Shown here piece after piece: positions 1 to 64,000 of a stretch of 64,000 bases of DNA. The position numbers and the translations under genes were made by a program. Positions within the stretch are counted from its first letter, which is position 1. Each line of letters begins with the position of its first letter. This DNA comes from Aquificota bacterium (GTDB lineage Bacteria; Aquificota; Aquificia; Aquificales; Aquificaceae): NCBI GenBank assembly GCA_018771605.1, contig CP076324.1, positions 868,001 through 932,000 on the forward strand. Reading direction: 5' to 3'. Below the pieces are notes generated by a model. It ran no database searches, was not told the DNA's origin, and saw only the letters and a list, made by a program, of their open reading frames with translations.

Positions 1-62
1 TTATCTTTAATAAGCTCCCCTCCCTCTGAGCGCATATTAGCCTTTCCATACCAATAAGAAGA

Positions 63-79
63 GGCGGGCAAAGCCCGCC
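63..79 (-). terminator. Hairpin terminator downstream of HU gene
   Basis: A perfect 7-bp inverted repeat (GGCGGGC / GCCCGCC, loop AAA) lies just beyond the stop of the HU gene. Read on the minus strand it is followed by a TCTTCTTATT pyrimidine-rich tract, which fits intrinsic termination although the U-tract is imperfect. The remaining bases 1-62 contain no gene that I can support. Confidence 0.65.
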
Positions 80-91
80 GCTTAGGCCTAC

Positions 92-364
92 TTACTTTAC
101 AGACTCTCTTAGGTCCTTTGCAGGCCTAAAGACCACCACCTTCCTTGCTGGGATCTTGATCTCGGCTCCGGTCCTTGGGTTGCGACCTTTCCTTGCTGCC
201 CTGGTCCTAACTGCAAATATACCAAAACCAGGCACTGCAACCCTTTCACCCTTTTTGAGGGCCTCTGAAACAGCTTGGATGGCAGCTTTGAGGGCAGCGT
301 CCGCCTGCTTTTTGGTGATACCTGCCCCTTTGGCTATGGCTGAAACAAGTTCTGCTTTGGTCAT
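92..364 (-). CDS. hup: HU-family DNA-binding protein
   Basis: A 90-residue histone-like protein of normal HU length. It bends and compacts DNA in the nucleoid as a dimer. Family hallmarks are visible: the N-terminal MTKAELVSAIA helix, the VPGFGIFAVRTRAARKGRNP segment leading into the DNA-wrapping beta arm (residues about 44-63), and the conserved RNPRTGAEIKIPA arm motif with the intercalating proline. The C-terminal FRPAKDLRESV is also typical. A strong Shine-Dalgarno (AAGGAGGGAA) precedes the ATG. The gene is monocistronic, between its own promoter and a hairpin terminator. HU versus IHF subunit cannot be told apart from sequence alone, but a lone homodimeric HU is most likely. Confidence 0.97.
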   Translation of the reverse strand: MTKAELVSAIAKGAGITKKQADAALKAAIQAVSEALKKGERVAVPGFGIFAVRTRAARKGRNPRTGAEIKIPARKVVVFRPAKDLRESVK

Positions 365-395
365 GGCGTTCCCTCCTTAAAAGTATTTAATAGGT

Positions 396-423
396 AGTAT
401 AATCATATATCAATACAAGTCAA
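396..423 (-). promoter_or_regulatory. Sigma-70-type promoter for the HU gene
   Basis: On the minus strand a TTGACT -35 box (418-423) and a TATACT -10 box (396-401) are separated by 16 bp. They lie about 30 bp upstream of the HU start codon. Unlike many genes in this window, HU therefore has a normal leader with a Shine-Dalgarno sequence. Confidence 0.6.
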
Positions 424-452
424 GATGCAATAGTATTTTTAAGGTTTTTATC

Positions 453-881
453 ATGAAAAGCTTGATATTTGCTCTTTTGGCAAGTTTAACATGGGGAATA
501 GCTCCCATCTTCTTTAAGCTTGGCTTGAAGGGAGGTATTCCTCCAATTGTGGCTTTGGTCTTCCACAACCTTTCTGCCTTTCTTTTAGCTTCGGTAATAG
601 TGGTGGCTACTACGGGTATAAAGATGGACTTTTCTATTAAGGACCTCTTTTTTATAGCCATTGGAGGCATTATGTCCGGCTTTTTGGGGCTTTTTTTCTT
701 CTTTAAAGCGGTAAAAGAGGGGCATGTATCGGTGGTGGCTCCCATAGCCTCTACTTCACCTCTATGGGGTTCCCTTGTGGCCTTTTTGTTCCTTGGTGAG
801 CCTTTTAGCTGGCTTAGGCTCTTTGGTATACTTCTTGTAGTATGTGGAATAGTTCTTATAAGCCTCTCCTCTGGAAGGTAG
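453..881 (+). CDS. EamA/DMT-family half-size membrane transporter
   Basis: A 142-residue, very hydrophobic protein with about five membrane segments. It matches one EamA repeat of the drug/metabolite transporter superfamily: N-terminal LLASLTWGIAPIFFKLGLK, central FFFFKAVKEGHVSVVAPIAS and C-terminal FLGEPFSWLRLFGILLVVCGIVLI. Full-length members carry two such repeats; single-repeat forms like this act as homo- or heterodimers. The substrate cannot be predicted. Its 3' end overlaps the start of lnt by 40 bases in another frame, so the two are probably cotranscribed with pgsA. Confidence 0.8.
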   Translation: MKSLIFALLASLTWGIAPIFFKLGLKGGIPPIVALVFHNLSAFLLASVIVVATTGIKMDFSIKDLFFIAIGGIMSGFLGLFFFFKAVKEGHVSVVAPIASTSPLWGSLVAFLFLGEPFSWLRLFGILLVVCGIVLISLSSGR

Positions 882-2203
882 CCCTTTCCATATTTGCTGG
901 CACCTTTCTTTACCTTCCCTTTTCCAAGTATGAGCTATGGCCCTTAGCCTTTTTAGCCTTTTTGCTTTTGCTAAGGTTTAAGGATACTACCTTTTGGCTT
1001 CTTAGTGGCTTTGTTTTCTTCTTTCTTTCCCTTAGGTGTGCAAGCATAGCCGCCATAGAGTTTGGTGGTATAAATCCCTTCCTCTTTTACCCAATTTTTA
1101 CTCTTTTTGCCCTATTTTTGAGCCTATATCAGTTCTACCTTCCCATCAAACTCTGGCAGACCATCTTTAAAAAATTCTCCTTTTCTTTACCCTTTCTTTA
1201 TGTGCTTTTTGAGCTTTTAAGGTCCTACTTCCCATACGGTGGCTTCCCTTGGCTCATCCTTGGCTCCCTCTCTGTCTATATCCCCATCATAAAAGACAGC
1301 CTTCTTTATGCCAACGTTTATATCCACAGCCTTTTACTGCTTTTTACCTCCCTTTTCCTTCTTCAAAAGAGGTTTAAGGCCCTCTTCTCCCTTTGGATAG
1401 TATTTTTTATCATGGGCCTTTTGGCCATAAAAGAAAAGGAAGACAAGCTAAAAGAGGCCAAAACTGTAAGGGTGGCCCTTGTGCAGACGGCGGTTCCACA
1501 AAAAGATAAGCTAAACAGGGAGGCCTTCAGGAGGCATTCGGAGGATATAATAGGGCTTGTGGAAAAGGCTATAAAAGATAGGCCACAGCTTGTTATCCTT
1601 CCAGAGTCTGCCCTTTCCTTTTTCTTTTCCGAAGAGGAGGATGATTACAACATAAGGCTTAAAGGCTTAAGTATAAAGGTACCTATCTTGGTAGGACTAA
1701 TAGACATAAGGGAAGGTATGAGGCCCTATAACTCTGCATACCTTTTGGCGGAGGGAAGGGCTGTAGACTACTATGATAAGGTTAGGCTTTTCCCAATAGG
1801 GGAGTACATGCCAAAGCCTTTTGACTTTCTAAAGGAGTTTTTCCCGGCCATAGGCGGTATAGATTATGTAAGCGGGGATAGAATAAGGCCATTGGAATAC
1901 AAGGGCATAAGCGTGGCCACTCCTATATGCTTTGAGGTGGCCTACTTTGACCTTGTGAAAAAGTTATCTCAAGGTGCTAACTTTATAGCTGTGCTTACCA
2001 ACGACGGATGGTTTAAGGATTCTGACTGCACACACCAGCATTATCTTTGGGGAAGGGTAAGGGCTTTGGAAAATGGCAAATACCTTCTATGGGTTAACAA
2101 TTCAAGCGATACAGGTTTTATAGACCCTTTTGGAAGGCCCATAAAGAGGATGCCCTACATGGAAAGGGGGGTGGTTATATATGAAGTCAAAGCTATACAA
2201 TAA
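842..2203 (+). CDS. lnt: Apolipoprotein N-acyltransferase (Lnt)
   Basis: An inner-membrane enzyme that adds the third acyl chain to the N-terminal cysteine of lipoproteins. The 453-residue protein has an N-terminal half of six or more membrane helices and a C-terminal carbon-nitrogen hydrolase domain. The catalytic triad is visible: Glu255 in VILPESALSF, Lys313 in YYDKVRLFPIGEYMP and Cys363 in PICFEVAYF. The length is somewhat below the roughly 510 residues of the E. coli enzyme, mostly at the N-terminus. The first in-frame ATG lies 40 bases inside the upstream transporter gene. The 3' end overlaps the next gene by 23 bases, indicating an operon. Several lipoproteins in this window would be substrates. 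Confidence 0.93.
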   Translation: MWNSSYKPLLWKVALSIFAGTFLYLPFSKYELWPLAFLAFLLLLRFKDTTFWLLSGFVFFFLSLRCASIAAIEFGGINPFLFYPIFTLFALFLSLYQFYLPIKLWQTIFKKFSFSLPFLYVLFELLRSYFPYGGFPWLILGSLSVYIPIIKDSLLYANVYIHSLLLLFTSLFLLQKRFKALFSLWIVFFIMGLLAIKEKEDKLKEAKTVRVALVQTAVPQKDKLNREAFRRHSEDIIGLVEKAIKDRPQLVILPESALSFFFSEEEDDYNIRLKGLSIKVPILVGLIDIREGMRPYNSAYLLAEGRAVDYYDKVRLFPIGEYMPKPFDFLKEFFPAIGGIDYVSGDRIRPLEYKGISVATPICFEVAYFDLVKKLSQGANFIAVLTNDGWFKDSDCTHQHYLWGRVRALENGKYLLWVNNSSDTGFIDPFGRPIKRMPYMERGVVIYEVKAIQ

Positions 2204-2711
2204 CCTTCCCAACCTTATTTCCCTTAGCAGGCTACTTTTTAGCCCATTTTTATTTTTCCTGTCAGAAAAGCTTCTTCCCTTCTTCTTCCTTTCTCTTGCC
2301 CTTTCCGATGCCTTGGATGGCTTTTTGGCAAGAAGGCTAAGGCTCAAAACGGAGCTTGGAAAGGTGCTTGACCCTTTGGCGGACAAGGTTATGATGCTGT
2401 GCGGTCTTTCTCTGTGCGTTTTTAAGCTAAACAGCTTGCCAGCTTGGCTACTTTACCTTACCCTTATGAGGGACCTTTTTTTGGTGCTTGGCTCAATCCT
2501 TCTCACCCTTAGAGGCATAGGAATACCAGAGGCGAGGCCCTTGGGCAAGGCTTTTACCTTTTACCTTTCTTTACTTGTATTCCTTTCCATGATAAAGCCT
2601 TTGCCTTCATGGCCCTTGTGGCTTGCCCTCCTTCTTCTTATCCTCTCTTGGCTTGACTATTCAGTCCTTGGAATTAAAAGGTTCAGAAATCAAACTTTTT
2701 CCTTATCCTAA
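2181..2711 (+). CDS. pgsA: CDP-alcohol phosphatidyltransferase (PgsA-like)
   Basis: A 176-residue integral membrane enzyme of phospholipid synthesis. The complete CDP-alcohol phosphatidyltransferase signature D-x2-D-G-x2-A-R-x8-G-x3-D-x3-D is present with Asp43, Asp46, Gly47, Ala50, Arg51, Gly60, Asp64 and Asp68. Length and the N-terminal NLPNLISLSRLLFSPFLF fit phosphatidylglycerophosphate synthase (CDP-diacylglycerol plus glycerol-3-phosphate), but another alcohol acceptor is possible. It overlaps lnt by 23 bases and is convergent with tamB, whose 3' end overlaps this gene by 29 bases. Confidence 0.85.
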   Translation: MKSKLYNNLPNLISLSRLLFSPFLFFLSEKLLPFFFLSLALSDALDGFLARRLRLKTELGKVLDPLADKVMMLCGLSLCVFKLNSLPAWLLYLTLMRDLFLVLGSILLTLRGIGIPEARPLGKAFTFYLSLLVFLSMIKPLPSWPLWLALLLLILSWLDYSVLGIKRFRNQTFSLS

Positions 2712-5700
2712 CCCTATACTCTTGGGACCTATCCGAGTATATTCTTCCTCCTATGGAGGTATTGGGTGTGAGCTTTACTTCTCCTCCTGTGTAGGTCTCC
2801 TTTGGGTTTTTTAGTGTGCTTTGTTTGTGTTCCACGGATATTTTTTCCGTTATGTCTTTTGAGATGGTGGCGTTTATGCCCACTTCACCAGTGGGAGATA
2901 CTGTTGGAGAAATTTGAAGCTTTACGTCAAGCCCAGTTATGCTTTGGGCGCCTTTCACGATTTGACTAAGCTGTGGCACTTGGCTTATAAGAGCATCCGC
3001 CACGGGTATTAAACCTTCCGTTTCTTTACCGCCCAAAACTAAGGTGGTTAAAACCTCTCTTATGTCCCTTGGTGGTTCGGACCTCACTATAGCCTTTGGA
3101 TACTGTGGATTTCCTTTTATATCAATGATGATACTATAATCGGGTGTGGGTGTAAGGACCGTAAGGTCAAGATGGCTTTCTTTGTTGGTAAAGGTGGCCT
3201 CCCCACGTCTAACATAAAAGTTCTTACCAAAGTAGTTGAGGTTTCCACCCTTGAAGTGCGCATTTATCCTATACTCTGGCTCATAAAGGTCCCCCTTTAT
3301 GGTAGCCAAAAGGTCTGTGTATAGAAAACCTTCCGGAAGGTTTATCCTCAAAGGTTCGGAGGATGCCACGTTTATATCAAGCCTTATCCTTTTGTACCAC
3401 TCTGGTGGGCTTTGCCTTTTGGCTGTAAGCTTTTGTAGATTAACAAAGCCAGAGGTGTAAAACCTACCACCTATGGAAAGGTTTTTGTAATCCCAGATAA
3501 GATTCCCCTTCCCAGACAAAAGGAGGCTTGCCCTCATGCTCTGTTCTCTAAGGAGGACAGGCAAGTCAGAAAGGTCAAGATTTACTCTTGCAAGCTTTCC
3601 ATCGCCTGTAAAGTTGGCAAGCACAAAGGCCCTATTATTTCCTCTAAGGCTAAGACTTCCAGAAAGCCTATCTTCCTTTAAGCTTACCCTCAATCCACCT
3701 TCCAAAGGCAGGGCCACATACCTTGACCTAAGGATCAGCTTGTTAGATTCTGCAAAAAGGCTCAAGCTTCCACCATGATAAGAAAGGCTATAGGAAACCC
3801 TTCCCTCACCATCGGCCAAAATCCTGCTTTTTACAAGGGAGAAAAGCTTTGTAAGGTCCACAGTTCCAGCAGAAGTAAGGCTAAGAGTATTATGGTAGCT
3901 TACCCCAACGTTGCCCTCCACAACACCACTTATCTTTCCCTTTATGCTAAGGGACTTCCCTCTGTACGTTCCTTTTTCAAACTCAAGCTTTGAAAGAAGG
4001 TCTTGACCTATAAAAAGCCCTATGGGCTTTATTTCCAAAATTCCACCATCTTTGTCCCCATAGACCTCCGCTCCACCGCTTCTTATGCTTATAAGACCAT
4101 CTTTTGTAGTAAAGCCTTCCAAAGAGGCCTTCAATCTATTCCCCCTTAGGCTAAGGGATGCTTTTATAGGAAAGGAAAAATCTCTATATCTTCCCTCTCC
4201 CCCAAAGGAAGCCTCAAGGTCCTCCTTTACACCCCTTATGCTATAGCCTCCATCCACAAAAAGCCCCATGATGGTATCCTTTACAGACCCCGTCAAGCTA
4301 TAAGAGCCTTCTTTTAAGCTGTATTGACCACCGCCCCTTAGCCTTTGGTCAAGGTCAAAGGAAAAGTAAACCCTTTCCTTCTGCACCTTTCCAGAAAAGC
4401 TTCCCTTCTCATAAACAAGGTCAAAGGCCCTTACATCCTTAAGACCTCCCTCAAAGCTTCCAAAGACTTCCTCCCCCTTCTTTGTCATATCAAGGCTTAA
4501 AAGTACATGGGAAGAGAGCCTATCTCTTGAAAGGAAAGTGCTAAGGTTTCCCACAAGTTTAAGAGAGTTCTTGTCAGCCCTTATATCCATATGACCGTTC
4601 AAAGACTTGACCAAAAGGTCTTTGTATGAAAGGTCCATGCCCATAAAAGAAAGCCTTCCAGAAAAGCTTTTTTCCTCTAAGGACCCACCACCAGAAAGGG
4701 AAAAGGCCTCCCCTTTTAGGTCAAGGCTGTAGCTATCCCCATCAAGCTTAAGGCGGTAGCTTGCTGGCCCAAGGCCCATATCTCTATAGGTTAAGTTCAA
4801 AAGCCTTCCATCTCCTTCTGTAAAAAGCCTTCCATCCTTTATGTATAAGGACCCTTTGTATGAAAGCTTGGAAGAAAGGCTCTCTACCTGCAAAGGATAG
4901 TCCAAGAGGGCCACCTCCCCTACCACACCACCTTTTGAAAAGCTACCACCTATGCTAAGGTAAAAGGGCTGTAGCGCCAAAAAATCAAAGCTTCCCTTTG
5001 GTGTGTGGCTGTAGTCAAGGTCAAGCTTTAAGGTGCAATTGTTTAGCGCATGCTGGTCCACCCTTAAAATGGGTGCATAAGCTTGCAAGTTTAGATGTTT
5101 CTTTTCCAGATTGGCCCTTATGCTACCGCCTACCACAGAGAAGATATTCCTTTTTACGTTTAAAAGCTTGCCGTCAAGCTCAATGCCACCAAAGCTTCCC
5201 TCAAAGGTCTTATCCTTCAAAGAGTAGTCAAAGCTAAGCCATGTGTTTGCTTTCCAAAGCCTACCTTTCAAGGCATTTTCCTTCCTCCAACTCCAAAGGT
5301 ATTCACCTTCTATTCCAAGGTCCCTATACTCCCTTCTGTTTTTTACCAAAAGCCCTTCTACCCTTCCAGAAAAAGCCACCTTCAACCTTGTGTATTCCAC
5401 ATTGCCTTCTAAGTCAAGCTTTATACCACCCATAGAGTAGCTTTCTCCTTCTACAGGCTCTATCCTTCCCCATGCCTTAAAGCTTCCTCTTTTCCCTTCC
5501 CAAAAGCCCTTAAGGTCAAAGGAATAAAGATGGCTTTTAACCTTTGCCCTATCAACTATAAACTTGTCTCCTTCCACATGGGCTTTTTCCAAATACACCT
5601 CAAGGCTATGAATGTCTTGAGAGTGCATCCAATAGGCCTTTGTCCAACCTTGAGAAAAGACATTACCCGACCTTATCTCCGTCCTTGGTATAAAAAGGGT

Positions 5701-6078
5701 CAAGCTTTCGCTGTAAGGTATAGAGTTGGTGGAAATATAAAGATTGTCTACCCTTAAATTTATCCTTCTTGCAAGCCTTGTAAGGTTTGTAAAATCATAA
5801 TCAAAGGGTTTTTCAGATACAGCCTTTGAAACCTCTATTAGACTAAACTCTTTCGCATAAAACTGCCAAGGCAATAGATTCGCTTCCTTTATAAAAAGGT
5901 GTAGGGTAAAGTCCCCAGAAGGCAAGTATAAAAGAAAGCTTTTAAAAGTAAGGCCCCTTTCAAGGCTAAAGCTTAGGCCTTCTACCTCCCATTGAATCCT
6001 TTTTGCCAAAAGATAGGGCTTTAGGAAGATAAAATACAAAGCAAGCACTAAAAGTATTAGATAACCTATCAATCGCAT
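2683..6078 (-). CDS. tamB: TamB-like translocation/assembly module protein (AsmA-like, DUF490)
   Basis: An 1131-residue protein with a single N-terminal membrane anchor (residues about 3-25) and a long periplasmic body of beta-rich repeats. It ends in a conserved DUF490-type domain (roughly the last 350 residues: NLQKLTAKR, LNYFGKNFYVRRGEATF, ILTTLVLGG-like and the terminal VRIRKKFDF). TamB proteins span the periplasm and form a hydrophobic groove. They work with a TamA/BamA outer-membrane partner in protein insertion or in phospholipid transport to the outer membrane. No TamA homologue lies in the window. It is transcribed toward and slightly overlaps pgsA. Confidence 0.88.
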   Translation of the reverse strand: MRLIGYLILLVLALYFIFLKPYLLAKRIQWEVEGLSFSLERGLTFKSFLLYLPSGDFTLHLFIKEANLLPWQFYAKEFSLIEVSKAVSEKPFDYDFTNLTRLARRINLRVDNLYISTNSIPYSESLTLFIPRTEIRSGNVFSQGWTKAYWMHSQDIHSLEVYLEKAHVEGDKFIVDRAKVKSHLYSFDLKGFWEGKRGSFKAWGRIEPVEGESYSMGGIKLDLEGNVEYTRLKVAFSGRVEGLLVKNRREYRDLGIEGEYLWSWRKENALKGRLWKANTWLSFDYSLKDKTFEGSFGGIELDGKLLNVKRNIFSVVGGSIRANLEKKHLNLQAYAPILRVDQHALNNCTLKLDLDYSHTPKGSFDFLALQPFYLSIGGSFSKGGVVGEVALLDYPLQVESLSSKLSYKGSLYIKDGRLFTEGDGRLLNLTYRDMGLGPASYRLKLDGDSYSLDLKGEAFSLSGGGSLEEKSFSGRLSFMGMDLSYKDLLVKSLNGHMDIRADKNSLKLVGNLSTFLSRDRLSSHVLLSLDMTKKGEEVFGSFEGGLKDVRAFDLVYEKGSFSGKVQKERVYFSFDLDQRLRGGGQYSLKEGSYSLTGSVKDTIMGLFVDGGYSIRGVKEDLEASFGGEGRYRDFSFPIKASLSLRGNRLKASLEGFTTKDGLISIRSGGAEVYGDKDGGILEIKPIGLFIGQDLLSKLEFEKGTYRGKSLSIKGKISGVVEGNVGVSYHNTLSLTSAGTVDLTKLFSLVKSRILADGEGRVSYSLSYHGGSLSLFAESNKLILRSRYVALPLEGGLRVSLKEDRLSGSLSLRGNNRAFVLANFTGDGKLARVNLDLSDLPVLLREQSMRASLLLSGKGNLIWDYKNLSIGGRFYTSGFVNLQKLTAKRQSPPEWYKRIRLDINVASSEPLRINLPEGFLYTDLLATIKGDLYEPEYRINAHFKGGNLNYFGKNFYVRRGEATFTNKESHLDLTVLTPTPDYSIIIDIKGNPQYPKAIVRSEPPRDIREVLTTLVLGGKETEGLIPVADALISQVPQLSQIVKGAQSITGLDVKLQISPTVSPTGEVGINATISKDITEKISVEHKQSTLKNPKETYTGGEVKLTPNTSIGGRIYSDRSQEYRVRIRKKFDF

Positions 6079-6125
6079 AGCATCCTCCCTATAATTTTAA
6101 GTTGAGTTTTGATATAATTCTAAAC

Positions 6126-6854
6126 ATGGGTGGAGGGGTGAGAATTTCACGGTCAAAGATAGAACTTTTTATGGAATGCCCAAGATGTTTTTGGCTAGAA
6201 GTAAAGCATGGCATAAAAAGACCAGAAAGAATCTTTGGAGGTAATATAGGACAGATATATGACAATCTTTTAAAGGCATATTTTGATAAACATAGAGAGA
6301 ATTCGACCGTGCCAGATGCTGTGAAAGAAAAGGGTTTTAATCTTTATCCAAGAAGGGACAAGTTAGAAAGATGGAGGAAGAATGGTATTGAGTATTATCA
6401 TGAAGACCATGGAATAATCTATTGGGGTAAGATAGATGACCTTTTGATAGATAGCGAAGGTAGATTAGTTCCTCTTGATTTTAAAACCACTTTAAAATGG
6501 AAAAACGAAAATAAAGACGAAAAAGATAAGGATGTCTTAGAAAAATACAGAGAAAAGTACAAAAGACAGCTAGAGATCTATGGCTACCTATTATATAAGA
6601 ACGGGGAAAGAGTAGCTAACGTGGGAGCATTATACGTGGTGACTGTCAGTTTTACAGAAAATTTTGAAAAACAAGAAAATCCTAGACTTATACCTCTTGA
6701 AGACCTAAACTATGAGCAATGGGATATACTTTTGGAACATATAAAAGAAGTTTTTTACAGTGACCATGAGCCAAAGGCTGACGATGATTGTGAGTTTTGC
6801 AACAGGGATGTGAAAGTATTACAGCTATATAACTTCCAACAATATTTAAGATAG
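6126..6854 (+). CDS. PD-(D/E)XK superfamily nuclease, Cas4/RecB-like
   Basis: A 242-residue protein with the layout of the PDDEXK_1 fold. An N-terminal ISRSKIELFMECPRCFWLEV segment contains the first cysteine pair. Next come the catalytic core GKIDDLLIDSEGRLVPLDFKTT (Asp...D-x-K) and a KRQLEIYGYLL motif, the QxxxY signature of AddB/Cas4 nucleases. A C-terminal CEFCNRD cysteine pair could complete an Fe-S cluster with CPRC. I prefer the ATG at 6126 because a TATAAT box at 6113-6118 leaves no room for the upstream TTG start. There are no CRISPR repeats or other cas genes nearby, so a DNA repair or processing role is more likely than CRISPR adaptation. Confidence 0.75.
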   Translation: MGGGVRISRSKIELFMECPRCFWLEVKHGIKRPERIFGGNIGQIYDNLLKAYFDKHRENSTVPDAVKEKGFNLYPRRDKLERWRKNGIEYYHEDHGIIYWGKIDDLLIDSEGRLVPLDFKTTLKWKNENKDEKDKDVLEKYREKYKRQLEIYGYLLYKNGERVANVGALYVVTVSFTENFEKQENPRLIPLEDLNYEQWDILLEHIKEVFYSDHEPKADDDCEFCNRDVKVLQLYNFQQYLR

Positions 6855-7715
6855 AAGTATCTTCACCATCCTCTTAAAGTCTATCCCCGCCCTTTGGCAT
6901 GCCATAGGGAAAAGGCTAAGCTCTGTCATGCCCGGAATGGTGTTTACCTCCAAAAGGTATGGTATGCCTTCCCTTGAAACTCTAAAGTCCACTCTTGAAA
7001 AGTCCTTAAGCTCAAGGTAAAGGTGAGCCCGTAGGGCTATATCTTGTAGCTCCCTGTTTAGCTCCTCATCCTCGGAGAAGATATACTCCGTCATGCCCTT
7101 TGTGTATTTGCTCTCGTAGTCATAAAGGCCCTTCTTAGGTCTTATCTCAATAGGTGGCAAGGCTTGGCCCTTTAAGATGCCCACGGTAAAATCCCTACCT
7201 TCAATGAACTCTTCCACCATCACCTTTTTTGACAGTTTAAAGCACTCACCTATAGCTTCCTTTAGCTCCCTTTGGTCCTTTACCACAAAAAGCCCCACGC
7301 TTGATCCTTGGTCTGCAGGCTTTACAACGGCAGGGTAAGTATTCCATTCAATGCCTTCCTCTGGAGACCTAAGGCATATCCATTTTGGCACCTTAATGCC
7401 ATGAAAGGAAAGGACCTTTTTTGTTATATCCTTGTCCATGGCCAAGGCGCTTCCCAGCACACCGGAACCCACGTAAGGAATGCCCAAAAGGTCCAAAAGG
7501 CCTTGCACCCTGCCATCTTCTCCGTAGGTGCCATGAAGGGCTATAAAGACCTTGTCCGGCCTTATGGCCTTTAACTTTTCACAAAGGTCCTCTTCTAAGT
7601 CCAAGGCTATGGCCTCATGTCCCAGTTCTTGCAAAGCACTTAGGATAGCCTGACCGCTCTTTAAGGAGATCTCCCTTTCACTGGACCTTCCTCCCATAAG
7701 CACAACCACTTTCAA
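6846..7715 (-). CDS. ddl: D-alanine--D-alanine ligase (Ddl)
   Basis: An ATP-grasp enzyme that makes D-Ala-D-Ala for peptidoglycan precursors in the cytoplasm. Visible features are the N-terminal LMGGRSSEREISLKSG, the HGTYGEDGRVQGLLDLLGIP motif, the ATP-binding VVKPADQGSSVGLF and VEEFIEGRDFTVGIL, and the C-terminal metal/product site YLLEVNTIPGMTELSLFP. At 289 residues it is near the short end of the family. It overlaps murB by 38 bases, so the two cell-wall genes form an operon. Its 3' end overlaps the convergent nuclease gene by 9 bases. Confidence 0.95.
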   Translation of the reverse strand: MKVVVLMGGRSSEREISLKSGQAILSALQELGHEAIALDLEEDLCEKLKAIRPDKVFIALHGTYGEDGRVQGLLDLLGIPYVGSGVLGSALAMDKDITKKVLSFHGIKVPKWICLRSPEEGIEWNTYPAVVKPADQGSSVGLFVVKDQRELKEAIGECFKLSKKVMVEEFIEGRDFTVGILKGQALPPIEIRPKKGLYDYESKYTKGMTEYIFSEDEELNRELQDIALRAHLYLELKDFSRVDFRVSREGIPYLLEVNTIPGMTELSLFPMACQRAGIDFKRMVKILLS

Positions 7716-8562
7716 TTAGCCTTACCTCCTCTTCCAAGCTTATACCAAAGCTTTCAAAGACCCTTCTCTTTGCCTCTTGGATTATTTTAAGCACCTCCTG
7801 GTAGGTGCCCCTTCCAAGGTTTACCAAAAAGTTGGCATGCTTTTCTGAAAAGGCCACATCCCCCACCCTGTAGCCCTTCATCCCCACTTTTTCTAAGAGC
7901 CTGCCCGCAAAATGCCCCGGTGGATTCTTAAAGGTGGAACCACAGGTGGGAAGGTTCAAGGGCTGTTTACTTGCCCTCTTCTCCCTTATGGCCTTGTATT
8001 CCTCCACTATATCCCTCTTTACCTTTGGAACTGCAAAAGTTCCCGCAAGCACAACCCCAAGCTCTGGAAAGGGTGAGGACCTATAAGAAAAGCTTAGCTC
8101 TTCTTTCCTTGCCCTCTGAAGACTCCCTTCCCAGTCCAAAAAGACCACCTCTTTGAGATGCTCATTTATCTCATAGCCAAAGGCTCCTGCGTTCATGGCT
8201 ATGGCACCACCAACGGTGGCGGGAAAGCCCACAAGCCTATAGAAGCCTTCAAGGCCTTCTTTCAAAGAAAAGGACACAAGCTTGGAAAGAAGCACTCCAG
8301 CCTGGGCTGTAATATAAAAAAGGTCCCCTTCCCTCCTTACCTCAAAGCCTTCAAACCTTCTCATGCTTATAACCAGACCTTCAAAATCACCAAAGATGGT
8401 GTTAGAACCCCTGCCAAGGATAAAGATGGGTAAGGATTTATCCAAGGCAAAAAAGATGGCATACTTCAGTTTTTCAAGGTCCTTTGGCTCACAAAAATAC
8501 AGAGCCTTGCCCCCTATGCGTATGGTGGTGTAGGGCCATAGGTCAAGGTTTTTTATAAGCAT
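7678..8562 (-). CDS. murB: UDP-N-acetylenolpyruvoylglucosamine reductase (MurB)
   Basis: A flavoenzyme that reduces UDP-GlcNAc-enolpyruvate to UDP-MurNAc in peptidoglycan synthesis. The FAD-binding segments RGSNTIFGDFEGLVI and GFPATVGGAIAMNAGAFGYEI are present. So are the SYRSSPF loop and the C-terminal NLPTCGSTFKNPPGHFAGRLLE motif with the catalytic Ser of the CGSTFKNP type. A 294-residue length fits type II MurB. It is the first gene of a murB-ddl pair. A TATAAT box on the minus strand at 8572-8577 lies 9 bases before the start codon with no Shine-Dalgarno, suggesting a leaderless transcript. Confidence 0.95.
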   Translation of the reverse strand: MLIKNLDLWPYTTIRIGGKALYFCEPKDLEKLKYAIFFALDKSLPIFILGRGSNTIFGDFEGLVISMRRFEGFEVRREGDLFYITAQAGVLLSKLVSFSLKEGLEGFYRLVGFPATVGGAIAMNAGAFGYEINEHLKEVVFLDWEGSLQRARKEELSFSYRSSPFPELGVVLAGTFAVPKVKRDIVEEYKAIREKRASKQPLNLPTCGSTFKNPPGHFAGRLLEKVGMKGYRVGDVAFSEKHANFLVNLGRGTYQEVLKIIQEAKRRVFESFGISLEEEVRLIESGCAYGRKVQ

Positions 8563-8589
8563 ATAAGCTCAATTATACCAAAAAGCCTC

Positions 8590-8643
8590 TTAACAAAATC
8601 TTAACCAAACCTTAACCCAGTCTTAACAAAAGGTGGATATGCT
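8590..8643 (+). promoter_or_regulatory. Pho-box-like tandem operator and -10 element
   Basis: Four direct repeats TTAACA, TTAACC, TTAACC and TTAACA start at 8590, 8601, 8612 and 8623, each exactly 11 bp apart. This is the geometry of PhoP/PhoB response-regulator sites (TT(A/T/C)ACA with 5-bp spacers in Bacillus PhoP; 11-bp tandem repeats in PhoB boxes). A plausible -10 box TATGCT (8638-8643) follows the last repeat by 9 bp, so bound regulator would replace a -35 box. The downstream operon ends in phoD, which supports a phosphate-starvation switch. The sequence shows the repeat pattern; the regulator identity is inferred. Confidence 0.75.
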
Positions 8644-8667
8644 TATGGTAAAGGTAGGAGGTGTGCC

Positions 8668-9492
8668 ATGGTTAGAGTAATATACAGTTTGTTTATTCTG
8701 ACCGTTGCTTTGCTCGTATCTTCCTGTGGGGGAGGCTTTGGCGGAGTGAGCTCCTCCCTTTTGGAGAACCCCAAGCCAGACTTTAGCATAAGCCTAAACC
8801 CCAACACTTTGAGTGTGCAAGCAGGACAAAGTACAAACACCACCCTAACCATCACTCCCCAGTTTGGTTTTAGCGGAAATGTGGCCCTAAGCCTTAACCT
8901 TACTACAAAAACATTATACCGTGTGGCTTACATAAACGGCTACTTTGTGGCCATGGGTCAAAATGGCACCATACTGGTGTGCAATGCAAACACATCCGAC
9001 TGTAGGCAAGGTGCAAGCTGGAGCTTAAAAACAAGCGGGACAACCCAAACTCTTGAGTGGCTCATACACGATGGACAAAGGTATGTTATGGTTGGAAATG
9101 GTGGCACAGTTCTTACCTCTTCAGACCTTAACACATGGACTAATGCAAATGCCAACTTTGGTGGAGATACACCAAACCTTTGGGGCATAGCATACATAAA
9201 CGGCAGGTATGTAGCAGTAAGCAACAACAACAATAAGGTTTATCTATCCCAAGACCTTAGCGTATGGACCAGCCCATACACTGCACAACAAAGGCTAACC
9301 TTTGTGCTTAAAGTTAACGACCTTTTGCTTGCTACAGGAGATGGTGGCACCATACTTAGGTCCACCGACGGTGGCCAAAGCTGGACGCTGGCCAACACAG
9401 GAACAAGCAACAAAGTCAATTTTGTATCAGACTGTGAAAGCCTGCTTATAGCTGTGGGAGATGGTGGCACCGTACTGACATCAAGGAGGTAG
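8668..9492 (+). CDS. Lipoprotein with Ycf48/BNR-like beta-propeller repeats
   Basis: A 274-residue exported lipoprotein. A signal peptide ends in the lipobox LVSSC (Cys around residue 20). Next comes a short segment of bacterial Ig-like character (ISLNPNTLSVQAGQS). The rest consists of repeats such as VMVGNGGTVLTSSDLNTWT and LLATGDGGTILRSTDGGQSW, a Ycf48/sortilin-type propeller signature. Only four to five blades are visible, so the propeller may be incomplete. A strong Shine-Dalgarno (TAGGAGGTG) sets the ATG. It is the first gene after the Pho-box-like site and lies 6 bases from the TonB receptor gene, suggesting a surface or periplasmic accessory to uptake. Its exact function is unknown. 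Confidence 0.75.
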   Translation: MVRVIYSLFILTVALLVSSCGGGFGGVSSSLLENPKPDFSISLNPNTLSVQAGQSTNTTLTITPQFGFSGNVALSLNLTTKTLYRVAYINGYFVAMGQNGTILVCNANTSDCRQGASWSLKTSGTTQTLEWLIHDGQRYVMVGNGGTVLTSSDLNTWTNANANFGGDTPNLWGIAYINGRYVAVSNNNNKVYLSQDLSVWTSPYTAQQRLTFVLKVNDLLLATGDGGTILRSTDGGQSWTLANTGTSNKVNFVSDCESLLIAVGDGGTVLTSRR

Positions 9493-9498
9493 ATTGCC

Positions 9499-11757
9499 AT
9501 GACAAAAAGGATTGTGCTTCTGAGCGGTATCTTCTGTGTGGGTGTGGCCATTGCTCAAGAGGCTCCAAGGATAAAAATACAGGTGCAAGAGGAAAAGGAA
9601 AGGGAGGCTCCTGAAATACCAGTGGAAAGGAAAAAGGCAAAGCCAAAGACGGAGACAACGGTAAAGGAAAAGGAGCTTCAAAGGGGTACTGGCGCAGGCG
9701 GAGTGAATGTGTTTAGAGCTATAGAGCTAACACCTTCCTTGAACGTTCAAACGGACGATGCCTACGGCCTTGGTGGTGGTTCCGTTAGGCTCAGAGGCTT
9801 TGATAACACCCAGATAGGCATAAGCATAGATGATATGCCACTAAACGATTCTGGAAACTTTGCCATATACCCACACGAGTATGCGGACGTAGAAAACTTA
9901 GAGAGCATTACCATAGAGAGGGGTGCGGTCAGCAAAAAGAGCCCCTTCTATACAGAGGTGGGAGGAGCCATAAGGATAAGGACAAAGCCACCCGCCAACG
10001 AGTTTGGTATTACCATCTTCCCAAAGTTTGGCACCAACGAGTTTAGAAAGTATTTCTTCAGGGTGGATACGGGTAGGCTACCCTTTGGTATTAGGGCCTT
10101 TGGCTCCTACTCCCATACGGAGGCGGACAAGTGGAAAGGGCCGGGCAAGCATCCAGACTTTAGAGACCACTATACCATAGGCATTACCCAAAACTTGGGC
10201 AGGCTCTTTTGGGAGTTCTACTACGACAAAAACACCCAGCTAAACTACTTCTACAGAGGGCTAAACTACCAGCAGGCCCAAAACTTGGACCAGTTCAGAA
10301 GGTTTGATTACAGCCCAAGCCTTATATTCCCCGGAGGAAACGGCCTTGTGCATAATAACCAGACCATAAGAGACAACAACGTAGCCTATTACAAGTTCTA
10401 CAAAAACCCTTACGACAACCAACAGCTAAGGGCCAACGTAGAGCTTGATATAACCAACTGGCTAAAGCTTACCTTTAAGCCCTACATGTGGATAGGAAGA
10501 GGAAGTGGAACAAGCGCCACAACTTTCACAAGCGGTGGCAACACCTACATAGCCTTCAGAGAATCCTTTAACTACACCGACAGGCCCGGAGCCATCCTAA
10601 ACCTAAACTTTAAAAGTTCTTATGGTGAGTTTACCTTGGGCTATTGGTATGAGAGGGCAGAGCTAAAACAGTGGCAACCCTCCTTCCCAGTGAGGGTACA
10701 GCCCGACGGCTCTTACACTCTGCTTATTAATACCTTAGGCACGCCCAGCTTTAGGTACAACTATATCCAAAAGACCATAACCACCACTAACACACCCTTC
10801 ATCTTCTATGAAGCCCCCGAGCTTTTGGGCAGGCTTGACATAAACGCAGGCATAAGGTTTGCACAGGTAAAGAGAGAATTTACCAACTACAACACTACAG
10901 GCCTTCCCTACATGCCCGAGGATGATATATTTGACCATCCAAACCTCACCAAGGACCCAAGACTTTCCTACTCAAAAACCTACAGGAAGGTGTTGTTTAA
11001 CTTTGGAGTAGGTTACAAACTCACCGACCACATATACCCATATTTTGCCTTCTCCCAAAACTTCAGAGTGCCACCCAACTTTATAGGCACCATACCAAAC
11101 AATGTAGATGCCCAGTTTGTTATAAACCAGCTAAAGCCGGAAGAGTCGGTCAACTACGACCTTGGCGTGCGTTTTGACTTTGACAAGCTTTATGTGGTGC
11201 CAGCCATCTATTACACCGATTACAAAAACAGGCTTATAAGGATTGCAGACCCCAACGACCCGAACTTGGTCTACCTTAGGAATGCAGGAAAGGTAAAGGC
11301 CTACGGCTTTGAACTGGAAGTGGGTGCAAAACCCTTCAAAGACCTAAGCCTTTATGGCTCTTACTCCTACAACGTGGCAGAATTCAAAGATGATTGCACC
11401 ACCCTTTCTACTGGCAATCCTGTGTGTGGTATAAGCGGCAACCAAGTTCCAGACACACCAAAACATATGTTTAAGCTTGGCATAGATTACAGAATATTTG
11501 GCTTTAATATAAGGCCTTCTTTGCAGTACATAGGCTCAAGGTATGGAACGGTAGACAACAAACAAAAGGTTAGCTCTTACACCCTTATAAACCTTTCTGT
11601 GGACAGAAGAATAACAAAGAACTTCACCCTCTACTTTGATGTGATAAACCTAACGGATAAAAAGTACATAGGCAGGATATCGCCGGGTGAAACCTCTGGA
11701 ACCTACTATGTGGGCGCTCCCTTCACCTTTTCTGTAGGACTAAGAGGGAGGTTTTAA
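9499..11757 (+). CDS. TonB-dependent outer-membrane receptor
   Basis: A 752-residue outer-membrane protein with a signal peptide (cleavage near AIAQ-EAP). A plug domain follows (residues about 60-165; GGSVRLRGFDNTQIGISIDDMP and ENLESITIERGAV), then a beta-barrel ending in the aromatic-rich VGLRGRF terminus. A Glu/Lys-rich spacer before the plug may hold the TonB box. Conserved barrel segments include the PEESVNYDLGVRF and VSSYTLINLSVDR types. Its place between a Pho-box-like site and exbBD-tonB-phoD suggests uptake of a phosphorus compound rather than a siderophore. The substrate is inferred only from context. Confidence 0.92.
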   Translation: MTKRIVLLSGIFCVGVAIAQEAPRIKIQVQEEKEREAPEIPVERKKAKPKTETTVKEKELQRGTGAGGVNVFRAIELTPSLNVQTDDAYGLGGGSVRLRGFDNTQIGISIDDMPLNDSGNFAIYPHEYADVENLESITIERGAVSKKSPFYTEVGGAIRIRTKPPANEFGITIFPKFGTNEFRKYFFRVDTGRLPFGIRAFGSYSHTEADKWKGPGKHPDFRDHYTIGITQNLGRLFWEFYYDKNTQLNYFYRGLNYQQAQNLDQFRRFDYSPSLIFPGGNGLVHNNQTIRDNNVAYYKFYKNPYDNQQLRANVELDITNWLKLTFKPYMWIGRGSGTSATTFTSGGNTYIAFRESFNYTDRPGAILNLNFKSSYGEFTLGYWYERAELKQWQPSFPVRVQPDGSYTLLINTLGTPSFRYNYIQKTITTTNTPFIFYEAPELLGRLDINAGIRFAQVKREFTNYNTTGLPYMPEDDIFDHPNLTKDPRLSYSKTYRKVLFNFGVGYKLTDHIYPYFAFSQNFRVPPNFIGTIPNNVDAQFVINQLKPEESVNYDLGVRFDFDKLYVVPAIYYTDYKNRLIRIADPNDPNLVYLRNAGKVKAYGFELEVGAKPFKDLSLYGSYSYNVAEFKDDCTTLSTGNPVCGISGNQVPDTPKHMFKLGIDYRIFGFNIRPSLQYIGSRYGTVDNKQKVSSYTLINLSVDRRITKNFTLYFDVINLTDKKYIGRISPGETSGTYYVGAPFTFSVGLRGRF

Positions 11758-11759
11758 GC

Positions 11760-12203
11760 ATGTTGCTGGATCTTATCCATAAGGGAGTTTTTGGACTGAT
11801 GCTTTTGATCTTCACCTTTGGCAACTATTTAGTGGCTATGAACTTCTTCCAGCTTAAAAGAAGGCCCAACAGTCCAGCGGACAAAAGGCTTGAGCATGCA
11901 GAGTCTATAAGAAGGAGGCTATGGTTTTTGGACTTTGCAGCCACCGTCTCTCCCATAGTGGGCCTTTTGGGCACCGTATTGGCCCTTATAATAGCCTTTC
12001 AACAGCTTGCCGCAAAAGGTGTGAGCGGTGCAGGTGAGATAAGCGCAGCCATAGGCACAGCCCTTTGGGCCACAGCCCTCGGTATAGCCATGTCCCTCTG
12101 GTTTTACTTCTTCTTCAAGTTCTTCCATTCCAAAGTATCTTCCATAAAAGAGGAAGTAAAGCTTGAGCTTCTAAGGTCCCTTTTGGAGGAAGGCAATGAA
12201 TAA
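11760..12203 (+). CDS. exbB: ExbB/TolQ/MotA-type proton channel subunit
   Basis: A 147-residue inner-membrane protein with three hydrophobic segments. The core ExbB signature is visible: DFAATVSPIVGLLGTVLALIIAFQ and GEISAAIGTALWATALGIAMS. It is shorter than E. coli ExbB (about 240 residues), lacking the N-terminal periplasmic extension and part of the cytoplasmic loop. Together with ExbD and TonB from the next two genes it would couple proton flow to transport through the adjacent receptor. It starts 2 bases after the receptor stop and overlaps exbD by 8 bases. Confidence 0.9.
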   Translation: MLLDLIHKGVFGLMLLIFTFGNYLVAMNFFQLKRRPNSPADKRLEHAESIRRRLWFLDFAATVSPIVGLLGTVLALIIAFQQLAAKGVSGAGEISAAIGTALWATALGIAMSLWFYFFFKFFHSKVSSIKEEVKLELLRSLLEEGNE

Positions 12204-12618
12204 AAAGGCTTTACTTTTACTGCTTATGGAGGAGGAACATCAGAAGGAAGAAATACAAATAATACCTATGATAGACGTAATGCTGTTTTTGTTGGTCTTT
12301 TTCATGGTCTATACCCTAAACGTTTTTCCCATGATGCTACAAGAGATAAAAGTGCCTACCTCTTCCACGGTGCAGAGGAAGGACCTCAGAGAACCTATCA
12401 AAGTGTATATATCCAAAGATGGAAGAGTCCTTCTGGAAAACAGGGAGGAGGGTCTACAGGCCCTCAAAAACTACCTAAGGAATGTGCAAGATAAAGAAAA
12501 GGCCACCGTTCTAATAGTGGGAGATAAGGAAGTGAACCTGCAAAAAGTTATAGAGGTTATAGATGCCATAAAGGAATCGGGCATATACAACATAGGCATC
12601 GTGGGCGACAAGAAATGA
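12196..12618 (+). CDS. exbD: ExbD/TolR-family protein
   Basis: A 140-residue protein with one membrane segment near the N-terminus. The key motif IIPMIDVMLFLLVFFMV contains the proton-carrying aspartate (IDVML). A periplasmic domain ends in QKVIEVIDAIKESGIYNIGIVGDK, the standard ExbD C-terminal fold. It overlaps both neighbours (8 bases with exbB, 4 bases with tonB), so the subunits are translationally coupled. Confidence 0.92.
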   Translation: MNKKALLLLLMEEEHQKEEIQIIPMIDVMLFLLVFFMVYTLNVFPMMLQEIKVPTSSTVQRKDLREPIKVYISKDGRVLLENREEGLQALKNYLRNVQDKEKATVLIVGDKEVNLQKVIEVIDAIKESGIYNIGIVGDKK

Positions 12619-13364
12619 TCCTCAGAGAAGACAGGCCCAAAGCCCTTGCTCTTTCCATAAGCCTTTCCCTCCTCTCTTCCTTTGTTATCTCTTGGCTTAT
12701 GTCTGTTAGCAAAATGACCTTTCCAAGTGGTGGATCCAAGCCCGTAGAGATCATCCTCACCCTACCACCCACACAGGAGACTACAAACCCAAAAGAATCA
12801 AGACCTCAAAAAACACCACCCAAAAGGCAGGAGGTTAAAAAGGTTATAAAAAATGTTCCCCAAAAGCAGGAAGTAAGACAAGAGCCTGTGGCACCACCAA
12901 AGGAGGCCATACCCATAGCAGAAAAGGCCCAAACACAAATTACAGCCAGAGAAGAAACAAAAGAAGACACTTCAAATAAAGAGAAGGAAACAAGCCAAGA
13001 GAAGCCTCAAAAAGAAGCGCAGGTAGAGAGGCCACAGGTCAAAAGGGAGCTACCAACGGCCAAAAAGGAAGAGTCTAAGGACCAAATGATAGCCTACTAC
13101 AGTCAAGTAAAGGCCATAATTGAGAGGAATAAAAGATACCCAGAGGAGGCAAAAAGAAGGGGTGAGGAAGGCACTCTTGTGGTAAGGCTAAGGATAAACT
13201 CGGAAGGAAGGATAGAAGATATAAGGATAATAAAGAGCAGTCAAAGCAGGTATTTGGACGAAGGAACCATAAGAATGTTAAGGTCCCTTGCCAAGCTTCC
13301 ACCACCCCCAAAGGCCCCCTTGGAGCTTGAAATAGAAATAGACTACCGCCTTGGAGGAGGATAG
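12615..13364 (+). CDS. tonB: TonB energy transducer
   Basis: A 249-residue protein with an N-terminal membrane anchor (residues about 11-30). A long charged and proline-containing periplasmic linker (about 55-155) follows, then a C-terminal TonB domain: IIERNKRYPEEAKRRGEEGT, VVRLRINSEGRIEDIRIIKSS and LPPPPKAPLELEIEIDY. It would contact the TonB box of the receptor encoded two genes upstream. It overlaps exbD by 4 bases and is followed by phoD after 2 bases, so the Ton module is dedicated to this operon. Confidence 0.92.
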   Translation: MILREDRPKALALSISLSLLSSFVISWLMSVSKMTFPSGGSKPVEIILTLPPTQETTNPKESRPQKTPPKRQEVKKVIKNVPQKQEVRQEPVAPPKEAIPIAEKAQTQITAREETKEDTSNKEKETSQEKPQKEAQVERPQVKRELPTAKKEESKDQMIAYYSQVKAIIERNKRYPEEAKRRGEEGTLVVRLRINSEGRIEDIRIIKSSQSRYLDEGTIRMLRSLAKLPPPPKAPLELEIEIDYRLGGG

Positions 13365-13366
13365 AT

Positions 13367-14944
13367 ATGATCACAAGAAGGGAGTTCTTGGAAGGTAGCC
13401 TTGCCACCCTAATGCTTTTGTCCTTGAACCGCCTTAGCTTTTCCATGGATACGGAGGAGGTATTCCCTCAAGGTGTGGCAAGCGCAGACCCAACGCACAC
13501 CGGCGCCATCCTTTGGACCCGTATAAACCCAAAGGTGCATGAAAGGATGAAAAAGGACCTAATCCTACAAATATCGGAAGATATGGACTTCAAAAGGCTT
13601 GTATTTTCTGGAAGACTACCATGGGACCGCATATCATCCAAAGATGACCACACGGTAAGGATAGACCTGGAAGGAAAATTGCAACCCGGAAGAACCTATT
13701 ACTACAGGTTTGTTTATGCAGATGTGCCTTCTATGATAGGAAGGTTAAAAACTCTTCCAGAGGAGGCACAAGATATAAGCATAGCCTTTGCCACATGCCA
13801 GAACTACGCCGATGGCTACTTTACAGCCTACAGGCATATGGCCCAAGAGGACCTTCAATTGGTGGTTCATCTGGGAGACTTTATATACGAAAAGATATAC
13901 GGCCCACCAAGGGTGGCGGGCAGGCTTTTGGAGCTTCCGTCAGGGTCAAACATAGTCCAAAACTTGGAAGATTATAGATACTTATACAGAACCTACCTTT
14001 CCGACCCAGACATCAGACTTGCCAGAGCCATGCATACCTTTGTGCACACTTGGGATGACCATGAGTTTCTAAACGACTACTACTACAATTACCAAAGGGA
14101 ATACTGGATTGGAGACTATCCCATCAGAGAAAGGGAAAAATTGCTACAGCTTAGGCTGGATTCCATAAAGGCTTGGCTTGAGTATATACCAGCCAGAGTA
14201 AAGACAAACTTTCAAAACAGAGACCCCTTACTATGGATAACCATCTACCGCGACTTTAAAATAGGAAGCTTGGCCCATCTTATAATGACCGATGGAAGAA
14301 GCTACAGAGACAAACAGCCTTGCAGAGGAAAGTATGGTGCACCCGGCTGTGCAGAACAGTATAGGACTACCATGCTTGGCCAAGACCAACTAAGATGGTT
14401 CTTGAAAAAGTTAAAAGAAGATAAGTTTGTTTGGAAGGTTTGGGGCAATGATGTGCAGTTTTCTCAAAGCCTTGTGGATGGCAAGTTTGGTTCTTTGGAT
14501 GCTTGGGATGGTTATGCGGGCGAAAGGCAAAAAATACTGGACTTTTTAAAGAGGGAAGGCATGAAAAACTTACTAATCTCAACCGGAGACAGACATGCTA
14601 CATTTATAGCGGAGATTCCAGACAGCTATCAAGAGCCAAAGGAAGTGCTTGGTGCAGAGTTTATGACGCCAGCCATATCTTCTGTTAATTCAAAAGAGAT
14701 GGGTTGGTGGAAAAGAAACTGGCCAAATTATACTTCTATAGAAGAGGTAGAAAGGGCAGAAATGCTACAAAACCCTTGGATAAAACATCTCAATATGAAA
14801 AACTGGGGCTATTCTGTGCTTAATCTAAATAGAGATAGGGCCAGAGTAATAGTATATACGGTCAACAAATACAGAAAGGATGCGCCTAAGGAAGTGGATG
14901 CAGAGTTTGTTTATACCTACGGAAGGCTGGAGAAATATGGCTAA
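13367..14944 (+). CDS. phoD: PhoD-family alkaline phosphatase/phosphodiesterase
   Basis: A 525-residue exported hydrolase that releases phosphate from phosphomono- and diesters using Ca/Fe. A twin-arginine signal (ITRREFLEGSLATLMLLS) indicates folded export by Tat. An N-terminal Ig-like PhoD domain follows (FPQGVASADPTHTGAILWTRI). The metallophosphatase core has metal-ligand motifs VVHLGDFIYE, HTWDDHEFLND, WGNDVQFSQ and LLISTGDRHATF. PhoD genes are classic Pho-regulon members, which agrees with the Pho-box-like repeats at the head of this operon. Its product would feed phosphate to the cell in concert with the TonB uptake system. Confidence 0.93.
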   Translation: MITRREFLEGSLATLMLLSLNRLSFSMDTEEVFPQGVASADPTHTGAILWTRINPKVHERMKKDLILQISEDMDFKRLVFSGRLPWDRISSKDDHTVRIDLEGKLQPGRTYYYRFVYADVPSMIGRLKTLPEEAQDISIAFATCQNYADGYFTAYRHMAQEDLQLVVHLGDFIYEKIYGPPRVAGRLLELPSGSNIVQNLEDYRYLYRTYLSDPDIRLARAMHTFVHTWDDHEFLNDYYYNYQREYWIGDYPIREREKLLQLRLDSIKAWLEYIPARVKTNFQNRDPLLWITIYRDFKIGSLAHLIMTDGRSYRDKQPCRGKYGAPGCAEQYRTTMLGQDQLRWFLKKLKEDKFVWKVWGNDVQFSQSLVDGKFGSLDAWDGYAGERQKILDFLKREGMKNLLISTGDRHATFIAEIPDSYQEPKEVLGAEFMTPAISSVNSKEMGWWKRNWPNYTSIEEVERAEMLQNPWIKHLNMKNWGYSVLNLNRDRARVIVYTVNKYRKDAPKEVDAEFVYTYGRLEKYG

Positions 14945-14954
14945 AAGGTTTTAA

Positions 14955-15224
14955 TTATCTCCTACTCCCACAAAGATACTTCACTCCCTTCTCCGTCTTT
15001 GCCCAATGCCTTGTGCCAGCCTTCACTTCTAATAGGTCCCCAGCCTTTAGATGATAAACCCCTTCCTCAGTCCCTATGGTCATCTCACCCTCCAGAATGT
15101 ATCGCACCTCGTCCTCTGGGTGAGTGTGCCAATCATAGTAAGTGCCCGGTGGGTCCTGCCAGAGGTATATGCCTTCATAGCCCATAGCCCTTAGCTTCTC
15201 TTTAGCCTTTTCAATGTCCATCAT
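14955..15224 (-). CDS. Small single-domain cupin protein
   Basis: An 89-residue single cupin barrel. Both metal-binding motifs are visible: WHTHPEDEVRYILEGEM (G-x5-HxH-x3,4-E-x6-G type) and AGDLLEVKAGTRHWAK. The protein probably binds a divalent metal. Substrate and reaction are unknown. Its start overlaps the end of gmk by 4 bases, so it is cotranscribed with gmk, and it is convergent with phoD. Confidence 0.82.
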   Translation of the reverse strand: MMDIEKAKEKLRAMGYEGIYLWQDPPGTYYDWHTHPEDEVRYILEGEMTIGTEEGVYHLKAGDLLEVKAGTRHWAKTEKGVKYLCGSRR

Positions 15225-15856
15225 CTTTCAAAGGTGTGGCACTGGCCCTCTTTTATAATTCTAAGAATCTCTTCATCCAAAAGGGTAGGCCTTTTAAAGA
15301 AGTTTTCCTTTTTATGCCTTTGTGCCTTGATTATGTGGCACAGGGCTTCCACCGTCTTGTCTATAAACTCGTTCACCACTATATAATCAAAGTACTTGGC
15401 GCAGGCTATTTCTTCTTCTGCCTTCCTTAGCCTCTTTTCCAAGTTCTCTGTGCCGTAGCCCCTTGTAAGCAGTCTTCTTCTTAGTTCTTCAAGGCTCGGT
15501 GGCATCAAAAAGATGAGGATAGAATCCTTGTAAGTTTCCCTTACCTTCTTTGCCCCTTGCACATCTATGACCAAAAGAGAGTCTACGCCTTCTTCTTCGT
15601 TCCTTATCACCTGGTCCTTTGGAGTGCCATAGTAGTGGCCGTAAACCTCCGCATACTCCAAAAAGTAGCCTTCCTCTATCTTCTCTTTAAACTCCTCATA
15701 GCTTATAAAAAGGTAATCCACTCCATGCACTTCCCCTTCCCTTTTGGACCTTGTGGTGGCCGTTATTATTCTTCTTACACCGGGACAGCTTTTAAGCAAC
15801 CTTTCTGCCACAGTGGTCTTGCCCGTTCCGGAAGGTGCAGAAAGTACGAATAGCAT
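15221..15856 (-). CDS. gmk: Guanylate kinase
   Basis: A 211-residue cytoplasmic kinase converting GMP to GDP. The P-loop SAPSGTGKTTV is at residues 6-16. The GMP-binding signature TTRSKREGEVHGVDYLFIS and the YGHYYGTP segment follow. A TATAAT box on the minus strand (15863-15868) lies 6 bases before the ATG, so the mRNA is probably leaderless. It is divergent from the tRNA-Val gene. Confidence 0.97.
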   Translation of the reverse strand: MLFVLSAPSGTGKTTVAERLLKSCPGVRRIITATTRSKREGEVHGVDYLFISYEEFKEKIEEGYFLEYAEVYGHYYGTPKDQVIRNEEEGVDSLLVIDVQGAKKVRETYKDSILIFLMPPSLEELRRRLLTRGYGTENLEKRLRKAEEEIACAKYFDYIVVNEFIDKTVEALCHIIKAQRHKKENFFKRPTLLDEEILRIIKEGQCHTFER

Positions 15857-15875
15857 GTTATAATTATAACTCTAA

Positions 15876-15951
15876 AGGCGCGTAGCTCAGCTGGCAGAGC
15901 GCTGGCCCGACACGCCAGAGGTCGGCGGTTCAAATCCGCCCGCGCCTACCA
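15876..15951 (+). tRNA. tRNA-Val (anticodon GAC) with C33
   Basis: A 76-nt tRNA with encoded CCA. The 7-bp acceptor AGGCGCG/CGCGCCT, 4-bp D-stem GCTC/GAGC, 5-bp anticodon stem CTGGC/GCCAG, variable loop AGGTC and T-arm GGCGG-TTCAAAT-CCGCC all pair perfectly. The anticodon loop (15907-15913) reads CCGACAC, giving anticodon GAC at 15909-15911. Position 33 (15908) is C rather than the almost universal U. The structure is otherwise canonical, so the gene looks functional. Confidence 0.93.
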
Positions 15952-15970
15952 TGGTGTATAATCTTTTCTG

Positions 15971-16921
15971 ATGTTCTTAGACTTTGAAAAGGACCTCCAA
16001 GAGCTGTATCAAAAGATAGAACAGCTAAAAAGGCTATACGCCATTGGAGAAAGGGAGAAGGAAAAGGAGTTAAGGAAGCTACAAAGGGAGTTCAAGAAGA
16101 AAGCCAAAGAAACCTACTCAAAGCTTGACCCTTGGGAAAAGGTTCTCCTTGCCAGACACCCCCAAAGGCCCCACACCATAGACTACATAAACCTTATCTT
16201 CAAAAACTTTATAGAACTCCACGGAGACAGATGTTTTGGGGATGACAAAGCCATAATGGCCGGCTTTGCCTACTTTGACCACATGCCTGTGGCCCTAATA
16301 GGGCAGGAGAAGGGAAGGACAACAAAGGAAAAGATGGAGAGAAACTTTGGCATGCCACACCCAGAAGGCTATAGGAAGGCCATAAGGGTGGCAGAGCTGG
16401 CGGAAAAATACGGCATGCCCATAATAACCTTTATAGATACGCCGGGGGCATACCCGGGCATAGGTGCAGAAGAGAGGGGCCAATCAAGAGCCATAGCCCA
16501 AAGCCTATATATCTTTGGCTACTTAAAAGTTCCTACCATAGCCGTTATCATAGGTGAAGGTGGGTCTGGCGGAGCCCTTGCCTTGGGGGTGGCCAACAGA
16601 GTTCTAATGCTGGAGAATGCCATATACTCTGTTATCTCGCCAGAAGGCTGTGCGGCCATCCTCTGGAAGGACCAAAGCAAGGTAAAAGAGGCCTCCAAGG
16701 CCCTAAAGCTTACAGCCCAAGACCTTTTAAAGCTTGGAGTGATAGACCAGATAATTCCCGAGCCCTTTGGAGCCTCCCATTGGGACCACAGAAGGAGCGC
16801 AAGGATTTTAAAGTTCTTCTTAAGGAGGCACCTAAGGGACCTCTTGAGATTAAAGCCGGAGGAAATTGTGGAAGATAGGATAAAAAAGTTTGAAAAGATG
16901 GGAGCCTTTGTGGAGGTATGA
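15971..16921 (+). CDS. accA: Acetyl-CoA carboxylase carboxyltransferase subunit alpha
   Basis: A 316-residue subunit that, with AccD, transfers the carboxyl group from biotin to acetyl-CoA at the start of fatty-acid synthesis. Characteristic segments are ELHGDRCFGDDKAIMAGFA, FGMPHPEGYRKAIR, TFIDTPGAYPGIGAEERGQ and IGEGGSGGALALGVAN. A TATAAT box (15957-15962) lies 8 bases before the ATG, immediately after the tRNA, so transcription may start almost at the start codon. It overlaps the GH57 gene by 4 bases. accD is not in the window. Confidence 0.97.
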   Translation: MFLDFEKDLQELYQKIEQLKRLYAIGEREKEKELRKLQREFKKKAKETYSKLDPWEKVLLARHPQRPHTIDYINLIFKNFIELHGDRCFGDDKAIMAGFAYFDHMPVALIGQEKGRTTKEKMERNFGMPHPEGYRKAIRVAELAEKYGMPIITFIDTPGAYPGIGAEERGQSRAIAQSLYIFGYLKVPTIAVIIGEGGSGGALALGVANRVLMLENAIYSVISPEGCAAILWKDQSKVKEASKALKLTAQDLLKLGVIDQIIPEPFGASHWDHRRSARILKFFLRRHLRDLLRLKPEEIVEDRIKKFEKMGAFVEV

Positions 16922-18945
16922 ACTTCTTCTGCGTTCATTGCCATTTTCATCAGCCACCTAGGGAAAACCCATACCTTGGCTTAGTTCCTACAGAGCCATC
17001 CGCCATGCCCTTTGAAAACTGGAACGAAAGGATCTTTAGAGAGTCCTACCTTCCCAACATGTACGCCCATTATACAAGGGATGGAAAGGTCCTAAAGGTG
17101 GTCAACAACTACCAGGGCATAAGCTTTGACTTCACCTACAGCTTACTCTCTTGGCTTTTGAAGGAAAGGCCTTGGTTTGTGGAAAGGCTAAAAAGGGCAG
17201 GCCAAAATGCAATAGCCAGCGGTTTTAACCACACCATACTGCCCCTTGACCCGGAGGAAGACAGGGAGGTTCAGATAGTTTGGGGCATAAGGGCCTTTGA
17301 AAAGGTCTTTGGAAGAAGGCCAAAAGGCTTTTGGCTTCCAGAGCTAGCGGTAGACAAAAGGACCCTATCCCTCCTTGTAAAACACGGCATAAAATACACC
17401 ATCCTTGCACCCCATCAAGTAAAAACAAAGGGCAACTATTTGAGGCACCATCTTCCGGAGGGCCACATAGACATCTTTGTCTACGATGGAGAGCTGTCCC
17501 ATGGCATAGCCTTTGGAGAGCTGATAAACCATATGGATGAGGTAATAAGGAGAACAAGGGACAGAAAGGGCATAATCCTTATAGCCCTTGATGGTGAAAC
17601 CTTTGGCCATCATAAAAAGTTTGGGGAGATGGGCCTTGCCTACCTTTTGGAAAACCATCCAAACATAAGCACCCTTGAAAAGGTTTGTGAAAGCCTACAT
17701 CCAGAGGGTGAGACGGATATAAACGAATACACCTCTTGGAGCTGCGCCCACGGTGTGGAAAGGTGGAGGTCTGACTGCGGATGCTCTACGGGAGGGGAGC
17801 CAGGCTGGCACCAAAAGTGGAGAAAACCCTTGAGGGAAGCCCTTGAAGTCCTAAGGTCCAAGGTAAAGGAAAGGCTTTTTGATGTTCTTTCTCAACACAC
17901 CCTTGACCCAAAGGAGGCCCTCTTTGACTTTGTAGAGGTCCTAATGGGAGGTCCAAAGGAAGATTATTTCAAAAGGCATCTTAAGGGCCATGTAAGCCCG
18001 GAGGAAAAGAGGAAGCTTCTTAGACTACTTTACGCTTACAAGTATGTGAGCTATGCCTTCTCTTCCGATGGTTGGTTCTTTGCAGACATATCGGGCATAG
18101 AGGCAGTAAAAAACCTTCTCTTTGCCAAAAGGGCCATAGACCTACTTGGCGATAGGTCTGTAGAAAAAGCTTTTTTAGACATCTTTTCCGATACACCAAG
18201 CAACGTGCAGGTCTATGGCAACGGCTTGGGTGTTTGGCAAAAGCTTGTCTTACCTCATGTGGTATCAGAAAGGGATATGGTAAGGTCCATAGTGATCCTT
18301 GAGCTTTCAGACCTTGTACCACAGGAGGGAAGGCTTGGAAAGTTTTATTACAAGGTGGAGGGCTTTGAGCCTTGGAGGGTCTTTTTAAAGGATGAAGAAA
18401 CAGAAGAAGAGTTTTATGAGGCGGAGGACCTCAAAGATTTTAGCACCGATAGGATTCCACAGCCTTTGCTTGGCTGGCTACTAAAGGGCTGGGTCATGGA
18501 ATACTTTAAAGAGGATGTGGAGTTTGAAGAGAGCTACGAGCATCTATTTGAAAACCTGATCCTTTATGCCAAGGGAAGCCCCTTTGAATGCGATGATCTT
18601 TTAAAGTCAAGGGTAAAGGACTACCTTAAGCTAAGGCTTTACCTTTTGCTAAAAGAGGTGGCACCTTTGAAGGCGGTGGAAGAGCTGTTAAAGAAGGCGG
18701 AAGGCCTTGGGATAGACCTTGGCGATGAGAGGTTAAAGTTTTGGCTTGAAGAGTATATTAGTAGAAAGGTTAATTTGGGTCTTTCGGAAGAGGAAGCAAA
18801 AAGGCTTGCAAGCCTTGTAAAAGAGTATAACAGGTCTGTGGGCAGGATGGAGCTTATGGTAAACCTTTGGGAGCTTCAAAACTGGGCATGGGAAAACAGG
18901 GATAGGTTATCTGGAGAGACTCTGAGGCTTTTGGATTTTTTATAA
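16918..18945 (+). CDS. Glycoside hydrolase family 57 / DUF3536 protein
   Basis: A 675-residue protein with an N-terminal GH57 catalytic barrel: VHCHFHQPPRENPYLG opens the fold, the nucleophile glutamate is in GFWLPELAVDK, and the acid/base aspartate is in IALDGETFGHH. A DUF3536 domain follows. GH57 enzymes of thermophiles act on alpha-glucans (amylase, branching or amylopullulanase activity). No signal peptide is seen, so a cytoplasmic role in glycogen metabolism is likely. It is translationally coupled to accA through an ATGA overlap. Confidence 0.87.
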   Translation: MNFFCVHCHFHQPPRENPYLGLVPTEPSAMPFENWNERIFRESYLPNMYAHYTRDGKVLKVVNNYQGISFDFTYSLLSWLLKERPWFVERLKRAGQNAIASGFNHTILPLDPEEDREVQIVWGIRAFEKVFGRRPKGFWLPELAVDKRTLSLLVKHGIKYTILAPHQVKTKGNYLRHHLPEGHIDIFVYDGELSHGIAFGELINHMDEVIRRTRDRKGIILIALDGETFGHHKKFGEMGLAYLLENHPNISTLEKVCESLHPEGETDINEYTSWSCAHGVERWRSDCGCSTGGEPGWHQKWRKPLREALEVLRSKVKERLFDVLSQHTLDPKEALFDFVEVLMGGPKEDYFKRHLKGHVSPEEKRKLLRLLYAYKYVSYAFSSDGWFFADISGIEAVKNLLFAKRAIDLLGDRSVEKAFLDIFSDTPSNVQVYGNGLGVWQKLVLPHVVSERDMVRSIVILELSDLVPQEGRLGKFYYKVEGFEPWRVFLKDEETEEEFYEAEDLKDFSTDRIPQPLLGWLLKGWVMEYFKEDVEFEESYEHLFENLILYAKGSPFECDDLLKSRVKDYLKLRLYLLLKEVAPLKAVEELLKKAEGLGIDLGDERLKFWLEEYISRKVNLGLSEEEAKRLASLVKEYNRSVGRMELMVNLWELQNWAWENRDRLSGETLRLLDFL

Positions 18946-19022
18946 TCTTGCTTTCAGCCTTGGTCCTTTTGAACAAAGATGCCTTGGAATTCATAGCAAG
19001 GCTTTTGGGTTTAATCAAGTAA
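18945..19022 (+). pseudogene. C-terminal remnant of a coiled-coil/TM protein gene
   Basis: Reading from 18945 to a TAA at 19020-19022 gives ILLSALVLL, then NKDALEFIARLLGLIK. This matches the C-terminus of the intact small protein at 24240-24506 (NKEALEVIAKLFGLIK preceded by a similar hydrophobic stretch). No start codon or coiled-coil part remains; the preceding sequence is the GH57 gene. It is best read as the tail of a former second copy. Confidence 0.7.
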
Positions 19023-19032
19023 AATAGTATTC

Positions 19033-20292
19033 ATGCCCTTTAAGTCCCTTTTTACAGACCTCTATGAGCTTACAATGGCTCAAGCATACTTTGAGGCAAA
19101 CAAAACTGGCAAAGCAGTCTTTAGCCTCTTTGTTAGAAAGCTTCCAGAAAACAGGAACTTTTTGGTTTCATGCGGGCTTGAACCTCTCCTTGAAGCCCTC
19201 TCAGAATTTCGCTTTGGCGATGAAGAGCTAAAATACCTCAAATCCCTTGGCATCTTCAAAGATTGGTTTTTAGACTATTTAAAAGAGTATAGCTTTAGGT
19301 CAAACCTCTACGCAATAGGCGAAGGAAGGATCATATTCCAGAATGAGCCTATAGTTCAGCTGGAGGGCTCTTTGCCCGATGTGCAAATCCTTGAGACCAT
19401 AGTGATAAACCTTATACACTACAACACTCTTATAGCCTCAAAGGCTGCAAGATGCTATATAGCTGGAAGGGGGAAGGGCCTTGTGGACTTTGGTCTAAGG
19501 AGGGCCCATGGCCTTGATGCGGGCCTTTATGCGGCAAGGGCAACCTACATAACAGGCTTTTCTGGCACTTCCAACCTTTTTGCTGGTATGAAGTACTCTA
19601 TCCCAGTCTTTGGAACCATGGCCCACTCCTTTGTCATGGTCTTTGAAGAGGAGGAAGAGGCCTTTAGGGCCTTTGCCAAGAGCTTTCCAGACAGGACAGT
19701 GCTTCTCATTGATACCTATGACACTCTTGAAGGGGCAAAAAAGGCCCTAAGGCTTATGAAGGAAGGCATAAAAGTAGTTGGTGTGCGCATTGACAGCGGA
19801 GATGTGGAGGAGCTAAGCAAAGAGGTAAGGGAGATCTTTGATAGGGAGGGCTTTAGGGATGTGAAGATCCTTGTCAGTGGAGGGGTGGATGAGATGGATA
19901 TAGACAGGTGGCTCTCCAGGTCTGCGCCCATAGATGCCTTTGGTGTGGGCACCAAACTTTTGACCTCTTCAGACGCACCCTATCTGGACATAGCCTACAA
20001 GCTTGTAGAGTATGAGGGAAAGCCCAAGTTTAAGCTAAGCCCAGGAAAGGCTACCTTTCCATACAAGAGACAGGTAATAAGACACTATGAGGATGGCCTT
20101 ATGGCCTATGATGAGGTGGTACCCTACAGGGAAGGGGGCCTTGTGGAGATGGTATGCAAAGAAGGAAACCTTATAAAGAAACTTCCAAGCCTTAAGGAGA
20201 TAAGAGAAGTGTTTATGGAGGAGTTTTCAAGGCTTCCGGAGAGTTTAAAATCTTTGCATGAGAAGGCCGAATACAAGGTGCTTATAATATAA
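19033..20292 (+). CDS. pncB: Nicotinate phosphoribosyltransferase
   Basis: A 419-residue NAD-salvage enzyme joining nicotinate and PRPP to give nicotinate mononucleotide. Conserved segments include LFTDLYELTMAQAYF at the N-terminus, VDFGLRRAHGLDAGLYAARA, IPVFGTMAHSFVM with the functional histidine, and VGVRIDSGDVEELS plus FGVGTKLLTS in the phosphate-binding region. The size fits the shorter bacterial/archaeal PncB subgroup. It is followed by rpoZ after 15 bases. Confidence 0.94.
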   Translation: MPFKSLFTDLYELTMAQAYFEANKTGKAVFSLFVRKLPENRNFLVSCGLEPLLEALSEFRFGDEELKYLKSLGIFKDWFLDYLKEYSFRSNLYAIGEGRIIFQNEPIVQLEGSLPDVQILETIVINLIHYNTLIASKAARCYIAGRGKGLVDFGLRRAHGLDAGLYAARATYITGFSGTSNLFAGMKYSIPVFGTMAHSFVMVFEEEEEAFRAFAKSFPDRTVLLIDTYDTLEGAKKALRLMKEGIKVVGVRIDSGDVEELSKEVREIFDREGFRDVKILVSGGVDEMDIDRWLSRSAPIDAFGVGTKLLTSSDAPYLDIAYKLVEYEGKPKFKLSPGKATFPYKRQVIRHYEDGLMAYDEVVPYREGGLVEMVCKEGNLIKKLPSLKEIREVFMEEFSRLPESLKSLHEKAEYKVLII

Positions 20293-20307
20293 TATGTAAG
20301 GAGGTGT

Positions 20308-20541
20308 ATGATGAGTAGAAGGCCAAACATAGAGGAAGCTCTTAAAAAGGTATCTTCAAGGTATGAGCTTGTGCATGCGGCGGCAAAGAGGGTAAAACAG
20401 CTCCTTGAAAGGGGAGATGATATATTCATCAGAGACAGAGCAAGAGGTGAGCTAATAAAAAAGACCTTTCAAGCCATAGAAGATATAGCCCAAGGTAAGG
20501 TGCAAGTTATAAAGATTAAAAAGAGTGCAAACAATGATTAA
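20308..20541 (+). CDS. rpoZ: RNA polymerase omega subunit
   Basis: A 77-residue protein assisting beta-prime folding in RNA polymerase. The omega signature is visible as RPNIEEALKKVSSRYELVHAAAKRVKQLL and the final KTFQAIEDIAQGKV. The ATG is preceded by a good Shine-Dalgarno (AAGGAGGTG). Two methionine codons occur in tandem, so the exact start is uncertain by one residue. It overlaps the next gene by 8 bases. Confidence 0.9.
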   Translation: MMSRRPNIEEALKKVSSRYELVHAAAKRVKQLLERGDDIFIRDRARGELIKKTFQAIEDIAQGKVQVIKIKKSANND

Positions 20542-20941
20542 GAGCCTTCTTTTCCTGCACCTTTTCTTTGCTATAGTGTGGATAGGGGGAATGATATACA
20601 GCCTGCTCTTTTTGAGGCCTTCTTTAAAAGAGATAACACAAGAAGAGCAAAGAGGTAAGTTTTTAAAACAGGTATTCCATAGGTTTTTCCTGGCCGTTTG
20701 GCTTTCCATACTTGTGCTTTTCCTCACCGGCATGGGCCTATGGCATGGCTACAGAAAGGATTTTTCGGACAATCCTCTCTTTCACATAAAGCTTTTCCTC
20801 TTTGGCCTTATGGTTATAGTCTTTTCCTACATTTACTTTCTCCTATTTAGAAGAGGTAAGCTTTCCCACATTCCCAACCTCATAGGTATAAACCTGCTTT
20901 TGAGCATACTCATACTCCTCATAATCATCTACATAAGATAG
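20534..20941 (+). CDS. Small four-TM membrane protein, CopD/DUF-like
   Basis: A 135-residue integral membrane protein with four hydrophobic helices (residues about 4-25, 50-75, 86-105, 115-133). The motif HLFFAIVWIGGMIYSLLFLRP and the HxxxxxxWxGG pattern resemble CopD-type or related haem/copper-linked membrane domains. The function is unknown. I prefer the ATG at 20534 over an upstream in-frame GTG. It lies between rpoZ and a lytic transglycosylase with short overlaps or gaps and is probably cotranscribed. Confidence 0.65.
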   Translation: MIKSLLFLHLFFAIVWIGGMIYSLLFLRPSLKEITQEEQRGKFLKQVFHRFFLAVWLSILVLFLTGMGLWHGYRKDFSDNPLFHIKLFLFGLMVIVFSYIYFLLFRRGKLSHIPNLIGINLLLSILILLIIIYIR

Positions 20942-20942
20942 T

Positions 20943-22595
20943 ATGCCCTTATTACTCTTACTCCTTACCTTCCTTTACGCTTGGTCCCAACTTCCAAAAG
21001 AGTATGAACTTCTTATTCAATTCAAACAGACTTCAGACCCTTCCATAGCCTACAGGATACTAAAGGATTACCCCGATGCGGTCTTCAAAGATGACCTTAT
21101 GCTCCTTTTGGCAAAGCTGGAAAAGTCTAAGGGAAGGGAAGAAGAGGCCAAAAGGCTAATTAAGGATATAAACCCAAAGAACTTAAGCCCGCAGTATAAA
21201 GAAGAATATGTTAGTCTTTGGAAGGACCTTGGCCTTGACCCAAAGGAGGGTTTTTTAAAGCATCCTGCGCTTTTCAGAGAGTTTATACCACAGCTAAGGC
21301 TTAGCCCAGAGGAGGCCCTTAGTGCCTCGGAAGAACTCTTCAGAAAAAGGTATTACAAAGAAGTGATAAGCCTTTTGGAGCCTTTGGAATTCGGTAAGAC
21401 ATGCTATATGCTTGGAAGGTCCTATCTATCTCTTAAGGAAAGGGAGAAGGCCATTGGGATCTTTGAAAGGTGTGAGGATGAGAGGGCAAAGGCGGACCTT
21501 GCGGTCCTCTACTTTGAGCTTGGCCAAAAAGATCAAAGCGAAAGGATACTTTCTACCATTCAAGATAAAAAGCTTTTGTCCGATGCCCTCTTTAGAATGG
21601 GAAGGCAGTGTTTGACAAGGGAGAACTATGGGTGTGCTATTGATTACCTTTCTCGCATGGAACCATCTTACAGGAGGGAGTTTAACTTAGGACTTTCTTA
21701 CTATGCCTTAGGGAACTATTCAAAGGCTCTTGAGAGCTTTCTTAGGTCCTTGGAATACACAAGGGATAAGGAGGAGAGGTCTGCCAGCTACTTTTGGGCC
21801 TACAAGAGCGCCTTTATGATAGACAAAGAGAGAGCCAACGAGTATCTTATAAAGGCATCCAATGGAAATGGCTTTTACTATGCGGTATCCAGCGCCATGC
21901 TTGGCCTTCCTGTGGCAAGCAAGGCCATGAGGGTGGTGATGGAGGATGAGAGTTTTCCAAAAACTGCGAGTATTATAAGGGCAATATGGCTTGCCGGCTT
22001 TCCAGGGTATGCAAGGCTTGAGGCCTTCAAAAGGATAAGGGAGATGACCTCCTCCGATATCCTTGCCCTATCAAAGCTTGACACCTACCTTGCCATCAGG
22101 CTTGCCACTAGAAAATACGGCTATGGAAGCCTTGTATACAGCGCGGTAGCCTTTCCAAAGCCCTATAGGGATATAGTAGAAAGGGCTTCTAACACCTACG
22201 GCATTAGTCCAGCTTTAATATACGCGGTTATGAGGCAGGAGAGCCTCTTTGACACCTATGCAATCTCCGTCGCGGGCGCCAAGGGCCTTATGCAACTCCT
22301 AGATGGCACAGCCCAGTATGTGGCAAGAAGGGAGGGAATAAGGATAAAAAACCTCTTTCATCCGGAGACCAACATACTTTTAGGAGTGGCCTACCTTAGA
22401 TATCTGCTTGATATGTGGAATGGAGACTTAGTTAGGGCCCTTGCCAGCTACAACGCCGGCCCCACAAGGGTGAAAGACTGGAACAGCACAGAAGATGTCT
22501 ATCTCTTTATAGAAACGGTGCCAATAGCGGAAACTAGAAACTACGTAAAGAGGGTGCTTTACAACTACTATGTCTATTCTGACCTATTAAAGTGA
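20943..22595 (+). CDS. Lytic transglycosylase with TPR-like repeats (Slt family)
   Basis: A 550-residue exported enzyme cleaving peptidoglycan between MurNAc and GlcNAc. A signal peptide (residues 1-17) precedes about 350 residues of helical TPR-like repeats (for example CYMLGRSYLSLKEREKAIGIFE). A C-terminal SLT domain follows: ISPALIYAVMRQESLFDTYAISVAGAKGLMQLL, with the catalytic Glu in RQESLFD and the GLMQL motif, then YLRYLLDMWNGDLVRALASYNAGP. This matches Slt70-type organisation at slightly reduced length. The 3' end overlaps that of hemL by 9 bases. Confidence 0.93.
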   Translation: MPLLLLLLTFLYAWSQLPKEYELLIQFKQTSDPSIAYRILKDYPDAVFKDDLMLLLAKLEKSKGREEEAKRLIKDINPKNLSPQYKEEYVSLWKDLGLDPKEGFLKHPALFREFIPQLRLSPEEALSASEELFRKRYYKEVISLLEPLEFGKTCYMLGRSYLSLKEREKAIGIFERCEDERAKADLAVLYFELGQKDQSERILSTIQDKKLLSDALFRMGRQCLTRENYGCAIDYLSRMEPSYRREFNLGLSYYALGNYSKALESFLRSLEYTRDKEERSASYFWAYKSAFMIDKERANEYLIKASNGNGFYYAVSSAMLGLPVASKAMRVVMEDESFPKTASIIRAIWLAGFPGYARLEAFKRIREMTSSDILALSKLDTYLAIRLATRKYGYGSLVYSAVAFPKPYRDIVERASNTYGISPALIYAVMRQESLFDTYAISVAGAKGLMQLLDGTAQYVARREGIRIKNLFHPETNILLGVAYLRYLLDMWNGDLVRALASYNAGPTRVKDWNSTEDVYLFIETVPIAETRNYVKRVLYNYYVYSDLLK

Positions 22596-23861
22596 CCTTA
22601 TTGCCCTGTCTATCCTCTCAAGGGCAAGGTCAATATCTTCCTCTTGGTGAGCCGTGCTTAAAAACCATGCCTCAAACTGGGATGGTGGTATGAGAACACC
22701 TTCCTTCAGCAGGGCCCTAAAGAACCTTCCAAAGAGCTCTGTATTTGAGCTTTTTGCACTTTCATAGTCATAGACCTCTCTGTCTGTAAAGAAGACTGTA
22801 AACATGGAGGCTATCTGGTTTATGCGGTGGGCTATGCCTTTGTCCGATAGTATTTTAGAAAGGCCATCTGTGAGCTTCTTTGTTAGCCTTTCCAGCTCTT
22901 GGTATGGGTCAAGGCTTAGAAGCTCCCTTATGGTGGCAAGGCCAGCCACCATGGAAAGGGGATTGCCCGAAAGTGTCCCTGCCTGATAGATAGGCCCCTC
23001 TGGTGCCACCTTCTCCATAATCTCCCTTCTTCCACCGTATGCTCCCAAGGGCATACCACCACCAAGTATTTTCCCCATACATGTAATATCCGGCTCTACG
23101 TTAAAAACCTCTTGGGCCCCACCCTTAGAAAGCCTAAAGTTGGTAATGACCTCATCGCAGATAAATAGAGCACCATACCTTTTAGTTAGGTCCCTTATGG
23201 CCTCCAAAAAGCCCGGCTTTGGAAGGACCACACCCATATTCCCAGCCACAGGCTCCACTATCACGCAGGCTATATCTTCCCCATACCTTTTAAAGACCTC
23301 TTCTAAGGCCTCTGTGTTGTTATAGGGTATCACAAGAGTGAGCCTTGCTACCTCTTCCGGCACTCCCGGAGTTCCCGGAATGCCAAGGGTGGCCACACCA
23401 GACCCAGCACTCACCAAAAGGGCATCACCATGCCCATGATAACAGCCTTCAAACTTCACCACATATTTTTTGCCCGTATAGCCCCTTGCCAGTCTTATGG
23501 CGGACATGGTGGCCTCCGTGCCAGAAGAGACAAACCTTACCATCTCCACAGAGGGCATGCAAGAGGCCACAAGCTCCGCAAGCTCTATCTCATAAGGATT
23601 TGTAAGGCCATAGGAAAGCCCCTTTTGAGATTGTTCTTTTACCGCTTCCACAACTTTGGGATGGGCATGGCCTAAGATGAGAGGCCCCCAAGACATGAGA
23701 AAGTCTATGTATTCCTTATCTTCCACATCCCAAAGCCTTGAGCCTTTTGCCCTTGAGACTATGATAGGGTCCCCACCTACAGCCTTAAAGGCTCTGACCG
23801 GAGAGCTAACACCCCCCGGCATAAGAGACCTTGCCTTCTCAAAGAGTTCCCTGTTTTTCAT
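22587..23861 (-). CDS. hemL: Glutamate-1-semialdehyde 2,1-aminomutase
   Basis: A 424-residue PLP enzyme making 5-aminolevulinate from glutamate-1-semialdehyde in the C5 tetrapyrrole pathway. Typical segments are MPGGVSSPVRAFKAVGG, VSSGTEATMSAIRLARG, FICDEVITNFRL and TCMGKILGGGMPLGAYGG, which contains the Schiff-base lysine. The TATAAT box on the minus strand (23871-23876) is 9 bases before the ATG. That box lies inside a duplicated 29-bp stretch bordering the MITE-like element. Confidence 0.97.
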   Translation of the reverse strand: MKNRELFEKARSLMPGGVSSPVRAFKAVGGDPIIVSRAKGSRLWDVEDKEYIDFLMSWGPLILGHAHPKVVEAVKEQSQKGLSYGLTNPYEIELAELVASCMPSVEMVRFVSSGTEATMSAIRLARGYTGKKYVVKFEGCYHGHGDALLVSAGSGVATLGIPGTPGVPEEVARLTLVIPYNNTEALEEVFKRYGEDIACVIVEPVAGNMGVVLPKPGFLEAIRDLTKRYGALFICDEVITNFRLSKGGAQEVFNVEPDITCMGKILGGGMPLGAYGGRREIMEKVAPEGPIYQAGTLSGNPLSMVAGLATIRELLSLDPYQELERLTKKLTDGLSKILSDKGIAHRINQIASMFTVFFTDREVYDYESAKSSNTELFGRFFRALLKEGVLIPPSQFEAWFLSTAHQEEDIDLALERIDRAIRSL

Positions 23862-23889
23862 TTAGCATATATTATAAACCGCTATTCCT
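23861..23889. repeat. Left target-site duplication of MITE-like element
   Basis: These 29 bases recur with one short indel/mismatch as 28 bases at 24177-24204 (first 17 and last 9 bases identical). The repeat holds the -10 region of hemL. Its position exactly outside the element ends identifies it as a target-site duplication. Confidence 0.75.
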
Positions 23890-24176
23890 TACGCCGAGTG
23901 AGAAATTAATCAAAAGAATGTCTTACTACTACTCCTACCCTTGCAAAAAATAAATGATACAAACAATACGCCGGTGAGAAATTAATTAGGAAGCTGGGAT
24001 ACCATCATACCTTCTTGCAAAAAATAAATGAGACAAGAAATGTAGAAGCACGGCATGCCGTGCAACTACTAATAAAAAATCCAAAAGTAGTGGCGGGTCT
24101 TGAACCCGCCTGATGTTTTATAATTTGGCAGGTTTAAAACCTGCCACTACAAAGGATGAATTTCTCTCCCAACGTA
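23890..24176. mobile_element. 287-bp MITE-like element related to the window's IS
   Basis: The left end (23890-23907) is identical over 18 bases to the left terminus of the 968-bp IS at 32390. The right end (24159-24176) is an imperfect inverted copy (14 of 18 matches to the IS right terminus). The interior codes for no transposase. It holds a near-duplicate of the first 77 bases, starting at 23967 with a second IS-like end. It also holds a 16-bp palindrome (24048-24063) and two hairpins: 24092-24110 (GGCGGGT/ACCCGCC) and 24127-24145 (GGCAGGTTT/AAACCTGCC). GTAGTGGC at 24088 and GCCACTAC at 24143 could pair around both hairpins. This element fills most of the gene-free stretch 23862-24239. Confidence 0.75.
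23967..24041. repeat. Second copy of a 77-bp unit inside the MITE-like element
   Basis: Unit A (23890-23966) and unit B (from 23967) both begin with TACGCCG...TGAGAAATTAAT and both end with CTTGCAAAAAATAAATGA followed by ACAA. The middle parts differ. This looks like a tandem duplication, or nested insertion, of an IS-end segment. Confidence 0.65.
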
Positions 24177-24204
24177 TTTAGCATATATTATAACTGCTAT
24201 TCCT
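24177..24204. repeat. Right target-site duplication of MITE-like element
   Basis: A near-identical copy of 23861-23889, directly outside the right terminus of the element. It brings a second TATATTATAA motif into the region upstream of the small coiled-coil gene, which may act as its promoter. Confidence 0.75.
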
Positions 24205-24239
24205 TGCTGTTAATAGTTTTTTTGTCTAAAATTTTAACT

Positions 24240-24506
24240 ATGCCGCACTTGACCGAGGAGCTTACGAAAGAGCTTATAACAAAGGCGGAGTTTTATGGAG
24301 AGATAAGGCTAATAAAGCAAGAAATAGAGGCCTTAAGGCAGGAGATGAGGACCTTAAAAACAGAGCTTGAAGCAAAGATAGAAAATGAAATCCTTAAGCT
24401 TGACAGAAAATTCACCATCTTGTTTTTAATCCTCCTATTTGCCATAATCTTTTTAAACAAGGAGGCCTTAGAGGTTATAGCAAAGCTTTTTGGACTTATT
24501 AAGTAG
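24240..24506 (+). CDS. Small coiled-coil protein with C-terminal membrane anchor
   Basis: An 88-residue protein of unknown function. Residues about 10-55 are a charged heptad-like coiled coil (LIKQEIEALRQEMRTLKTELEAKIENEILKL, given here only as its heptad core). A single membrane helix (FTILFLILLFAIIFL) and a short cytoplasmic or periplasmic tail ending NKEALEVIAKLFGLIK follow. I chose the ATG at 24240. An upstream in-frame ATG at 24156 would start inside the MITE-like element and read through its terminus. A C-terminal remnant of a paralogue is at 18945-19022, so this is a small gene family. Confidence 0.7.
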   Translation: MPHLTEELTKELITKAEFYGEIRLIKQEIEALRQEMRTLKTELEAKIENEILKLDRKFTILFLILLFAIIFLNKEALEVIAKLFGLIK

Positions 24507-24557
24507 TGGCATATATTATAATCTTAATTCTTTCCAGATTCTTTTGGAGGTGGTAGA

Positions 24558-25787
24558 ATGGCAAAGGCCCTGGCTCTCAAGTGTAGGGAGTGCGGAAGAG
24601 AGTACCCCATAGAGCCTATCCATGTATGTGAGTTCTGCTTTGGCCCTCTTGAGGTCAAGTATGACTATGAGGAGATAAAGAAGAACATAAGCAGGAAGAA
24701 GATAGAGGAAGGTCCAAAGAGCCTATGGCGGTATATAGACCTTTTACCCGTGGAAGAGCCAAGGGTGGGCTTTCACGCGGGCTTTACACCGTTAAAAAAG
24801 GCGGAAAACCTTGGCAAGCTTTTGGGCCTTGACAACCTTTACATAAAGGACGATTCGGTAAACCACCCAACCCTCTCTTTTAAGGACAGGGTTGTCTCCG
24901 TTGCCATATCCAAGGCCATAGAGTTTGGTTTTGATACTACAGCCTGCGCCTCCACTGGGAACCTTGCCAATTCGGTAGCAAGCCACTCTGCACAGGCTGG
25001 CCTAAACTGCTTTGTCTTTATCCCAGCCAACCTTGAATCCCAAAAGATATACGGAAGCCTTGTTTTTGCTCCCACCGTGGTGGCAGTGGAAGGCACCTAC
25101 GACGATGTAAACAGGCTATGCTCAGAGATAGCCAATGAGCTTCCTTGGGCCTTTGTCAACATAAACATAAGGCCCTTCTATGCAGAAGGTTCAAAAACCT
25201 TAGCCTTTGAGGTAGTGGAACAGCTTGGCTGGAGAGCGCCGGATGCGGTGGTAGCGCCAGCGGCTTCAGGCTCCCTTGTCACCAAAATATGGAAGGGCCT
25301 AAAGGAGATGGCCATAGTGGGCCTAATAGATGAGGTAAAGACAAGGGTCTACGGCGCCCAGGCGGAAGGATGCTCTCCCATAGCTCAGGCATGGAAGGAG
25401 GGAAGGGACTTTATAAAGCCTGTAAAGCCCAACACCATAGCCAAGTCCATAGCCATAGGAAACCCAGCCGACGGCATATACGCCATCCAGGTCACAAAAG
25501 AAAGCAAAGGAGATTGGGAAACTGCCACCGATGAGGAGATCATAGAAGGCATAAAGCTCCTTGCGGAGACAGAAGGTATATTTACAGAAACGGCAGGTGG
25601 CACTACCATTGCAGTTCTTAAAAAGCTTGCTCAAAGAGGCGCCTTCAGAAGGGATGAGGTGGTGGTAGCCTACATCACAGGCAACGGCTACAAGACCATG
25701 GAGGTCTTAGACAACCACCTTAAGGAGACCATTCACATAAAGCCAACCCTTGCAGACTTTAAAGAAAAGATCCTTGCCCGTGTTTAA
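24558..25787 (+). CDS. thrC: Threonine synthase
   Basis: A 409-residue PLP enzyme converting O-phosphohomoserine to threonine. The N-terminus carries a CRECG...CEFCFGPL zinc-ribbon-like motif found in this ThrC class. The PLP lysine is in PTLSFKDRVVSVAISKA, followed by STGNLANSVASHSAQAGL and the glycine-rich phosphate-binding ETAGGTTIAVL. A clear Shine-Dalgarno (TTGGAGGTGG) precedes the ATG. Confidence 0.95.
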   Translation: MAKALALKCRECGREYPIEPIHVCEFCFGPLEVKYDYEEIKKNISRKKIEEGPKSLWRYIDLLPVEEPRVGFHAGFTPLKKAENLGKLLGLDNLYIKDDSVNHPTLSFKDRVVSVAISKAIEFGFDTTACASTGNLANSVASHSAQAGLNCFVFIPANLESQKIYGSLVFAPTVVAVEGTYDDVNRLCSEIANELPWAFVNINIRPFYAEGSKTLAFEVVEQLGWRAPDAVVAPAASGSLVTKIWKGLKEMAIVGLIDEVKTRVYGAQAEGCSPIAQAWKEGRDFIKPVKPNTIAKSIAIGNPADGIYAIQVTKESKGDWETATDEEIIEGIKLLAETEGIFTETAGGTTIAVLKKLAQRGAFRRDEVVVAYITGNGYKTMEVLDNHLKETIHIKPTLADFKEKILARV

Positions 25788-26205
25788 GTATTTGCTCCTT
25801 CTCCTCTCCCTCCTTTTTATATCTTGTTCCAAGGACACTCTTCCCAAAATAGAGGTAAAGACCCTTGAGGGTAAAAAGGTCTACCTTTCGGACTATAAGG
25901 GCAAAAAGGTGCTCCTTTATGTGTGGAGTAGGACATGCGCAGGCCACTCAAAGGACCTTGGAAAGCTAAACCAGATTACAGAAGAGAGGAAAGATTACAC
26001 CATAATCTCCTACGCCATAGCCATGGAAAGAGAGGATGTGATAAAGAGCTACAAGGACATAGGGATTGAACCAAAGTTTATCACATTGATTGATACGGAG
26101 GTGCGCTTCAACGACCACTTTCCCATAACCTTTTTACCTTCCACATACCTTTTTGACGAAAAAGGGAAACTTATAAAATCCTACCCGGGCCTATATGTTC
26201 CTTAG
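25780..26205 (+). CDS. Redoxin/TlpA-like lipoprotein with single active-site cysteine
   Basis: A 141-residue thioredoxin-fold lipoprotein. The hydrophobic signal ends in the lipobox LLFISC. The fold is recognisable from VYLSDYKGKKVLLYVWSRTCAGHSKDL and FLPSTYLFDEKGKLIKSY (the cis-Pro loop FLPSTYLFD). The usual CxxC is replaced by CAGH, so the resolving cysteine is missing. A classic disulfide oxidoreductase role is therefore doubtful. The GTG at 25780 gives the best signal peptide; TTG codons at 25774 and 25750 are alternatives. It overlaps the end of thrC by 8 bases. Confidence 0.75.
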   Translation: MFKYLLLLLSLLFISCSKDTLPKIEVKTLEGKKVYLSDYKGKKVLLYVWSRTCAGHSKDLGKLNQITEERKDYTIISYAIAMEREDVIKSYKDIGIEPKFITLIDTEVRFNDHFPITFLPSTYLFDEKGKLIKSYPGLYVP

Positions 26206-26207
26206 AT

Positions 26208-27986
26208 TTACTCAACGGTGACCGTTTTTGCCAAGTTCCTTGGCTGGTCCACATCAAGGCCAAGGTAGTCCGCCATATAGTAGGCAAAGAGTTGCAGAGG
26301 CACTACGGTCAAGAAGGGAGTAAGGTCCTCTTCAATGGGAGGCACTTCTATAAGGTCTGTGCAAAGCCTTTTGAGGTTTTCATCCCCCTTAAAGCCCACT
26401 CCCAAAACCCTTCCTTTCCTTGCCAAAACCTCCTCTATGTTGGAAAGGATCTTTTCATAGACCCTGTCCCTTGGTGCCACAGCCACCGTAGGCGTCTTTT
26501 CATCTATAAGGGCTATGGGCCCATGCTTCATCTCACCAGCAGGGTAGCCCTCAGCGTGTATGTAAGAGATCTCTTTGAGCTTTAAAGCTCCCTCAAGGGC
26601 AACGGGATAGCTCAAATACCTACCCAGATAAAGGACATTCTTGTAATCGGCATACTTTAAGGCTAAGCTTCTTATGGCCTCTGCATCGGAAAGCACCTCT
26701 TCCACAAGGTGTGGCACCTTAAGAAGTCCATCCATAAGGGTATTATTATCTTCCGAATGGCTTATGGCAAGGGCATAAAGCACGGCCAATTGGGCCGTAA
26801 AGGTCTTTGTGGCCGCCACGCCTATCTCTGGACCGGCATGGGTATAAAGGGTGTAATCCGACTCCCTGTCAAGGGCGCTCCCTATCACGTTCACTATGGA
26901 CAAAAGAGTGGCACCCCTTTCCTTCATGGCAAGGGCAGAAAACCTCGTGTCCGCAGTCTCACCAGATTGAGATATGGCAAGCACTAAGTCCCTCTCGTCC
27001 ACAGGGCTGTCCGAGTATCTTAGTTCAGAGGCATAAACCACCTCCACCGGCACCTTGGCATACTTCTCAATCCAATACTTTCCTACAAGGCCCGCATGGT
27101 AGGAGGTGCCGCAGGCCACAACAAGCACGCGCCTAAAATCCCTAAGGTTTATGGGCATCTCATAATCTCTGGATATGTAGCCTTTTATGGTATCTCCTAA
27201 GGTCCTTGGCTGTTCAAAGATCTCCTTTAGCATAAAATGCTTAAAGCCCCCCTTCTCTGCAGAGATAACATCCCAAGCGATATGCATGACCTCCTTTGTA
27301 AGTAGGTTCCCCTCAAAATCGTATATAAAGAAGCCATCGGGCCTTAAATCTACCACCTCACCATCCCCCAAGGGTATAACGGTCCTTGTAAAGGGCAAGA
27401 GGGCTGGTATGTCCGAGGCTATAAAGTTTTCACCCTTTCCCACACCCACCACCAGAGGGCTTCCATACCTTACGGCCACAATCCTGTTTGGCTCCCTTGT
27501 GGATATTACCGCAAAGGCGTAAGCTCCCTTTAGCCTTTTTATAACTTTTAAAACCGTCCTAAGAAGGTCTCCATCGTAGTTTAGTGCTATGAGATGCACT
27601 ATGGCTTCCGTGTCCGTTTGGGACCTATACTCCACACCTTGCCTCTCCAGCTCCTCCTTTAGCTCCCTGTAGTTTTCTATAATGCCGTTGTGCACCAGCG
27701 CAAACTCTCCTCTATTATCTGTATGAGGATGGGCGTTTAGCTCGCAGACCTCACCATGGGTAGCCCATCTGGTATGCCCTATGCCAACTACAGCCTTCAG
27801 CTCCTTCCCCCACAGGCTTCTCACCAGCTCCCTTATCTTTCCCACCTTCTTCTCCACATAGAGGCTTCCGTTCTCTATGAGAGCCACACCGGCAGAATCA
27901 TACCCTCTATACTCAAGCCTCTCAAGCCCTTGCAGTAGCACCAAAAGGGCAGGATTGGACCCCACATAGCCTATTATTCCACACAT
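26208..27986 (-). CDS. glmS: Glutamine--fructose-6-phosphate aminotransferase
   Basis: A 592-residue enzyme making glucosamine-6-phosphate, the first step to UDP-GlcNAc for peptidoglycan and LPS. Met-Cys start (MCGIIGYVG) exposes the catalytic Cys of the class II glutamine amidotransferase domain; GHTRWATHGEV and HNGIIENY follow. Two SIS domains (about 280-420 and 450-590) contain VACGTSYHAGLVGKYW and SQSGETADT, and the terminus PRNLAKTVTVE is canonical. The TATAAT box (27995-28000, minus strand) is 8 bases before the ATG. No glmS ribozyme could fit between them. Confidence 0.97.
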   Translation of the reverse strand: MCGIIGYVGSNPALLVLLQGLERLEYRGYDSAGVALIENGSLYVEKKVGKIRELVRSLWGKELKAVVGIGHTRWATHGEVCELNAHPHTDNRGEFALVHNGIIENYRELKEELERQGVEYRSQTDTEAIVHLIALNYDGDLLRTVLKVIKRLKGAYAFAVISTREPNRIVAVRYGSPLVVGVGKGENFIASDIPALLPFTRTVIPLGDGEVVDLRPDGFFIYDFEGNLLTKEVMHIAWDVISAEKGGFKHFMLKEIFEQPRTLGDTIKGYISRDYEMPINLRDFRRVLVVACGTSYHAGLVGKYWIEKYAKVPVEVVYASELRYSDSPVDERDLVLAISQSGETADTRFSALAMKERGATLLSIVNVIGSALDRESDYTLYTHAGPEIGVAATKTFTAQLAVLYALAISHSEDNNTLMDGLLKVPHLVEEVLSDAEAIRSLALKYADYKNVLYLGRYLSYPVALEGALKLKEISYIHAEGYPAGEMKHGPIALIDEKTPTVAVAPRDRVYEKILSNIEEVLARKGRVLGVGFKGDENLKRLCTDLIEVPPIEEDLTPFLTVVPLQLFAYYMADYLGLDVDQPRNLAKTVTVE

Positions 27987-28014
27987 GAGGTAAAATTATA
28001 AGTCAGGAGTGCTT

Positions 28015-28020
28015 TATAAT
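28015..28020 (+). promoter_or_regulatory. -10 box of the rfb/Wzz operon
   Basis: TATAAT at 28015-28020, 11 bases before the ATG of the Wzz-like gene. The divergent glmS -10 box is at 27995-28000, so both promoters share a 45-base intergenic region. No convincing -35 box was identified. Confidence 0.5.
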
Positions 28021-28031
28021 ATCTATCAACC

Positions 28032-28718
28032 ATGGAGGGAAAAAACCTAAACGAAGAGATAGACCTAAGGGAACTCTTATTAAAGCTTTGGAAGTATAAG
28101 GTCTTTATACTAATTTTTACTGTTTTTGCTTTAATAGCTTCCGCACTGGCGGCAAATATGATTAAGCCCAAATATAAATCCCAGGCAAGTGTGGTTCCAA
28201 ATTTAATGGAGTTTAAAAAGATAGAAATAAGTAGGCTAAAAGATATCCTTAAAGAATATAGCAATAACACCATTATAAACCTCAATGTTGGAGTCAATAC
28301 AAACATGATACTACCCTACTTCAACAGTGAAGATGTGGCCATCTCTGCTTTAAAATCCTCAGGCCTTTATAACTCTTCCAAGTATAGATCACCTTTAGAG
28401 CAAATTGAAAAAGAATTTAAGATAAAAGCAGATGTTGATAAAAAGGATGGAAGCATAAAGATTGAAGTAATTCACTCTTCTCCCGAGGTTGCAGCCAAGT
28501 TTAACCTTGCCCTCATAAAAGAAGTAAACAGCAGAATCAACCAGCTTTACTCACCGGGTAAAGACATTAACTATCTGATAATCACCAGCATGCCCAAAAC
28601 TCCCTACGAGCCATATTTTCCCAAAAAGTTTAAAATAATCTTTCTTTCCACCTTTTCCGCCTTTCTTTTAAGTATATTTATAGCTCTGTTTTATGATTGG
28701 ATTAGAACAGAAAAATAG
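28032..28718 (+). CDS. Wzz-family chain-length determinant protein
   Basis: A 228-residue inner-membrane protein with the polysaccharide co-polymerase layout: a cytoplasmic EEIDLRELLLKLWKYK lead, first membrane helix (about 26-45), a periplasmic region with KYKSQASVVP, and a second helix near the C-terminus preceded by PKTPYEPYFPKKFK, the Pro-rich Wzz motif. It has no kinase domain. It opens the polysaccharide locus, 12 bases before rfbA, and is more AT-rich than glmS. Confidence 0.85.
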   Translation: MEGKNLNEEIDLRELLLKLWKYKVFILIFTVFALIASALAANMIKPKYKSQASVVPNLMEFKKIEISRLKDILKEYSNNTIINLNVGVNTNMILPYFNSEDVAISALKSSGLYNSSKYRSPLEQIEKEFKIKADVDKKDGSIKIEVIHSSPEVAAKFNLALIKEVNSRINQLYSPGKDINYLIITSMPKTPYEPYFPKKFKIIFLSTFSAFLLSIFIALFYDWIRTEK

Positions 28719-28730
28719 CGGAGGCACTGT

Positions 28731-29621
28731 ATGAAGGCAGTCATCCTTGCGGGGGGAAGTGGCACAAGGCTATATCCAACCACAAAGCTTATAAACAAGC
28801 ATTTTCTTCCCATTTACAACAAGCCCATGATCTATTATCCCATTTCCTTAGTTATGCTTTTAAAGATTAAGGACATTGTCTTTGTGATAAACCCGGAAGA
28901 TGAGCCTATGTTTTTAAAGCTTTTTGAAGTTCTTCAAAGGCTTGGGTTAAATGTGAGCTATGTTTTTCAAGAAAAGCCTAACGGCCTTGCAGAGGGTTTG
29001 ATCCTTACAGAGGATTTTATAAAAGACTCCAATGTTATGTATTTACTTGGTGATAACCTTTTGTATGGACACAATGTATGGAAGGAGCTTGATCAGGCAA
29101 AAAGGGAGGTGGAAGAGGGCAAGACTGGTGCCTATACCTTTGGGTATTATGTAAAAGACCCTCACAGGTTTGGTATTGTGGAGTTTGATGAAAAGGGAAG
29201 GGTTATAAGCATAGAAGAAAAGCCAAAGCGTCCCAAATCCCATTTTGCGGTTATAGGCATTTACTTCTTTGACAAAAAGGTTGTAGAGTTTGCCAAAAGG
29301 GTAAAGCCTTCCGAGAGGGGAGAGCTTGAGATAACCTCTGTTCTTCAGGAATACATAAACATAGGAGAGCTAAAGGTTAAGACCCTTGGAAGGGGCTTTG
29401 CTTGGTTTGATGCAGGAACTTATGATAGCTTTTTGGAAGCAAGCCACTTTGTTTCCACCATTGAAAACAAAACGGGGCTTATGATAGGTTGCTTGGAAGA
29501 AATAGCCTACAGGAACGGATGGATTAGTAAAGAGGAGCTTCTTGAGCTTGCAAAACCTCTCTCAAAAACAGATTATGGAAGATATCTTATAAAGCTTGTG
29601 GAGGAAGAGCATGCCCTTTGA
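28731..29621 (+). CDS. rfbA: Glucose-1-phosphate thymidylyltransferase
   Basis: A 296-residue nucleotidyltransferase that makes dTDP-glucose, first step of dTDP-L-rhamnose synthesis. The signature [20 protein letters not shown] and [11 protein letters not shown] are present, as are [30 protein letters not shown] and [17 protein letters not shown]. It heads a contiguous rfbA-rfbC-rfbB-rfbD set. Confidence 0.95.
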
Positions 29622-30177
29622 GTTTGAGAGGCTTGAACTTGAGGGCTTGGTTTTAATAAGGCCAAAGGTCTTTAGGGATGAGAGAGGCTTTTTCTTGGAG
29701 TTTTACAAAAGGTCAGAGTTTTACAAAAATGGAATAGAGGTGGAGTTTTTACAAGATAATCATTCAGCCTCTGTTAAAGGTACCTTAAGAGGGCTACACT
29801 ATCAAAAGAAGCCAAAGGTTCAAGGAAAGCTGGTAAGGTGTGTTAAAGGTGAGATATTTGACGTGGCTGTGGATATTAGAAAGGGAAGCAAAACCTTTGG
29901 GAAGTGGTTTGGCATTAGGCTTTCGGAAGAAAACCAGCTTATGCTTTGGATACCCCCAGGCTTTGCCCATGGCTTTTTGGTCCTATCCGATTATGCAGAG
30001 GTTATCTATAAGGTCTCCCACTCAGAATACTCTCCCGGGCATGATGCAGGCATAAGGTTTGATGACCCAGACCTTGCCATAGATTGGCCCATAAAGGACC
30101 CAAACCTTTTGATCCTTTCGGAGAAGGACAAGAGATTGCCCTATCTTAAAGACTTAAAAGAGGAGGACCTACTTTGA
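29611..30177 (+). CDS. rfbC: dTDP-4-dehydrorhamnose 3,5-epimerase
   Basis: A 188-residue cupin-fold epimerase. Conserved segments are [41 protein letters not shown] with the catalytic His, [21 protein letters not shown] and [21 protein letters not shown] chose the ATG at 29611, which is preceded by GTGGAGGAAG and overlaps rfbA by 11 bases, over an upstream TTG. Confidence 0.95.
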
Positions 30178-31169
30178 AAAAAGTGCTTATTACAGGAGCA
30201 GCAGGCTTTATTGGAAGTCATTTTGTAAAGGTGGCCTTGGAGAAGGGATATGATATCTTGGCTTTGGATAAGCTAACTTATGCAGGAGACCTAAGAAGGC
30301 TTGAAGATGTGATAAAACATATAAAGTTTTTTCAGGTGGATATAACAGACAGGGAGAGTTTGGAAAAGGTCTTTAGGGAAGAAAAGCCAGATATGGTGGT
30401 GCATTTTGCGGCAGAAAGTCATGTAGACAGAAGCATCTTAGACCCATTATCCTTTATAAAAACCAACGTGGAAGGCACCTTTAACTTACTTGACCTTTCA
30501 AAAAAGTTTGAAGTGGAAAGGTTTATAAACATATCTACCGATGAGGTCTATGGAGAGCTGGAAGATTTGGAAGGCGAGTTTACGGAAGATTCTTGCCTTA
30601 GGCCTAACTCACCCTACTCTGCCTCCAAAGCCTCTGCAGACATGCTTGGAAGAGCCTACTACCGAACCTATAACCTACCGGTTATTACAGTTAGGCCTTC
30701 CAACAATTATGGACCATGGCAGTATCCAGAAAAGCTTATACCAGTGGTAATCCTAAAGGCCATAAGGAACGAACCTATACCAGTATATGGCACAGGGAAG
30801 AATAGAAGGGAATGGCTTTATGTAAAAGATTGTGCGGAAGGTGTTTTGACTGTTATGGAAAAGGGAAAGGTAGGAGAGGTTTATAACCTTGGTAGCGGCA
30901 TAGAAAAGGAAAACTTAGAGGTGGTAAAGGCTATTTTAAGGATACTTGGAAAACCAGAGGACCTTATCTCCTTTGTAAAGGACAGGCCTGGGCATGATTT
31001 CAGATACAGGATGAACAGCCAAAAGATAAAAAGAGAGCTTGGCTTTAGTATAAAAACAGACTTTGAAGAAGGCCTAAGGCTTACCGTAGATTTTTATCTA
31101 AATCACTTAGACTGGGTCCAAGAGAAGGAAGAGGAGCTTAAAAACCTCTGGAGGAAGGTGTACTCTTGA
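30174..31169 (+). CDS. rfbB: dTDP-glucose 4,6-dehydratase
   Basis: A 331-residue extended short-chain dehydrogenase. NAD-binding TGAAGFIGSHFV is at the N-terminus; HFAAESHVDRSI and STDEVYGEL carry the dehydratase signature, with the catalytic Tyr in YSASKAS. The C-terminal DRPGHDFRYRMN motif is also typical. The TTG start overlaps the rfbC stop (4 bases) and follows a GAGGAGG Shine-Dalgarno. Confidence 0.95.
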   Translation: MKKVLITGAAGFIGSHFVKVALEKGYDILALDKLTYAGDLRRLEDVIKHIKFFQVDITDRESLEKVFREEKPDMVVHFAAESHVDRSILDPLSFIKTNVEGTFNLLDLSKKFEVERFINISTDEVYGELEDLEGEFTEDSCLRPNSPYSASKASADMLGRAYYRTYNLPVITVRPSNNYGPWQYPEKLIPVVILKAIRNEPIPVYGTGKNRREWLYVKDCAEGVLTVMEKGKVGEVYNLGSGIEKENLEVVKAILRILGKPEDLISFVKDRPGHDFRYRMNSQKIKRELGFSIKTDFEEGLRLTVDFYLNHLDWVQEKEEELKNLWRKVYS

Positions 31170-32008
31170 AGTACCTAATCACAGGTGCCAAAGGGCAGCT
31201 TGCCAAGGAGTTTATAAAAGCCTTAGGAAGTGTAAAGGCAGACTTTCTTGCCCTTGATAGGAATACTTTGGACATTTCCAATTTTTGGGAAGTTATAAAG
31301 GTGGTAAGAGAATACAAGCCCCACGTGATTTTAAACTGTGCAGCCTACAATTATGTGGATAAGGCTGAAACAGACTTTCATAGTGCTTACAAGGTAAATG
31401 TGCAGGGAGTTTATAACCTTGCCTTGGCATCTTTGGAAGTGAAGGCAAAGCTTGTTCATTATTCTACCGACTATGTTTTTGATGGAAAAAAGGAAGGCCT
31501 ATACACAGAAGAGGACACTCCAAACCCTTTGAATAAATATGCTCTTTCCAAACTATTGGGAGAAGAGGTCATAAGAAACACTCTTGAAGACTATCTTATC
31601 CTTAGAGTTAGCTGGGTCTACGGAAGCGGAAGCCAAAACTTCCTCTATAAACTCCTTGAGTGGTCCAAAAATAATGACATTTTAAAGGTGGCTTGCGATG
31701 AGTTTTCTGTGCCTACCTCCACTGCCACCATAGTGGAGGTCTCCCTAAAGGCTATTTCAAAGGAGCTAACGGGCCTTTATCACCTTACCAACTCTGGCTA
31801 TGCCTCAAGGTATGAGTGGGCCAAAGAGTTTTTCAAATTAAAGGGCATAAACAAGTTTATCTACCCAGCATACCAATCGGACTTTAACCTACCAGCCAAA
31901 AGGCCAAGATGGTCAGCTATGAGCAATGAAAAGATAAGCAAAGAGCTGGATATAGAGATTAGAGAGTGGAGAGAGGAGTTAGAAAGGGTTTGTTTAGATC
32001 TTACGTAA
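31166..32008 (+). CDS. rfbD: dTDP-4-dehydrorhamnose reductase
   Basis: A 280-residue reductase completing dTDP-L-rhamnose synthesis. Visible are the N-terminal ITGAKGQLAKEF Rossmann motif, NCAAYNYVDKAETD, HYSTDYVFDG and KYALSKLLGE (catalytic Tyr-x3-Lys), and the C-terminal RPRWSAMSNEK. A TTG start overlaps rfbB by 4 bases. Its end overlaps the convergent truncated glycosyltransferase by 8 bases. Confidence 0.94.
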   Translation: MKYLITGAKGQLAKEFIKALGSVKADFLALDRNTLDISNFWEVIKVVREYKPHVILNCAAYNYVDKAETDFHSAYKVNVQGVYNLALASLEVKAKLVHYSTDYVFDGKKEGLYTEEDTPNPLNKYALSKLLGEEVIRNTLEDYLILRVSWVYGSGSQNFLYKLLEWSKNNDILKVACDEFSVPTSTATIVEVSLKAISKELTGLYHLTNSGYASRYEWAKEFFKLKGINKFIYPAYQSDFNLPAKRPRWSAMSNEKISKELDIEIREWREELERVCLDLT

Positions 32009-32389
32009 TACCTAAGGACCTTTTTATCTCCTCTATGGCCTTTTTGTTTATTCTATCTCTTTCTTTGTCAAAAAACCATCCCCATTTATTGAAGTATTTT
32101 GCCATATTAATTACATGAATTTTAAGCATTTTAAAGCTTTTATAAGATTCTCTACCATGTTCATGTACCACAGTGCAGTAAGGATAAAACATAGTTTTAT
32201 ATTTCCTGTGTATTCTTCTATTTAAATCCGTATCCTCTCCATACATAAAAAATCTCTCATCAAAAAGACCCACTTCTTTTAGCACAGAAACTCTTAAAAA
32301 CATAAAACAGCCTGAGAGAAATGGTACATTCATCTCTATGTTATATCCTGTCCATCTAAGTTCATAGTTATAGTTTAATTTTTCTTTTA
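32001..32389 (-). pseudogene. Glycosyltransferase family 2, 3' fragment cut by the IS
   Basis: An open frame reads from the IS terminus (32389) to a stop at 32001. It encodes only the C-terminal half of a GT2 rhamnosyltransferase-like enzyme: LSGCFMFLRVSVLKEVGLFDERFFMYGEDTDLNRRI and the later TVVHEHGRES. The catalytic GEDTDL/ED motif is present but the nucleotide-binding N-terminal half is absent. Codons upstream of the internal methionine continue in frame to the IS boundary, showing that the gene was truncated there. The missing half was not found on the other side of the IS. Confidence 0.85.
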
Positions 32390-32446
32390 TACGCCGAGTG
32401 AGAAATTCCCTTTAAGCTAAACCTTCCATATCAATAAAAAGACAGC

Positions 32447-32490
32447 AGGGCTACTATAATAGTAGCCCTAAAAACCATCGGAGGTTTTTA
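32447..32490 (+). promoter_or_regulatory. Two hairpins ahead of the IS transposase start
   Basis: First hairpin: AGGGCTACTA (32447-32456) pairs with TAGTAGCCCT (32460-32469). Second: TAAAAACC (32469-32476) pairs with GGTTTTTA (32483-32490); it includes part of the Shine-Dalgarno GGAGG (32480-32484) just before the ATG at 32493. Both are conserved in copy 2. They probably limit transposase translation from read-through transcripts. Confidence 0.6.
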
Positions 32491-32492
32491 CC

Positions 32493-33341
32493 ATGGAAAT
32501 TATACCACCTTACCTACGCATCTACCAACAAATCCTAAAAGACCTTGAAAATGCCTTTCCATTCCTTAATGTGCCAAAAGCTAAAGCGGGCAGAAAACCT
32601 AAACTCACAGACATCCATATAGCAGCCATCTTTATACTCTCCTACATAACCAACACAAAGGTCCTCACCTTAGCTAAACTACTTATTGACCCATCCATAC
32701 AATCATGGCATATCTTCAGAAGATACAGACTCAAGAGAGTATACAGGATATTGAGAGAATACAAGCTTCACAAGCTGAGGCTTATGATTTTAGCAAGGCT
32801 TTTGTATGGTAAGAAGATAGAACTTGTAATAGATGGAACCATAGTGGACATAGCCAATGTAAACAGGGCGAGGACACAGAAGATAAGGAGGGTAAGAGGG
32901 AAGGTATGGTGGGCAAAGAGGAGAAGGAAGATAGTTCGGAGAGACAATGGGAAGGTAGTGGAGTTTGAGGAGGTCAGGTATGGCATGTTGATGATGGTGT
33001 TATGTGATAGGTGGGGAAGAGTTTATGATGTGTGGATAAGCTTTGGAAGCGTGCATGAAGTTAGGGCATTCAGAGAGAGAAAGAAAAGGAGTTTATGGTT
33101 TAGGGAGCTTGTGGAGAATTGTGTGGTGTATGGTGATAGGGGTTATAGGGGCTGTGAAGGTGTGATTGTGTGTGATGGTAGGGAGATGAGGGCAAAAAGG
33201 CAGGTGGTGGAAGGTGTTATAAGTCAGATAAAGCTTTTCAATGCTGGTAGTGGGTGGAGGACTTTAACTTGTGTGCTTGTGTATGTATATGCTTATGCTA
33301 TTGGATATAGCTATTATAGGAGGGGTGAACTTGAGGTCTAA
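32493..33341 (+). CDS. IS transposase (DDE type), copy 1
   Basis: A 282-residue transposase. The N-terminal third carries a helix-rich DNA-binding region (KAGRKPKLTDIHIAAIFILSY). The DDE residues are probably the Asp in LVIDGTIVDIANVNRA, the Asp in VVYGDRGYRG, and the Glu in RQVVEGVISQIKLFN; the last fits the R-x3-E-x6-K-like signature of IS4/IS5/IS982-type enzymes. It is basic overall (KRRRKIVRR). I cannot assign it firmly to an IS family. It differs at about eight residues from copy 2 and is intact. Confidence 0.9.
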   Translation: MEIIPPYLRIYQQILKDLENAFPFLNVPKAKAGRKPKLTDIHIAAIFILSYITNTKVLTLAKLLIDPSIQSWHIFRRYRLKRVYRILREYKLHKLRLMILARLLYGKKIELVIDGTIVDIANVNRARTQKIRRVRGKVWWAKRRRKIVRRDNGKVVEFEEVRYGMLMMVLCDRWGRVYDVWISFGSVHEVRAFRERKKRSLWFRELVENCVVYGDRGYRGCEGVIVCDGREMRAKRQVVEGVISQIKLFNAGSGWRTLTCVLVYVYAYAIGYSYYRRGELEV

Positions 33342-33393
33342 TTTCTCACCCGGCGTATGTATGTTATAATTTAACAAAATTTAGGCAAGAAGT

Positions 33394-33415
33394 CTCCATC
33401 CTCTACAGGGTGGAG
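33394..33415. repeat. Hairpin resembling an IS200/IS605-type right end
   Basis: CTCCATCC (33394-33401) pairs with GGGTGGAG (33408-33415) around a TCTACA loop, with one G-U pair, inside the context AAGAAGT...ATGAATTGCC. Such a hairpin followed by ATGAATTG-like sequence is reminiscent of the right ends of TnpB-carrying IS200/IS605 elements. No tnpA or tnpB remains next to it. The assignment is tentative. Confidence 0.3.
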
Positions 33416-33427
33416 ATGAATTGCCAC

Positions 33428-33456
33428 TTGACAAAATGCAAAATAAGGAGTATACT
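33428..33456 (+). promoter_or_regulatory. Consensus sigma-70 promoter of the export operon
   Basis: A perfect TTGACA -35 box (33428-33433), a 17-bp spacer and a TATACT -10 box (33451-33456). They lie 43 bases upstream of the Wza-like start codon, which has its own GGAGG Shine-Dalgarno (33489-33493). The region 33358-33427 between IS and promoter has only the hairpin described. Confidence 0.75.
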
Positions 33457-33498
33457 CTATATTGCTTAGCGATAGCCAATCTAAATTTGGAGGTAAGT

Positions 33499-36012
33499 AT
33501 GGAGATTTTTCTGAAATTGAGGTACTCATTTTTTATTATATTTATATTATTATACTTTGTAGTTGCACAGTCTCAGGAGATGATAGATCCAAGTCAAAGT
33601 CCTTCTACAAACCAACAGACTTTACCACCTGATTCTGTAATTCAACAATTAAAAGATTTACAAAATACACGTATAGAGAATAAAAAATCTACAGTAGAGA
33701 ATAAAGAAATTAAAAAAAATCAAGAAGAGAAAGAAGAAAAAACTGAAGAAAAAGAGAAAGAGAGTAAATATATAACTGAGAAAGCTGAATTAGAAGAATC
33801 TGATATAGAAAATAATTTAAATAAGATTTATTCAGATGTATTAAAAGATAAAAAATTAAAGCAGTTTGGTTATGATTTCTTTAAAGGATCAAAAAAGGCT
33901 TTATCTCCTGTTGGAGATGATTATATATTAGGTCCGGGAGATAACTTAAAAGTGTTTTTATGGGGAGATCCTGTTGATATTCTGTATTTAGATAGAGAAG
34001 TTTCTTTAGAAGTGTCTAGAGATGGAACAGTTTATATTCCAAATGTTGGTGTATTAAATGTAGCAGGATTAAAAATAGGAGATTTTAAAAAGATATTAAC
34101 CCAAAGACTTTCCAGTAAGTATAAAAATCTAAAAGTGGATGTGGTACTTGAAAAGCTTAGAGCATTTAAAGTTTATACAACAGGCTTTGTTAAAAATCCG
34201 GGAGTGATACTTGTAAATCCTCTTGATAATCTAATAGATGCTTTAACTTTAGCAGGAGGTGTAAGCAAAAATGGTTCTTTAAGAAATATAGAAATAAAGA
34301 GAAAAACACCAGATGGTATAATCACCTATAAAGTAGACCTGTACGATTTGTTTATAAAAGGTTTACCTGTAGATGTAAAGTTAAGAGATGAAGATGTTAT
34401 ATATGTCCCACCTATAGGAGACACGGTTGCAATAGCTGGAGATGTAAAAAGACCGGCTATATACGAGCTTAAAGATGAAAAAACTTTGGAAGACGTAATA
34501 AAATTTGCAGGAGGTTTCAACCCATCTGTAAGTGAAGTGTTTGTAAGGTTGTCAAGATTTTCTAAAGATGGAGTAAAAATTTTCGAAGGAAGTTTATCAG
34601 ATAAAGATTTTATAAAAACAAAACTATTAAACGGAGATTTTTTATTTTTTGGCCAGAAACCTTCTGTAATGGAAAATGCCATCCTTGTAAAAGGAGAAGT
34701 ATACTACCCGGGATATTACTCAATTAACGACACAAAAACCTTAAAAGAACTTATAGATAAAGCTAAACCTTTAGTAAACGCAGAAATAGTACAAATAATC
34801 AGAGAAAATAAGGAAACTTTTTCAACTAAAATTAAGGATATAATAGAAAATAAATTAGATATAGATCTAAATTCCAAGGATACTGTTATTTTTTACAACA
34901 AGTACTTATCAGAGCCCATATATGTTTTTGGTTATGTAAAACAAAGCCAAACAGTACCTTACTATCCAAATATAAGATTACTTGATGTTTTAAGGGATGT
35001 TGAATTTAAAGAGGATATTAGAAGATTAAAAGCAATAGTTATTAAAAATAAAGAATTGGAAAAGATAAAAAGAAAAACTAACGAACTTGAAAGTTTAAAA
35101 GAAGAAGATTTAATTGGTTTAAATTACGATACTGTATATCTTTATGATTTATTGGTTAAATATGATGAAAGTAAAAACATAAATCTATATCCGGGTGATA
35201 CTGTAGTAATCCTAAAAACTGCCAGAAGTGAAAAAGCTCCTTCTGTTACTATTTTGGGAGAAGTGAAAAATCCGGGTAAGTATGAAATTGATAGAAGCAC
35301 AACTTTAGCAGATGTTATAAAGAAAGCTGGTGGTTATACAGAAAATGCATATCCACAAGGTCTAATTTTTATAAGAGATACTATCAAAAAACTACAAAAA
35401 GAAAAATTAGAAACAACAATGTCCCTTTTAGAAGAAGAGTTTATCAAATCAACTAGACAAGTCTCTTTTGCAACAGAAGAAGAGAAGCAAGCTGCCTTAA
35501 TGGCTATCCAAGAGCAAAAAAAGTTAATCCAATTAATGAGAAAAAAAGCAGAGTTTGGCCTTGGAAGAATTGCTTTAGACATTCCACCTACACTACAAGA
35601 GCTTGAGAAATCAAACCAAAACATTGTATTAGAAGATGGTGATACTGTTATTGTACCTTCAAGACCAAGTTATATTTTAGTCTTGGGTGATGTTTATAAC
35701 CAGATAGCCCTTCCTTATGTAAAAGGGTATAGGTTGAAGGATTATTTAGAAATGGTGGGAGGAGTTGGTAAAAACGCAGATAAAAAGAACATTTACATTA
35801 TAAAAGCAAATGGAAGGGTTGTTTCTTCCCAATCGGTAGGAAGGTCATTTTTACTATGGTCAGGTTTAGAAGATTATCAGCTGTCAGAAGGTGATACTAT
35901 AGTAGTCCCAACAGAGCTTAAAATACCTATAGCTTGGAGACCTATGATAAAAGATATAGTACAAATAATATTCCAATCTATATCAACAGCAGTACTTGCT
36001 AAGAGGTTATAA
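33499..36012 (+). CDS. Polysaccharide export protein with multiple SLBB domains (Wza-like)
   Basis: An 837-residue outer-membrane or periplasmic export protein. A signal peptide (about 1-25) and a charged Glu/Lys-rich linker precede the poly-export domain (DDYILGPGDNLKVFLWGDP, SLEVSRDGTVYIPNVGVLNVAGL). Several SLBB-type repeats follow (KVYTTGFVKNPGV, VAIAGDVKRPAIYELKDEKTLEDVI, VTILGEVKNPGKYEI, YILVLGDVYNQIALPYVKGY). It is much longer than E. coli Wza because of the extra SLBB units. The ATG at 33499 has GGAGG 5 bases upstream, so the longer upstream frame is unlikely. Codon use is strongly AT-rich. Confidence 0.9.
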   Translation: MEIFLKLRYSFFIIFILLYFVVAQSQEMIDPSQSPSTNQQTLPPDSVIQQLKDLQNTRIENKKSTVENKEIKKNQEEKEEKTEEKEKESKYITEKAELEESDIENNLNKIYSDVLKDKKLKQFGYDFFKGSKKALSPVGDDYILGPGDNLKVFLWGDPVDILYLDREVSLEVSRDGTVYIPNVGVLNVAGLKIGDFKKILTQRLSSKYKNLKVDVVLEKLRAFKVYTTGFVKNPGVILVNPLDNLIDALTLAGGVSKNGSLRNIEIKRKTPDGIITYKVDLYDLFIKGLPVDVKLRDEDVIYVPPIGDTVAIAGDVKRPAIYELKDEKTLEDVIKFAGGFNPSVSEVFVRLSRFSKDGVKIFEGSLSDKDFIKTKLLNGDFLFFGQKPSVMENAILVKGEVYYPGYYSINDTKTLKELIDKAKPLVNAEIVQIIRENKETFSTKIKDIIENKLDIDLNSKDTVIFYNKYLSEPIYVFGYVKQSQTVPYYPNIRLLDVLRDVEFKEDIRRLKAIVIKNKELEKIKRKTNELESLKEEDLIGLNYDTVYLYDLLVKYDESKNINLYPGDTVVILKTARSEKAPSVTILGEVKNPGKYEIDRSTTLADVIKKAGGYTENAYPQGLIFIRDTIKKLQKEKLETTMSLLEEEFIKSTRQVSFATEEEKQAALMAIQEQKKLIQLMRKKAEFGLGRIALDIPPTLQELEKSNQNIVLEDGDTVIVPSRPSYILVLGDVYNQIALPYVKGYRLKDYLEMVGGVGKNADKKNIYIIKANGRVVSSQSVGRSFLLWSGLEDYQLSEGDTIVVPTELKIPIAWRPMIKDIVQIIFQSISTAVLAKRL

Positions 36013-36014
36013 AT

Positions 36015-37166
36015 ATGGAAGAAAAGAATGTAAATACTCAACATAACAACTGTAATGAGGACGAAATAGACCTTTTTCAGCTATGGGATACTATATGGTC
36101 TAATAGAAAATTTATAGCAGCTTTCACTGGAATTATAACAGTTTTAGCTGCAGTTATTTCTTTTGTACTACCTAAAACTTACACAAGTGAAGCTGTTTTA
36201 CTCCCAGTAGGAGGAGACTCTAAAAGTGGTCTATCATCTATAGCAGCTATGGCAGGTTTACCTATACAAACAGACCAAAAGCAAGCAAATGTAAAGGCAG
36301 TTTTAGAAAGTTTAACTTTAAAAGAAAGAGTGATAAAAGATCTTAATTTGTTAGATGAGATACTTAAAGATAAAAAATCTGAGTATAAGTACCCTTATCA
36401 AGTTGCAGCTGAAAGTTTAAATAAAGTTATAAAAGTTAATATAGACAATAAAAACAACACTATAAAAGTTTCTGTTGATTGGAAAAATCCTGATATGGCA
36501 CAGAAAATAAATCAAAGTGTAATAGAAAACTTAAGAAAAATATTAAATGAAAAAGCATTTACCGTAGCTAAAATGAATAGAATATTTTATGAAAACCAGT
36601 TAGAAGAAACAAAAAATCAATTGAAGCAAGCCATGGATCAGCTAAACAAGATACAAAAAGAAAAACAGGTCATCTTACCAGAAAATCAGATACAAAGCCA
36701 GGTTAAACTTTATGCAGATTTAATAGCAGAAAAACTGCAGTTAGAGGCAAAAATAAAAACAATGTCAACAGTTTTAACACCAGACCACCCAGAGCTAAAA
36801 TCTGCTTACAACCGTTTGGCTTTTTTAAACCAAAAGATAGCAGAGGTGGAAGGTAAAGTAAACACAGAATCTCCTTTATCAGTAGAAAAAACCTTATCAG
36901 CAATCCCAGAGTATACTTCCTACTATTTAAAAGTTCAACAGTTAAAAGCAAAGTATGAAATATTAGCAAAACTTTTAGAACAAACAAGAATAGATGAATT
37001 AAAAGAAAATCTATACGTAGAAGTAATAGACTATCCTACCTATCCGGAAAAACCTTCAAAGCCAAAGAAAAAACTTATGGTAGCTGTTTCCTTTGTATCA
37101 GCTTTATTTTTAGCTATATTTATAGTATTTATTAGAGAAGCTATAAAAAATAGAAGAAAACAATGA
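36015..37166 (+). CDS. Wzz/GNVR-type polysaccharide co-polymerase
   Basis: A 383-residue inner-membrane protein: first helix about residues 32-50 after EDEIDLFQLWDTIWSNRKF. A Wzz domain follows (YTSEAVLLPVGG), then a long coiled coil around 190-300 with a GNVR-like segment, the Pro-rich DYPTYPEKPSKPKKKL motif, and the final helix. There is no tyrosine kinase domain. It starts 2 bases after the export gene and overlaps the next gene by 4. It controls chain length and links polymerase and export. Confidence 0.9.
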   Translation: MEEKNVNTQHNNCNEDEIDLFQLWDTIWSNRKFIAAFTGIITVLAAVISFVLPKTYTSEAVLLPVGGDSKSGLSSIAAMAGLPIQTDQKQANVKAVLESLTLKERVIKDLNLLDEILKDKKSEYKYPYQVAAESLNKVIKVNIDNKNNTIKVSVDWKNPDMAQKINQSVIENLRKILNEKAFTVAKMNRIFYENQLEETKNQLKQAMDQLNKIQKEKQVILPENQIQSQVKLYADLIAEKLQLEAKIKTMSTVLTPDHPELKSAYNRLAFLNQKIAEVEGKVNTESPLSVEKTLSAIPEYTSYYLKVQQLKAKYEILAKLLEQTRIDELKENLYVEVIDYPTYPEKPSKPKKKLMVAVSFVSALFLAIFIVFIREAIKNRRKQ

Positions 37167-38266
37167 TGAGATTTTTACTTTATGTAAATCATCTTGGTAA
37201 AAGGACTACGAATGCTACAGCTATAACGATTTTGGCTAAGGATTTGTCAAACTACTTACTAAACACAGGACACGAAGTTGTAATCGTTGGTAATAAAGAT
37301 TTGGTAGAAGAAGATATAAATGTACCTTACTACAGTTTAGATAAAAATGGAAAAGGTGATATAAATTACGCAAAAAGTTTAGCTAAAGTTATAAAAAATT
37401 ATAAACCAGATATCATACATGCTTTTATGAAACCAATGTGTATAAATTTATCTCTATCTACTTTCTTTTGGAGAGAAAAAAACGCTTTTTATACAGGTAG
37501 CTTTCATAACTCAGATAATTTTAGAAAGTATGGTAAAAAAATTTATTTACCATACAGATTTCTTGTAAAAAAATTGTTAGAAAGGTTAGATATTATTACA
37601 GGACCTTCAAATACTATTTTGAAAGATATAAAAGACACTTACTTTTTTCCAGAAAAAAGACTTAAAATTTTAAACAACTTTATAAACTTTTCACTAATTG
37701 AAAAGCTAAGTCAAGAACCTATAGATATCAATGGAGATTTTATTGTAAATGTAGGAAGGTTAGAAGAACAAAAAAATCAAAAGGCTTTAATAAGAGTATT
37801 TTACAAAGTAAACGAAGTTTTTCCCAATCTAAAATTAGTAATTGTAGGAGATGGCAGCTTAAAAGAAGAGTTAATTAACCTATCAAAATCTTTAAATTTA
37901 GAAGACAAGATTATCTTTACAGGTTACCAAAACAATCCTTGGAAGTACATAAGAAGATCAAAAGCGTTTGTTTTAACATCTATTTTTGAGGGATTACCTT
38001 TGGTTTTAATAGAATCTATGTACTTGAAAGTACCCATTTTATCTTTTGATATTGAGCCTTCTAAAGAAATAACCGAAAATGGTAAACTTGGTATCTTAAC
38101 TAAGTCTTTCAATGAAGATGAGTTGTCAGAAAAAATTATTCATCTTTTAAAAAATCCTGAAAGTTTTAAAGATATGATAGATAAAGCTTATAAAAAATCA
38201 CTTTCTTTTTCTCCAGAAAACTTTGTAAATCAGTTAATCAAGTATAAAGAGGAGTTTAAAAAATGA
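37163..38266 (+). CDS. Glycosyltransferase family 4 (GT-B)
   Basis: A 367-residue cytoplasmic glycosyltransferase. The N-terminal domain opens with LLYVNHLGKRTTNATAI. The C-terminal GT1/GT4 domain includes NVGRLEEQKNQKALIRVF, VIVGDGSLKEELINLS and SIFEGLPLVLIESMYLKVPI, carrying the E-x7-E sugar-nucleotide motif. The sugar donor is unknown. It is overlapped at both ends by neighbours (4 bases each). Confidence 0.88.
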   Translation: MMRFLLYVNHLGKRTTNATAITILAKDLSNYLLNTGHEVVIVGNKDLVEEDINVPYYSLDKNGKGDINYAKSLAKVIKNYKPDIIHAFMKPMCINLSLSTFFWREKNAFYTGSFHNSDNFRKYGKKIYLPYRFLVKKLLERLDIITGPSNTILKDIKDTYFFPEKRLKILNNFINFSLIEKLSQEPIDINGDFIVNVGRLEEQKNQKALIRVFYKVNEVFPNLKLVIVGDGSLKEELINLSKSLNLEDKIIFTGYQNNPWKYIRRSKAFVLTSIFEGLPLVLIESMYLKVPILSFDIEPSKEITENGKLGILTKSFNEDELSEKIIHLLKNPESFKDMIDKAYKKSLSFSPENFVNQLIKYKEEFKK

Positions 38267-39681
38267 AAAAATTGTTATCTATAATTTTTTTATTACTTTT
38301 AATTTTCAAAAATACAAACGCTTACGAAAACTTATTTATACCTCTTGATATGTTTAATGAATATAGAAAAATAGATTTAGGTATAAATCAACGTTATACA
38401 ACTACAGGGATAAAACCTTATACTTGCGAGAAAAGTAGCGTTGTATATAGTCAATTATCTAATTTCTGTAAAGATATATCTATTTTTAGTAGCACAGATT
38501 TTAAACTTTACTACACGAATAATAAAAATGCGTTTTCTATCATACCAGAGGAAGAAGGTATAAAATTAGAAAAAGGTATAAATAATATTTTACAAATAAA
38601 TGGTGGGTTAAATGTCAAAGATAGGTTTTCTTTTTACTACGAGACAAGATTAATTCAAACAGAAAAGGATTCTTACTCAACTGTACATAGAGCTACTTTT
38701 TCCTTATTTTTCAATAACTTAATAATAACAACAGGTAAAGATAACATCAAAGTAGGACCTTCAAAGTATGGAAATCTTTTTTCTTCTACAAATCCTCCTT
38801 TCTATCAAATCAATTTAAGAAATAACAAACCTTATGAATTTTTTGGGCTTTTAGATTTTATATTAATGTATGGATACTTAAAAGAAGATAGAAAAGACCA
38901 CTCCAACCCTAATTTAGTGTTTGCTAGATTAGATTATAAACCAAGCAGATTTTTAGAAATAGGTATCAACAGAGCTGTATTGTTTGGTGGTGAAGGAAGG
39001 CCATCGTATAAGATATACGAGTATCCAAAAGTATTCTATGGTAGTGAAGAAACAACAGGTGGTAGATTTGATAATGATTCCTATCTAGGTTACGATATAA
39101 AAATAGATTTTCCTTTTAAAAGTTTTGATATATTTCAAATATATTACGAAAACAATGCCACAGACGTAGAATCTCCTCTTAAAAAAGGAGATCCTAAAAA
39201 AATCCATTTCCCTCTTATAATTTTTAAATTTCATGATAATGCAGAAACAATAGGCTTAAAGTTAAAAAGAAAAGACATTTATCTTAACTTAGAATATACA
39301 AGCACAGGTAAGAGTATGTATATAAACCATAACTATCCACAAGAAGGTTTATCTTATAAAGGTTTTATTCTAGGCTATCCTTATGGTAGAAGTATAGAGC
39401 ATATATTTTTAGAATTTGGAAAAGTAAATAATGATTCCCACGCTTTATTTGAAATAGGTTACTTGAGACAACCTGTAGATATATCTACGAATTTAAGGAT
39501 GAAAGACTACTATTTTAAACTCACATTTGGAAAAAATTTTCAAAAATTTTCTACGAATGTATATACAAAAATTGACTATTTTAAGAATCTAAATATAGCT
39601 GATAGAACAAATGATTTTAAAATTATAAATGAAAATAAAGTTGTTTATACACTCGGCATTAGCTTAAATTATAAATTCTAA
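38263..39681 (+). CDS. Wzi-like capsule assembly outer-membrane protein
   Basis: A 472-residue protein with a signal peptide (residues 1-20). The body is rich in alternating aromatic beta-strands, ending YTLGISLNYKF with a terminal Phe as in outer-membrane barrels. Segments such as RLDYKPSRFLEIGINRAVLFGGEGRP resemble the capsule assembly Wzi family, which retains capsule on the cell surface. Assignment rests on the barrel pattern plus its place downstream of Wza/Wzz genes. Confidence 0.75.
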   Translation: MKKLLSIIFLLLLIFKNTNAYENLFIPLDMFNEYRKIDLGINQRYTTTGIKPYTCEKSSVVYSQLSNFCKDISIFSSTDFKLYYTNNKNAFSIIPEEEGIKLEKGINNILQINGGLNVKDRFSFYYETRLIQTEKDSYSTVHRATFSLFFNNLIITTGKDNIKVGPSKYGNLFSSTNPPFYQINLRNNKPYEFFGLLDFILMYGYLKEDRKDHSNPNLVFARLDYKPSRFLEIGINRAVLFGGEGRPSYKIYEYPKVFYGSEETTGGRFDNDSYLGYDIKIDFPFKSFDIFQIYYENNATDVESPLKKGDPKKIHFPLIIFKFHDNAETIGLKLKRKDIYLNLEYTSTGKSMYINHNYPQEGLSYKGFILGYPYGRSIEHIFLEFGKVNNDSHALFEIGYLRQPVDISTNLRMKDYYFKLTFGKNFQKFSTNVYTKIDYFKNLNIADRTNDFKIINENKVVYTLGISLNYKF

Positions 39682-39722
39682 ACTTTGCTAAAATATTAAA
39701 AATCAAAATTGAGGTTTGTGAG

Positions 39723-40130
39723 ATGAAAAGGATTCTTATTTTAATAAGTTTTATTGCGTTTTTAACCTCTTGTGCTTCTAATGAGATAGTTATCCAGCCA
39801 AATGCTCCTATTAACTTCATAGCCAAAACTGAGAGAAAAGGTGATTACACTTTTATCATTCCTTCAAACTTTCAGTTTTTAGAAAGTGAGTCTTTGATTT
39901 TTGAAGGTAATGGAGTTTACAGAGCTTATCTTATCTACAAAGGAGAGGGTTATATACAGGATTTAGTTAACTTTTTTGATAGAGAGATGTCTAAGAATGG
40001 TTGGACTAAATTTTCAGCTCTCATTGGGAGAGATGCCCTTTTATCTTATAAGAAGGATAATCAGCTTATTGTGATAAAGATACAGTATGGACTTACAAAT
40101 ACTTATATAAAGATGATTTTAACGAGGTAG
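39723..40130 (+). CDS. Small lipoprotein of unknown function
   Basis: A 135-residue lipoprotein with signal peptide and lipobox FLTSCAS. The mature part is a single alpha/beta domain (DLVNFFDREMSKNGWTKFSAL) with a pattern resembling small envelope lipoproteins of the DUF type that bind hydrophobic ligands; I do not recognise a named family. It follows the Wzi-like gene by 41 bases and precedes the agmatine deiminase fragment. Confidence 0.7.
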   Translation: MKRILILISFIAFLTSCASNEIVIQPNAPINFIAKTERKGDYTFIIPSNFQFLESESLIFEGNGVYRAYLIYKGEGYIQDLVNFFDREMSKNGWTKFSALIGRDALLSYKKDNQLIVIKIQYGLTNTYIKMILTR

Positions 40131-40134
40131 TAAG

Positions 40135-40260
40135 TTGAGAAGACTCTATATGCCTGCAGAGTGGGAAAAACATTATGGAACTTGGCTTTCTTACCCTTAC
40201 AATCCAGACACGTTTTTTGAAAAGATAGATGATGTTAGAGATAAGTATGTTGAGATGATT
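40135..40260 (+). pseudogene. Agmatine deiminase / PAD-family N-terminal fragment
   Basis: The first about 40 residues, RRLYMPAEWEKHYGTWLSYPYNPDTFF and DDVRDKYVEMI, match the start of agmatine deiminase (PAD_porph fold). After about 40260 the frame continues only as antisense of the convergent manC gene and has no family resemblance. The gene has therefore lost about 90% of its length at a junction with manC. Confidence 0.75.
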
Positions 40261-41156
40261 AATTTGTTTGAAATTATTACAGAGTTTTTTGTATCTATGT
40301 CTACTACTTTTCCTTCTTTTACGTTTTGGTTTTGGTCTTTGTCTAAGGTTTGATAAACGCTATCCCATGACCCAAGGTCAGACCATTTTAGGTCAAGAGG
40401 TATGACAGCTGCTTTGCCTGTTTTTTCCATTATGGCATAATCTATGGATATATCTGGCATATTTTGAAAGTTTTCAAGTAAGGATTGGTAGGAGTTTTCT
40501 TGGAAAAGTTGATATATGTCTAGGCTGTGTTTTTTTAGTTCTTGAAGGATATTTGAGATAGTAAAGGCAAACATCCCACTGTTCCAGTAGTAGTTTCCTT
40601 TTTGTATGTAGGATTGGGCTTTTTCTAATGAAGGTTTTTCGTGGAATTTTACTACTTTGTATGTGTAATCGTTAATTTTTTCTCCTGACTCTATGTAGCC
40701 GTATCCTGTTTCTGGTTTTGTTGGTTTTATTCCAAAGGTTATAAGGTAATCTTTTGCTACTTTTTCTGCTTTTTTTACATAATCTACAAAAAGGTCAGTT
40801 GGTTCTATAAGGTGGTCTGAAGGGAATATACCTAAAACCTCGTCTTCTGGAAGATCTAACTGCTCTATTGCAAACTTTAGGGCTAAAGCAATAGCAGGAG
40901 CTGTATTTCTACCAACTGGTTCCTCTATTAGATGGTAGTTGGTTATTCCTATTTCTTTAAGTTGATTTATAACGTGGAATTTATACTCTTTATTTGTAAT
41001 TATGATTGGATCTTTTGAGATTGGAGATAATCTTAAAACTGTATTTTGAAATAAGGATTTATTGCTTCCTATTTTTAAAAACTGTTTTGGGTAATTTTTT
41101 CTTGATAAGGGAAACAACCTCGTCCCACTTCCACCTGCAAGTATAACAGCTTTCAT
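40197..41156 (-). CDS. manC: Mannose-1-phosphate guanylyltransferase, truncated C-terminus
   Basis: The 319-residue frame contains the nucleotidyltransferase domain: [84 protein letters not shown] and LKWSDLGSWDSV. The normal continuation after TKNSVIISNKLI (a left-handed beta-helix or GMP linker) is replaced by about 20 unrelated residues read antisense through the agmatine deiminase fragment. GDP-mannose synthesis by this product may be impaired. Confidence 0.8.
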   Translation of the reverse strand: MKAVILAGGSGTRLFPLSRKNYPKQFLKIGSNKSLFQNTVLRLSPISKDPIIITNKEYKFHVINQLKEIGITNYHLIEEPVGRNTAPAIALALKFAIEQLDLPEDEVLGIFPSDHLIEPTDLFVDYVKKAEKVAKDYLITFGIKPTKPETGYGYIESGEKINDYTYKVVKFHEKPSLEKAQSYIQKGNYYWNSGMFAFTISNILQELKKHSLDIYQLFQENSYQSLLENFQNMPDISIDYAIMEKTGKAAVIPLDLKWSDLGSWDSVYQTLDKDQNQNVKEGKVVDIDTKNSVIISNKLIISTYLSLTSSIFSKNVSGL

Positions 41157-41169
41157 ACAGTTCCTCCTC

Positions 41170-42228
41170 CTATTTCAAAAATGGTCCTGCTTTTGTGTGT
41201 ATTAATTTTTTATACGTTAAATTATAAATCACAGCAAAGATAAAACAAACAACAACCAAATATAAGGTATTACTGTAAAACACTACAGCTGGGACAACTG
41301 CAAAAAGGTTTAAAATCCAAAGGAAAATAGAAGTTAGGGAATTTTGTAAAACTTTGTTTTGAATGTTAAACTTTCTTGAGATGAATATCCTGTAGATAAT
41401 GGTATGTAAATGTAATGCATCTGGGTCAAAAGCAGATTTTTCTTGAATAAATTTTCTTCTGTATATTGAAAACAAAACATCGTAAACAGGATAAAAGTTA
41501 ACAGCCAAGGCAAACCAAGGAGAAACAGATGGGTTATTTTTAACAAGAAGTACTACTAAAACACCTATCCAAAAACCTATAAAGTAAGCTCCCCCATCTC
41601 CTAAAAAAATCTTGCCAAAGGGAAAGTTTAAAATAAAAAATCCAAGTAATGCAAAAATTGTCATTATAGAAAGGTCTCTAACTAAAAAGTCTCCTACATT
41701 GTTTGCTACGTATGTTATAGCTAATAGAATCATAATACTAACACCAGATGCAAGACCATTAAAACCATCTATAATGTTTATTGCGTTAGACAGTCCCACA
41801 AGTGCAAAGACAGTAAATAAAAATGATATTAAACTTATTGATAAAATTGGATCTATCAATGGGACATCAACTTTTGTGATTTTTACATCTAAGATAAAGA
41901 AAGCCGCAGTTGCACCAACTGACATAAGTATAAGTCTCATTTTTGGATGTAGAGATCGTGTTAAATATTCTATAAATCCGGAGAGAAAAACAGGTAGAGA
42001 TACAATAATATAAATCCAAAACTTAGGATTATAAAGCAACAGTCCAACACTTAAGGCAACAAAGATACCAAATCCTCCTATTCTTGGAGTAGGATTTTCA
42101 TGAAACCTCTGTGGTCCTTCATGTAGATGGTCTGTAATAAAGAGATCTAACCTTTTAGAGAAAAATATAATAAAAGTGTTTATAAGTATGTTTGAGATAA
42201 GTATTATTAACAAATTAAATATAGTCAT
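41170..42228 (-). CDS. WecA/MraY-family glycosyl-1-phosphate transferase (AT-rich paralogue)
   Basis: A 352-residue integral membrane enzyme with about ten helices that loads a sugar-1-phosphate on undecaprenyl phosphate to start surface glycan synthesis. Motifs: GPQRFHENPTPRIGGFGIF, NAINIIDGFNGLASGVS (catalytic Asp), FGKIFLGDGGAYFIGFW and HLHTIIYRIF. A paralogue of similar layout lies at 52472-53512. Its ATG originally overlapped the stop of the glycosyltransferase now at 43216-44340; IS copy 2 separates them. Confidence 0.9.
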   Translation of the reverse strand: MTIFNLLIILISNILINTFIIFFSKRLDLFITDHLHEGPQRFHENPTPRIGGFGIFVALSVGLLLYNPKFWIYIIVSLPVFLSGFIEYLTRSLHPKMRLILMSVGATAAFFILDVKITKVDVPLIDPILSISLISFLFTVFALVGLSNAINIIDGFNGLASGVSIMILLAITYVANNVGDFLVRDLSIMTIFALLGFFILNFPFGKIFLGDGGAYFIGFWIGVLVVLLVKNNPSVSPWFALAVNFYPVYDVLFSIYRRKFIQEKSAFDPDALHLHTIIYRIFISRKFNIQNKVLQNSLTSIFLWILNLFAVVPAVVFYSNTLYLVVVCFIFAVIYNLTYKKLIHTKAGPFLK

Positions 42229-42259
42229 GGTCTATTTAGTATCTCCTTATATAAATCTA
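42228..42259. repeat. Left 32-bp direct repeat flanking IS copy 2
   Basis: These 32 bases recur exactly at 43228-43259, directly outside the other IS end. Because adjacent bases also agree, the duplication could be counted as 32-34 bp. It is the target-site duplication of copy 2. Confidence 0.92.
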
Positions 42260-43227
42260 TACGCCGGGTGAGAAATTAGGCCTCAAGTTCACCCCTCCTA
42301 TAATAGCTATATCCAATAGCATAAGCATATGTATAAACAAGCACACAAGTTAAAGTCCTCCACCCACTACCAGCATTAAAAAGCTTTATCTGACTTATAA
42401 CACCTTCCACTACCTGCCTTTTTGCCCTCATCTCCCTACTACCACACACAATCACACCTTCACAACCCCTATAACCCCTATCTCCATACACCACACAACT
42501 CTCCACAAGCTTCCTAAACCATAAACTCCTTCTCTTCCTTTCCCTAAATGCCCTAACCTCATGCACACTTCCAAAGCTTATCCACACATCATAAACTCTT
42601 CCCCACCTATCACATAACACCATCATCAACATGCCATACCTGACCTCCTCAAACTCCACTACCTTCCCATTGTCTCTCCGAACTATCTTCCTTCTCCTCT
42701 TTGCCCACCATACCTTCCCTCTTACCCTCCTTATCTTCTGTGTCCTCGCCCTGTTTACATTGGCTATGTCCACTATGGTTCCATCTATTACAAGTTCTAT
42801 CTTCTTACCATACAAAAGCCTTGCTAAAATCATAAGCCTCAGCTTGTGAAGCTTGTATTCTCTCAATATCCTGTATACTCTCTTGAGTCTGTATCTTCTG
42901 AAGATATGCCATGATTGTATGGATGGGTCAATAAGTAGTTTAGCTAAGGTGAGGACTTTTGTATTGGTTATGTAGGAGAGTATAAAGATGGCTGCTATAT
43001 GGATGTCTGTGAGTTTAGGCTTTCTGCCTGCTTTAGCTTTTGGCACATTAAGGAATGGCAAGGCATTTTCAAGGTCTTTTAGGATTTGTTGGTAGATGCG
43101 TAGGTAAGGTGGTATAATTTCCATGGTAAAAACCTCCGATGGTTTTTAGGGCTACTATTATAGTAGCCCTGCTGTCTTTTTATTGATATGGAAGGTTTAG
43201 CTTAAAGGGAATTTCTCACTCGGCGTA
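42260..43227 (-). mobile_element. 968-bp insertion sequence, copy 2
   Basis: Same length, termini and hairpins as copy 1 but in the opposite orientation: TACGCCGGGTGAGAAATT at 42260-42277, and AATTTCTCACTCGGCGTA at 43210-43227. It is flanked by exact 32-bp direct repeats. It lies between two glycan genes that overlapped before the insertion. The transposase is intact, so the element may be active. Confidence 0.95.
42276..43124 (-). CDS. IS transposase (DDE type), copy 2
   Basis: A 282-residue transposase nearly identical to the one in copy 1, with differences such as ENALPF for ENAFPF, RKRRSLWFRKLVESC for RKKRSLWFRELVENC, and VCGSREMRAK for VCDGREMRAK. The catalytic segments LVIDGTIVDIANV, VVYGDRGYRG and VVEGVISQIK are unchanged. 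The stop codon overlaps the IS terminus. Confidence 0.9.
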   Translation of the reverse strand: MEIIPPYLRIYQQILKDLENALPFLNVPKAKAGRKPKLTDIHIAAIFILSYITNTKVLTLAKLLIDPSIQSWHIFRRYRLKRVYRILREYKLHKLRLMILARLLYGKKIELVIDGTIVDIANVNRARTQKIRRVRGKVWWAKRRRKIVRRDNGKVVEFEEVRYGMLMMVLCDRWGRVYDVWISFGSVHEVRAFRERKRRSLWFRKLVESCVVYGDRGYRGCEGVIVCGSREMRAKRQVVEGVISQIKLFNAGSGWRTLTCVLVYTYAYAIGYSYYRRGELEA

Positions 43228-44340
43228 TGGTCTATTTAGTATCTCCTTATATAAATCTATGATTCTATTCCCTATATTTGATATTTCAAATTCTTTAAAC
43301 CTTTCCTTAGCATTTTGACTAAAATTATTATATAGATTAGCATCACCTAATATCTTATTTATTGCTTCAGCTAATGCTATTGGGTTTCTTGGTGGAACTA
43401 CAAACCCTGTAATACCATTTTGATTTACATAATTCATACCTGAACCATAAACGTCAGTTGTTATAAGAGGTTTACCAAAATACAAAGCCTCAACTAAAAC
43501 TAAACCAAAAGCTTCATTCCTTGAAATAGATGGCAGGCAGAAAACATCACATTTTGATAAGAAGCTATTTATATTCTTAACTTTACCAGTTAAAATAACT
43601 TTATCATTTAAATTTTCTCTCTTAATCATTTCTTCTATTTTACCAAATAACGGTCCAGTACCTACTATTACTAAAATTGTATTTTCTTTAAAATATTTTG
43701 CAGACTCTACAAGATATTCAAAACCTTTATATTCTACAAACCTTCCAATAGATAAAACTACTTTTTTCCCATTTAATTTATCTTTTATATTTTCGTACTT
43801 TAAATCATTATCTTTTGTATTTAATCTTTCAATATTTAATCCTAATGGCACTACTACGGCTTTTTCCTTAAAATTTTTTAATTGTTTTGATGTTTCTAAA
43901 TATTGTGGAGATGTACAAATTATTTTATCTGCTCTTTTAAGAAAAGCTTGTTGGATAGGTTTATAAAATTGGTAAGTTATTTTTTGCTTTATAATATCAG
44001 AATGCCAATGTGAAATAACTTTTTTGTTTTTTGGAACAAGCAAAGAAAACATCTCTGCTAATGGGTTAGGAGAATGAATATGAATTATATCATAATCGTT
44101 TGTAATTTCTCTAAATTTTCTTATATAATCAATGGAGATAGGAGCTGAATTTAATTTTATATCCATTTTACAAGAAAAATAATTGAATCCTTTGTATTTA
44201 TCTTTTTTTGTTTCACTACCAAAACATAACAAATCAGCTTTTACGCCTTTTGAATTTAAATATTCAAGCAGATCATAAGAAAATACTTCAATTCCACCTT
44301 CATTTGATGGGCAAAGTTTACCTAAATGTAATATCTTCAT
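43216..44340 (-). CDS. Glycosyltransferase family 4 with IS-derived last codons
   Basis: A 374-residue GT-B glycosyltransferase: N-terminal LHLGKLCPSNEGGIEVFSYDL, then VVLSIGRFVEYKGFEYLVES, VIVGTGPLFGKIEEM, and EAFGLVLVEALYFGKPLI with the E-x7-E motif. Donor sugar unknown. The last residues YAE and the stop come from the terminus of IS copy 2. Before insertion the protein would have ended at NRP with a TGA overlapping the next ATG. The 32-bp duplication preserved the C-terminus. Confidence 0.9.
   Translation of the reverse strand: MKILHLGKLCPSNEGGIEVFSYDLLEYLNSKGVKADLLCFGSETKKDKYKGFNYFSCKMDIKLNSAPISIDYIRKFREITNDYDIIHIHSPNPLAEMFSLLVPKNKKVISHWHSDIIKQKITYQFYKPIQQAFLKRADKIICTSPQYLETSKQLKNFKEKAVVVPLGLNIERLNTKDNDLKYENIKDKLNGKKVVLSIGRFVEYKGFEYLVESAKYFKENTILVIVGTGPLFGKIEEMIKRENLNDKVILTGKVKNINSFLSKCDVFCLPSISRNEAFGLVLVEALYFGKPLITTDVYGSGMNYVNQNGITGFVVPPRNPIALAEAINKILGDANLYNNFSQNAKERFKEFEISNIGNRIIDLYKEILNRPYAE
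43228..43259. repeat. Right 32-bp direct repeat flanking IS copy 2
   Basis: Exact copy of 42228-42259. It encodes the C-terminal residues IDLYKEILNR of the adjacent glycosyltransferase. Confidence 0.92.
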
Positions 44341-45436
44341 CTAATAACCTCTTTAAAAAGGTTTATGTATTGCTGGATTATTTTATCTTTATCAAAAATT
44401 TTTAATCTTTTTTCTCCTATTTCAAGAAGTTTCCTCTTTTTAGAATCATTTAATAGAGCATTTTTTATTTCCTTTGCAATATTGTCAGGGTCATAAGGGT
44501 CAAAACAAGCTATTTCTTCACCTAAAATCTCTTTTAAAATTGGTATGTTTGAAGCAATAACAGGGCAACCACAAGCAATTGCTTCCAAAGGTGGTAAACC
44601 AAAACCTTCATAAAGAGACGGAAATACAAATAATTCCGCATATTTATACAAATTTATTAAAGTTTCATCATCGGGTTTGATAATTTCTATTACATAATCT
44701 TTCAAGTTTAGTTTATCTACTAATAAATTGATCTCATCCTTTTGATTAATATTTTTATCTTTTGCGCCAGCTATGACCAGTTTAACACCTATTTCTTCTT
44801 TTATTTTATCAAAAGCCAATACTAAATTTTTTAAATTTTTATGCCTTTTCCTATTTCCTACAAATAAAATGTAAGATTCTTTAATTACTCTTTTTGATTC
44901 TTTTTTATTCAAAAATTTGTCATCTATGTATTCATAAATTATATCAATTTTCTTCTCAGTCTCTGGAAAATACTTTACTAAATCATTTCTTGTTACTTGA
45001 GAAATTGCTATAATTTTTTGTGAGTGTTTTATAGCTCTATATAAATAAAATTTAAATATCTGTTTTTTTAATAAACTTCTATCCCAATATTCAGTCAAAG
45101 GTATTAAGTCATGAATTGTTACTATTGTATTCTTAGGTATATATAAAGGCAAATTTATATGCGGATAAAAAAATAAATCAATTTTTTTTCTAAAGATTTC
45201 AGTAATCTTGAATGTTCAAAAAATCCTTTTATAGAGAATTTTTCGTAATCTACAAATATTGGCGTAATGTTTGGAATATCTACAAATTCTTTTTCAAAAT
45301 CATCTCGGAGGTTTTTTGGTACACAAGTATAAATCTTTATGCCTCTTTTGGCAAACTCCTTTGTGAGAGATTCGTAATACCTGCCTATTCCAGAGCCTTT
45401 GTAAAAGAGACCGTCAATGTATAATTTCATATGCAA
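44337..45436 (-). pseudogene. Glycosyltransferase family 4 split by a frameshift in an A8 run
   Basis: Two frames together make one GT4 enzyme. The N-terminal frame (45436-45155, 93 aa) begins MKLYIDGLFYKGSGIGRYYESLT and derails to a stop after EKKLIYFFIRI. The second frame continues as KKIDLFFYPHINLPLYIP, then TIVTIHDLIPLTEYWDRS and the catalytic half YILFVGNRKRHKNLKNLVLAF, VFPSLYEGFGLPPLEAIACGCPVI. The break is at 45182-45189, eight T on the plus strand (A8 on the coding strand); nine A would restore the frame. It may be a true mutation, a sequencing error, or transcription slippage. The two parts would otherwise total about 366 residues, a normal GT4 size. Confidence 0.82.
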
Positions 45437-45456
45437 AACCCCTTTTACGTAGGTAA

Positions 45457-46518
45457 TTATAGCAAAGAAAAATCAAAGAGACCATGCCTTATGTAAATAT
45501 TCCAAGAGAGTAGAATCAATATTAAGATCAACGAATAATAAACTAAATATTTTTCTTCTTTTTTGAAATTCTTTAGAATATACGGAATTAAAAATACTAT
45601 AAATGTATAAAAATCATTAGAAATTCTAAATGAAAACACAGGTACACTCTTAAAAGAAAAAAACGAAAATATCGCAAACGCTAACATTTTTTCAAGAATT
45701 ATAAAATACCGATCGTTTTTGTTTGAACCAATCATTAAACCTAAATAATAAACCATTATGTTAAACAAAGAATACATGTTAAGTAAATTAATTCGATTTA
45801 ATTTATGTTCCGAAGGACCATATATTACAAGATCCAAGTATCCTTGTGCTTTAAATTTTAAAAAATTGGGCAAATAATTTATAATAAATTGATAAAATTC
45901 AACGTTAAAAACATACTGCCCTAACAAAAATCCAATTAAAGGCAATAAAAAGTAAAACTTTTTATTAATATGCTCTTTATCAAGCAACAATACCAATAGA
46001 AAAACTATGGAGGAATAATGGAATAAAGTAGCAATTATGATTTTTATTATAAATTTCAACTTTTTATTTGCAAGCAAATCAAATAATGCCCACCACACAA
46101 ATGCTATGGATACACCATTTCTTATTTGAATTAATCCGAAGTTTGGATAAAACAATAAGATAAAGATTATAAAACTTATAATAGGGGAAATGGAATATTT
46201 TTTTATTAGACATACACTTAAAATCACGTAAATTCCACTAAAAATTAGAGAAAATGATGTCCAACTTGCATTAAATAGCAGTTGATTAATGTATACAATT
46301 AACCAATAAAAAGGTTCGAAGGATAGAAAATTATATTGACTCACAGGAAGATCAATGGTTGCATAATAGTTCATACTGTCAGGACTAAATCCCAATGGTA
46401 AAAAAACTGGAAGTATAATTAAGATAAATGATGTAGCAATAAAAATAAATACTTTAATTAATTCCACAAGATTTTTATGCTTGAGATGTATATCCGCATT
46501 CTTTTCCATTGACATCAT
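45457..46518 (-). CDS. EpsG-like polysaccharide polymerase (Wzy)
   Basis: A 353-residue membrane protein with about ten helices. The segments PNFGLIQIRNGVSIAFVWWALF and IIIATLFHYSSIVFLLVLLL match the EpsG/O-antigen polymerase pattern (RxG/N in a periplasmic loop and HxSS). It likely polymerises repeat units in the periplasm. Flanked by glycosyltransferases; overlaps the upstream gene by 4 bases. Confidence 0.8.
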   Translation of the reverse strand: MMSMEKNADIHLKHKNLVELIKVFIFIATSFILIILPVFLPLGFSPDSMNYYATIDLPVSQYNFLSFEPFYWLIVYINQLLFNASWTSFSLIFSGIYVILSVCLIKKYSISPIISFIIFILLFYPNFGLIQIRNGVSIAFVWWALFDLLANKKLKFIIKIIIATLFHYSSIVFLLVLLLDKEHINKKFYFLLPLIGFLLGQYVFNVEFYQFIINYLPNFLKFKAQGYLDLVIYGPSEHKLNRINLLNMYSLFNIMVYYLGLMIGSNKNDRYFIILEKMLAFAIFSFFSFKSVPVFSFRISNDFYTFIVFLIPYILKNFKKEEKYLVYYSLILILILLSWNIYIRHGLFDFSLL

Positions 46519-47711
46519 TTGATCTCTCCCAGTGAAACCAATTTATACAACTCTTCCCACTGATTTAACCATCCTTCATAGTCCAAAAATTTTTGAGCAC
46601 TTTGTTTTATAATTTCAGCTTTATTCTTCCAATCTGAAATGTCGCCTTCAAACTTTAGCAATTTTTCCTCTAAATCTCCTTCTTTATAAGGGTCAAAAAG
46701 CATACCGTTTACTCCGTTAATAATCATTTCAGGTATACCACCTATGTTGCTTCCAATTACAGGAATTCCAAAAGCAAAAGACTCGTAAACTACTCCAGGT
46801 AAGTTTTCATACCAAATACTTGGAACAATAGTAACATCTACTTTCTCAAAAAAGTCTTTAGGTTCCACTCTCCCCATAAAAATAATTGAATCATCTTTGT
46901 ACTTTGATTTTAGATATTCTTCATAATCCTGTTTGCCAGCACCAGCTACAAATAACTTATAGTTTGGCTTTTTAATCTTATGATAGGCTCTCAATAAAAC
47001 CTCTATCCCTTTATTCGGTGCTAATGTGCCTATAAAGCCAAAATTTATGTACTTTGAATCTGTCTTTCTTTCAGTAATGGAAACATCCAGTCTTCTAGAA
47101 TCGTATATTACTTTCTTAATAGGCACATCATTAAAATATCCATAGCTTAAATATTTATCAAGAACAAAATTACTCACTCCAACAACAGCTTTTATGTTGT
47201 TAGATTTTGATTTATAAGGAAGTCTCATTAGTTTACAAGCTAAACACTGTTTTTCACATATGACATTATTTTTAAACATATTGGTCGGACATAAGAGATA
47301 TAAATCATGAAGAACTTGTATGGCTGGCACATTAGATTTACGTACAGCATCCCATATAGAACAAGACCAACCTTGAGTATTGTGAATTGATATAATATCA
47401 GGTTTAAAATCTCTAATCTGTTTAAGTATAATCTTCTTGGATACAGGATTATAAATATCTAAAATATGCCATAGCCTTCTCTTTAAAAAAGGCTGTCTAA
47501 TTTTCCCATATGGTAAATAAACATTAGGAATTTTTGCTCTATAAACAGGAATTCCGTCTATGATCTCTTCTTCATCATCTTTATCCCAAAAACTCAAAAC
47601 TTTTACTTCGTGCCCTAAATCATGTATACCTTCCGCTAAATTTTTTAAAGTAATTTCAGCTCCGCCACCTATTAATGGTGCGTATAGAACATTTATAAAT
47701 AGTATTCTCAT
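46515..47711 (-). CDS. Glycosyltransferase family 4
   Basis: A 398-residue GT-B enzyme. N-terminal LFINVLYAPLIGGGAEITLKN binds the acceptor; ISIHNTQGWSCSIWDAVR and LHDLYLLCPTNMF follow, with a small cysteine cluster (CEKQCLACKLMRLP). The C-terminal domain has FGFIGTLAPNKGIEVLLRAY, FVAGAGKQDYEEYLK and ENLPGVVYESFAFGIPVIGS. Donor unknown. Overlaps the neighbours at both ends by 4 bases. Confidence 0.9.
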   Translation of the reverse strand: MRILFINVLYAPLIGGGAEITLKNLAEGIHDLGHEVKVLSFWDKDDEEEIIDGIPVYRAKIPNVYLPYGKIRQPFLKRRLWHILDIYNPVSKKIILKQIRDFKPDIISIHNTQGWSCSIWDAVRKSNVPAIQVLHDLYLLCPTNMFKNNVICEKQCLACKLMRLPYKSKSNNIKAVVGVSNFVLDKYLSYGYFNDVPIKKVIYDSRRLDVSITERKTDSKYINFGFIGTLAPNKGIEVLLRAYHKIKKPNYKLFVAGAGKQDYEEYLKSKYKDDSIIFMGRVEPKDFFEKVDVTIVPSIWYENLPGVVYESFAFGIPVIGSNIGGIPEMIINGVNGMLFDPYKEGDLEEKLLKFEGDISDWKNKAEIIKQSAQKFLDYEGWLNQWEELYKLVSLGEIK

Positions 47712-48724
47712 TTTAGCACTTCCACCTTCCCTAATTTCCCTCTATAGCCATCTTTTACCGCTTTTATGAGTAATTTTATATTTTTTGTGCTTGAAAAACT
47801 TATCAAAAGCAGGTATACAAATATATTAATCCAATAAATCATTTTGTTGTCTACTAAGTTGTTAATTTCAAAAAACACTCTATTTCTAACACTATAATAA
47901 ACCCTATAGTGATTGCCTTTTGATATTATAGAAAACGCTGTTTCCTTAGCACTTTTAGAAACATGCCATGAAAGTTCTAAATCGTCTATTTTGCTGTCTA
48001 ATATTAAATATATTTTCCCGCCCGTTCGTGTTATTCTATAGGACCATTCATGATCATCTGCATAAAGATAGAAATCTTCATTTGGATAACCAATCTTATT
48101 CAGTATATTTTTGTGAATAAATAAACCTCCATAAGGTGCAACAGGCACGATTCCAAATTTCTTATCACTTTCTTTTTCTACTATATTACCTTTTAATTTA
48201 AATCTTCTTCTCAAATATCTATAAATTTTTCTATGAAGTTCTTTTATATGAAACCCTAAAAAGCTATTTTTAAGCCCCAAAATCAATTCAGGCTTGTTGC
48301 GTATCATTGCCTCTCTTGCTAATTGTTCTTTCTTGAATCGGTAAGATAGTAATGCAATTTTTTCTTCTTTATTTTCAATTTTTAAAGAATGCCAAAAATC
48401 CAATAAATTTTTTAAAGAACCATTCATAGGATAGTTATCATCGTCCAAAAGCCAAATGAATTCACAGTTTGGATCTTTGTATGCTTCTTCAAGTCCTATC
48501 TTGTAGCCACCGGCTGAGCCATAATTCTCATCAAGATAAAGCACCTTTATTTTCTCATTTCCAAGCTCTTCTTCATAGGCTTTTAGCCTTTCCCTACTTT
48601 CTGGCGCAGAATTGTTATCCACTACAATAATTTTTGAAACACCTTCCAGTAAAGCAGAATCTATAACTTGCTTTAAAAGATGGAACCTATTTCCGTAAGT
48701 AACTGTTACCACAAAAACACTCAC
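47708..48724 (-). CDS. Glycosyltransferase family 2 (galactofuranosyl-like)
   Basis: A 338-residue GT-A enzyme. FVVTVTYGNRFHLLKQVIDSA and IIVVDNNSAPESRERL at the N-terminus, then WLLDDDNYPMNGSLKNLL with the DDD metal motif, FYLYADDHEWSYRI with the catalytic base, and a final hydrophobic stretch. The layout resembles GlfT/rhamnosyl-type GT2. I chose GTG at 48724, which has GGAGG 7 bases upstream and begins right at the Rossmann strand; the ATG at 48763 would add 13 unlikely residues rich in Cys/Arg/Trp. Confidence 0.87.
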   Translation of the reverse strand: MSVFVVTVTYGNRFHLLKQVIDSALLEGVSKIIVVDNNSAPESRERLKAYEEELGNEKIKVLYLDENYGSAGGYKIGLEEAYKDPNCEFIWLLDDDNYPMNGSLKNLLDFWHSLKIENKEEKIALLSYRFKKEQLAREAMIRNKPELILGLKNSFLGFHIKELHRKIYRYLRRRFKLKGNIVEKESDKKFGIVPVAPYGGLFIHKNILNKIGYPNEDFYLYADDHEWSYRITRTGGKIYLILDSKIDDLELSWHVSKSAKETAFSIISKGNHYRVYYSVRNRVFFEINNLVDNKMIYWINIFVYLLLISFSSTKNIKLLIKAVKDGYRGKLGKVEVLK

Positions 48725-48787
48725 TTCCCAGCCTCCATAACAATTTCCTCTCCTACATGCCAAAACTTGGTTAATAAGTATTATAAT

Positions 48788-49846
48788 TTAAACCTTTACA
48801 AAAATTCTCTTTAAATCTTCTAAAAATTTCTCTGGTTCTTTCTTTATAACTTCTCTATAATAATCAAAGTCTTTGTATCTTTTTTCAAAATTCTCAAAGC
48901 AATCTCTTATTTTTTCTACTATTTTAGGAATGTTTTCTTCTTTATCATCAAATTTATACTCTTCAGGAATTGGGACATCTTCAAAGTATGCAGCAGAACC
49001 TCTTTTTCCAGTAATTACACAGCAACCTAAAATAGCAGCTTCTCTTGGGATTCTATCTTTACCAGGATGATTTCCAAAATCTATATATACTTTTGCCTTT
49101 TGGAGAGTATGAATTACCTCTTCTCTGCTCATGTTTATTAAAGGAACAAATTTTATATCCTTTGCAGCAGAGATTATCTTTTTAGTAAAGGCAAGCCCTT
49201 TCTTAGGATTGTATGCAACTATATCTTGCTTCTCAGATATATCGGTTTTTATATCAAGGAAAGATTTATTCAAATAATCGGATAGATAATATATCTTTTC
49301 CTCTGGTATTCCCATATTTTTTATATGGTTTAGTGCATAAAAGCTTTGTGTAAGGTGATAATCTACTTTTTTTACAAATTCAGGCAATTGGAAATTTTTG
49401 AATTTCTTACTTTTTAGTGCCATTTCATTAATATCAATCAAACTGCTTCCAAAAAGCTTTCTATAAATTTTATTTATCATTCGGGGTATAAAAAAATTTA
49501 ATTTAGAAGCAAACACATATGATAAATAGAAATTATCTACGCTAAGCCACCAAATTGTTTTTCTAATATATTGATAATTCTCAAGCAATTCGAGACCTTG
49601 AAAAACTTCAGGTACAATAAAAACATTATCTTTCTTGTCTTCTATTTCATTAACATATTGAACATTATACTCTTTATAATTCGGATGGATAGGATTAGGA
49701 TGATTACTTGGATAATAGTACATATAAGCTTTAATTCCTTCGTTATTTAAATGAAAAGCAAGTTGATGTAATAACTCTGGGCCACCAGTTGCAGCAGCAG
49801 CAGGAGCAGCAATATAAACTTTGGTGTTTGGGTATATTTTAATCAC
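48788..49846 (-). CDS. Glycosyltransferase-like protein of the polysaccharide locus
   Basis: A 352-residue protein. It opens with VYIAAPAAAATGGPELLHQLA, a GT-B style acceptor loop, and its C-terminal half has AKVYIDFGNHPGKDRIPREAAILGC with a conserved REA-type motif, as seen in capsular glycosyltransferases. I chose the GTG at 49846, which follows GGAGGGAGATA and overlaps the last base of the upstream gene's stop. A start 25 codons upstream would lie inside that gene. Family and donor are uncertain. Confidence 0.68.
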   Translation of the reverse strand: MIKIYPNTKVYIAAPAAAATGGPELLHQLAFHLNNEGIKAYMYYYPSNHPNPIHPNYKEYNVQYVNEIEDKKDNVFIVPEVFQGLELLENYQYIRKTIWWLSVDNFYLSYVFASKLNFFIPRMINKIYRKLFGSSLIDINEMALKSKKFKNFQLPEFVKKVDYHLTQSFYALNHIKNMGIPEEKIYYLSDYLNKSFLDIKTDISEKQDIVAYNPKKGLAFTKKIISAAKDIKFVPLINMSREEVIHTLQKAKVYIDFGNHPGKDRIPREAAILGCCVITGKRGSAAYFEDVPIPEEYKFDDKEENIPKIVEKIRDCFENFEKRYKDFDYYREVIKKEPEKFLEDLKRIFVKV

Positions 49847-51162
49847 TATCTCCCTCCTGCATACACTCCACCTGCCACTAATCCGTTCCTTATTGACTCT
49901 GCAATCCCTTGAAATACCCACTGAGCATAACGGCCTACCATATGTATACCATACTCTTCCAACATCTTTAAGGCCTTCTCACGCCATTTAGAACCCGGCC
50001 AAGACCAAGTATATGCCACATCAATCCATGTGGGATCTACCACTTCAACTTCCTTAATCCAACCCCAATCCTGAAGCTCTTTGACAATCTCCTGGCAAAC
50101 CTGCTCAATTTCTGATTTCTCAGGCTTATTTCCATACCTGTATGCCTTTTCAACATAAATGCTCACACGTTCACCCTGGTTTTGGTTGGATGACGGTAAG
50201 AAAGATGAATCAACATTGCTATAAAATCCTACTCTGTGAAAACCAGCTTTGCTTTTTGGAATGTAAACCCAGTGCTCAGAGGGACACTTTGGCCCTTTAA
50301 TAGCTCCAATGTTTACCACCAATACAGATGTGGCTGGGTCAGGCCGTTCTCCCACATTAAGTCCTGTCATTTCTATAACCTTGTTCAATGGAAGAGTACA
50401 GATTAGCTCATCATATTTTTGTGAACTTCCATCCTCAAAATAAATCTCACGGCTTTGAACATCAATCTTCACAACACGTTTTTTATATCTTATATCGCAC
50501 CTCTCAGCCATACGAAGTGCTAAAGTGTTAAGCCCCTCCTTGGGATAAATGAATGTAGTATTATAGCCTACCTGTGGCACGCTGTCAAACGCTCCTTGAA
50601 TTACCAATGAAAGATTTACAGGTGTTTTGTAAGCATCCTGCGGAGCAATTTCTCTAAAAAGCCCGGCAGTATAAAGCTCATGAAAAGGTTCAAAGAAAAG
50701 TTCATACAAAGTTTGACCAAAATTAGCCCTTAACCAATCTGCCATAGTTCTTGCGGTATGCTTAGTGTTAACTGCTTCTACAATTTCACTAAGAACTTTT
50801 GAAGCTACTTTTTGCCCTAAATACCGCAGGTGGTTTTGAATAGGATAAGGGACAAAGAGTTCATTATCTGGAAAGTAAACTGCAGATTTGCGTTCATAGG
50901 ACTTCACAGGAGTTATAGAACGGATAAAACGAAGAACCAGTGTGTCTCCTCCAAAGATCCAATGACCTCCTCCAATTTCAAAACGATAAGCTTTACCATC
51001 CTCTGGGGTGGTGTGAAAACGCCTATTATCTCCTGGACGAATGTAGTAAGAAGAGCATATACCACCTGGAAACTCTTCTGCTTCAAATACAGGAAGCTTT
51101 GAAACAACTCCTGCCGCAAGCCCAGTCATACCCCCTCCTAAGATGTAAACTTTTTGGTTCAC
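49846..51162 (-). CDS. FAD-dependent oxidoreductase, amine-oxidase/UGM-like
   Basis: A 438-residue flavoprotein. The dinucleotide motif ILGGGMTGLAAGVVS is at the N-terminus, followed by FEAEEFPGGICSSY, FEIGGGHWIFGGD and, late, CTLPLNKVIEMTGL. This is the protoporphyrinogen-oxidase/UDP-galactopyranose-mutase-like superfamily. Within a polysaccharide locus a sugar-nucleotide mutase or oxidase role is attractive but unproven. Base composition is less AT-rich than the genes that follow, so the locus is a mosaic. Confidence 0.72.
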   Translation of the reverse strand: MNQKVYILGGGMTGLAAGVVSKLPVFEAEEFPGGICSSYYIRPGDNRRFHTTPEDGKAYRFEIGGGHWIFGGDTLVLRFIRSITPVKSYERKSAVYFPDNELFVPYPIQNHLRYLGQKVASKVLSEIVEAVNTKHTARTMADWLRANFGQTLYELFFEPFHELYTAGLFREIAPQDAYKTPVNLSLVIQGAFDSVPQVGYNTTFIYPKEGLNTLALRMAERCDIRYKKRVVKIDVQSREIYFEDGSSQKYDELICTLPLNKVIEMTGLNVGERPDPATSVLVVNIGAIKGPKCPSEHWVYIPKSKAGFHRVGFYSNVDSSFLPSSNQNQGERVSIYVEKAYRYGNKPEKSEIEQVCQEIVKELQDWGWIKEVEVVDPTWIDVAYTWSWPGSKWREKALKMLEEYGIHMVGRYAQWVFQGIAESIRNGLVAGGVYAGGR

Positions 51163-52475
51163 TGCTTTACCTCCTTTGCTATTGTCTTTAAGGGATTAAG
51201 TTGGTTGAGTGTTAGGTAAATAAACATTGCGGCAGTTACAAACAGCTCGCTTATCAAGACAGATAATGCCATGCCCAATTCGTACCAAGTAGGGACTAAT
51301 AAAACAGCAAGTATAACGTTAATAACCCCTGCTCCAAAGATTATAGAGGTGAATGCCTTATCTCTTCCAAAAGGCAACATAATTTGGATACCTAAAACAT
51401 TACTTACTGCAATAAGAAAGCATAACCATGCTAATATTTGCATAACTGCAATAGAAGGTATATAATCAGACCCTAAAATTAATCTAACAATTAAAGGAGA
51501 AGATAAGAATATTACAAACGACAGAAAAAATCCTATACCCCCCATCAAAACAAGCATTCTCTTCCCCCACTGAAGCGCTAAATCTTTTGACTCTGCAGCC
51601 ATTTTACTAAATCTTGGATATACAGCCTGAGAGATTGGCCCCAAAAGCCCAAGTATTGCTTTTACAATCCTCTCGGCAGCACTGTAATAACCAACGATGG
51701 TATGATTGTTGGTTAGCAAGCCCAATATTAGAGGATTGCCTGCCGTGTATAAACTTACAGATGCCATAGATAAAAATAGTATCCAACCATCCTTAAGCTC
51801 CTTCCAAATCCCCTGTAAAGACGGCATGGTAAAGTCTATTTTAAACCTCCACAAAGCTAATATTATACCTATAAATCCTGCAAACATAGAACTAACACTT
51901 AAAATAATTGCATACAGGAGATAGTCCTGCGAGCTTTTTACAAAAAGAAAAATGCCCATTACCATAAGGATTTTTGTGGTCAAATTAATTACGGAAATAA
52001 AGACCATTTTTTCCAATCCTTGGAAAAGCCAAATAGGGAAAAGTATATTACCAACTATTGTGCCATAAAGAATTATTAAAAGTGTAGAAATTTCTTTAAA
52101 TTGAGGTATTAAACTTGTTAAAAGCAATAAAACAATAAACCCTATTAAACCTAAAAAGCCTTTAGCAGCCAGTACATTGAAGAAAATACGACTAACTTCT
52201 ATCTTGTTATTACGATATACAGAAATTTTCCTTGTTGCTGATAATGCAAATCCATAATCTACAAAGATGGTAAGGTATGCTATCAAACTTTGAGCAAAGG
52301 AAACTATACCAAATCCAGAAGGACTTAGAACTCTAACAAGGTAAGGAACTACGATTAAAGGTAATAAATAGTTTGCAAAATGGATGATATAAAGCGAGAA
52401 AATATTTTTTATAACATTGCTACGTAAGGTAGAAAATACCCAGTTTTTAATTAAGCTATTTGAGTTGACTTTCAT
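51159..52475 (-). CDS. Polysaccharide flippase (Wzx, MATE/MOP superfamily)
   Basis: A 438-residue membrane protein with about twelve helices. The N-terminal IHFANYLLPLIVVPYLVRVLSPSGFGIVSFAQSLIAYLTIFVDYGF region is diagnostic of the oligosaccharide flippase family (motif shown here only in part: PYLVRVLSPSGFGIVSFAQS). It would move undecaprenyl-linked units across the inner membrane to the polymerase. Overlaps both neighbours by 4 bases. Confidence 0.9.
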   Translation of the reverse strand: MKVNSNSLIKNWVFSTLRSNVIKNIFSLYIIHFANYLLPLIVVPYLVRVLSPSGFGIVSFAQSLIAYLTIFVDYGFALSATRKISVYRNNKIEVSRIFFNVLAAKGFLGLIGFIVLLLLTSLIPQFKEISTLLIILYGTIVGNILFPIWLFQGLEKMVFISVINLTTKILMVMGIFLFVKSSQDYLLYAIILSVSSMFAGFIGIILALWRFKIDFTMPSLQGIWKELKDGWILFLSMASVSLYTAGNPLILGLLTNNHTIVGYYSAAERIVKAILGLLGPISQAVYPRFSKMAAESKDLALQWGKRMLVLMGGIGFFLSFVIFLSSPLIVRLILGSDYIPSIAVMQILAWLCFLIAVSNVLGIQIMLPFGRDKAFTSIIFGAGVINVILAVLLVPTWYELGMALSVLISELFVTAAMFIYLTLNQLNPLKTIAKEVKQ

Positions 52476-53512
52476 ACCTTTCCAAACCTCACCAACCTTC
52501 TATAAAGAGCCACATAAACCCACACAAAGCAAAGGAAAAGTGCTATAAGTATTAAAGTATTCTTCCAAAAGATTACGGCGGGGATTATGCTTAGGAGGCT
52601 TAGGGTCCATAGGTAGGGGGAAGTCATGAAGTTTCTTAGAAGCTTGTCTTCCACCTTTACCAGCCTTTTGTATATGAGCATATGTAGGTGCAACTTGTCT
52701 GGTTCTCCCGGACTTGTGCCTCTTAGTAATTTCTTCCTATAAATAGAAAAAAGCGTTTCCACCACTGGGTAAGCTACCACAAGCAAGGGGAACCATGGGG
52801 AGACCTCTGGGTTCCTTTGGACCAAAAGCACGCTCACTTCCGCTATCAGGAAGCCAAGGAGGTAGGCTCCACCGTCGCCTAAAAAGATACTTCCGGAAGG
52901 GTAGTTCCAAAGGAAAAAGCCTAAGATGGCACAGCATAAAAGGAGGCACAGCTTGGCAAGATGATAGTCCCCCACCAAGTAGGACACATAGCCAAGGGCC
53001 AAGAGGCTAAGGAGGGATACGCCGCTGGCAAGGCCGTTGTAGCCATCTATTATGTTTATGGCGTTGGCCACTCCACCCACTGCAAAAACTGTGAAGGCAA
53101 AGGATACAAGGGAAAGGCTCAAAAGGTGGTCAAAGATGGGAAGGTCTACACGGTTTATGTAGGCATCAAGGAGGAAGTAGCCAAGGGCGCCGGAAAGCAT
53201 GGTAAGGAAAAAGCGCTCTCTTACTCCCACCCTTTTGGTAAGGTCCTCCAAAAGGCCACCAAAAAAGGCTGGAAGGCTGCATAAGACAAGGGTCCAATAG
53301 GAGCCTTCAAAGAATGAGAAAAACAAAAGTGTTATAAAGATGGCAAGGCCTCCCACCCTTGGCACAGGCTTGGTATGAAACTTCTGGGGGCCACCTGAGG
53401 TAGGGTCATAGGCCCAACTGCCAAAGGGGTTAAACCTTATGAAAAGATAGCAGGCTGTAAAAGAGAGAAGGAATGAAGCAATAAAAAGCCAAAGCTCTTT
53501 CAAAAGTGCCAC
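52472..53512 (-). CDS. WecA/MraY-family glycosyl-1-phosphate transferase
   Basis: A 346-residue membrane enzyme with the same motifs as the paralogue at 41170-42228: GPQKFHTKPVPRVGGLAIF, NAINIIDGYNGLASGVSLLS, SGSIFLGDGGAYLLGF and HLHMLIYKRL. It probably initiates glycan assembly on undecaprenyl phosphate. Its codon use matches the chromosome rather than the AT-rich core, so this is likely the older copy. It is the first gene of the minus-strand operon and is divergent from trmFO. Confidence 0.9.
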   Translation of the reverse strand: MALLKELWLFIASFLLSFTACYLFIRFNPFGSWAYDPTSGGPQKFHTKPVPRVGGLAIFITLLFFSFFEGSYWTLVLCSLPAFFGGLLEDLTKRVGVRERFFLTMLSGALGYFLLDAYINRVDLPIFDHLLSLSLVSFAFTVFAVGGVANAINIIDGYNGLASGVSLLSLLALGYVSYLVGDYHLAKLCLLLCCAILGFFLWNYPSGSIFLGDGGAYLLGFLIAEVSVLLVQRNPEVSPWFPLLVVAYPVVETLFSIYRKKLLRGTSPGEPDKLHLHMLIYKRLVKVEDKLLRNFMTSPYLWTLSLLSIIPAVIFWKNTLILIALFLCFVWVYVALYRRLVRFGKV

Positions 53513-53541
53513 CCCCAGCGTATTATTATATTATAAAGCTT

Positions 53542-54885
53542 ATGGAAGAGGTGATTGTAATAGGTGGTGGTTTGGCGGGTGTGGAGGCCAGCTACAGGCT
53601 GGCCAACATGGGCATAAGGGCGCTTCTTTATGAGATGAGGCCACAGAGGCCCACGCCAGCTCATAGGACGGATAAGCTTGCCGAGCTTGTGTGTAGCAAC
53701 ACTCTGGGTAGTATGGAGATCACTTCCGGTGCTGGGCTTCTTAAGGCTGAAATGGAGATGCTTGATTCTCTTGTGGTCTCTGCTGGCAGGTATGCCTATG
53801 TGCCTGCGGGCACTGCCTTGGCGGTGGACAGAGAAATCTTTTCCGATTATATAACAAGTAAAATCCAAGAGCATCCCAACATAAGGCTTGTAAGGGAAGA
53901 GGTAAAGAAGGTTCCAAGGGATAGGGTGGTAATAGTGGCCTCTGGGCCCCTTACCTCCGAAGCTCTGGCGGAAGACATAAAGGAGCTGGTAGGCTTTGAT
54001 TACCTTTACTTTTACGATGCCATAGCTCCCATAGTAGAGGCCGACAGCGTGGACTTTTCAAAGGGCTTTTGGGCTTCCCGTTATGGGAAGGGTGGGGATG
54101 ATTACTTTAACTGCGTGCTTACAGAGGAGGAGTATAAGGTCTTTTATGAGGAGCTTTTGAAGGCTGAGAAGATAAAGCCAAAGGAATTTGAAAACCTTGT
54201 TTGTTTTGAGGGCTGTATGCCCATAGAGGAGATGGCCGAAAGGGGCTATAAGACCTTGCTCTTTGGGCCTATGAAGCCCGTGGGCCTTGTGGACCCAAGG
54301 ACTGGAAAACAACCCTTTGCGGTGGTCCAGCTAAGAAAGGAAAACAAGGAAGGAACTCTTCTTTCCTTGGTGGGCTTTCAGGCCAGGATGACCTACTCGG
54401 AGCAAAAGAGGGTCCTAAGGCTAATACCCTGCTTGAGGAATGCTGTCTTTGTAAAGCTTGGCTCCATGCATAGGAATACTTTCATACAGTCCAACAGGGT
54501 GCTAACGCCCTTTTTGAACATGAGAAAGTATGAAAACATCTTCTTTGCTGGGCAGATAACGGGCGTGGAAGGCTATGTGGCCTCCGCAGCCACGGGCATA
54601 TTGGCTGGCATAAACGCAGGAAGGCTTATAAAGGGAAAGAAGCTACTTATGGCTCCAGAGGAAACCATGCTTGGAGCTTTGGTGAAGTATATAACCACAA
54701 AGGAAGGAACGCTTCAGCCCATGTCCCCAGTGCTTGGCCTTTTGCCACCCTTGGATGTGAAGGTAAAGGACAAGCAAGAGAGAAAGAGGCTTTTGGTAGA
54801 GAGGGCCCTTAGGGCCATGCAAGAGTGGTCAAAGGAGGCAAATGAGGATATAATTATACATAGCCCCGCAACGGGACAGGGTTGA
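53542..54885 (+). CDS. trmFO: Methylenetetrahydrofolate--tRNA-(uracil-5-)-methyltransferase
   Basis: A 447-residue FAD enzyme making T54 in tRNA. Features: VIVIGGGLAGVEASYRLANMG, YEMRPQRPTPAHRTDKLAELVCSNTLGS, ALAVDREIFSDYI, CFEGCMPIEEMAERG and FFAGQITGVEGYVASAATGI, which closes the FAD-binding domain. I chose the ATG at 53542, directly before the glycine-rich motif; a frame open to 53506 adds an implausible N-terminus and passes through a TATTATATTATAAA promoter-like stretch. Its last about 22 bases overlap the SRP RNA gene. Confidence 0.94.
   Translation: MEEVIVIGGGLAGVEASYRLANMGIRALLYEMRPQRPTPAHRTDKLAELVCSNTLGSMEITSGAGLLKAEMEMLDSLVVSAGRYAYVPAGTALAVDREIFSDYITSKIQEHPNIRLVREEVKKVPRDRVVIVASGPLTSEALAEDIKELVGFDYLYFYDAIAPIVEADSVDFSKGFWASRYGKGGDDYFNCVLTEEEYKVFYEELLKAEKIKPKEFENLVCFEGCMPIEEMAERGYKTLLFGPMKPVGLVDPRTGKQPFAVVQLRKENKEGTLLSLVGFQARMTYSEQKRVLRLIPCLRNAVFVKLGSMHRNTFIQSNRVLTPFLNMRKYENIFFAGQITGVEGYVASAATGILAGINAGRLIKGKKLLMAPEETMLGALVKYITTKEGTLQPMSPVLGLLPPLDVKVKDKQERKRLLVERALRAMQEWSKEANEDIIIHSPATGQG
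54849..54854 (+). promoter_or_regulatory. -10 box of the SRP RNA gene, inside trmFO
   Basis: TATAAT at 54849-54854 lies within the end of trmFO and 8 bases before the likely 5' end of the SRP RNA (about 54862). A -35 box is not obvious. Confidence 0.5.
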
Positions 54886-54941
54886 ACCCCGCCAGGCCCG
54901 AAAGGGAGCAACGGTAGGCCCGCCGTCTCGGGTGCGGGGTT
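54862..54941 (+). ncRNA. ffs: Signal recognition particle RNA (4.5S, small form)
   Basis: An about 80-nt RNA folding into one long hairpin. CCCCGCA (54864-54870) pairs with TGCGGGG (54933-54939). The apical part is the conserved SRP domain IV: CCAGGCCCG-AAAGGGAGCAACGG-TAGG, with a GAAA-type tetraloop closed by CCC/GGG and asymmetric loops that bind Ffh. The 5' end overlaps the last codons of trmFO, and the 3' end abuts the convergent trpB2 stop at 54941. Ends are estimates. Confidence 0.88.
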
Positions 54942-56239
54942 TATGTATCTGCAAGCTCACCTCTTAAAAACATATCGTAAGCGTTAAGGTCAAAGTAGCC
55001 ATGTCCAGAAAGGTTAAAGAGAATAACCTTTTCCTCCCCCGTTCTCTTGCATTCAAGGGCTATGTCTATGGCCTTCTTTATGGCGTGGGATGACTCTGGG
55101 GCTGGCACTATGCCCTCAGTTCTTGCAAAGGTCAAAGCGGCCTCAAAAACCTCCCTCTGTTTGTAGGCGGATGCAGATATGAAGCCTTCCTTGTATAAGA
55201 GGCACACAAGGGGCGCATCGCCGTGGTATCTTAGCCCGCCCGCATGTATGGGTGGTGGAACAAAATCATGACCAAGGGTGTACATCTTTATCAAGGGCGT
55301 AAGCCCAACCGTGTCTCCGTAATCATACCTATATTCACCCTCTGTTAAGGTTGGGCATGCCTTTGGCTCCACAGCGATAACCTCAAGGTTTGGCCTTTCT
55401 CCAGTTATCTTATCCTTTAAAAAGGGAAAGGCAAGGCCCGCAAAGTTGCTACCACCTCCTATACAACCTATCACATAGTCTGGGTGGTGGCCAGCCATCT
55501 CCATCTGCATCTTTGCCTCAAGGCCTATTATGGTCTGATGTAATAGCACATGATTGAGAACGCTTCCAAGGGAGTATTTGGTGTTTGGCGTGGAAAGGGC
55601 CCTTTCAATGGCCTCGCTTATGGCTATACCAAGGCTTCCGGGATGCTCTGGGTCTTCGTCGTAAAACCTTTTACCCGATTGGGTATAAGGGCTCGGTGAT
55701 GGTACCACCTTTCCTCCCCAGGTTTCCATAAGTATCCTTCTAAAGGGCTTCTGCTTGTAGCTAACTCTTACCATAAAGACTTCACACTCAATACCAAAAA
55801 ACTGGGTGGCAAAGGCAAGAGAGCTTCCCCACTGACCAGCTCCCGTTTCTGTGGTAAGCCTTTTCACACCGGATATTTTGTTGTAGTAAGCCTGGGCTAC
55901 GGCGGTGTTGGGCTTGTGGCTCCCAGGGGGAGATACACTTTCGTTCTTGTAGAATATCTTTGCGGGAGTTCCCAAGTACTCTTCAAGGTTTTTTGCCCTG
56001 TGAAGGGGTGTGGGCCTCCAAAGGCTGTATATCCTCAACACTTCTTCCGGTATGTCAATCCACTCCTTATCGGATACCTCCTGCTCCACTATGGGTTCTG
56101 GGAATATGGCTAAGAGCTTATCGGGGCTTACAGGCTGGCCCGTTTGAGGGTCAAGGGGCGGGTCAAGGGGCTTGGGAAGATAAGGCACTATGTTAAACCA
56201 TCTCTTTGGTATCTGGTTTTCAGAAAGTAAATACTTCAT
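54941..56239 (-). CDS. trpB: TrpB2-type tryptophan synthase beta chain
   Basis: A 432-residue PLP enzyme. It belongs to the long TrpB2 subgroup: [37 protein letters not shown] (PLP lysine in the SHKPNT motif), [13 protein letters not shown] and [15 protein letters not shown]. The C-terminal [12 protein letters not shown] is typical. TrpB2 proteins often work without TrpA, using free indole or serine. No trpA is adjacent. It shares a 13-base spacer with the TetR gene upstream. Confidence 0.93.
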
Positions 56240-56252
56240 AGTAGCTTTTATT

Positions 56253-56807
56253 TTAACTCAATGACTTCCATATTATGTTGGCTATCTCTTCTGTTTTAAC
56301 TGCCTCTCTACTTAACAGTCCAGCCTCTACCAAAAGAAAGACCCTTTCTAAAGTTCCTACAAAGACCGCAAGGGCATACTCCTTTCTTATTTTAATAAAG
56401 TTTTCTTCTATGCCCTTTTCAATAAGACCCAGCAGGGCATCCTTTGGAAGTTCGTCAAAGCCTTTTATATCTTCCGCTCTAAGGTAGTGGAAGATGTTTA
56501 GATATTTAAAAGCGGAAGGATTTTCAAAGGCAAAGGAGAGAAAAGTATCTACAGCTTTGTAAAAGCGTTCCTTATAAGGTGCTTCTTCTTTGACTACAGA
56601 TATGAGCCTATTATAAAGCTCCTCCGAGTAGGAGCTAAAAAGGCCAAGCACTATCTCCTCTTTGCTTTTAAAATGCCTGTATATGGCCCCCTCCGTTATG
56701 CCCACCTCCTTGGCTATGTCCTTAATGGTAGTCTCCCTTATTCCCTTTTCAGAAAAGAGCCTAAGGGAAGCTTCTAATATCTTCTCCTTTGTTCCTTTGC
56801 GTCGCAT
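56253..56807 (-). CDS. TetR/AcrR-family transcriptional regulator
   Basis: A 184-residue repressor-type regulator. The N-terminal helix-turn-helix is clear: [20 protein letters not shown], then [25 protein letters not shown]. The C-terminal ligand-binding half is variable. A TATAAT box on the minus strand (56815-56820) is 7 bases before the ATG, suggesting a leaderless transcript. The ligand and targets are unknown; trpB2 downstream may be cotranscribed. Confidence 0.9.
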
Positions 56808-56872
56808 GGTGAATATTATATCAGTTTATGCTTGCTTACATAAACTTGTGGTAGCATATTTTTAAACCTTCC

Positions 56873-58840
56873 ATGGAGAGGCTAAACCCATCTCAGGAGA
56901 AAGCGGTAAAACACTTTGGAAAGCCCCTTCTTGTTATAGCGGGTGCTGGCTCTGGAAAGACCAAGACCTTGGCCCACAAGGTAGAGTTTCTAATAAGGGA
57001 AAAGGCCATTGACCCTTCAAGGATTTTGGCCATAACCTTTACCAACAAGGCAAGCAAGGAGATAAAGGAAAGGGTGAAAAAGGTGGCTGGTGTGGAGCTT
57101 CCTTGGGCCGGCACCTTTCATTCGGTGGCTCTAAGGCTCCTAAAGGAGAAGGGAAGGGAGATAGGGCTAAGGCCTGACTTTACTTTACTCTCGGAAGAGG
57201 ACAGGAACAAGCTTATCAAAAGGGTAGCCCAGCTAAAAAACCTAAACCCAGACCTCTTAAAAGCCTACATGTCACACAGGATAGAGGACCTAAAAGGACC
57301 GGAGGATGAGAGGCTTGAGATGGCCTTCAAAGAGTATTTGACCGTTGCGAGGGAGATGAACCTTCTTGATTTTAGCCTTATTATGCTCTACCTTCTAAAG
57401 CTCTTGAAGTCAAGGCCAAGCATAAGGGAAGACTTTGACTTTGTTTTGGTGGATGAGTTCCAGGATACGAACACGGTGCAGTATGAGGTCCTAAGGCTCA
57501 TTGCGGACAAGAATGTATGCGTGATAGGGGACCCAAACCAGTGTATTTATGAGTGGAGGTATGCAAGGCCGGACAACATCCTGCGCTTTATGGAGGACTT
57601 TAACCCAGATGTGATAAAGCTGGAGTATAACTACCGTTCAAAGCCCTACATACTGTATGTGGCCAATTCCATACTTCAGGCTTCCAAGGCCCAATGGAAG
57701 GAGCTTGTGCCGACCCTTAGGCCCACAAGGCAGGGGGAAGAAAGGCCTGTGGTAAAAAGGTTTGAAAAACCAGAAGAAGAGGCCTTTTGGATAGCCTCAA
57801 AGGTAAAAGAGCTTTTAAACCACTACAAACACTCCCAGATAGCTATCCTTGTTAGGGTGGGCTACATTACAGAGGCCATTGAGAGAGCCTTTTATAGCCT
57901 TAAGATACCCTACAAGGTGGTGGGTGCCATAAGGTTCTTTGAAAGGGCCGAGATAAAGGATGCCTTGAGCTTTATAAAGCTTCTTATAAACCCTTACGAT
58001 AGGTTTAGCTTTGAGAGGGCCGTAAGTGTGGCCACAAGGGGCGTAGGGGAAAAGAGCGTAGAGCTTATAGTGAAACTTGGCAAGGGCAACTGCTTGGAGG
58101 GCTCAAGGCTTGCATTAAAGGAGCTTCCTCAGACAAAGGCCATGGAGCTGTATGGCCTTTTGAAAAACCTATCCCTTTTGAAGAAGGGACTTGAGGACTA
58201 TGCAAGGTCCTTTGAAGAGTTCCTTGAAAGGGTAGGCTTTTGGTCCTATCTGGAGGAGGAATACAAGGACGGTGAGGAGAGAAAAGAGAATGTGAGGGAG
58301 CTAATAAGGTATTTAAGGCAGAAAAGAGAGGAGGGCTATAGCTTGGAGGAGGTCTTCAAAGAGATAGACTTTCTTTTGGAGCATGAGGAGGAAGAGGGAG
58401 CGGTGAGGATAATGACCATACATGCTAGCAAGGGTTTGGAGTTTGATGTGGTCTTTCTTCCAAGGCTAGAAGAGGGCATACTGCCCCATGAGAAGGCCTT
58501 GGAAAGCGAGGAGGAGCTTGAAGAGGAGCTAAGGCTTTTCTATGTGGCCATAACGAGGGCAAAGGACCTACTCTTTATGAGCTACACAAGGGATTCAAAG
58601 CCCAGCAGGTTTCTATCTTACATACCCAAAAACCTCCTTGACCTTTCGGCCTTTGTAAAGAAGAAAACCACCTACATGCCAGAGCTAAAAAGCCTTCATA
58701 GGTTCAAGGTGGGCGACAGGGTATGGCATGAGGTCTTTGGAGAGGGCCTCATTCTAAGCCTTGAGGATTCAAAGGCTTTGGTGGAGTTCCCATCGGGCAG
58801 AAAGAGCATACACACAGCCTTTTTAAAGCCTGTGGTATAA
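56873..58840 (+). CDS. UvrD/PcrA/Rep-family DNA helicase
   Basis: A 655-residue superfamily 1A helicase for repair and fork restart. Motifs: LNPSQEKAVKHF (Q motif), Walker A AGAGSGKTKTLAHKV (residues 23-37), ITFTNKASKEIKERV (Ia), FDFVLVDEFQDTNTVQ (II), VIGDPNQCIYEWRYA (III), LEYNYRSKP (IV), VRIMTIHASKGLEFDVVFLP (V) and EELRLFYVAITRAKDLL (VI). A Tudor-like C-terminal tail (FKVGDRVWHEVFGEGLI) is typical of PcrA. The stop overlaps a TATAAT box of the next gene. Confidence 0.95.
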   Translation: MERLNPSQEKAVKHFGKPLLVIAGAGSGKTKTLAHKVEFLIREKAIDPSRILAITFTNKASKEIKERVKKVAGVELPWAGTFHSVALRLLKEKGREIGLRPDFTLLSEEDRNKLIKRVAQLKNLNPDLLKAYMSHRIEDLKGPEDERLEMAFKEYLTVAREMNLLDFSLIMLYLLKLLKSRPSIREDFDFVLVDEFQDTNTVQYEVLRLIADKNVCVIGDPNQCIYEWRYARPDNILRFMEDFNPDVIKLEYNYRSKPYILYVANSILQASKAQWKELVPTLRPTRQGEERPVVKRFEKPEEEAFWIASKVKELLNHYKHSQIAILVRVGYITEAIERAFYSLKIPYKVVGAIRFFERAEIKDALSFIKLLINPYDRFSFERAVSVATRGVGEKSVELIVKLGKGNCLEGSRLALKELPQTKAMELYGLLKNLSLLKKGLEDYARSFEEFLERVGFWSYLEEEYKDGEERKENVRELIRYLRQKREEGYSLEEVFKEIDFLLEHEEEEGAVRIMTIHASKGLEFDVVFLPRLEEGILPHEKALESEEELEEELRLFYVAITRAKDLLFMSYTRDSKPSRFLSYIPKNLLDLSAFVKKKTTYMPELKSLHRFKVGDRVWHEVFGEGLILSLEDSKALVEFPSGRKSIHTAFLKPVV

Positions 58841-58847
58841 TTAAGCT

Positions 58848-59573
58848 ATGCTTAGACAAACAAGAGTGGCTTGGAGTATAACACATCAAGAGTTTACCAT
58901 AACGGACTACTACTACTTTTCCATCCTCCAAAAGGAGGCAGAAAAGAGAGGCCTTATAATACATGAAGTAGACAAGTGGGAAAAGCTTATAGAGTATGAC
59001 ACCATAGTCTTTAACTATCCAGAGATACCTTTTAGTGAAAAGGAGGCGGAGGAAGTAGAAAAGTGGGTTTGGGAGGAGGGCAAAAAGGTGATCCTTTTGG
59101 GATACTATAAAAACGAAGACCACATAGCGGACACCTGCAACACACTTGCAAGAAGGTTTGGCATGGAGCTAAATCCCGACGAGGTGACCGATGAGGTAAA
59201 CAACCACCAAGGGGACAAGTACTTTGTGGTCACTTCAAAGATAAGAAGGTATAACAAGAACGAGAAGAACGAGGTGAATGTAAACCGTATAATGCTTGCA
59301 TGCACTGCCTCCATAAAGCCCCTCATGCCCGATATAAAGGTGGTGGTAAGGGCCGAAGATACGGCCCAGTCCAACATGGGCAACTACACCCTTTTGATAG
59401 CGGAACAGCTGGCACCCACAAGCGGAGGCTACTTCTGCTTGGCTGGCACCTGTGTCTTTTGGGACAACTACTCTATCACCCTTTATGATAACCTAGAGTT
59501 TTCCATAAATCTTTTGAGGCATACCTCTGCTCTAAAGGTAGAAGGTGGAAAGCAGGTTATTTTTGGCCTTTGA
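58848..59573 (+). CDS. Uncharacterised protein, GATase-like N-terminal fold
   Basis: A 241-residue protein of unknown function, no signal peptide. The N-terminal 90 residues (EFTITDYYYFSILQKEAEKRG, YDTIVFNYPEIPFSEKEAEEVEKWVWEEGKKVILLG) look like the Rossmann-like domain of glutamine-amidotransferase-like or DUF4350-type proteins, which sense or remodel surface sugars. The C-terminal half contains AEDTAQSNMGNYTLLIAEQL and has several conserved aromatic residues. A TATAAT box (58836-58841) is 6 bases before the ATG. It is coupled with the next two genes by short overlaps. Confidence 0.6.
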   Translation: MLRQTRVAWSITHQEFTITDYYYFSILQKEAEKRGLIIHEVDKWEKLIEYDTIVFNYPEIPFSEKEAEEVEKWVWEEGKKVILLGYYKNEDHIADTCNTLARRFGMELNPDEVTDEVNNHQGDKYFVVTSKIRRYNKNEKNEVNVNRIMLACTASIKPLMPDIKVVVRAEDTAQSNMGNYTLLIAEQLAPTSGGYFCLAGTCVFWDNYSITLYDNLEFSINLLRHTSALKVEGGKQVIFGL

Positions 59574-59581
59574 AGGTGTAT

Positions 59582-59827
59582 ATGGAAAAAGATTTAAGGG
59601 AAAGGTTAGAAAAGATTAAAAAGTTGTCCCTTGACCCCTTTAACCCGGAAGCTTTAAGGGTGGAGCTGGAGAGTCTAATAAAGGACCTTCCTAATATGAA
59701 ACCAGAAGAGCTTATAGAGGTAAGGGTCTTCTTACAAGAGTTGAATGCAAGGCTTGAGGAAAACTATACCATATGCTTTGGCTGGGTGGAAAAGGCTTTG
59801 AAAGAAGGCTTTAGAAGGGAGGTATGA
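59582..59827 (+). CDS. Small helical protein of unknown function
   Basis: An 81-residue, acidic-basic, mostly helical protein (LRERLEKIKKLSLDPFN, PEALRVELESLIKDL, EELIEVRVFLQELNARLEENYTI). No known domain recognised. It lies between the unknown 241-aa protein and the NlpC/P60 gene, overlapping the latter by 4 bases. An upstream in-frame TTG at 59570 is possible; the ATG at 59582 has GAAGGTG before it. Confidence 0.65.
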   Translation: MEKDLRERLEKIKKLSLDPFNPEALRVELESLIKDLPNMKPEELIEVRVFLQELNARLEENYTICFGWVEKALKEGFRREV

Positions 59828-60954
59828 TAGCCCTTTTTATACTCTTTATTTTTAACCTTTGCTATGCCCTCAACGTGGCGCTTATAAACCAGCAGTCCTA
59901 CACTCTCATTGACCATATGAAAAGGATTGAAGATTTTCCCGAAGCATTGGAGGGCAAAAGGGTAAAAGATTGGATAAGGGAGGATGAGCTACCTAAGGGG
60001 AGGCTTTTTATAAAGGGTAGAGAGCTAAAGAAAGAAGACCTTTTGGCCCTTATGGAAAAAACAAACCTTGAAAACATACCGGACCTTGTGCTTGTAAAGT
60101 TTGGATGGACGCTAAAAAGGACCAACATGCGTATGTACCCAAGCCAAGACATTATTCATAAAGGGAACCCATCCATAGACTACAACCAATACACCCTCCT
60201 TGAGCCTTTTACACCCCTTGCCATACTCCACAGATCAAAGGATGGAGAGTGGCTTTATGTGCATGCGCCTTATATGAGGGGTTGGGTAAGGAAGGAAGAT
60301 GTTCTTGTAAGAAGCAGGGAGGAACTTCTAAAAATCATAAGAATGCCCTTCCTTGTGGTTGTGAAGAATAAGGTAGAGATAGGCTGTGTGGTCTTTGGCC
60401 TTGGATCCAAAATACCCTATGTGGAAAAGAAGGAAGAAAGCTACAGAGTGTTGCTCCCGGATTTAAGAACCATATGGATAAAAAAGGGAGAAGGCCTTTC
60501 AGAAGGCTTTTTAAACTTCAGTGAAGAGAGGGCAAGGTCCGTGCTTGAAGGCCTTCTTGGCACAACTTACGATTGGGGTGGGAAGGAGGGAAGGTGGGAC
60601 TGCTCTTCCCTGGTGCAAAGCCTTTATGCCGTCTTTGGCCTTGAACTTCCAAGGAACTCAGCCCAGCAGGCAAAGATAGGAAGGATTTTAGCAAGAAGCT
60701 TTTCCTCTTATGAGGAGTTTAAAAGCCTTTTGAAAGACCTTCCACCCTTTAGGACCCTTATATTCATGAAAGGTCATGTGATGATATACGGGGGCATGGA
60801 AGGGGGAGAGCCGGTTATCTACCATGCGGTCCACAGCATCATCCAAGAGGATGGCAAAAGGAATCATATAGGTGCCATAGCCAAAAACTACCTTGAAAGG
60901 CACAGGCTAAGAAGTATATACAGGTCCATAATAAGCGTGAATGTGCTGGATTAG
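59824..60954 (+). CDS. SH3-domain NlpC/P60 cell-wall hydrolase
   Basis: A 376-residue exported peptidase, likely a periplasmic or cell-wall gamma-D-glutamyl-diamino-acid endopeptidase. A signal peptide (about residues 1-17) is followed by SH3b-like segments (GEWLYVHAPYMRGWVRKEDV). The NlpC/P60 catalytic domain follows: cysteine in GRWDCSSLVQSLYAVFGLELPRNSAQQ, His in FMKGHVMIYGG, and a late His in IYHAVHSI. The organisation resembles dipeptidyl-peptidase VI-type recycling enzymes. Confidence 0.87.
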   Translation: MIALFILFIFNLCYALNVALINQQSYTLIDHMKRIEDFPEALEGKRVKDWIREDELPKGRLFIKGRELKKEDLLALMEKTNLENIPDLVLVKFGWTLKRTNMRMYPSQDIIHKGNPSIDYNQYTLLEPFTPLAILHRSKDGEWLYVHAPYMRGWVRKEDVLVRSREELLKIIRMPFLVVVKNKVEIGCVVFGLGSKIPYVEKKEESYRVLLPDLRTIWIKKGEGLSEGFLNFSEERARSVLEGLLGTTYDWGGKEGRWDCSSLVQSLYAVFGLELPRNSAQQAKIGRILARSFSSYEEFKSLLKDLPPFRTLIFMKGHVMIYGGMEGGEPVIYHAVHSIIQEDGKRNHIGAIAKNYLERHRLRSIYRSIISVNVLD

Positions 60955-62333
60955 AGGTCTATTACCTCTCCCTCCTCTGGTATATGCCAAGAAAGACCAA
61001 GCTCTGCCCTTATGGCCTCACCAAAGACCTTCATCTTTTCTTCTTCTCCGTGTATGAGGAAGACCTTTTTGGGCCTTTGAGTATAGGAGAGCCACTCCAA
61101 AAGGCCCCTTTGGTCCGCATGGGAGGAAAAGCCGTTTATGGTAAAGACCTTTGCCCTCACATTTATCTCTTCAGAGAATATCCTTACCGTTTGAGCCCCT
61201 TCTATTATCTTCCTTCCAAGGGTACCCCTCGGCTGGTAGCCCACAAAGACTATGGAACACTCCTCCCTCCAGAGGTTGTATTTTAGATGGTGTAAGACCC
61301 TCCCACCGTTTAGCATGCCAGACCCAGCGATTATTATGGCACCAGAACTTATGGAATTTATGGCCTTTGACTCTTCCACATCCTTCGTATAGATAAGGTT
61401 TGGGAGTTCAAAGGGGTTCTTCTCAAGGAAAACCTTGTAAGTATCCCTGTCATAAAACTCTGGATGAGAGGTGAAAAGCCTTGTTATGCTTATGGCCAAT
61501 GGACTGTCAAGGAATATTTGGCATCTGGGTAGCTTTCCCTCCTCATAAAACTCCCTCAAAACGTAGAGTATCTCTTGGGCCCTCTCAAGGGCGTAGGAGG
61601 GTATGATGAGGTTGCCACCCCTTCCTATGGTGTACCTTATGGCCTCAAGAAGCTCTTGCTTGGATTCTTCAAAGCTCTTGTGGTTCCTGTCTCCGTAAGT
61701 GCTCTCTATAAAGACATAGTCAGCTTGTGATGGGCTCTCTGGGTCTTGCACTATGGGTTTGTTCTTGTTGCCAAGGTCCCCGGAGAAGATGACCCTTTTG
61801 GGCTTGTTGTCTTCGTATACATCAAGCTCTACAAAGGCCGACCCTAATATATGCCCTGCGTCTCTCAACCTTAGCACCACACCCTTTGAGAGCCGATAGT
61901 CCTTGTTGTAAGGAAGTATAACCTTGAAAAACTCCATAGCTTCAAGAACGTCATACTCTTCGTAGAGTGGCTCCCTTGGCACCTTGCCTGTCCTAACAAG
62001 CTTTTTCAAAAGGGTCTTGTAGTTTTCATACATAACCTTGCTTGCGTCCAAAAGCATAAACCTTGAGAGCTTGGCCGTAGGCTCTGTGCATATGATCTTC
62101 CCTTTAAAGCCCTCTTTTACAAGCAAGGGTATCCTTCCGCAGTGGTCTATATGGGCATGGGTCAGTATGACATAATCCAGCTTTTTGGGGTCAAAGGTAA
62201 AGGGCTGGTAGTTTTTCTCCTCGTCCTCTCCCTGAAACATACCGCAGTCTATAAGAAGCCTTACATCCCTCACCTCCACATAAAAACAGCTACCCGTTAC
62301 CCTTTTTGCACCACCGTAGGGTATTACCCTCAT
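60951..62333 (-). CDS. Metallo-beta-lactamase fold beta-CASP RNA nuclease
   Basis: A 460-residue protein of the Ysh1/CPSF-like beta-CASP group. The zinc-binding motif HAHIDH is at residues 59-64 ([10 protein letters not shown]); a further Asp and His occur in FSGDLGN and [10 protein letters not shown]. The beta-CASP insertion is seen in [11 protein letters not shown] and [14 protein letters not shown], and the C-terminal [15 protein letters not shown] and [11 protein letters not shown] complete the fold. It probably processes or degrades RNA. It overlaps glyQ by 4 bases. Confidence 0.9.
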
Positions 62334-63172
62334 GCCAAGGTTTCCAAATACATCTTTGCTATCCTCTGGGCCAAGGTGTTCATCCTCCTTATGTACCTTG
62401 CCCTCTCCTGTACTGATATTACACCCCTTGCATCAAGCAGGTTAAAGGTATGAGAACACTTAAGAAGATAATCGTAAGCTGGTAGCACAAGCCCCTCCTC
62501 CAAAAGCCTCTTTGTCTCTTTTTCATACATCTCATATAGTTCAAAGAGCATCTTAGGGTCTGACTTTTCAAAGTTATACACGCTCCACTGGTATTCTGAG
62601 ACTTTAAAAACATCGCCGTAGGTTAGCCACTGGTTCCACCTTATATCAAAGACGCTGTCCACATCTTGTAAATACATGGCTATCCTCTCAAGGCCGTAGG
62701 TGATTTCTACCGATATCTCCTCAAGGTCAAGGCCTCCAGCCTGCTGGAAGTAGGTAAACTGGGTTATCTCCATGCCGTCAAGCCAAACCTCCCACCCAAG
62801 ACCCCAAGCACCAAGGGTAGGAGACTCCCAGTCATCCTCCACAAACCTGATATCATGCTCCCTCGGGTCTATGCCAAGGGCCTTAAGGCTCTCCAAGTAT
62901 ATCTCCTGAGGGTTTTCTGGTGCGGGCTTTAGGATCACCTGAAATTGAAAGTAGTGCTGTAGCCTATTTGGGTTCTCCCCATACCTTCCATCCTTGGGCC
63001 TCCTTGATGGCTCCACGTAGGCCACATTCCAAGGCTTTTTCCCAAGCACCTTTAAAAAGGTGGCTGGGTTCATCGTTCCTGCGCCCGTCTCTATATCGTA
63101 GGGTTGCCAGACGGCACAGCCCCTCTCTGCCCAAAACTTGTGCAAGGTCATTATAAGGTCCTGGAAGTACAT
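62330..63172 (-). CDS. glyQ: Glycyl-tRNA synthetase alpha subunit
   Basis: A 280-residue subunit of the bacterial alpha2-beta2 GlyRS. Characteristic: [33 protein letters not shown] (shown as [18 protein letters not shown]), [39 protein letters not shown] and [13 protein letters not shown]. The glyS partner is not in the window; split loci are common in this phylum. It is first translated after nfi, 6 bases away. Confidence 0.96.
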
Positions 63173-63178
63173 GGAAAA

Positions 63179-63832
63179 CTATTTTAAACCCTTTCTCACC
63201 CTTTGAAGTATGTTGTGAGCAAGCCTTGTAGGTTCTGGTATTCGGTAAATACAGGTCCTTAAAACAAGGTCCATGGCAGTTTTTAGGCTTATAAGATGGC
63301 CAACGGAAACATAAATAGGCTCTGCCCCATCCTTTGTTCTGAGGGCCGCACCCACTATATGGCCCCTGTAGGTCAAATAGGAGTAGCTTCCCCTCTTTTC
63401 TCCAAGGTTTTTGTAGTAGCCAAAGAGCCTTGTCTTTGCCACACCCACGCTTACGCTGTTTGTCTCCACGCCAAAATGGGAGGCTATGCCACAGCCCCTT
63501 GGATGGGCCACCCCCTGACCGTCTATAAAAAAGACATGAGGCCTTACCTCCGCCTCTTGGTAGAGCCTTAGCATAAGAGGGAGCTCTCTGAAGGCCAAAA
63601 AGGTGGGTATGTAGGGAAAGTCCACCACTCCCTCCACCACCTTATAATAGACAAGCCTTAGGTTCGAGAGCCTTACTACTGCAAGGCATGCCCAGGCGCG
63701 TGTGGGGTTCTCTTCTATCCTTTCAAAGGTGAGGTCAATGCCCCCTATTAGCTCCACCTTTTCAAACCTGTCCTCCTGTATCACCCTCTTTGCACAATCA
63801 AGCTGTAGGTTTTTTAGCCTTTCAAGGTCCAT
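63179..63832 (-). CDS. nfi: Endonuclease V
   Basis: A 217-residue repair nuclease that nicks DNA one base 3' of hypoxanthine (deaminated adenine). Conserved motifs: [11 protein letters not shown] with the catalytic Asp, [12 protein letters not shown] (PYIP and EL site), [21 protein letters not shown] with the second Asp, and [10 protein letters not shown]. Deaminated adenine is a hyperthermophile problem, fitting the host. Starts 44 bases from the divergent ArsC/LMW-PTP gene. Confidence 0.94.
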
Positions 63833-63875
63833 GGGTTTAATAAAATCTTAACAATAATCGTTTAAAATCAAAGCT

Positions 63876-64000
63876 ATGAAGATAGCCTTTATATGCACAG
63901 GGAACTCCGCAAGGAGCCAGATGGCAGAAGCTTTTGCAAAGAAAATAGCAGAAAAGCTTGGTATAAACCTTCAGATATACTCTGCGGGTTCCAATCCTGC
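63876..64000 (+). CDS. ArsC / low-molecular-weight phosphatase-like protein (partial, 5' end)
   Basis: The first 41 codons only; the gene runs past the window end. The sequence MKIAFICTGNSARSQMAEAF carries the CX5R phosphate loop (Cys7 to Arg13). The CTGNSARSQMAE form is common in thioredoxin-coupled arsenate reductases of the LMW-PTP fold, but a protein tyrosine phosphatase role cannot be excluded. A TAAAAT box (63863-63868) precedes the ATG by 7 bases. Confidence 0.82.
   Translation, partial: MKIAFICTGNSARSQMAEAFAKKIAEKLGINLQIYSAGSNP

Follow-up and report, generated by a model that had tools for sequence, protein, structure and literature searches.

Gene sets similar to the one described here are already known from Acidithiobacilli and Flavobacterium, and what is added here is evidence for a regulatory box, recurrence within a phylum and an exchange of the phosphatase. 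Acidithiobacilli carry a FecA3-ExbBD-TonB-SLP-PhoD cluster and Leptospirilla a FecA9-ExbBD-TonB-PhoB-SLP cluster (PMC2631029). In the former, as in our operon, PhoD and a surface protein accompany a TonB receptor that has its own ExbBD-TonB, and a phosphate link was proposed for it; iron uptake was predicted, however, and Fur control suggested for such clusters (PMC2631029), whereas our operon has a Pho box and lacks a Fur-like site. This likeness is one of published gene content. The phosphate utilisation systems (PUS) of Flavobacterium are TonB-transporter loci with phosphatases or phosphodiesterases that are induced by phosphate depletion (PMC8115612), and here too receptor and phosphatase genes are predicted to respond to low phosphate. 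PUS have a SusCD-type pair with a SusD lipoprotein, exbB being unmentioned (PMC8115612), whereas our operon has no SusD match and an apparently dedicated ExbBD-TonB set; where PUS have SusD, it has a propeller-like lipoprotein whose gene is missing from the orthologous operons read in other Aquificota. In Pseudomonas aeruginosa, exbB2-exbD2-tonB4 (PA0693-PA0695) belong to the sigma-VreI regulon, so that Ton energy genes share a phosphate-starvation regulon with a secreted alkaline phosphatase (lapA); unlike our operon, they are sigma-factor controlled, uncharacterised and tied to secretion genes (PMC7035377). Finally, an organophosphate hydrolase of Sphingobium fuliginis forms a complex with ExbBD-TonB, as shown by co-purification (PMC7142613). 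That system likewise pairs a Tat-exported phosphoesterase with a Ton system and obtains phosphate from organophosphates, but there the link is physical whereas here it is genetic only, and the enzymes are unrelated.

The window analysed here comprises 64,000 nucleotides (positions 868001-932000) of the 1.72-Mb single-contig genome of an Aquificota bacterium, a heat-loving member of a hot-spring and vent phylum. Direct reading bore out the earlier note's description of a tightly packed six-gene operon, with lipoprotein, TonB-dependent receptor, exbB, exbD, tonB and phoD genes lying in this order on the forward strand, 3' of an array of repeats and separated by gaps of 6, 2, -8, -4 and 2 nt. Upstream of the repeats murB runs on the reverse strand from a start codon at 8562, while the first ATG of the operon lies at 8668. 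The receptor, ExbB, ExbD, TonB and PhoD all scored well above their Pfam cut-offs. The first gene (8668-9492) had been described as encoding a propeller-like lipoprotein. Its lipobox, VSSC with the cysteine at residue 20, upholds the second half of this description. As to the first half, about four to five short BNR/YCF48-like propeller-type repeats, a match to DUF6242 (27.1 bits against a cut-off of 29) and an AF2 model with a mean pLDDT of 56, whose top fold matches are beta-propellers including YCF48 and BamB, point weakly to such a fold.

The array consists of four CTTAAC units (8589-8594, 8600-8605, 8611-8616 and 8622-8627) on the forward strand with an exact 11-bp period, followed by the -10 element TATGCT (8638-8643). 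This confirms the four evenly spaced repeats of the earlier note, and its -10 box 9 nt past the 6-mer TTAACA is the same element, 10 nt past CTTAAC. CTTAAC occurs 12 times on the forward and nine times on the reverse strand of the 64-kb window, and only this array forms a run at the 11-bp period. A search of the whole genome with a three-unit repeat, the earlier note having suggested looking for the repeats before pstSCAB and phoBR, returned four long clean arrays; from composition, an exact four-unit array would be expected about 5e-8 times. The other three precede phoX (PF05787, 506 bits), a porin gene with an OprO/OprP phosphate-porin domain (PF07396), and an operon of a DUF2334 gene and two glycosyltransferase genes. 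Two-unit boxes were moreover found 5' of pstS (CTTAACCAAATCTTAAC-10 nt-TAGAAT) and phoU (ATTAACCAAATCTTAAC-10 nt-TAAAAT), and their distance from the -10 element equals that of the long arrays. As phoX, the porin gene, pstS and phoU are all preceded by this box, the sequence supports the view that the CTTAAC repeat is the Pho box of this genome and that the operon belongs to its predicted Pho regulon. The repeat is near-identical to the box of cyanobacterial SphR, in which 8-bp repeats of CTTAACCT with 3-bp linkers give the same 11-bp period and whose predicted targets include phoD genes, as here (PMC1906773); in contrast to SphR, the present box belongs to a different phylum and its candidate regulator is a PhoB match below cut-off.

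The exact three-unit pattern was present in 35 of 136 Aquificota genomes, and the reversed control pattern in none of the 136. Among 49 distinct arrays of at least two exact units, many of them orthologous and hence not 49 independent events, 45 had TAnnnT exactly 10 nt past the last unit, as against a maximum of seven at any other spacing tested. This fixed spacing fits the need of an activator that stands in for the -35 element. Of 200-bp windows drawn at random from the loci read, only 0.7% contained the strict two-unit box with its -10 element. We also considered that the repeats might be a chance or unrelated motif in front of an ordinary siderophore system, which the family matches of the receptor would by themselves suggest. 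The box at other Pho genes, the reversed control, the fixed -10 spacing and the lack of a Fur-box-like site in the operon promoter (best match 11/19, with shuffles averaging 11.2) make this reading extremely improbable. Chance as the origin of the repeats was rejected on the basis of the pstS and phoU boxes, the 136-genome control and the 45 of 49 arrays with fixed spacing. Control of the operon by phosphate can thus be predicted from these promoters with near certainty. Together these sequence data are strong evidence that Aquificota have a Pho regulon with a defined box; for this phylum our search of the open-access literature found no prior study of a Pho regulon or box.

Candidates for the machinery that such a regulon calls for are also present, so that the first refuting case named in the earlier note, a genome without Pho two-component genes, does not refute the Pho reading. 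The genome encodes pstSCAB (PstB 409 bits, cut-off 343) and phoU (227 bits, cut-off 130), while a search for a Pit-type phosphate transporter found none. Four OmpR-type regulators are present, the best PhoB match being encoded at 1015192-1015863 with 232.9 bits against a curated cut-off of 296.2. This regulator alone among the four has no adjacent kinase, and a histidine kinase downstream of phoU is an orphan with no regulator beside it. These two proteins may form a pair.

All parts required for TonB-dependent uptake are present in the operon. The receptor (9499-11757), with plug and barrel, scored 162 bits against PF00593 and 39 bits against PF07715, and its N-terminal extension holds the sequence TETTV (residues 51-55), a TonB box by resemblance. 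It is followed by exbB (11760-12203; PF01618), exbD (12196-12618; PF02472) and tonB (12615-13364; PF03544, TIGR01352). In the whole genome we found two TonB receptors and three ExbD-family proteins, and the two other ExbB/ExbD sets occur in unlike contexts, one adjoining pilin-like genes and the other in a TolQR-type pair. These findings support the proposal of the earlier note that exbB-exbD-tonB form a set dedicated to the operon's receptor. In this operon all components of a TonB system would answer to phosphate instead of iron.

What this receptor imports is an old question for clusters that combine such receptors with PhoD, and phosphate control makes it directly testable. As its candidate substrate we favour bulky phosphoesters, the chief rival being iron destined for Fe-dependent phosphatases. 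According to this rival, which we judge rather unlikely, the operon serves phosphate-controlled iron uptake, with the receptor importing ferric iron in chelated form, perhaps as ferric phosphate, to allow the production of PhoD and PhoX at low phosphate. The fold and family matches of the receptor are mainly to siderophore receptors, which speaks for iron. All these families were matched below their curated cut-offs, as exemplified by TIGR01783, TonB-dependent siderophore receptor (157.8 bits against 223.5), and the fold matches share 12-17% identity, so the matches do not decide the ligand. The receptor model (mean pLDDT 71) in fact resembles many TonB receptors about equally, with no ligand indicated. 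The operon as a whole cautions against annotating this protein as a siderophore receptor. Similar Acidithiobacillus clusters have been interpreted as phosphate-associated Fe(III) uptake systems (PMC2631029), but our operon contains neither an iron ABC transporter gene nor a Feo gene, and its promoter no Fur-like site. The gene contexts of five distant receptor homologues on plasmids are mixed: two lie beside phospholipase genes, in keeping with our favoured reading, and one, in keeping with iron uptake, beside an iron-type ABC transporter.

The last gene of the operon, phoD (13367-14944), bears on the same question. Its product scored 274 bits against PF09423 and 71 bits against PF16655, and 265.7 bits against the AlkPhosPhoDBac equivalog NF058638 with its cut-off of 1000, so that the assignment is to the broad Pfam family only. 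The metal-site motifs FATCQ, HLGDFIYE, WDDHE and TGDRHA are kept, as in Bacillus subtilis PhoD, and in an alignment with 2YEQ the Cys, Asp, Tyr, DDHE and GDxHA motifs are retained. The site of B. subtilis PhoD holds Fe3+ and two Ca2+, and PhoX likewise uses Fe3+ (PMC4223295). This iron dependence, together with the conserved Cys and Tyr positions in our PhoD, argues for the import of iron. Iron is, however, presumed to be inserted in the cytoplasm, ahead of Tat export (PMC4223295); this lessens any need for imported iron without abolishing it. The protein starts with the Tat-type sequence MITRREFLEG, both arginines of which are invariant among PhoD relatives, as for Tat export, and the phosphatase should therefore, judging from this signal, act in the periplasm or outside.

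PhoD relatives were detected in 26 and the receptor in 16 of 136 Aquificota genomes. We read the order receptor-exbB-exbD-tonB-phoD in G052, G053, G054, G027, G028, G045, G101, G099, G104, G103 and G026, with phoD cut by the contig end in G103 and the receptor frame broken in G026; in G098 and G038 the contigs end such that only the distal part of the operon is present. Receptor orthologues with 55-67% identity lie upstream of exbBD-tonB-phoD wherever the contigs permit a test. The synteny comparison proposed in the earlier note thus shows the gene order to be kept, with near-zero gaps, in several genera of two Aquificota families. In G099 the operon sits between phoX and a porin gene that is itself followed by pstSCAB and phoU. 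Nor are the repeats absent from orthologous promoters, since the strict two-unit box with its -10 element was found in eight of the 11 receptor-exbBD-tonB-phoD operon promoters read. The three promoters without a strict box (L101, L102 and L187) are from close relatives, and in L101 and L102 a degenerate form can be seen by eye. The initial suggestion that such a module is unusual, especially in this phylum, was overstated in view of this recurrence and of the published Acidithiobacilli and Flavobacterium precedents.

Co-regulation need not mean functional coupling, as the receptor and PhoD might serve different substrates, with PhoD receiving small esters via a Pho-controlled porin. The genome does encode a Pho-boxed OprO/P-like porin, and several genus-mates have phoD without Ton genes, in some cases with a box, from which it follows that PhoD does not need the receptor. 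The maintenance of the receptor-exbB-exbD-tonB-phoD order across two families with near-zero gaps nevertheless argues against such independence, which we consider improbable. We propose instead that the operon probably serves the scavenging of organic phosphorus within the Pho regulon, with PhoB-type control, a receptor that takes up a bulky phosphoester and a PhoD that hydrolyses it. This proposal is built on features read from the sequence, namely the box, its tie to Pho genes, the conserved operon and the catalytic motifs. At low phosphate, a PhoB-type regulator would bind the 11-bp CTTAAC repeats, standing in for the -35 element, and would thereby switch on the operon. ExbB-ExbD-TonB would then energise the receptor, which would bring a phosphodiester or similar organophosphate, too bulky for porins, into the periplasm. 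There the Tat-exported PhoD may hydrolyse the compound delivered by the receptor, and PstSCAB, under the same box, would take in the phosphate released.

G030, G031 and G033, three genomes that belong to a further genus, yielded no PhoD match. Each has a receptor 44-47% identical to that of the operon, adjoined by a second receptor with exbB, exbD and tonB. After this second cassette follows a gene for a large protein that combines propeller repeats with a PF04185 phosphoesterase domain, a domain unrelated to PhoD. With PF04185 in the place of PhoD, the enzyme is of a different family, yet a Ton cassette still has a phosphoesterase as its neighbour, which argues against iron uptake as the role of the cassette. 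We tentatively suggest, as a possibility only, a general Pho-Ton cassette composed of the box, a receptor, its own ExbBD-TonB and an exchangeable phosphatase, either PhoD or a propeller-PF04185 protein, that may couple import and hydrolysis of a bulky phosphoester at the Ton complex and may have passed from one Aquificota family to another and perhaps beyond the phylum. In two of the three genomes a box lies 5' of the second receptor gene, and in the remaining one it lies 5' of the phosphoesterase gene, on the opposite strand.

The best PhoB-like regulator of the genome adjoins a metallophosphoesterase gene (fetched locus L044:7193-7864) and lies about 10 kb from phoU and an orphan histidine kinase gene, which themselves adjoin modABC-like genes (L043:5853-8230). 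The PhoB and PhoR genes therefore appear to be split.

An operon encoding a DUF2334 protein, a PHP/glycosyltransferase fusion and a glycosyltransferase is preceded by a Pho box (L039:4869-8963; genome 1315868-1319962) and may serve the formation of phosphorus-sparing glycolipids under starvation. Many of the inspected relatives carry this boxed operon as well. In several genera, a Pho-type box precedes a cassette that includes an E1-E2 type ATPase together with two small proteins (L039:10193-13222, and likewise L172:288-3365, L191:4648-8296 and L192:705-4447). A clean two-unit box ∼4 kb upstream of pstS stands before a series of small-protein genes together with genes for an Arf/Ras-like GTPase and for a HEAT-repeat protein (L162:2823-5540; genome 1196822 onward), and a similar gene neighbourhood in the relative G037 also carries a box (L174:11914). 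At the window end, a weak box made of two units (TTTAAT-N5-CTTAAC, with TAAAAT 10 nt further on; window 63836-63868, L163:1837-2305) lies upstream of a PF01451 gene (low-molecular-weight phosphatase family), possibly an arsenate reductase, which would agree with arsenate entry via Pst.

The end of the receptor gene, exbB (73%), exbD, tonB and phoD (57%) also occur on a contig labelled as a Thermodesulfobacteriota MAG (L087:2-4292), reflecting either inter-phylum transfer or a misbinned contig. Decayed copies were seen in relatives: phoD is truncated in G037 (L107:8218-8787), the receptor reading frame is broken in G026 (L104:4149-6008), and phoD of G099 contains an internal stop (L102:8281-9633), representing an assembly error or a pseudogene.
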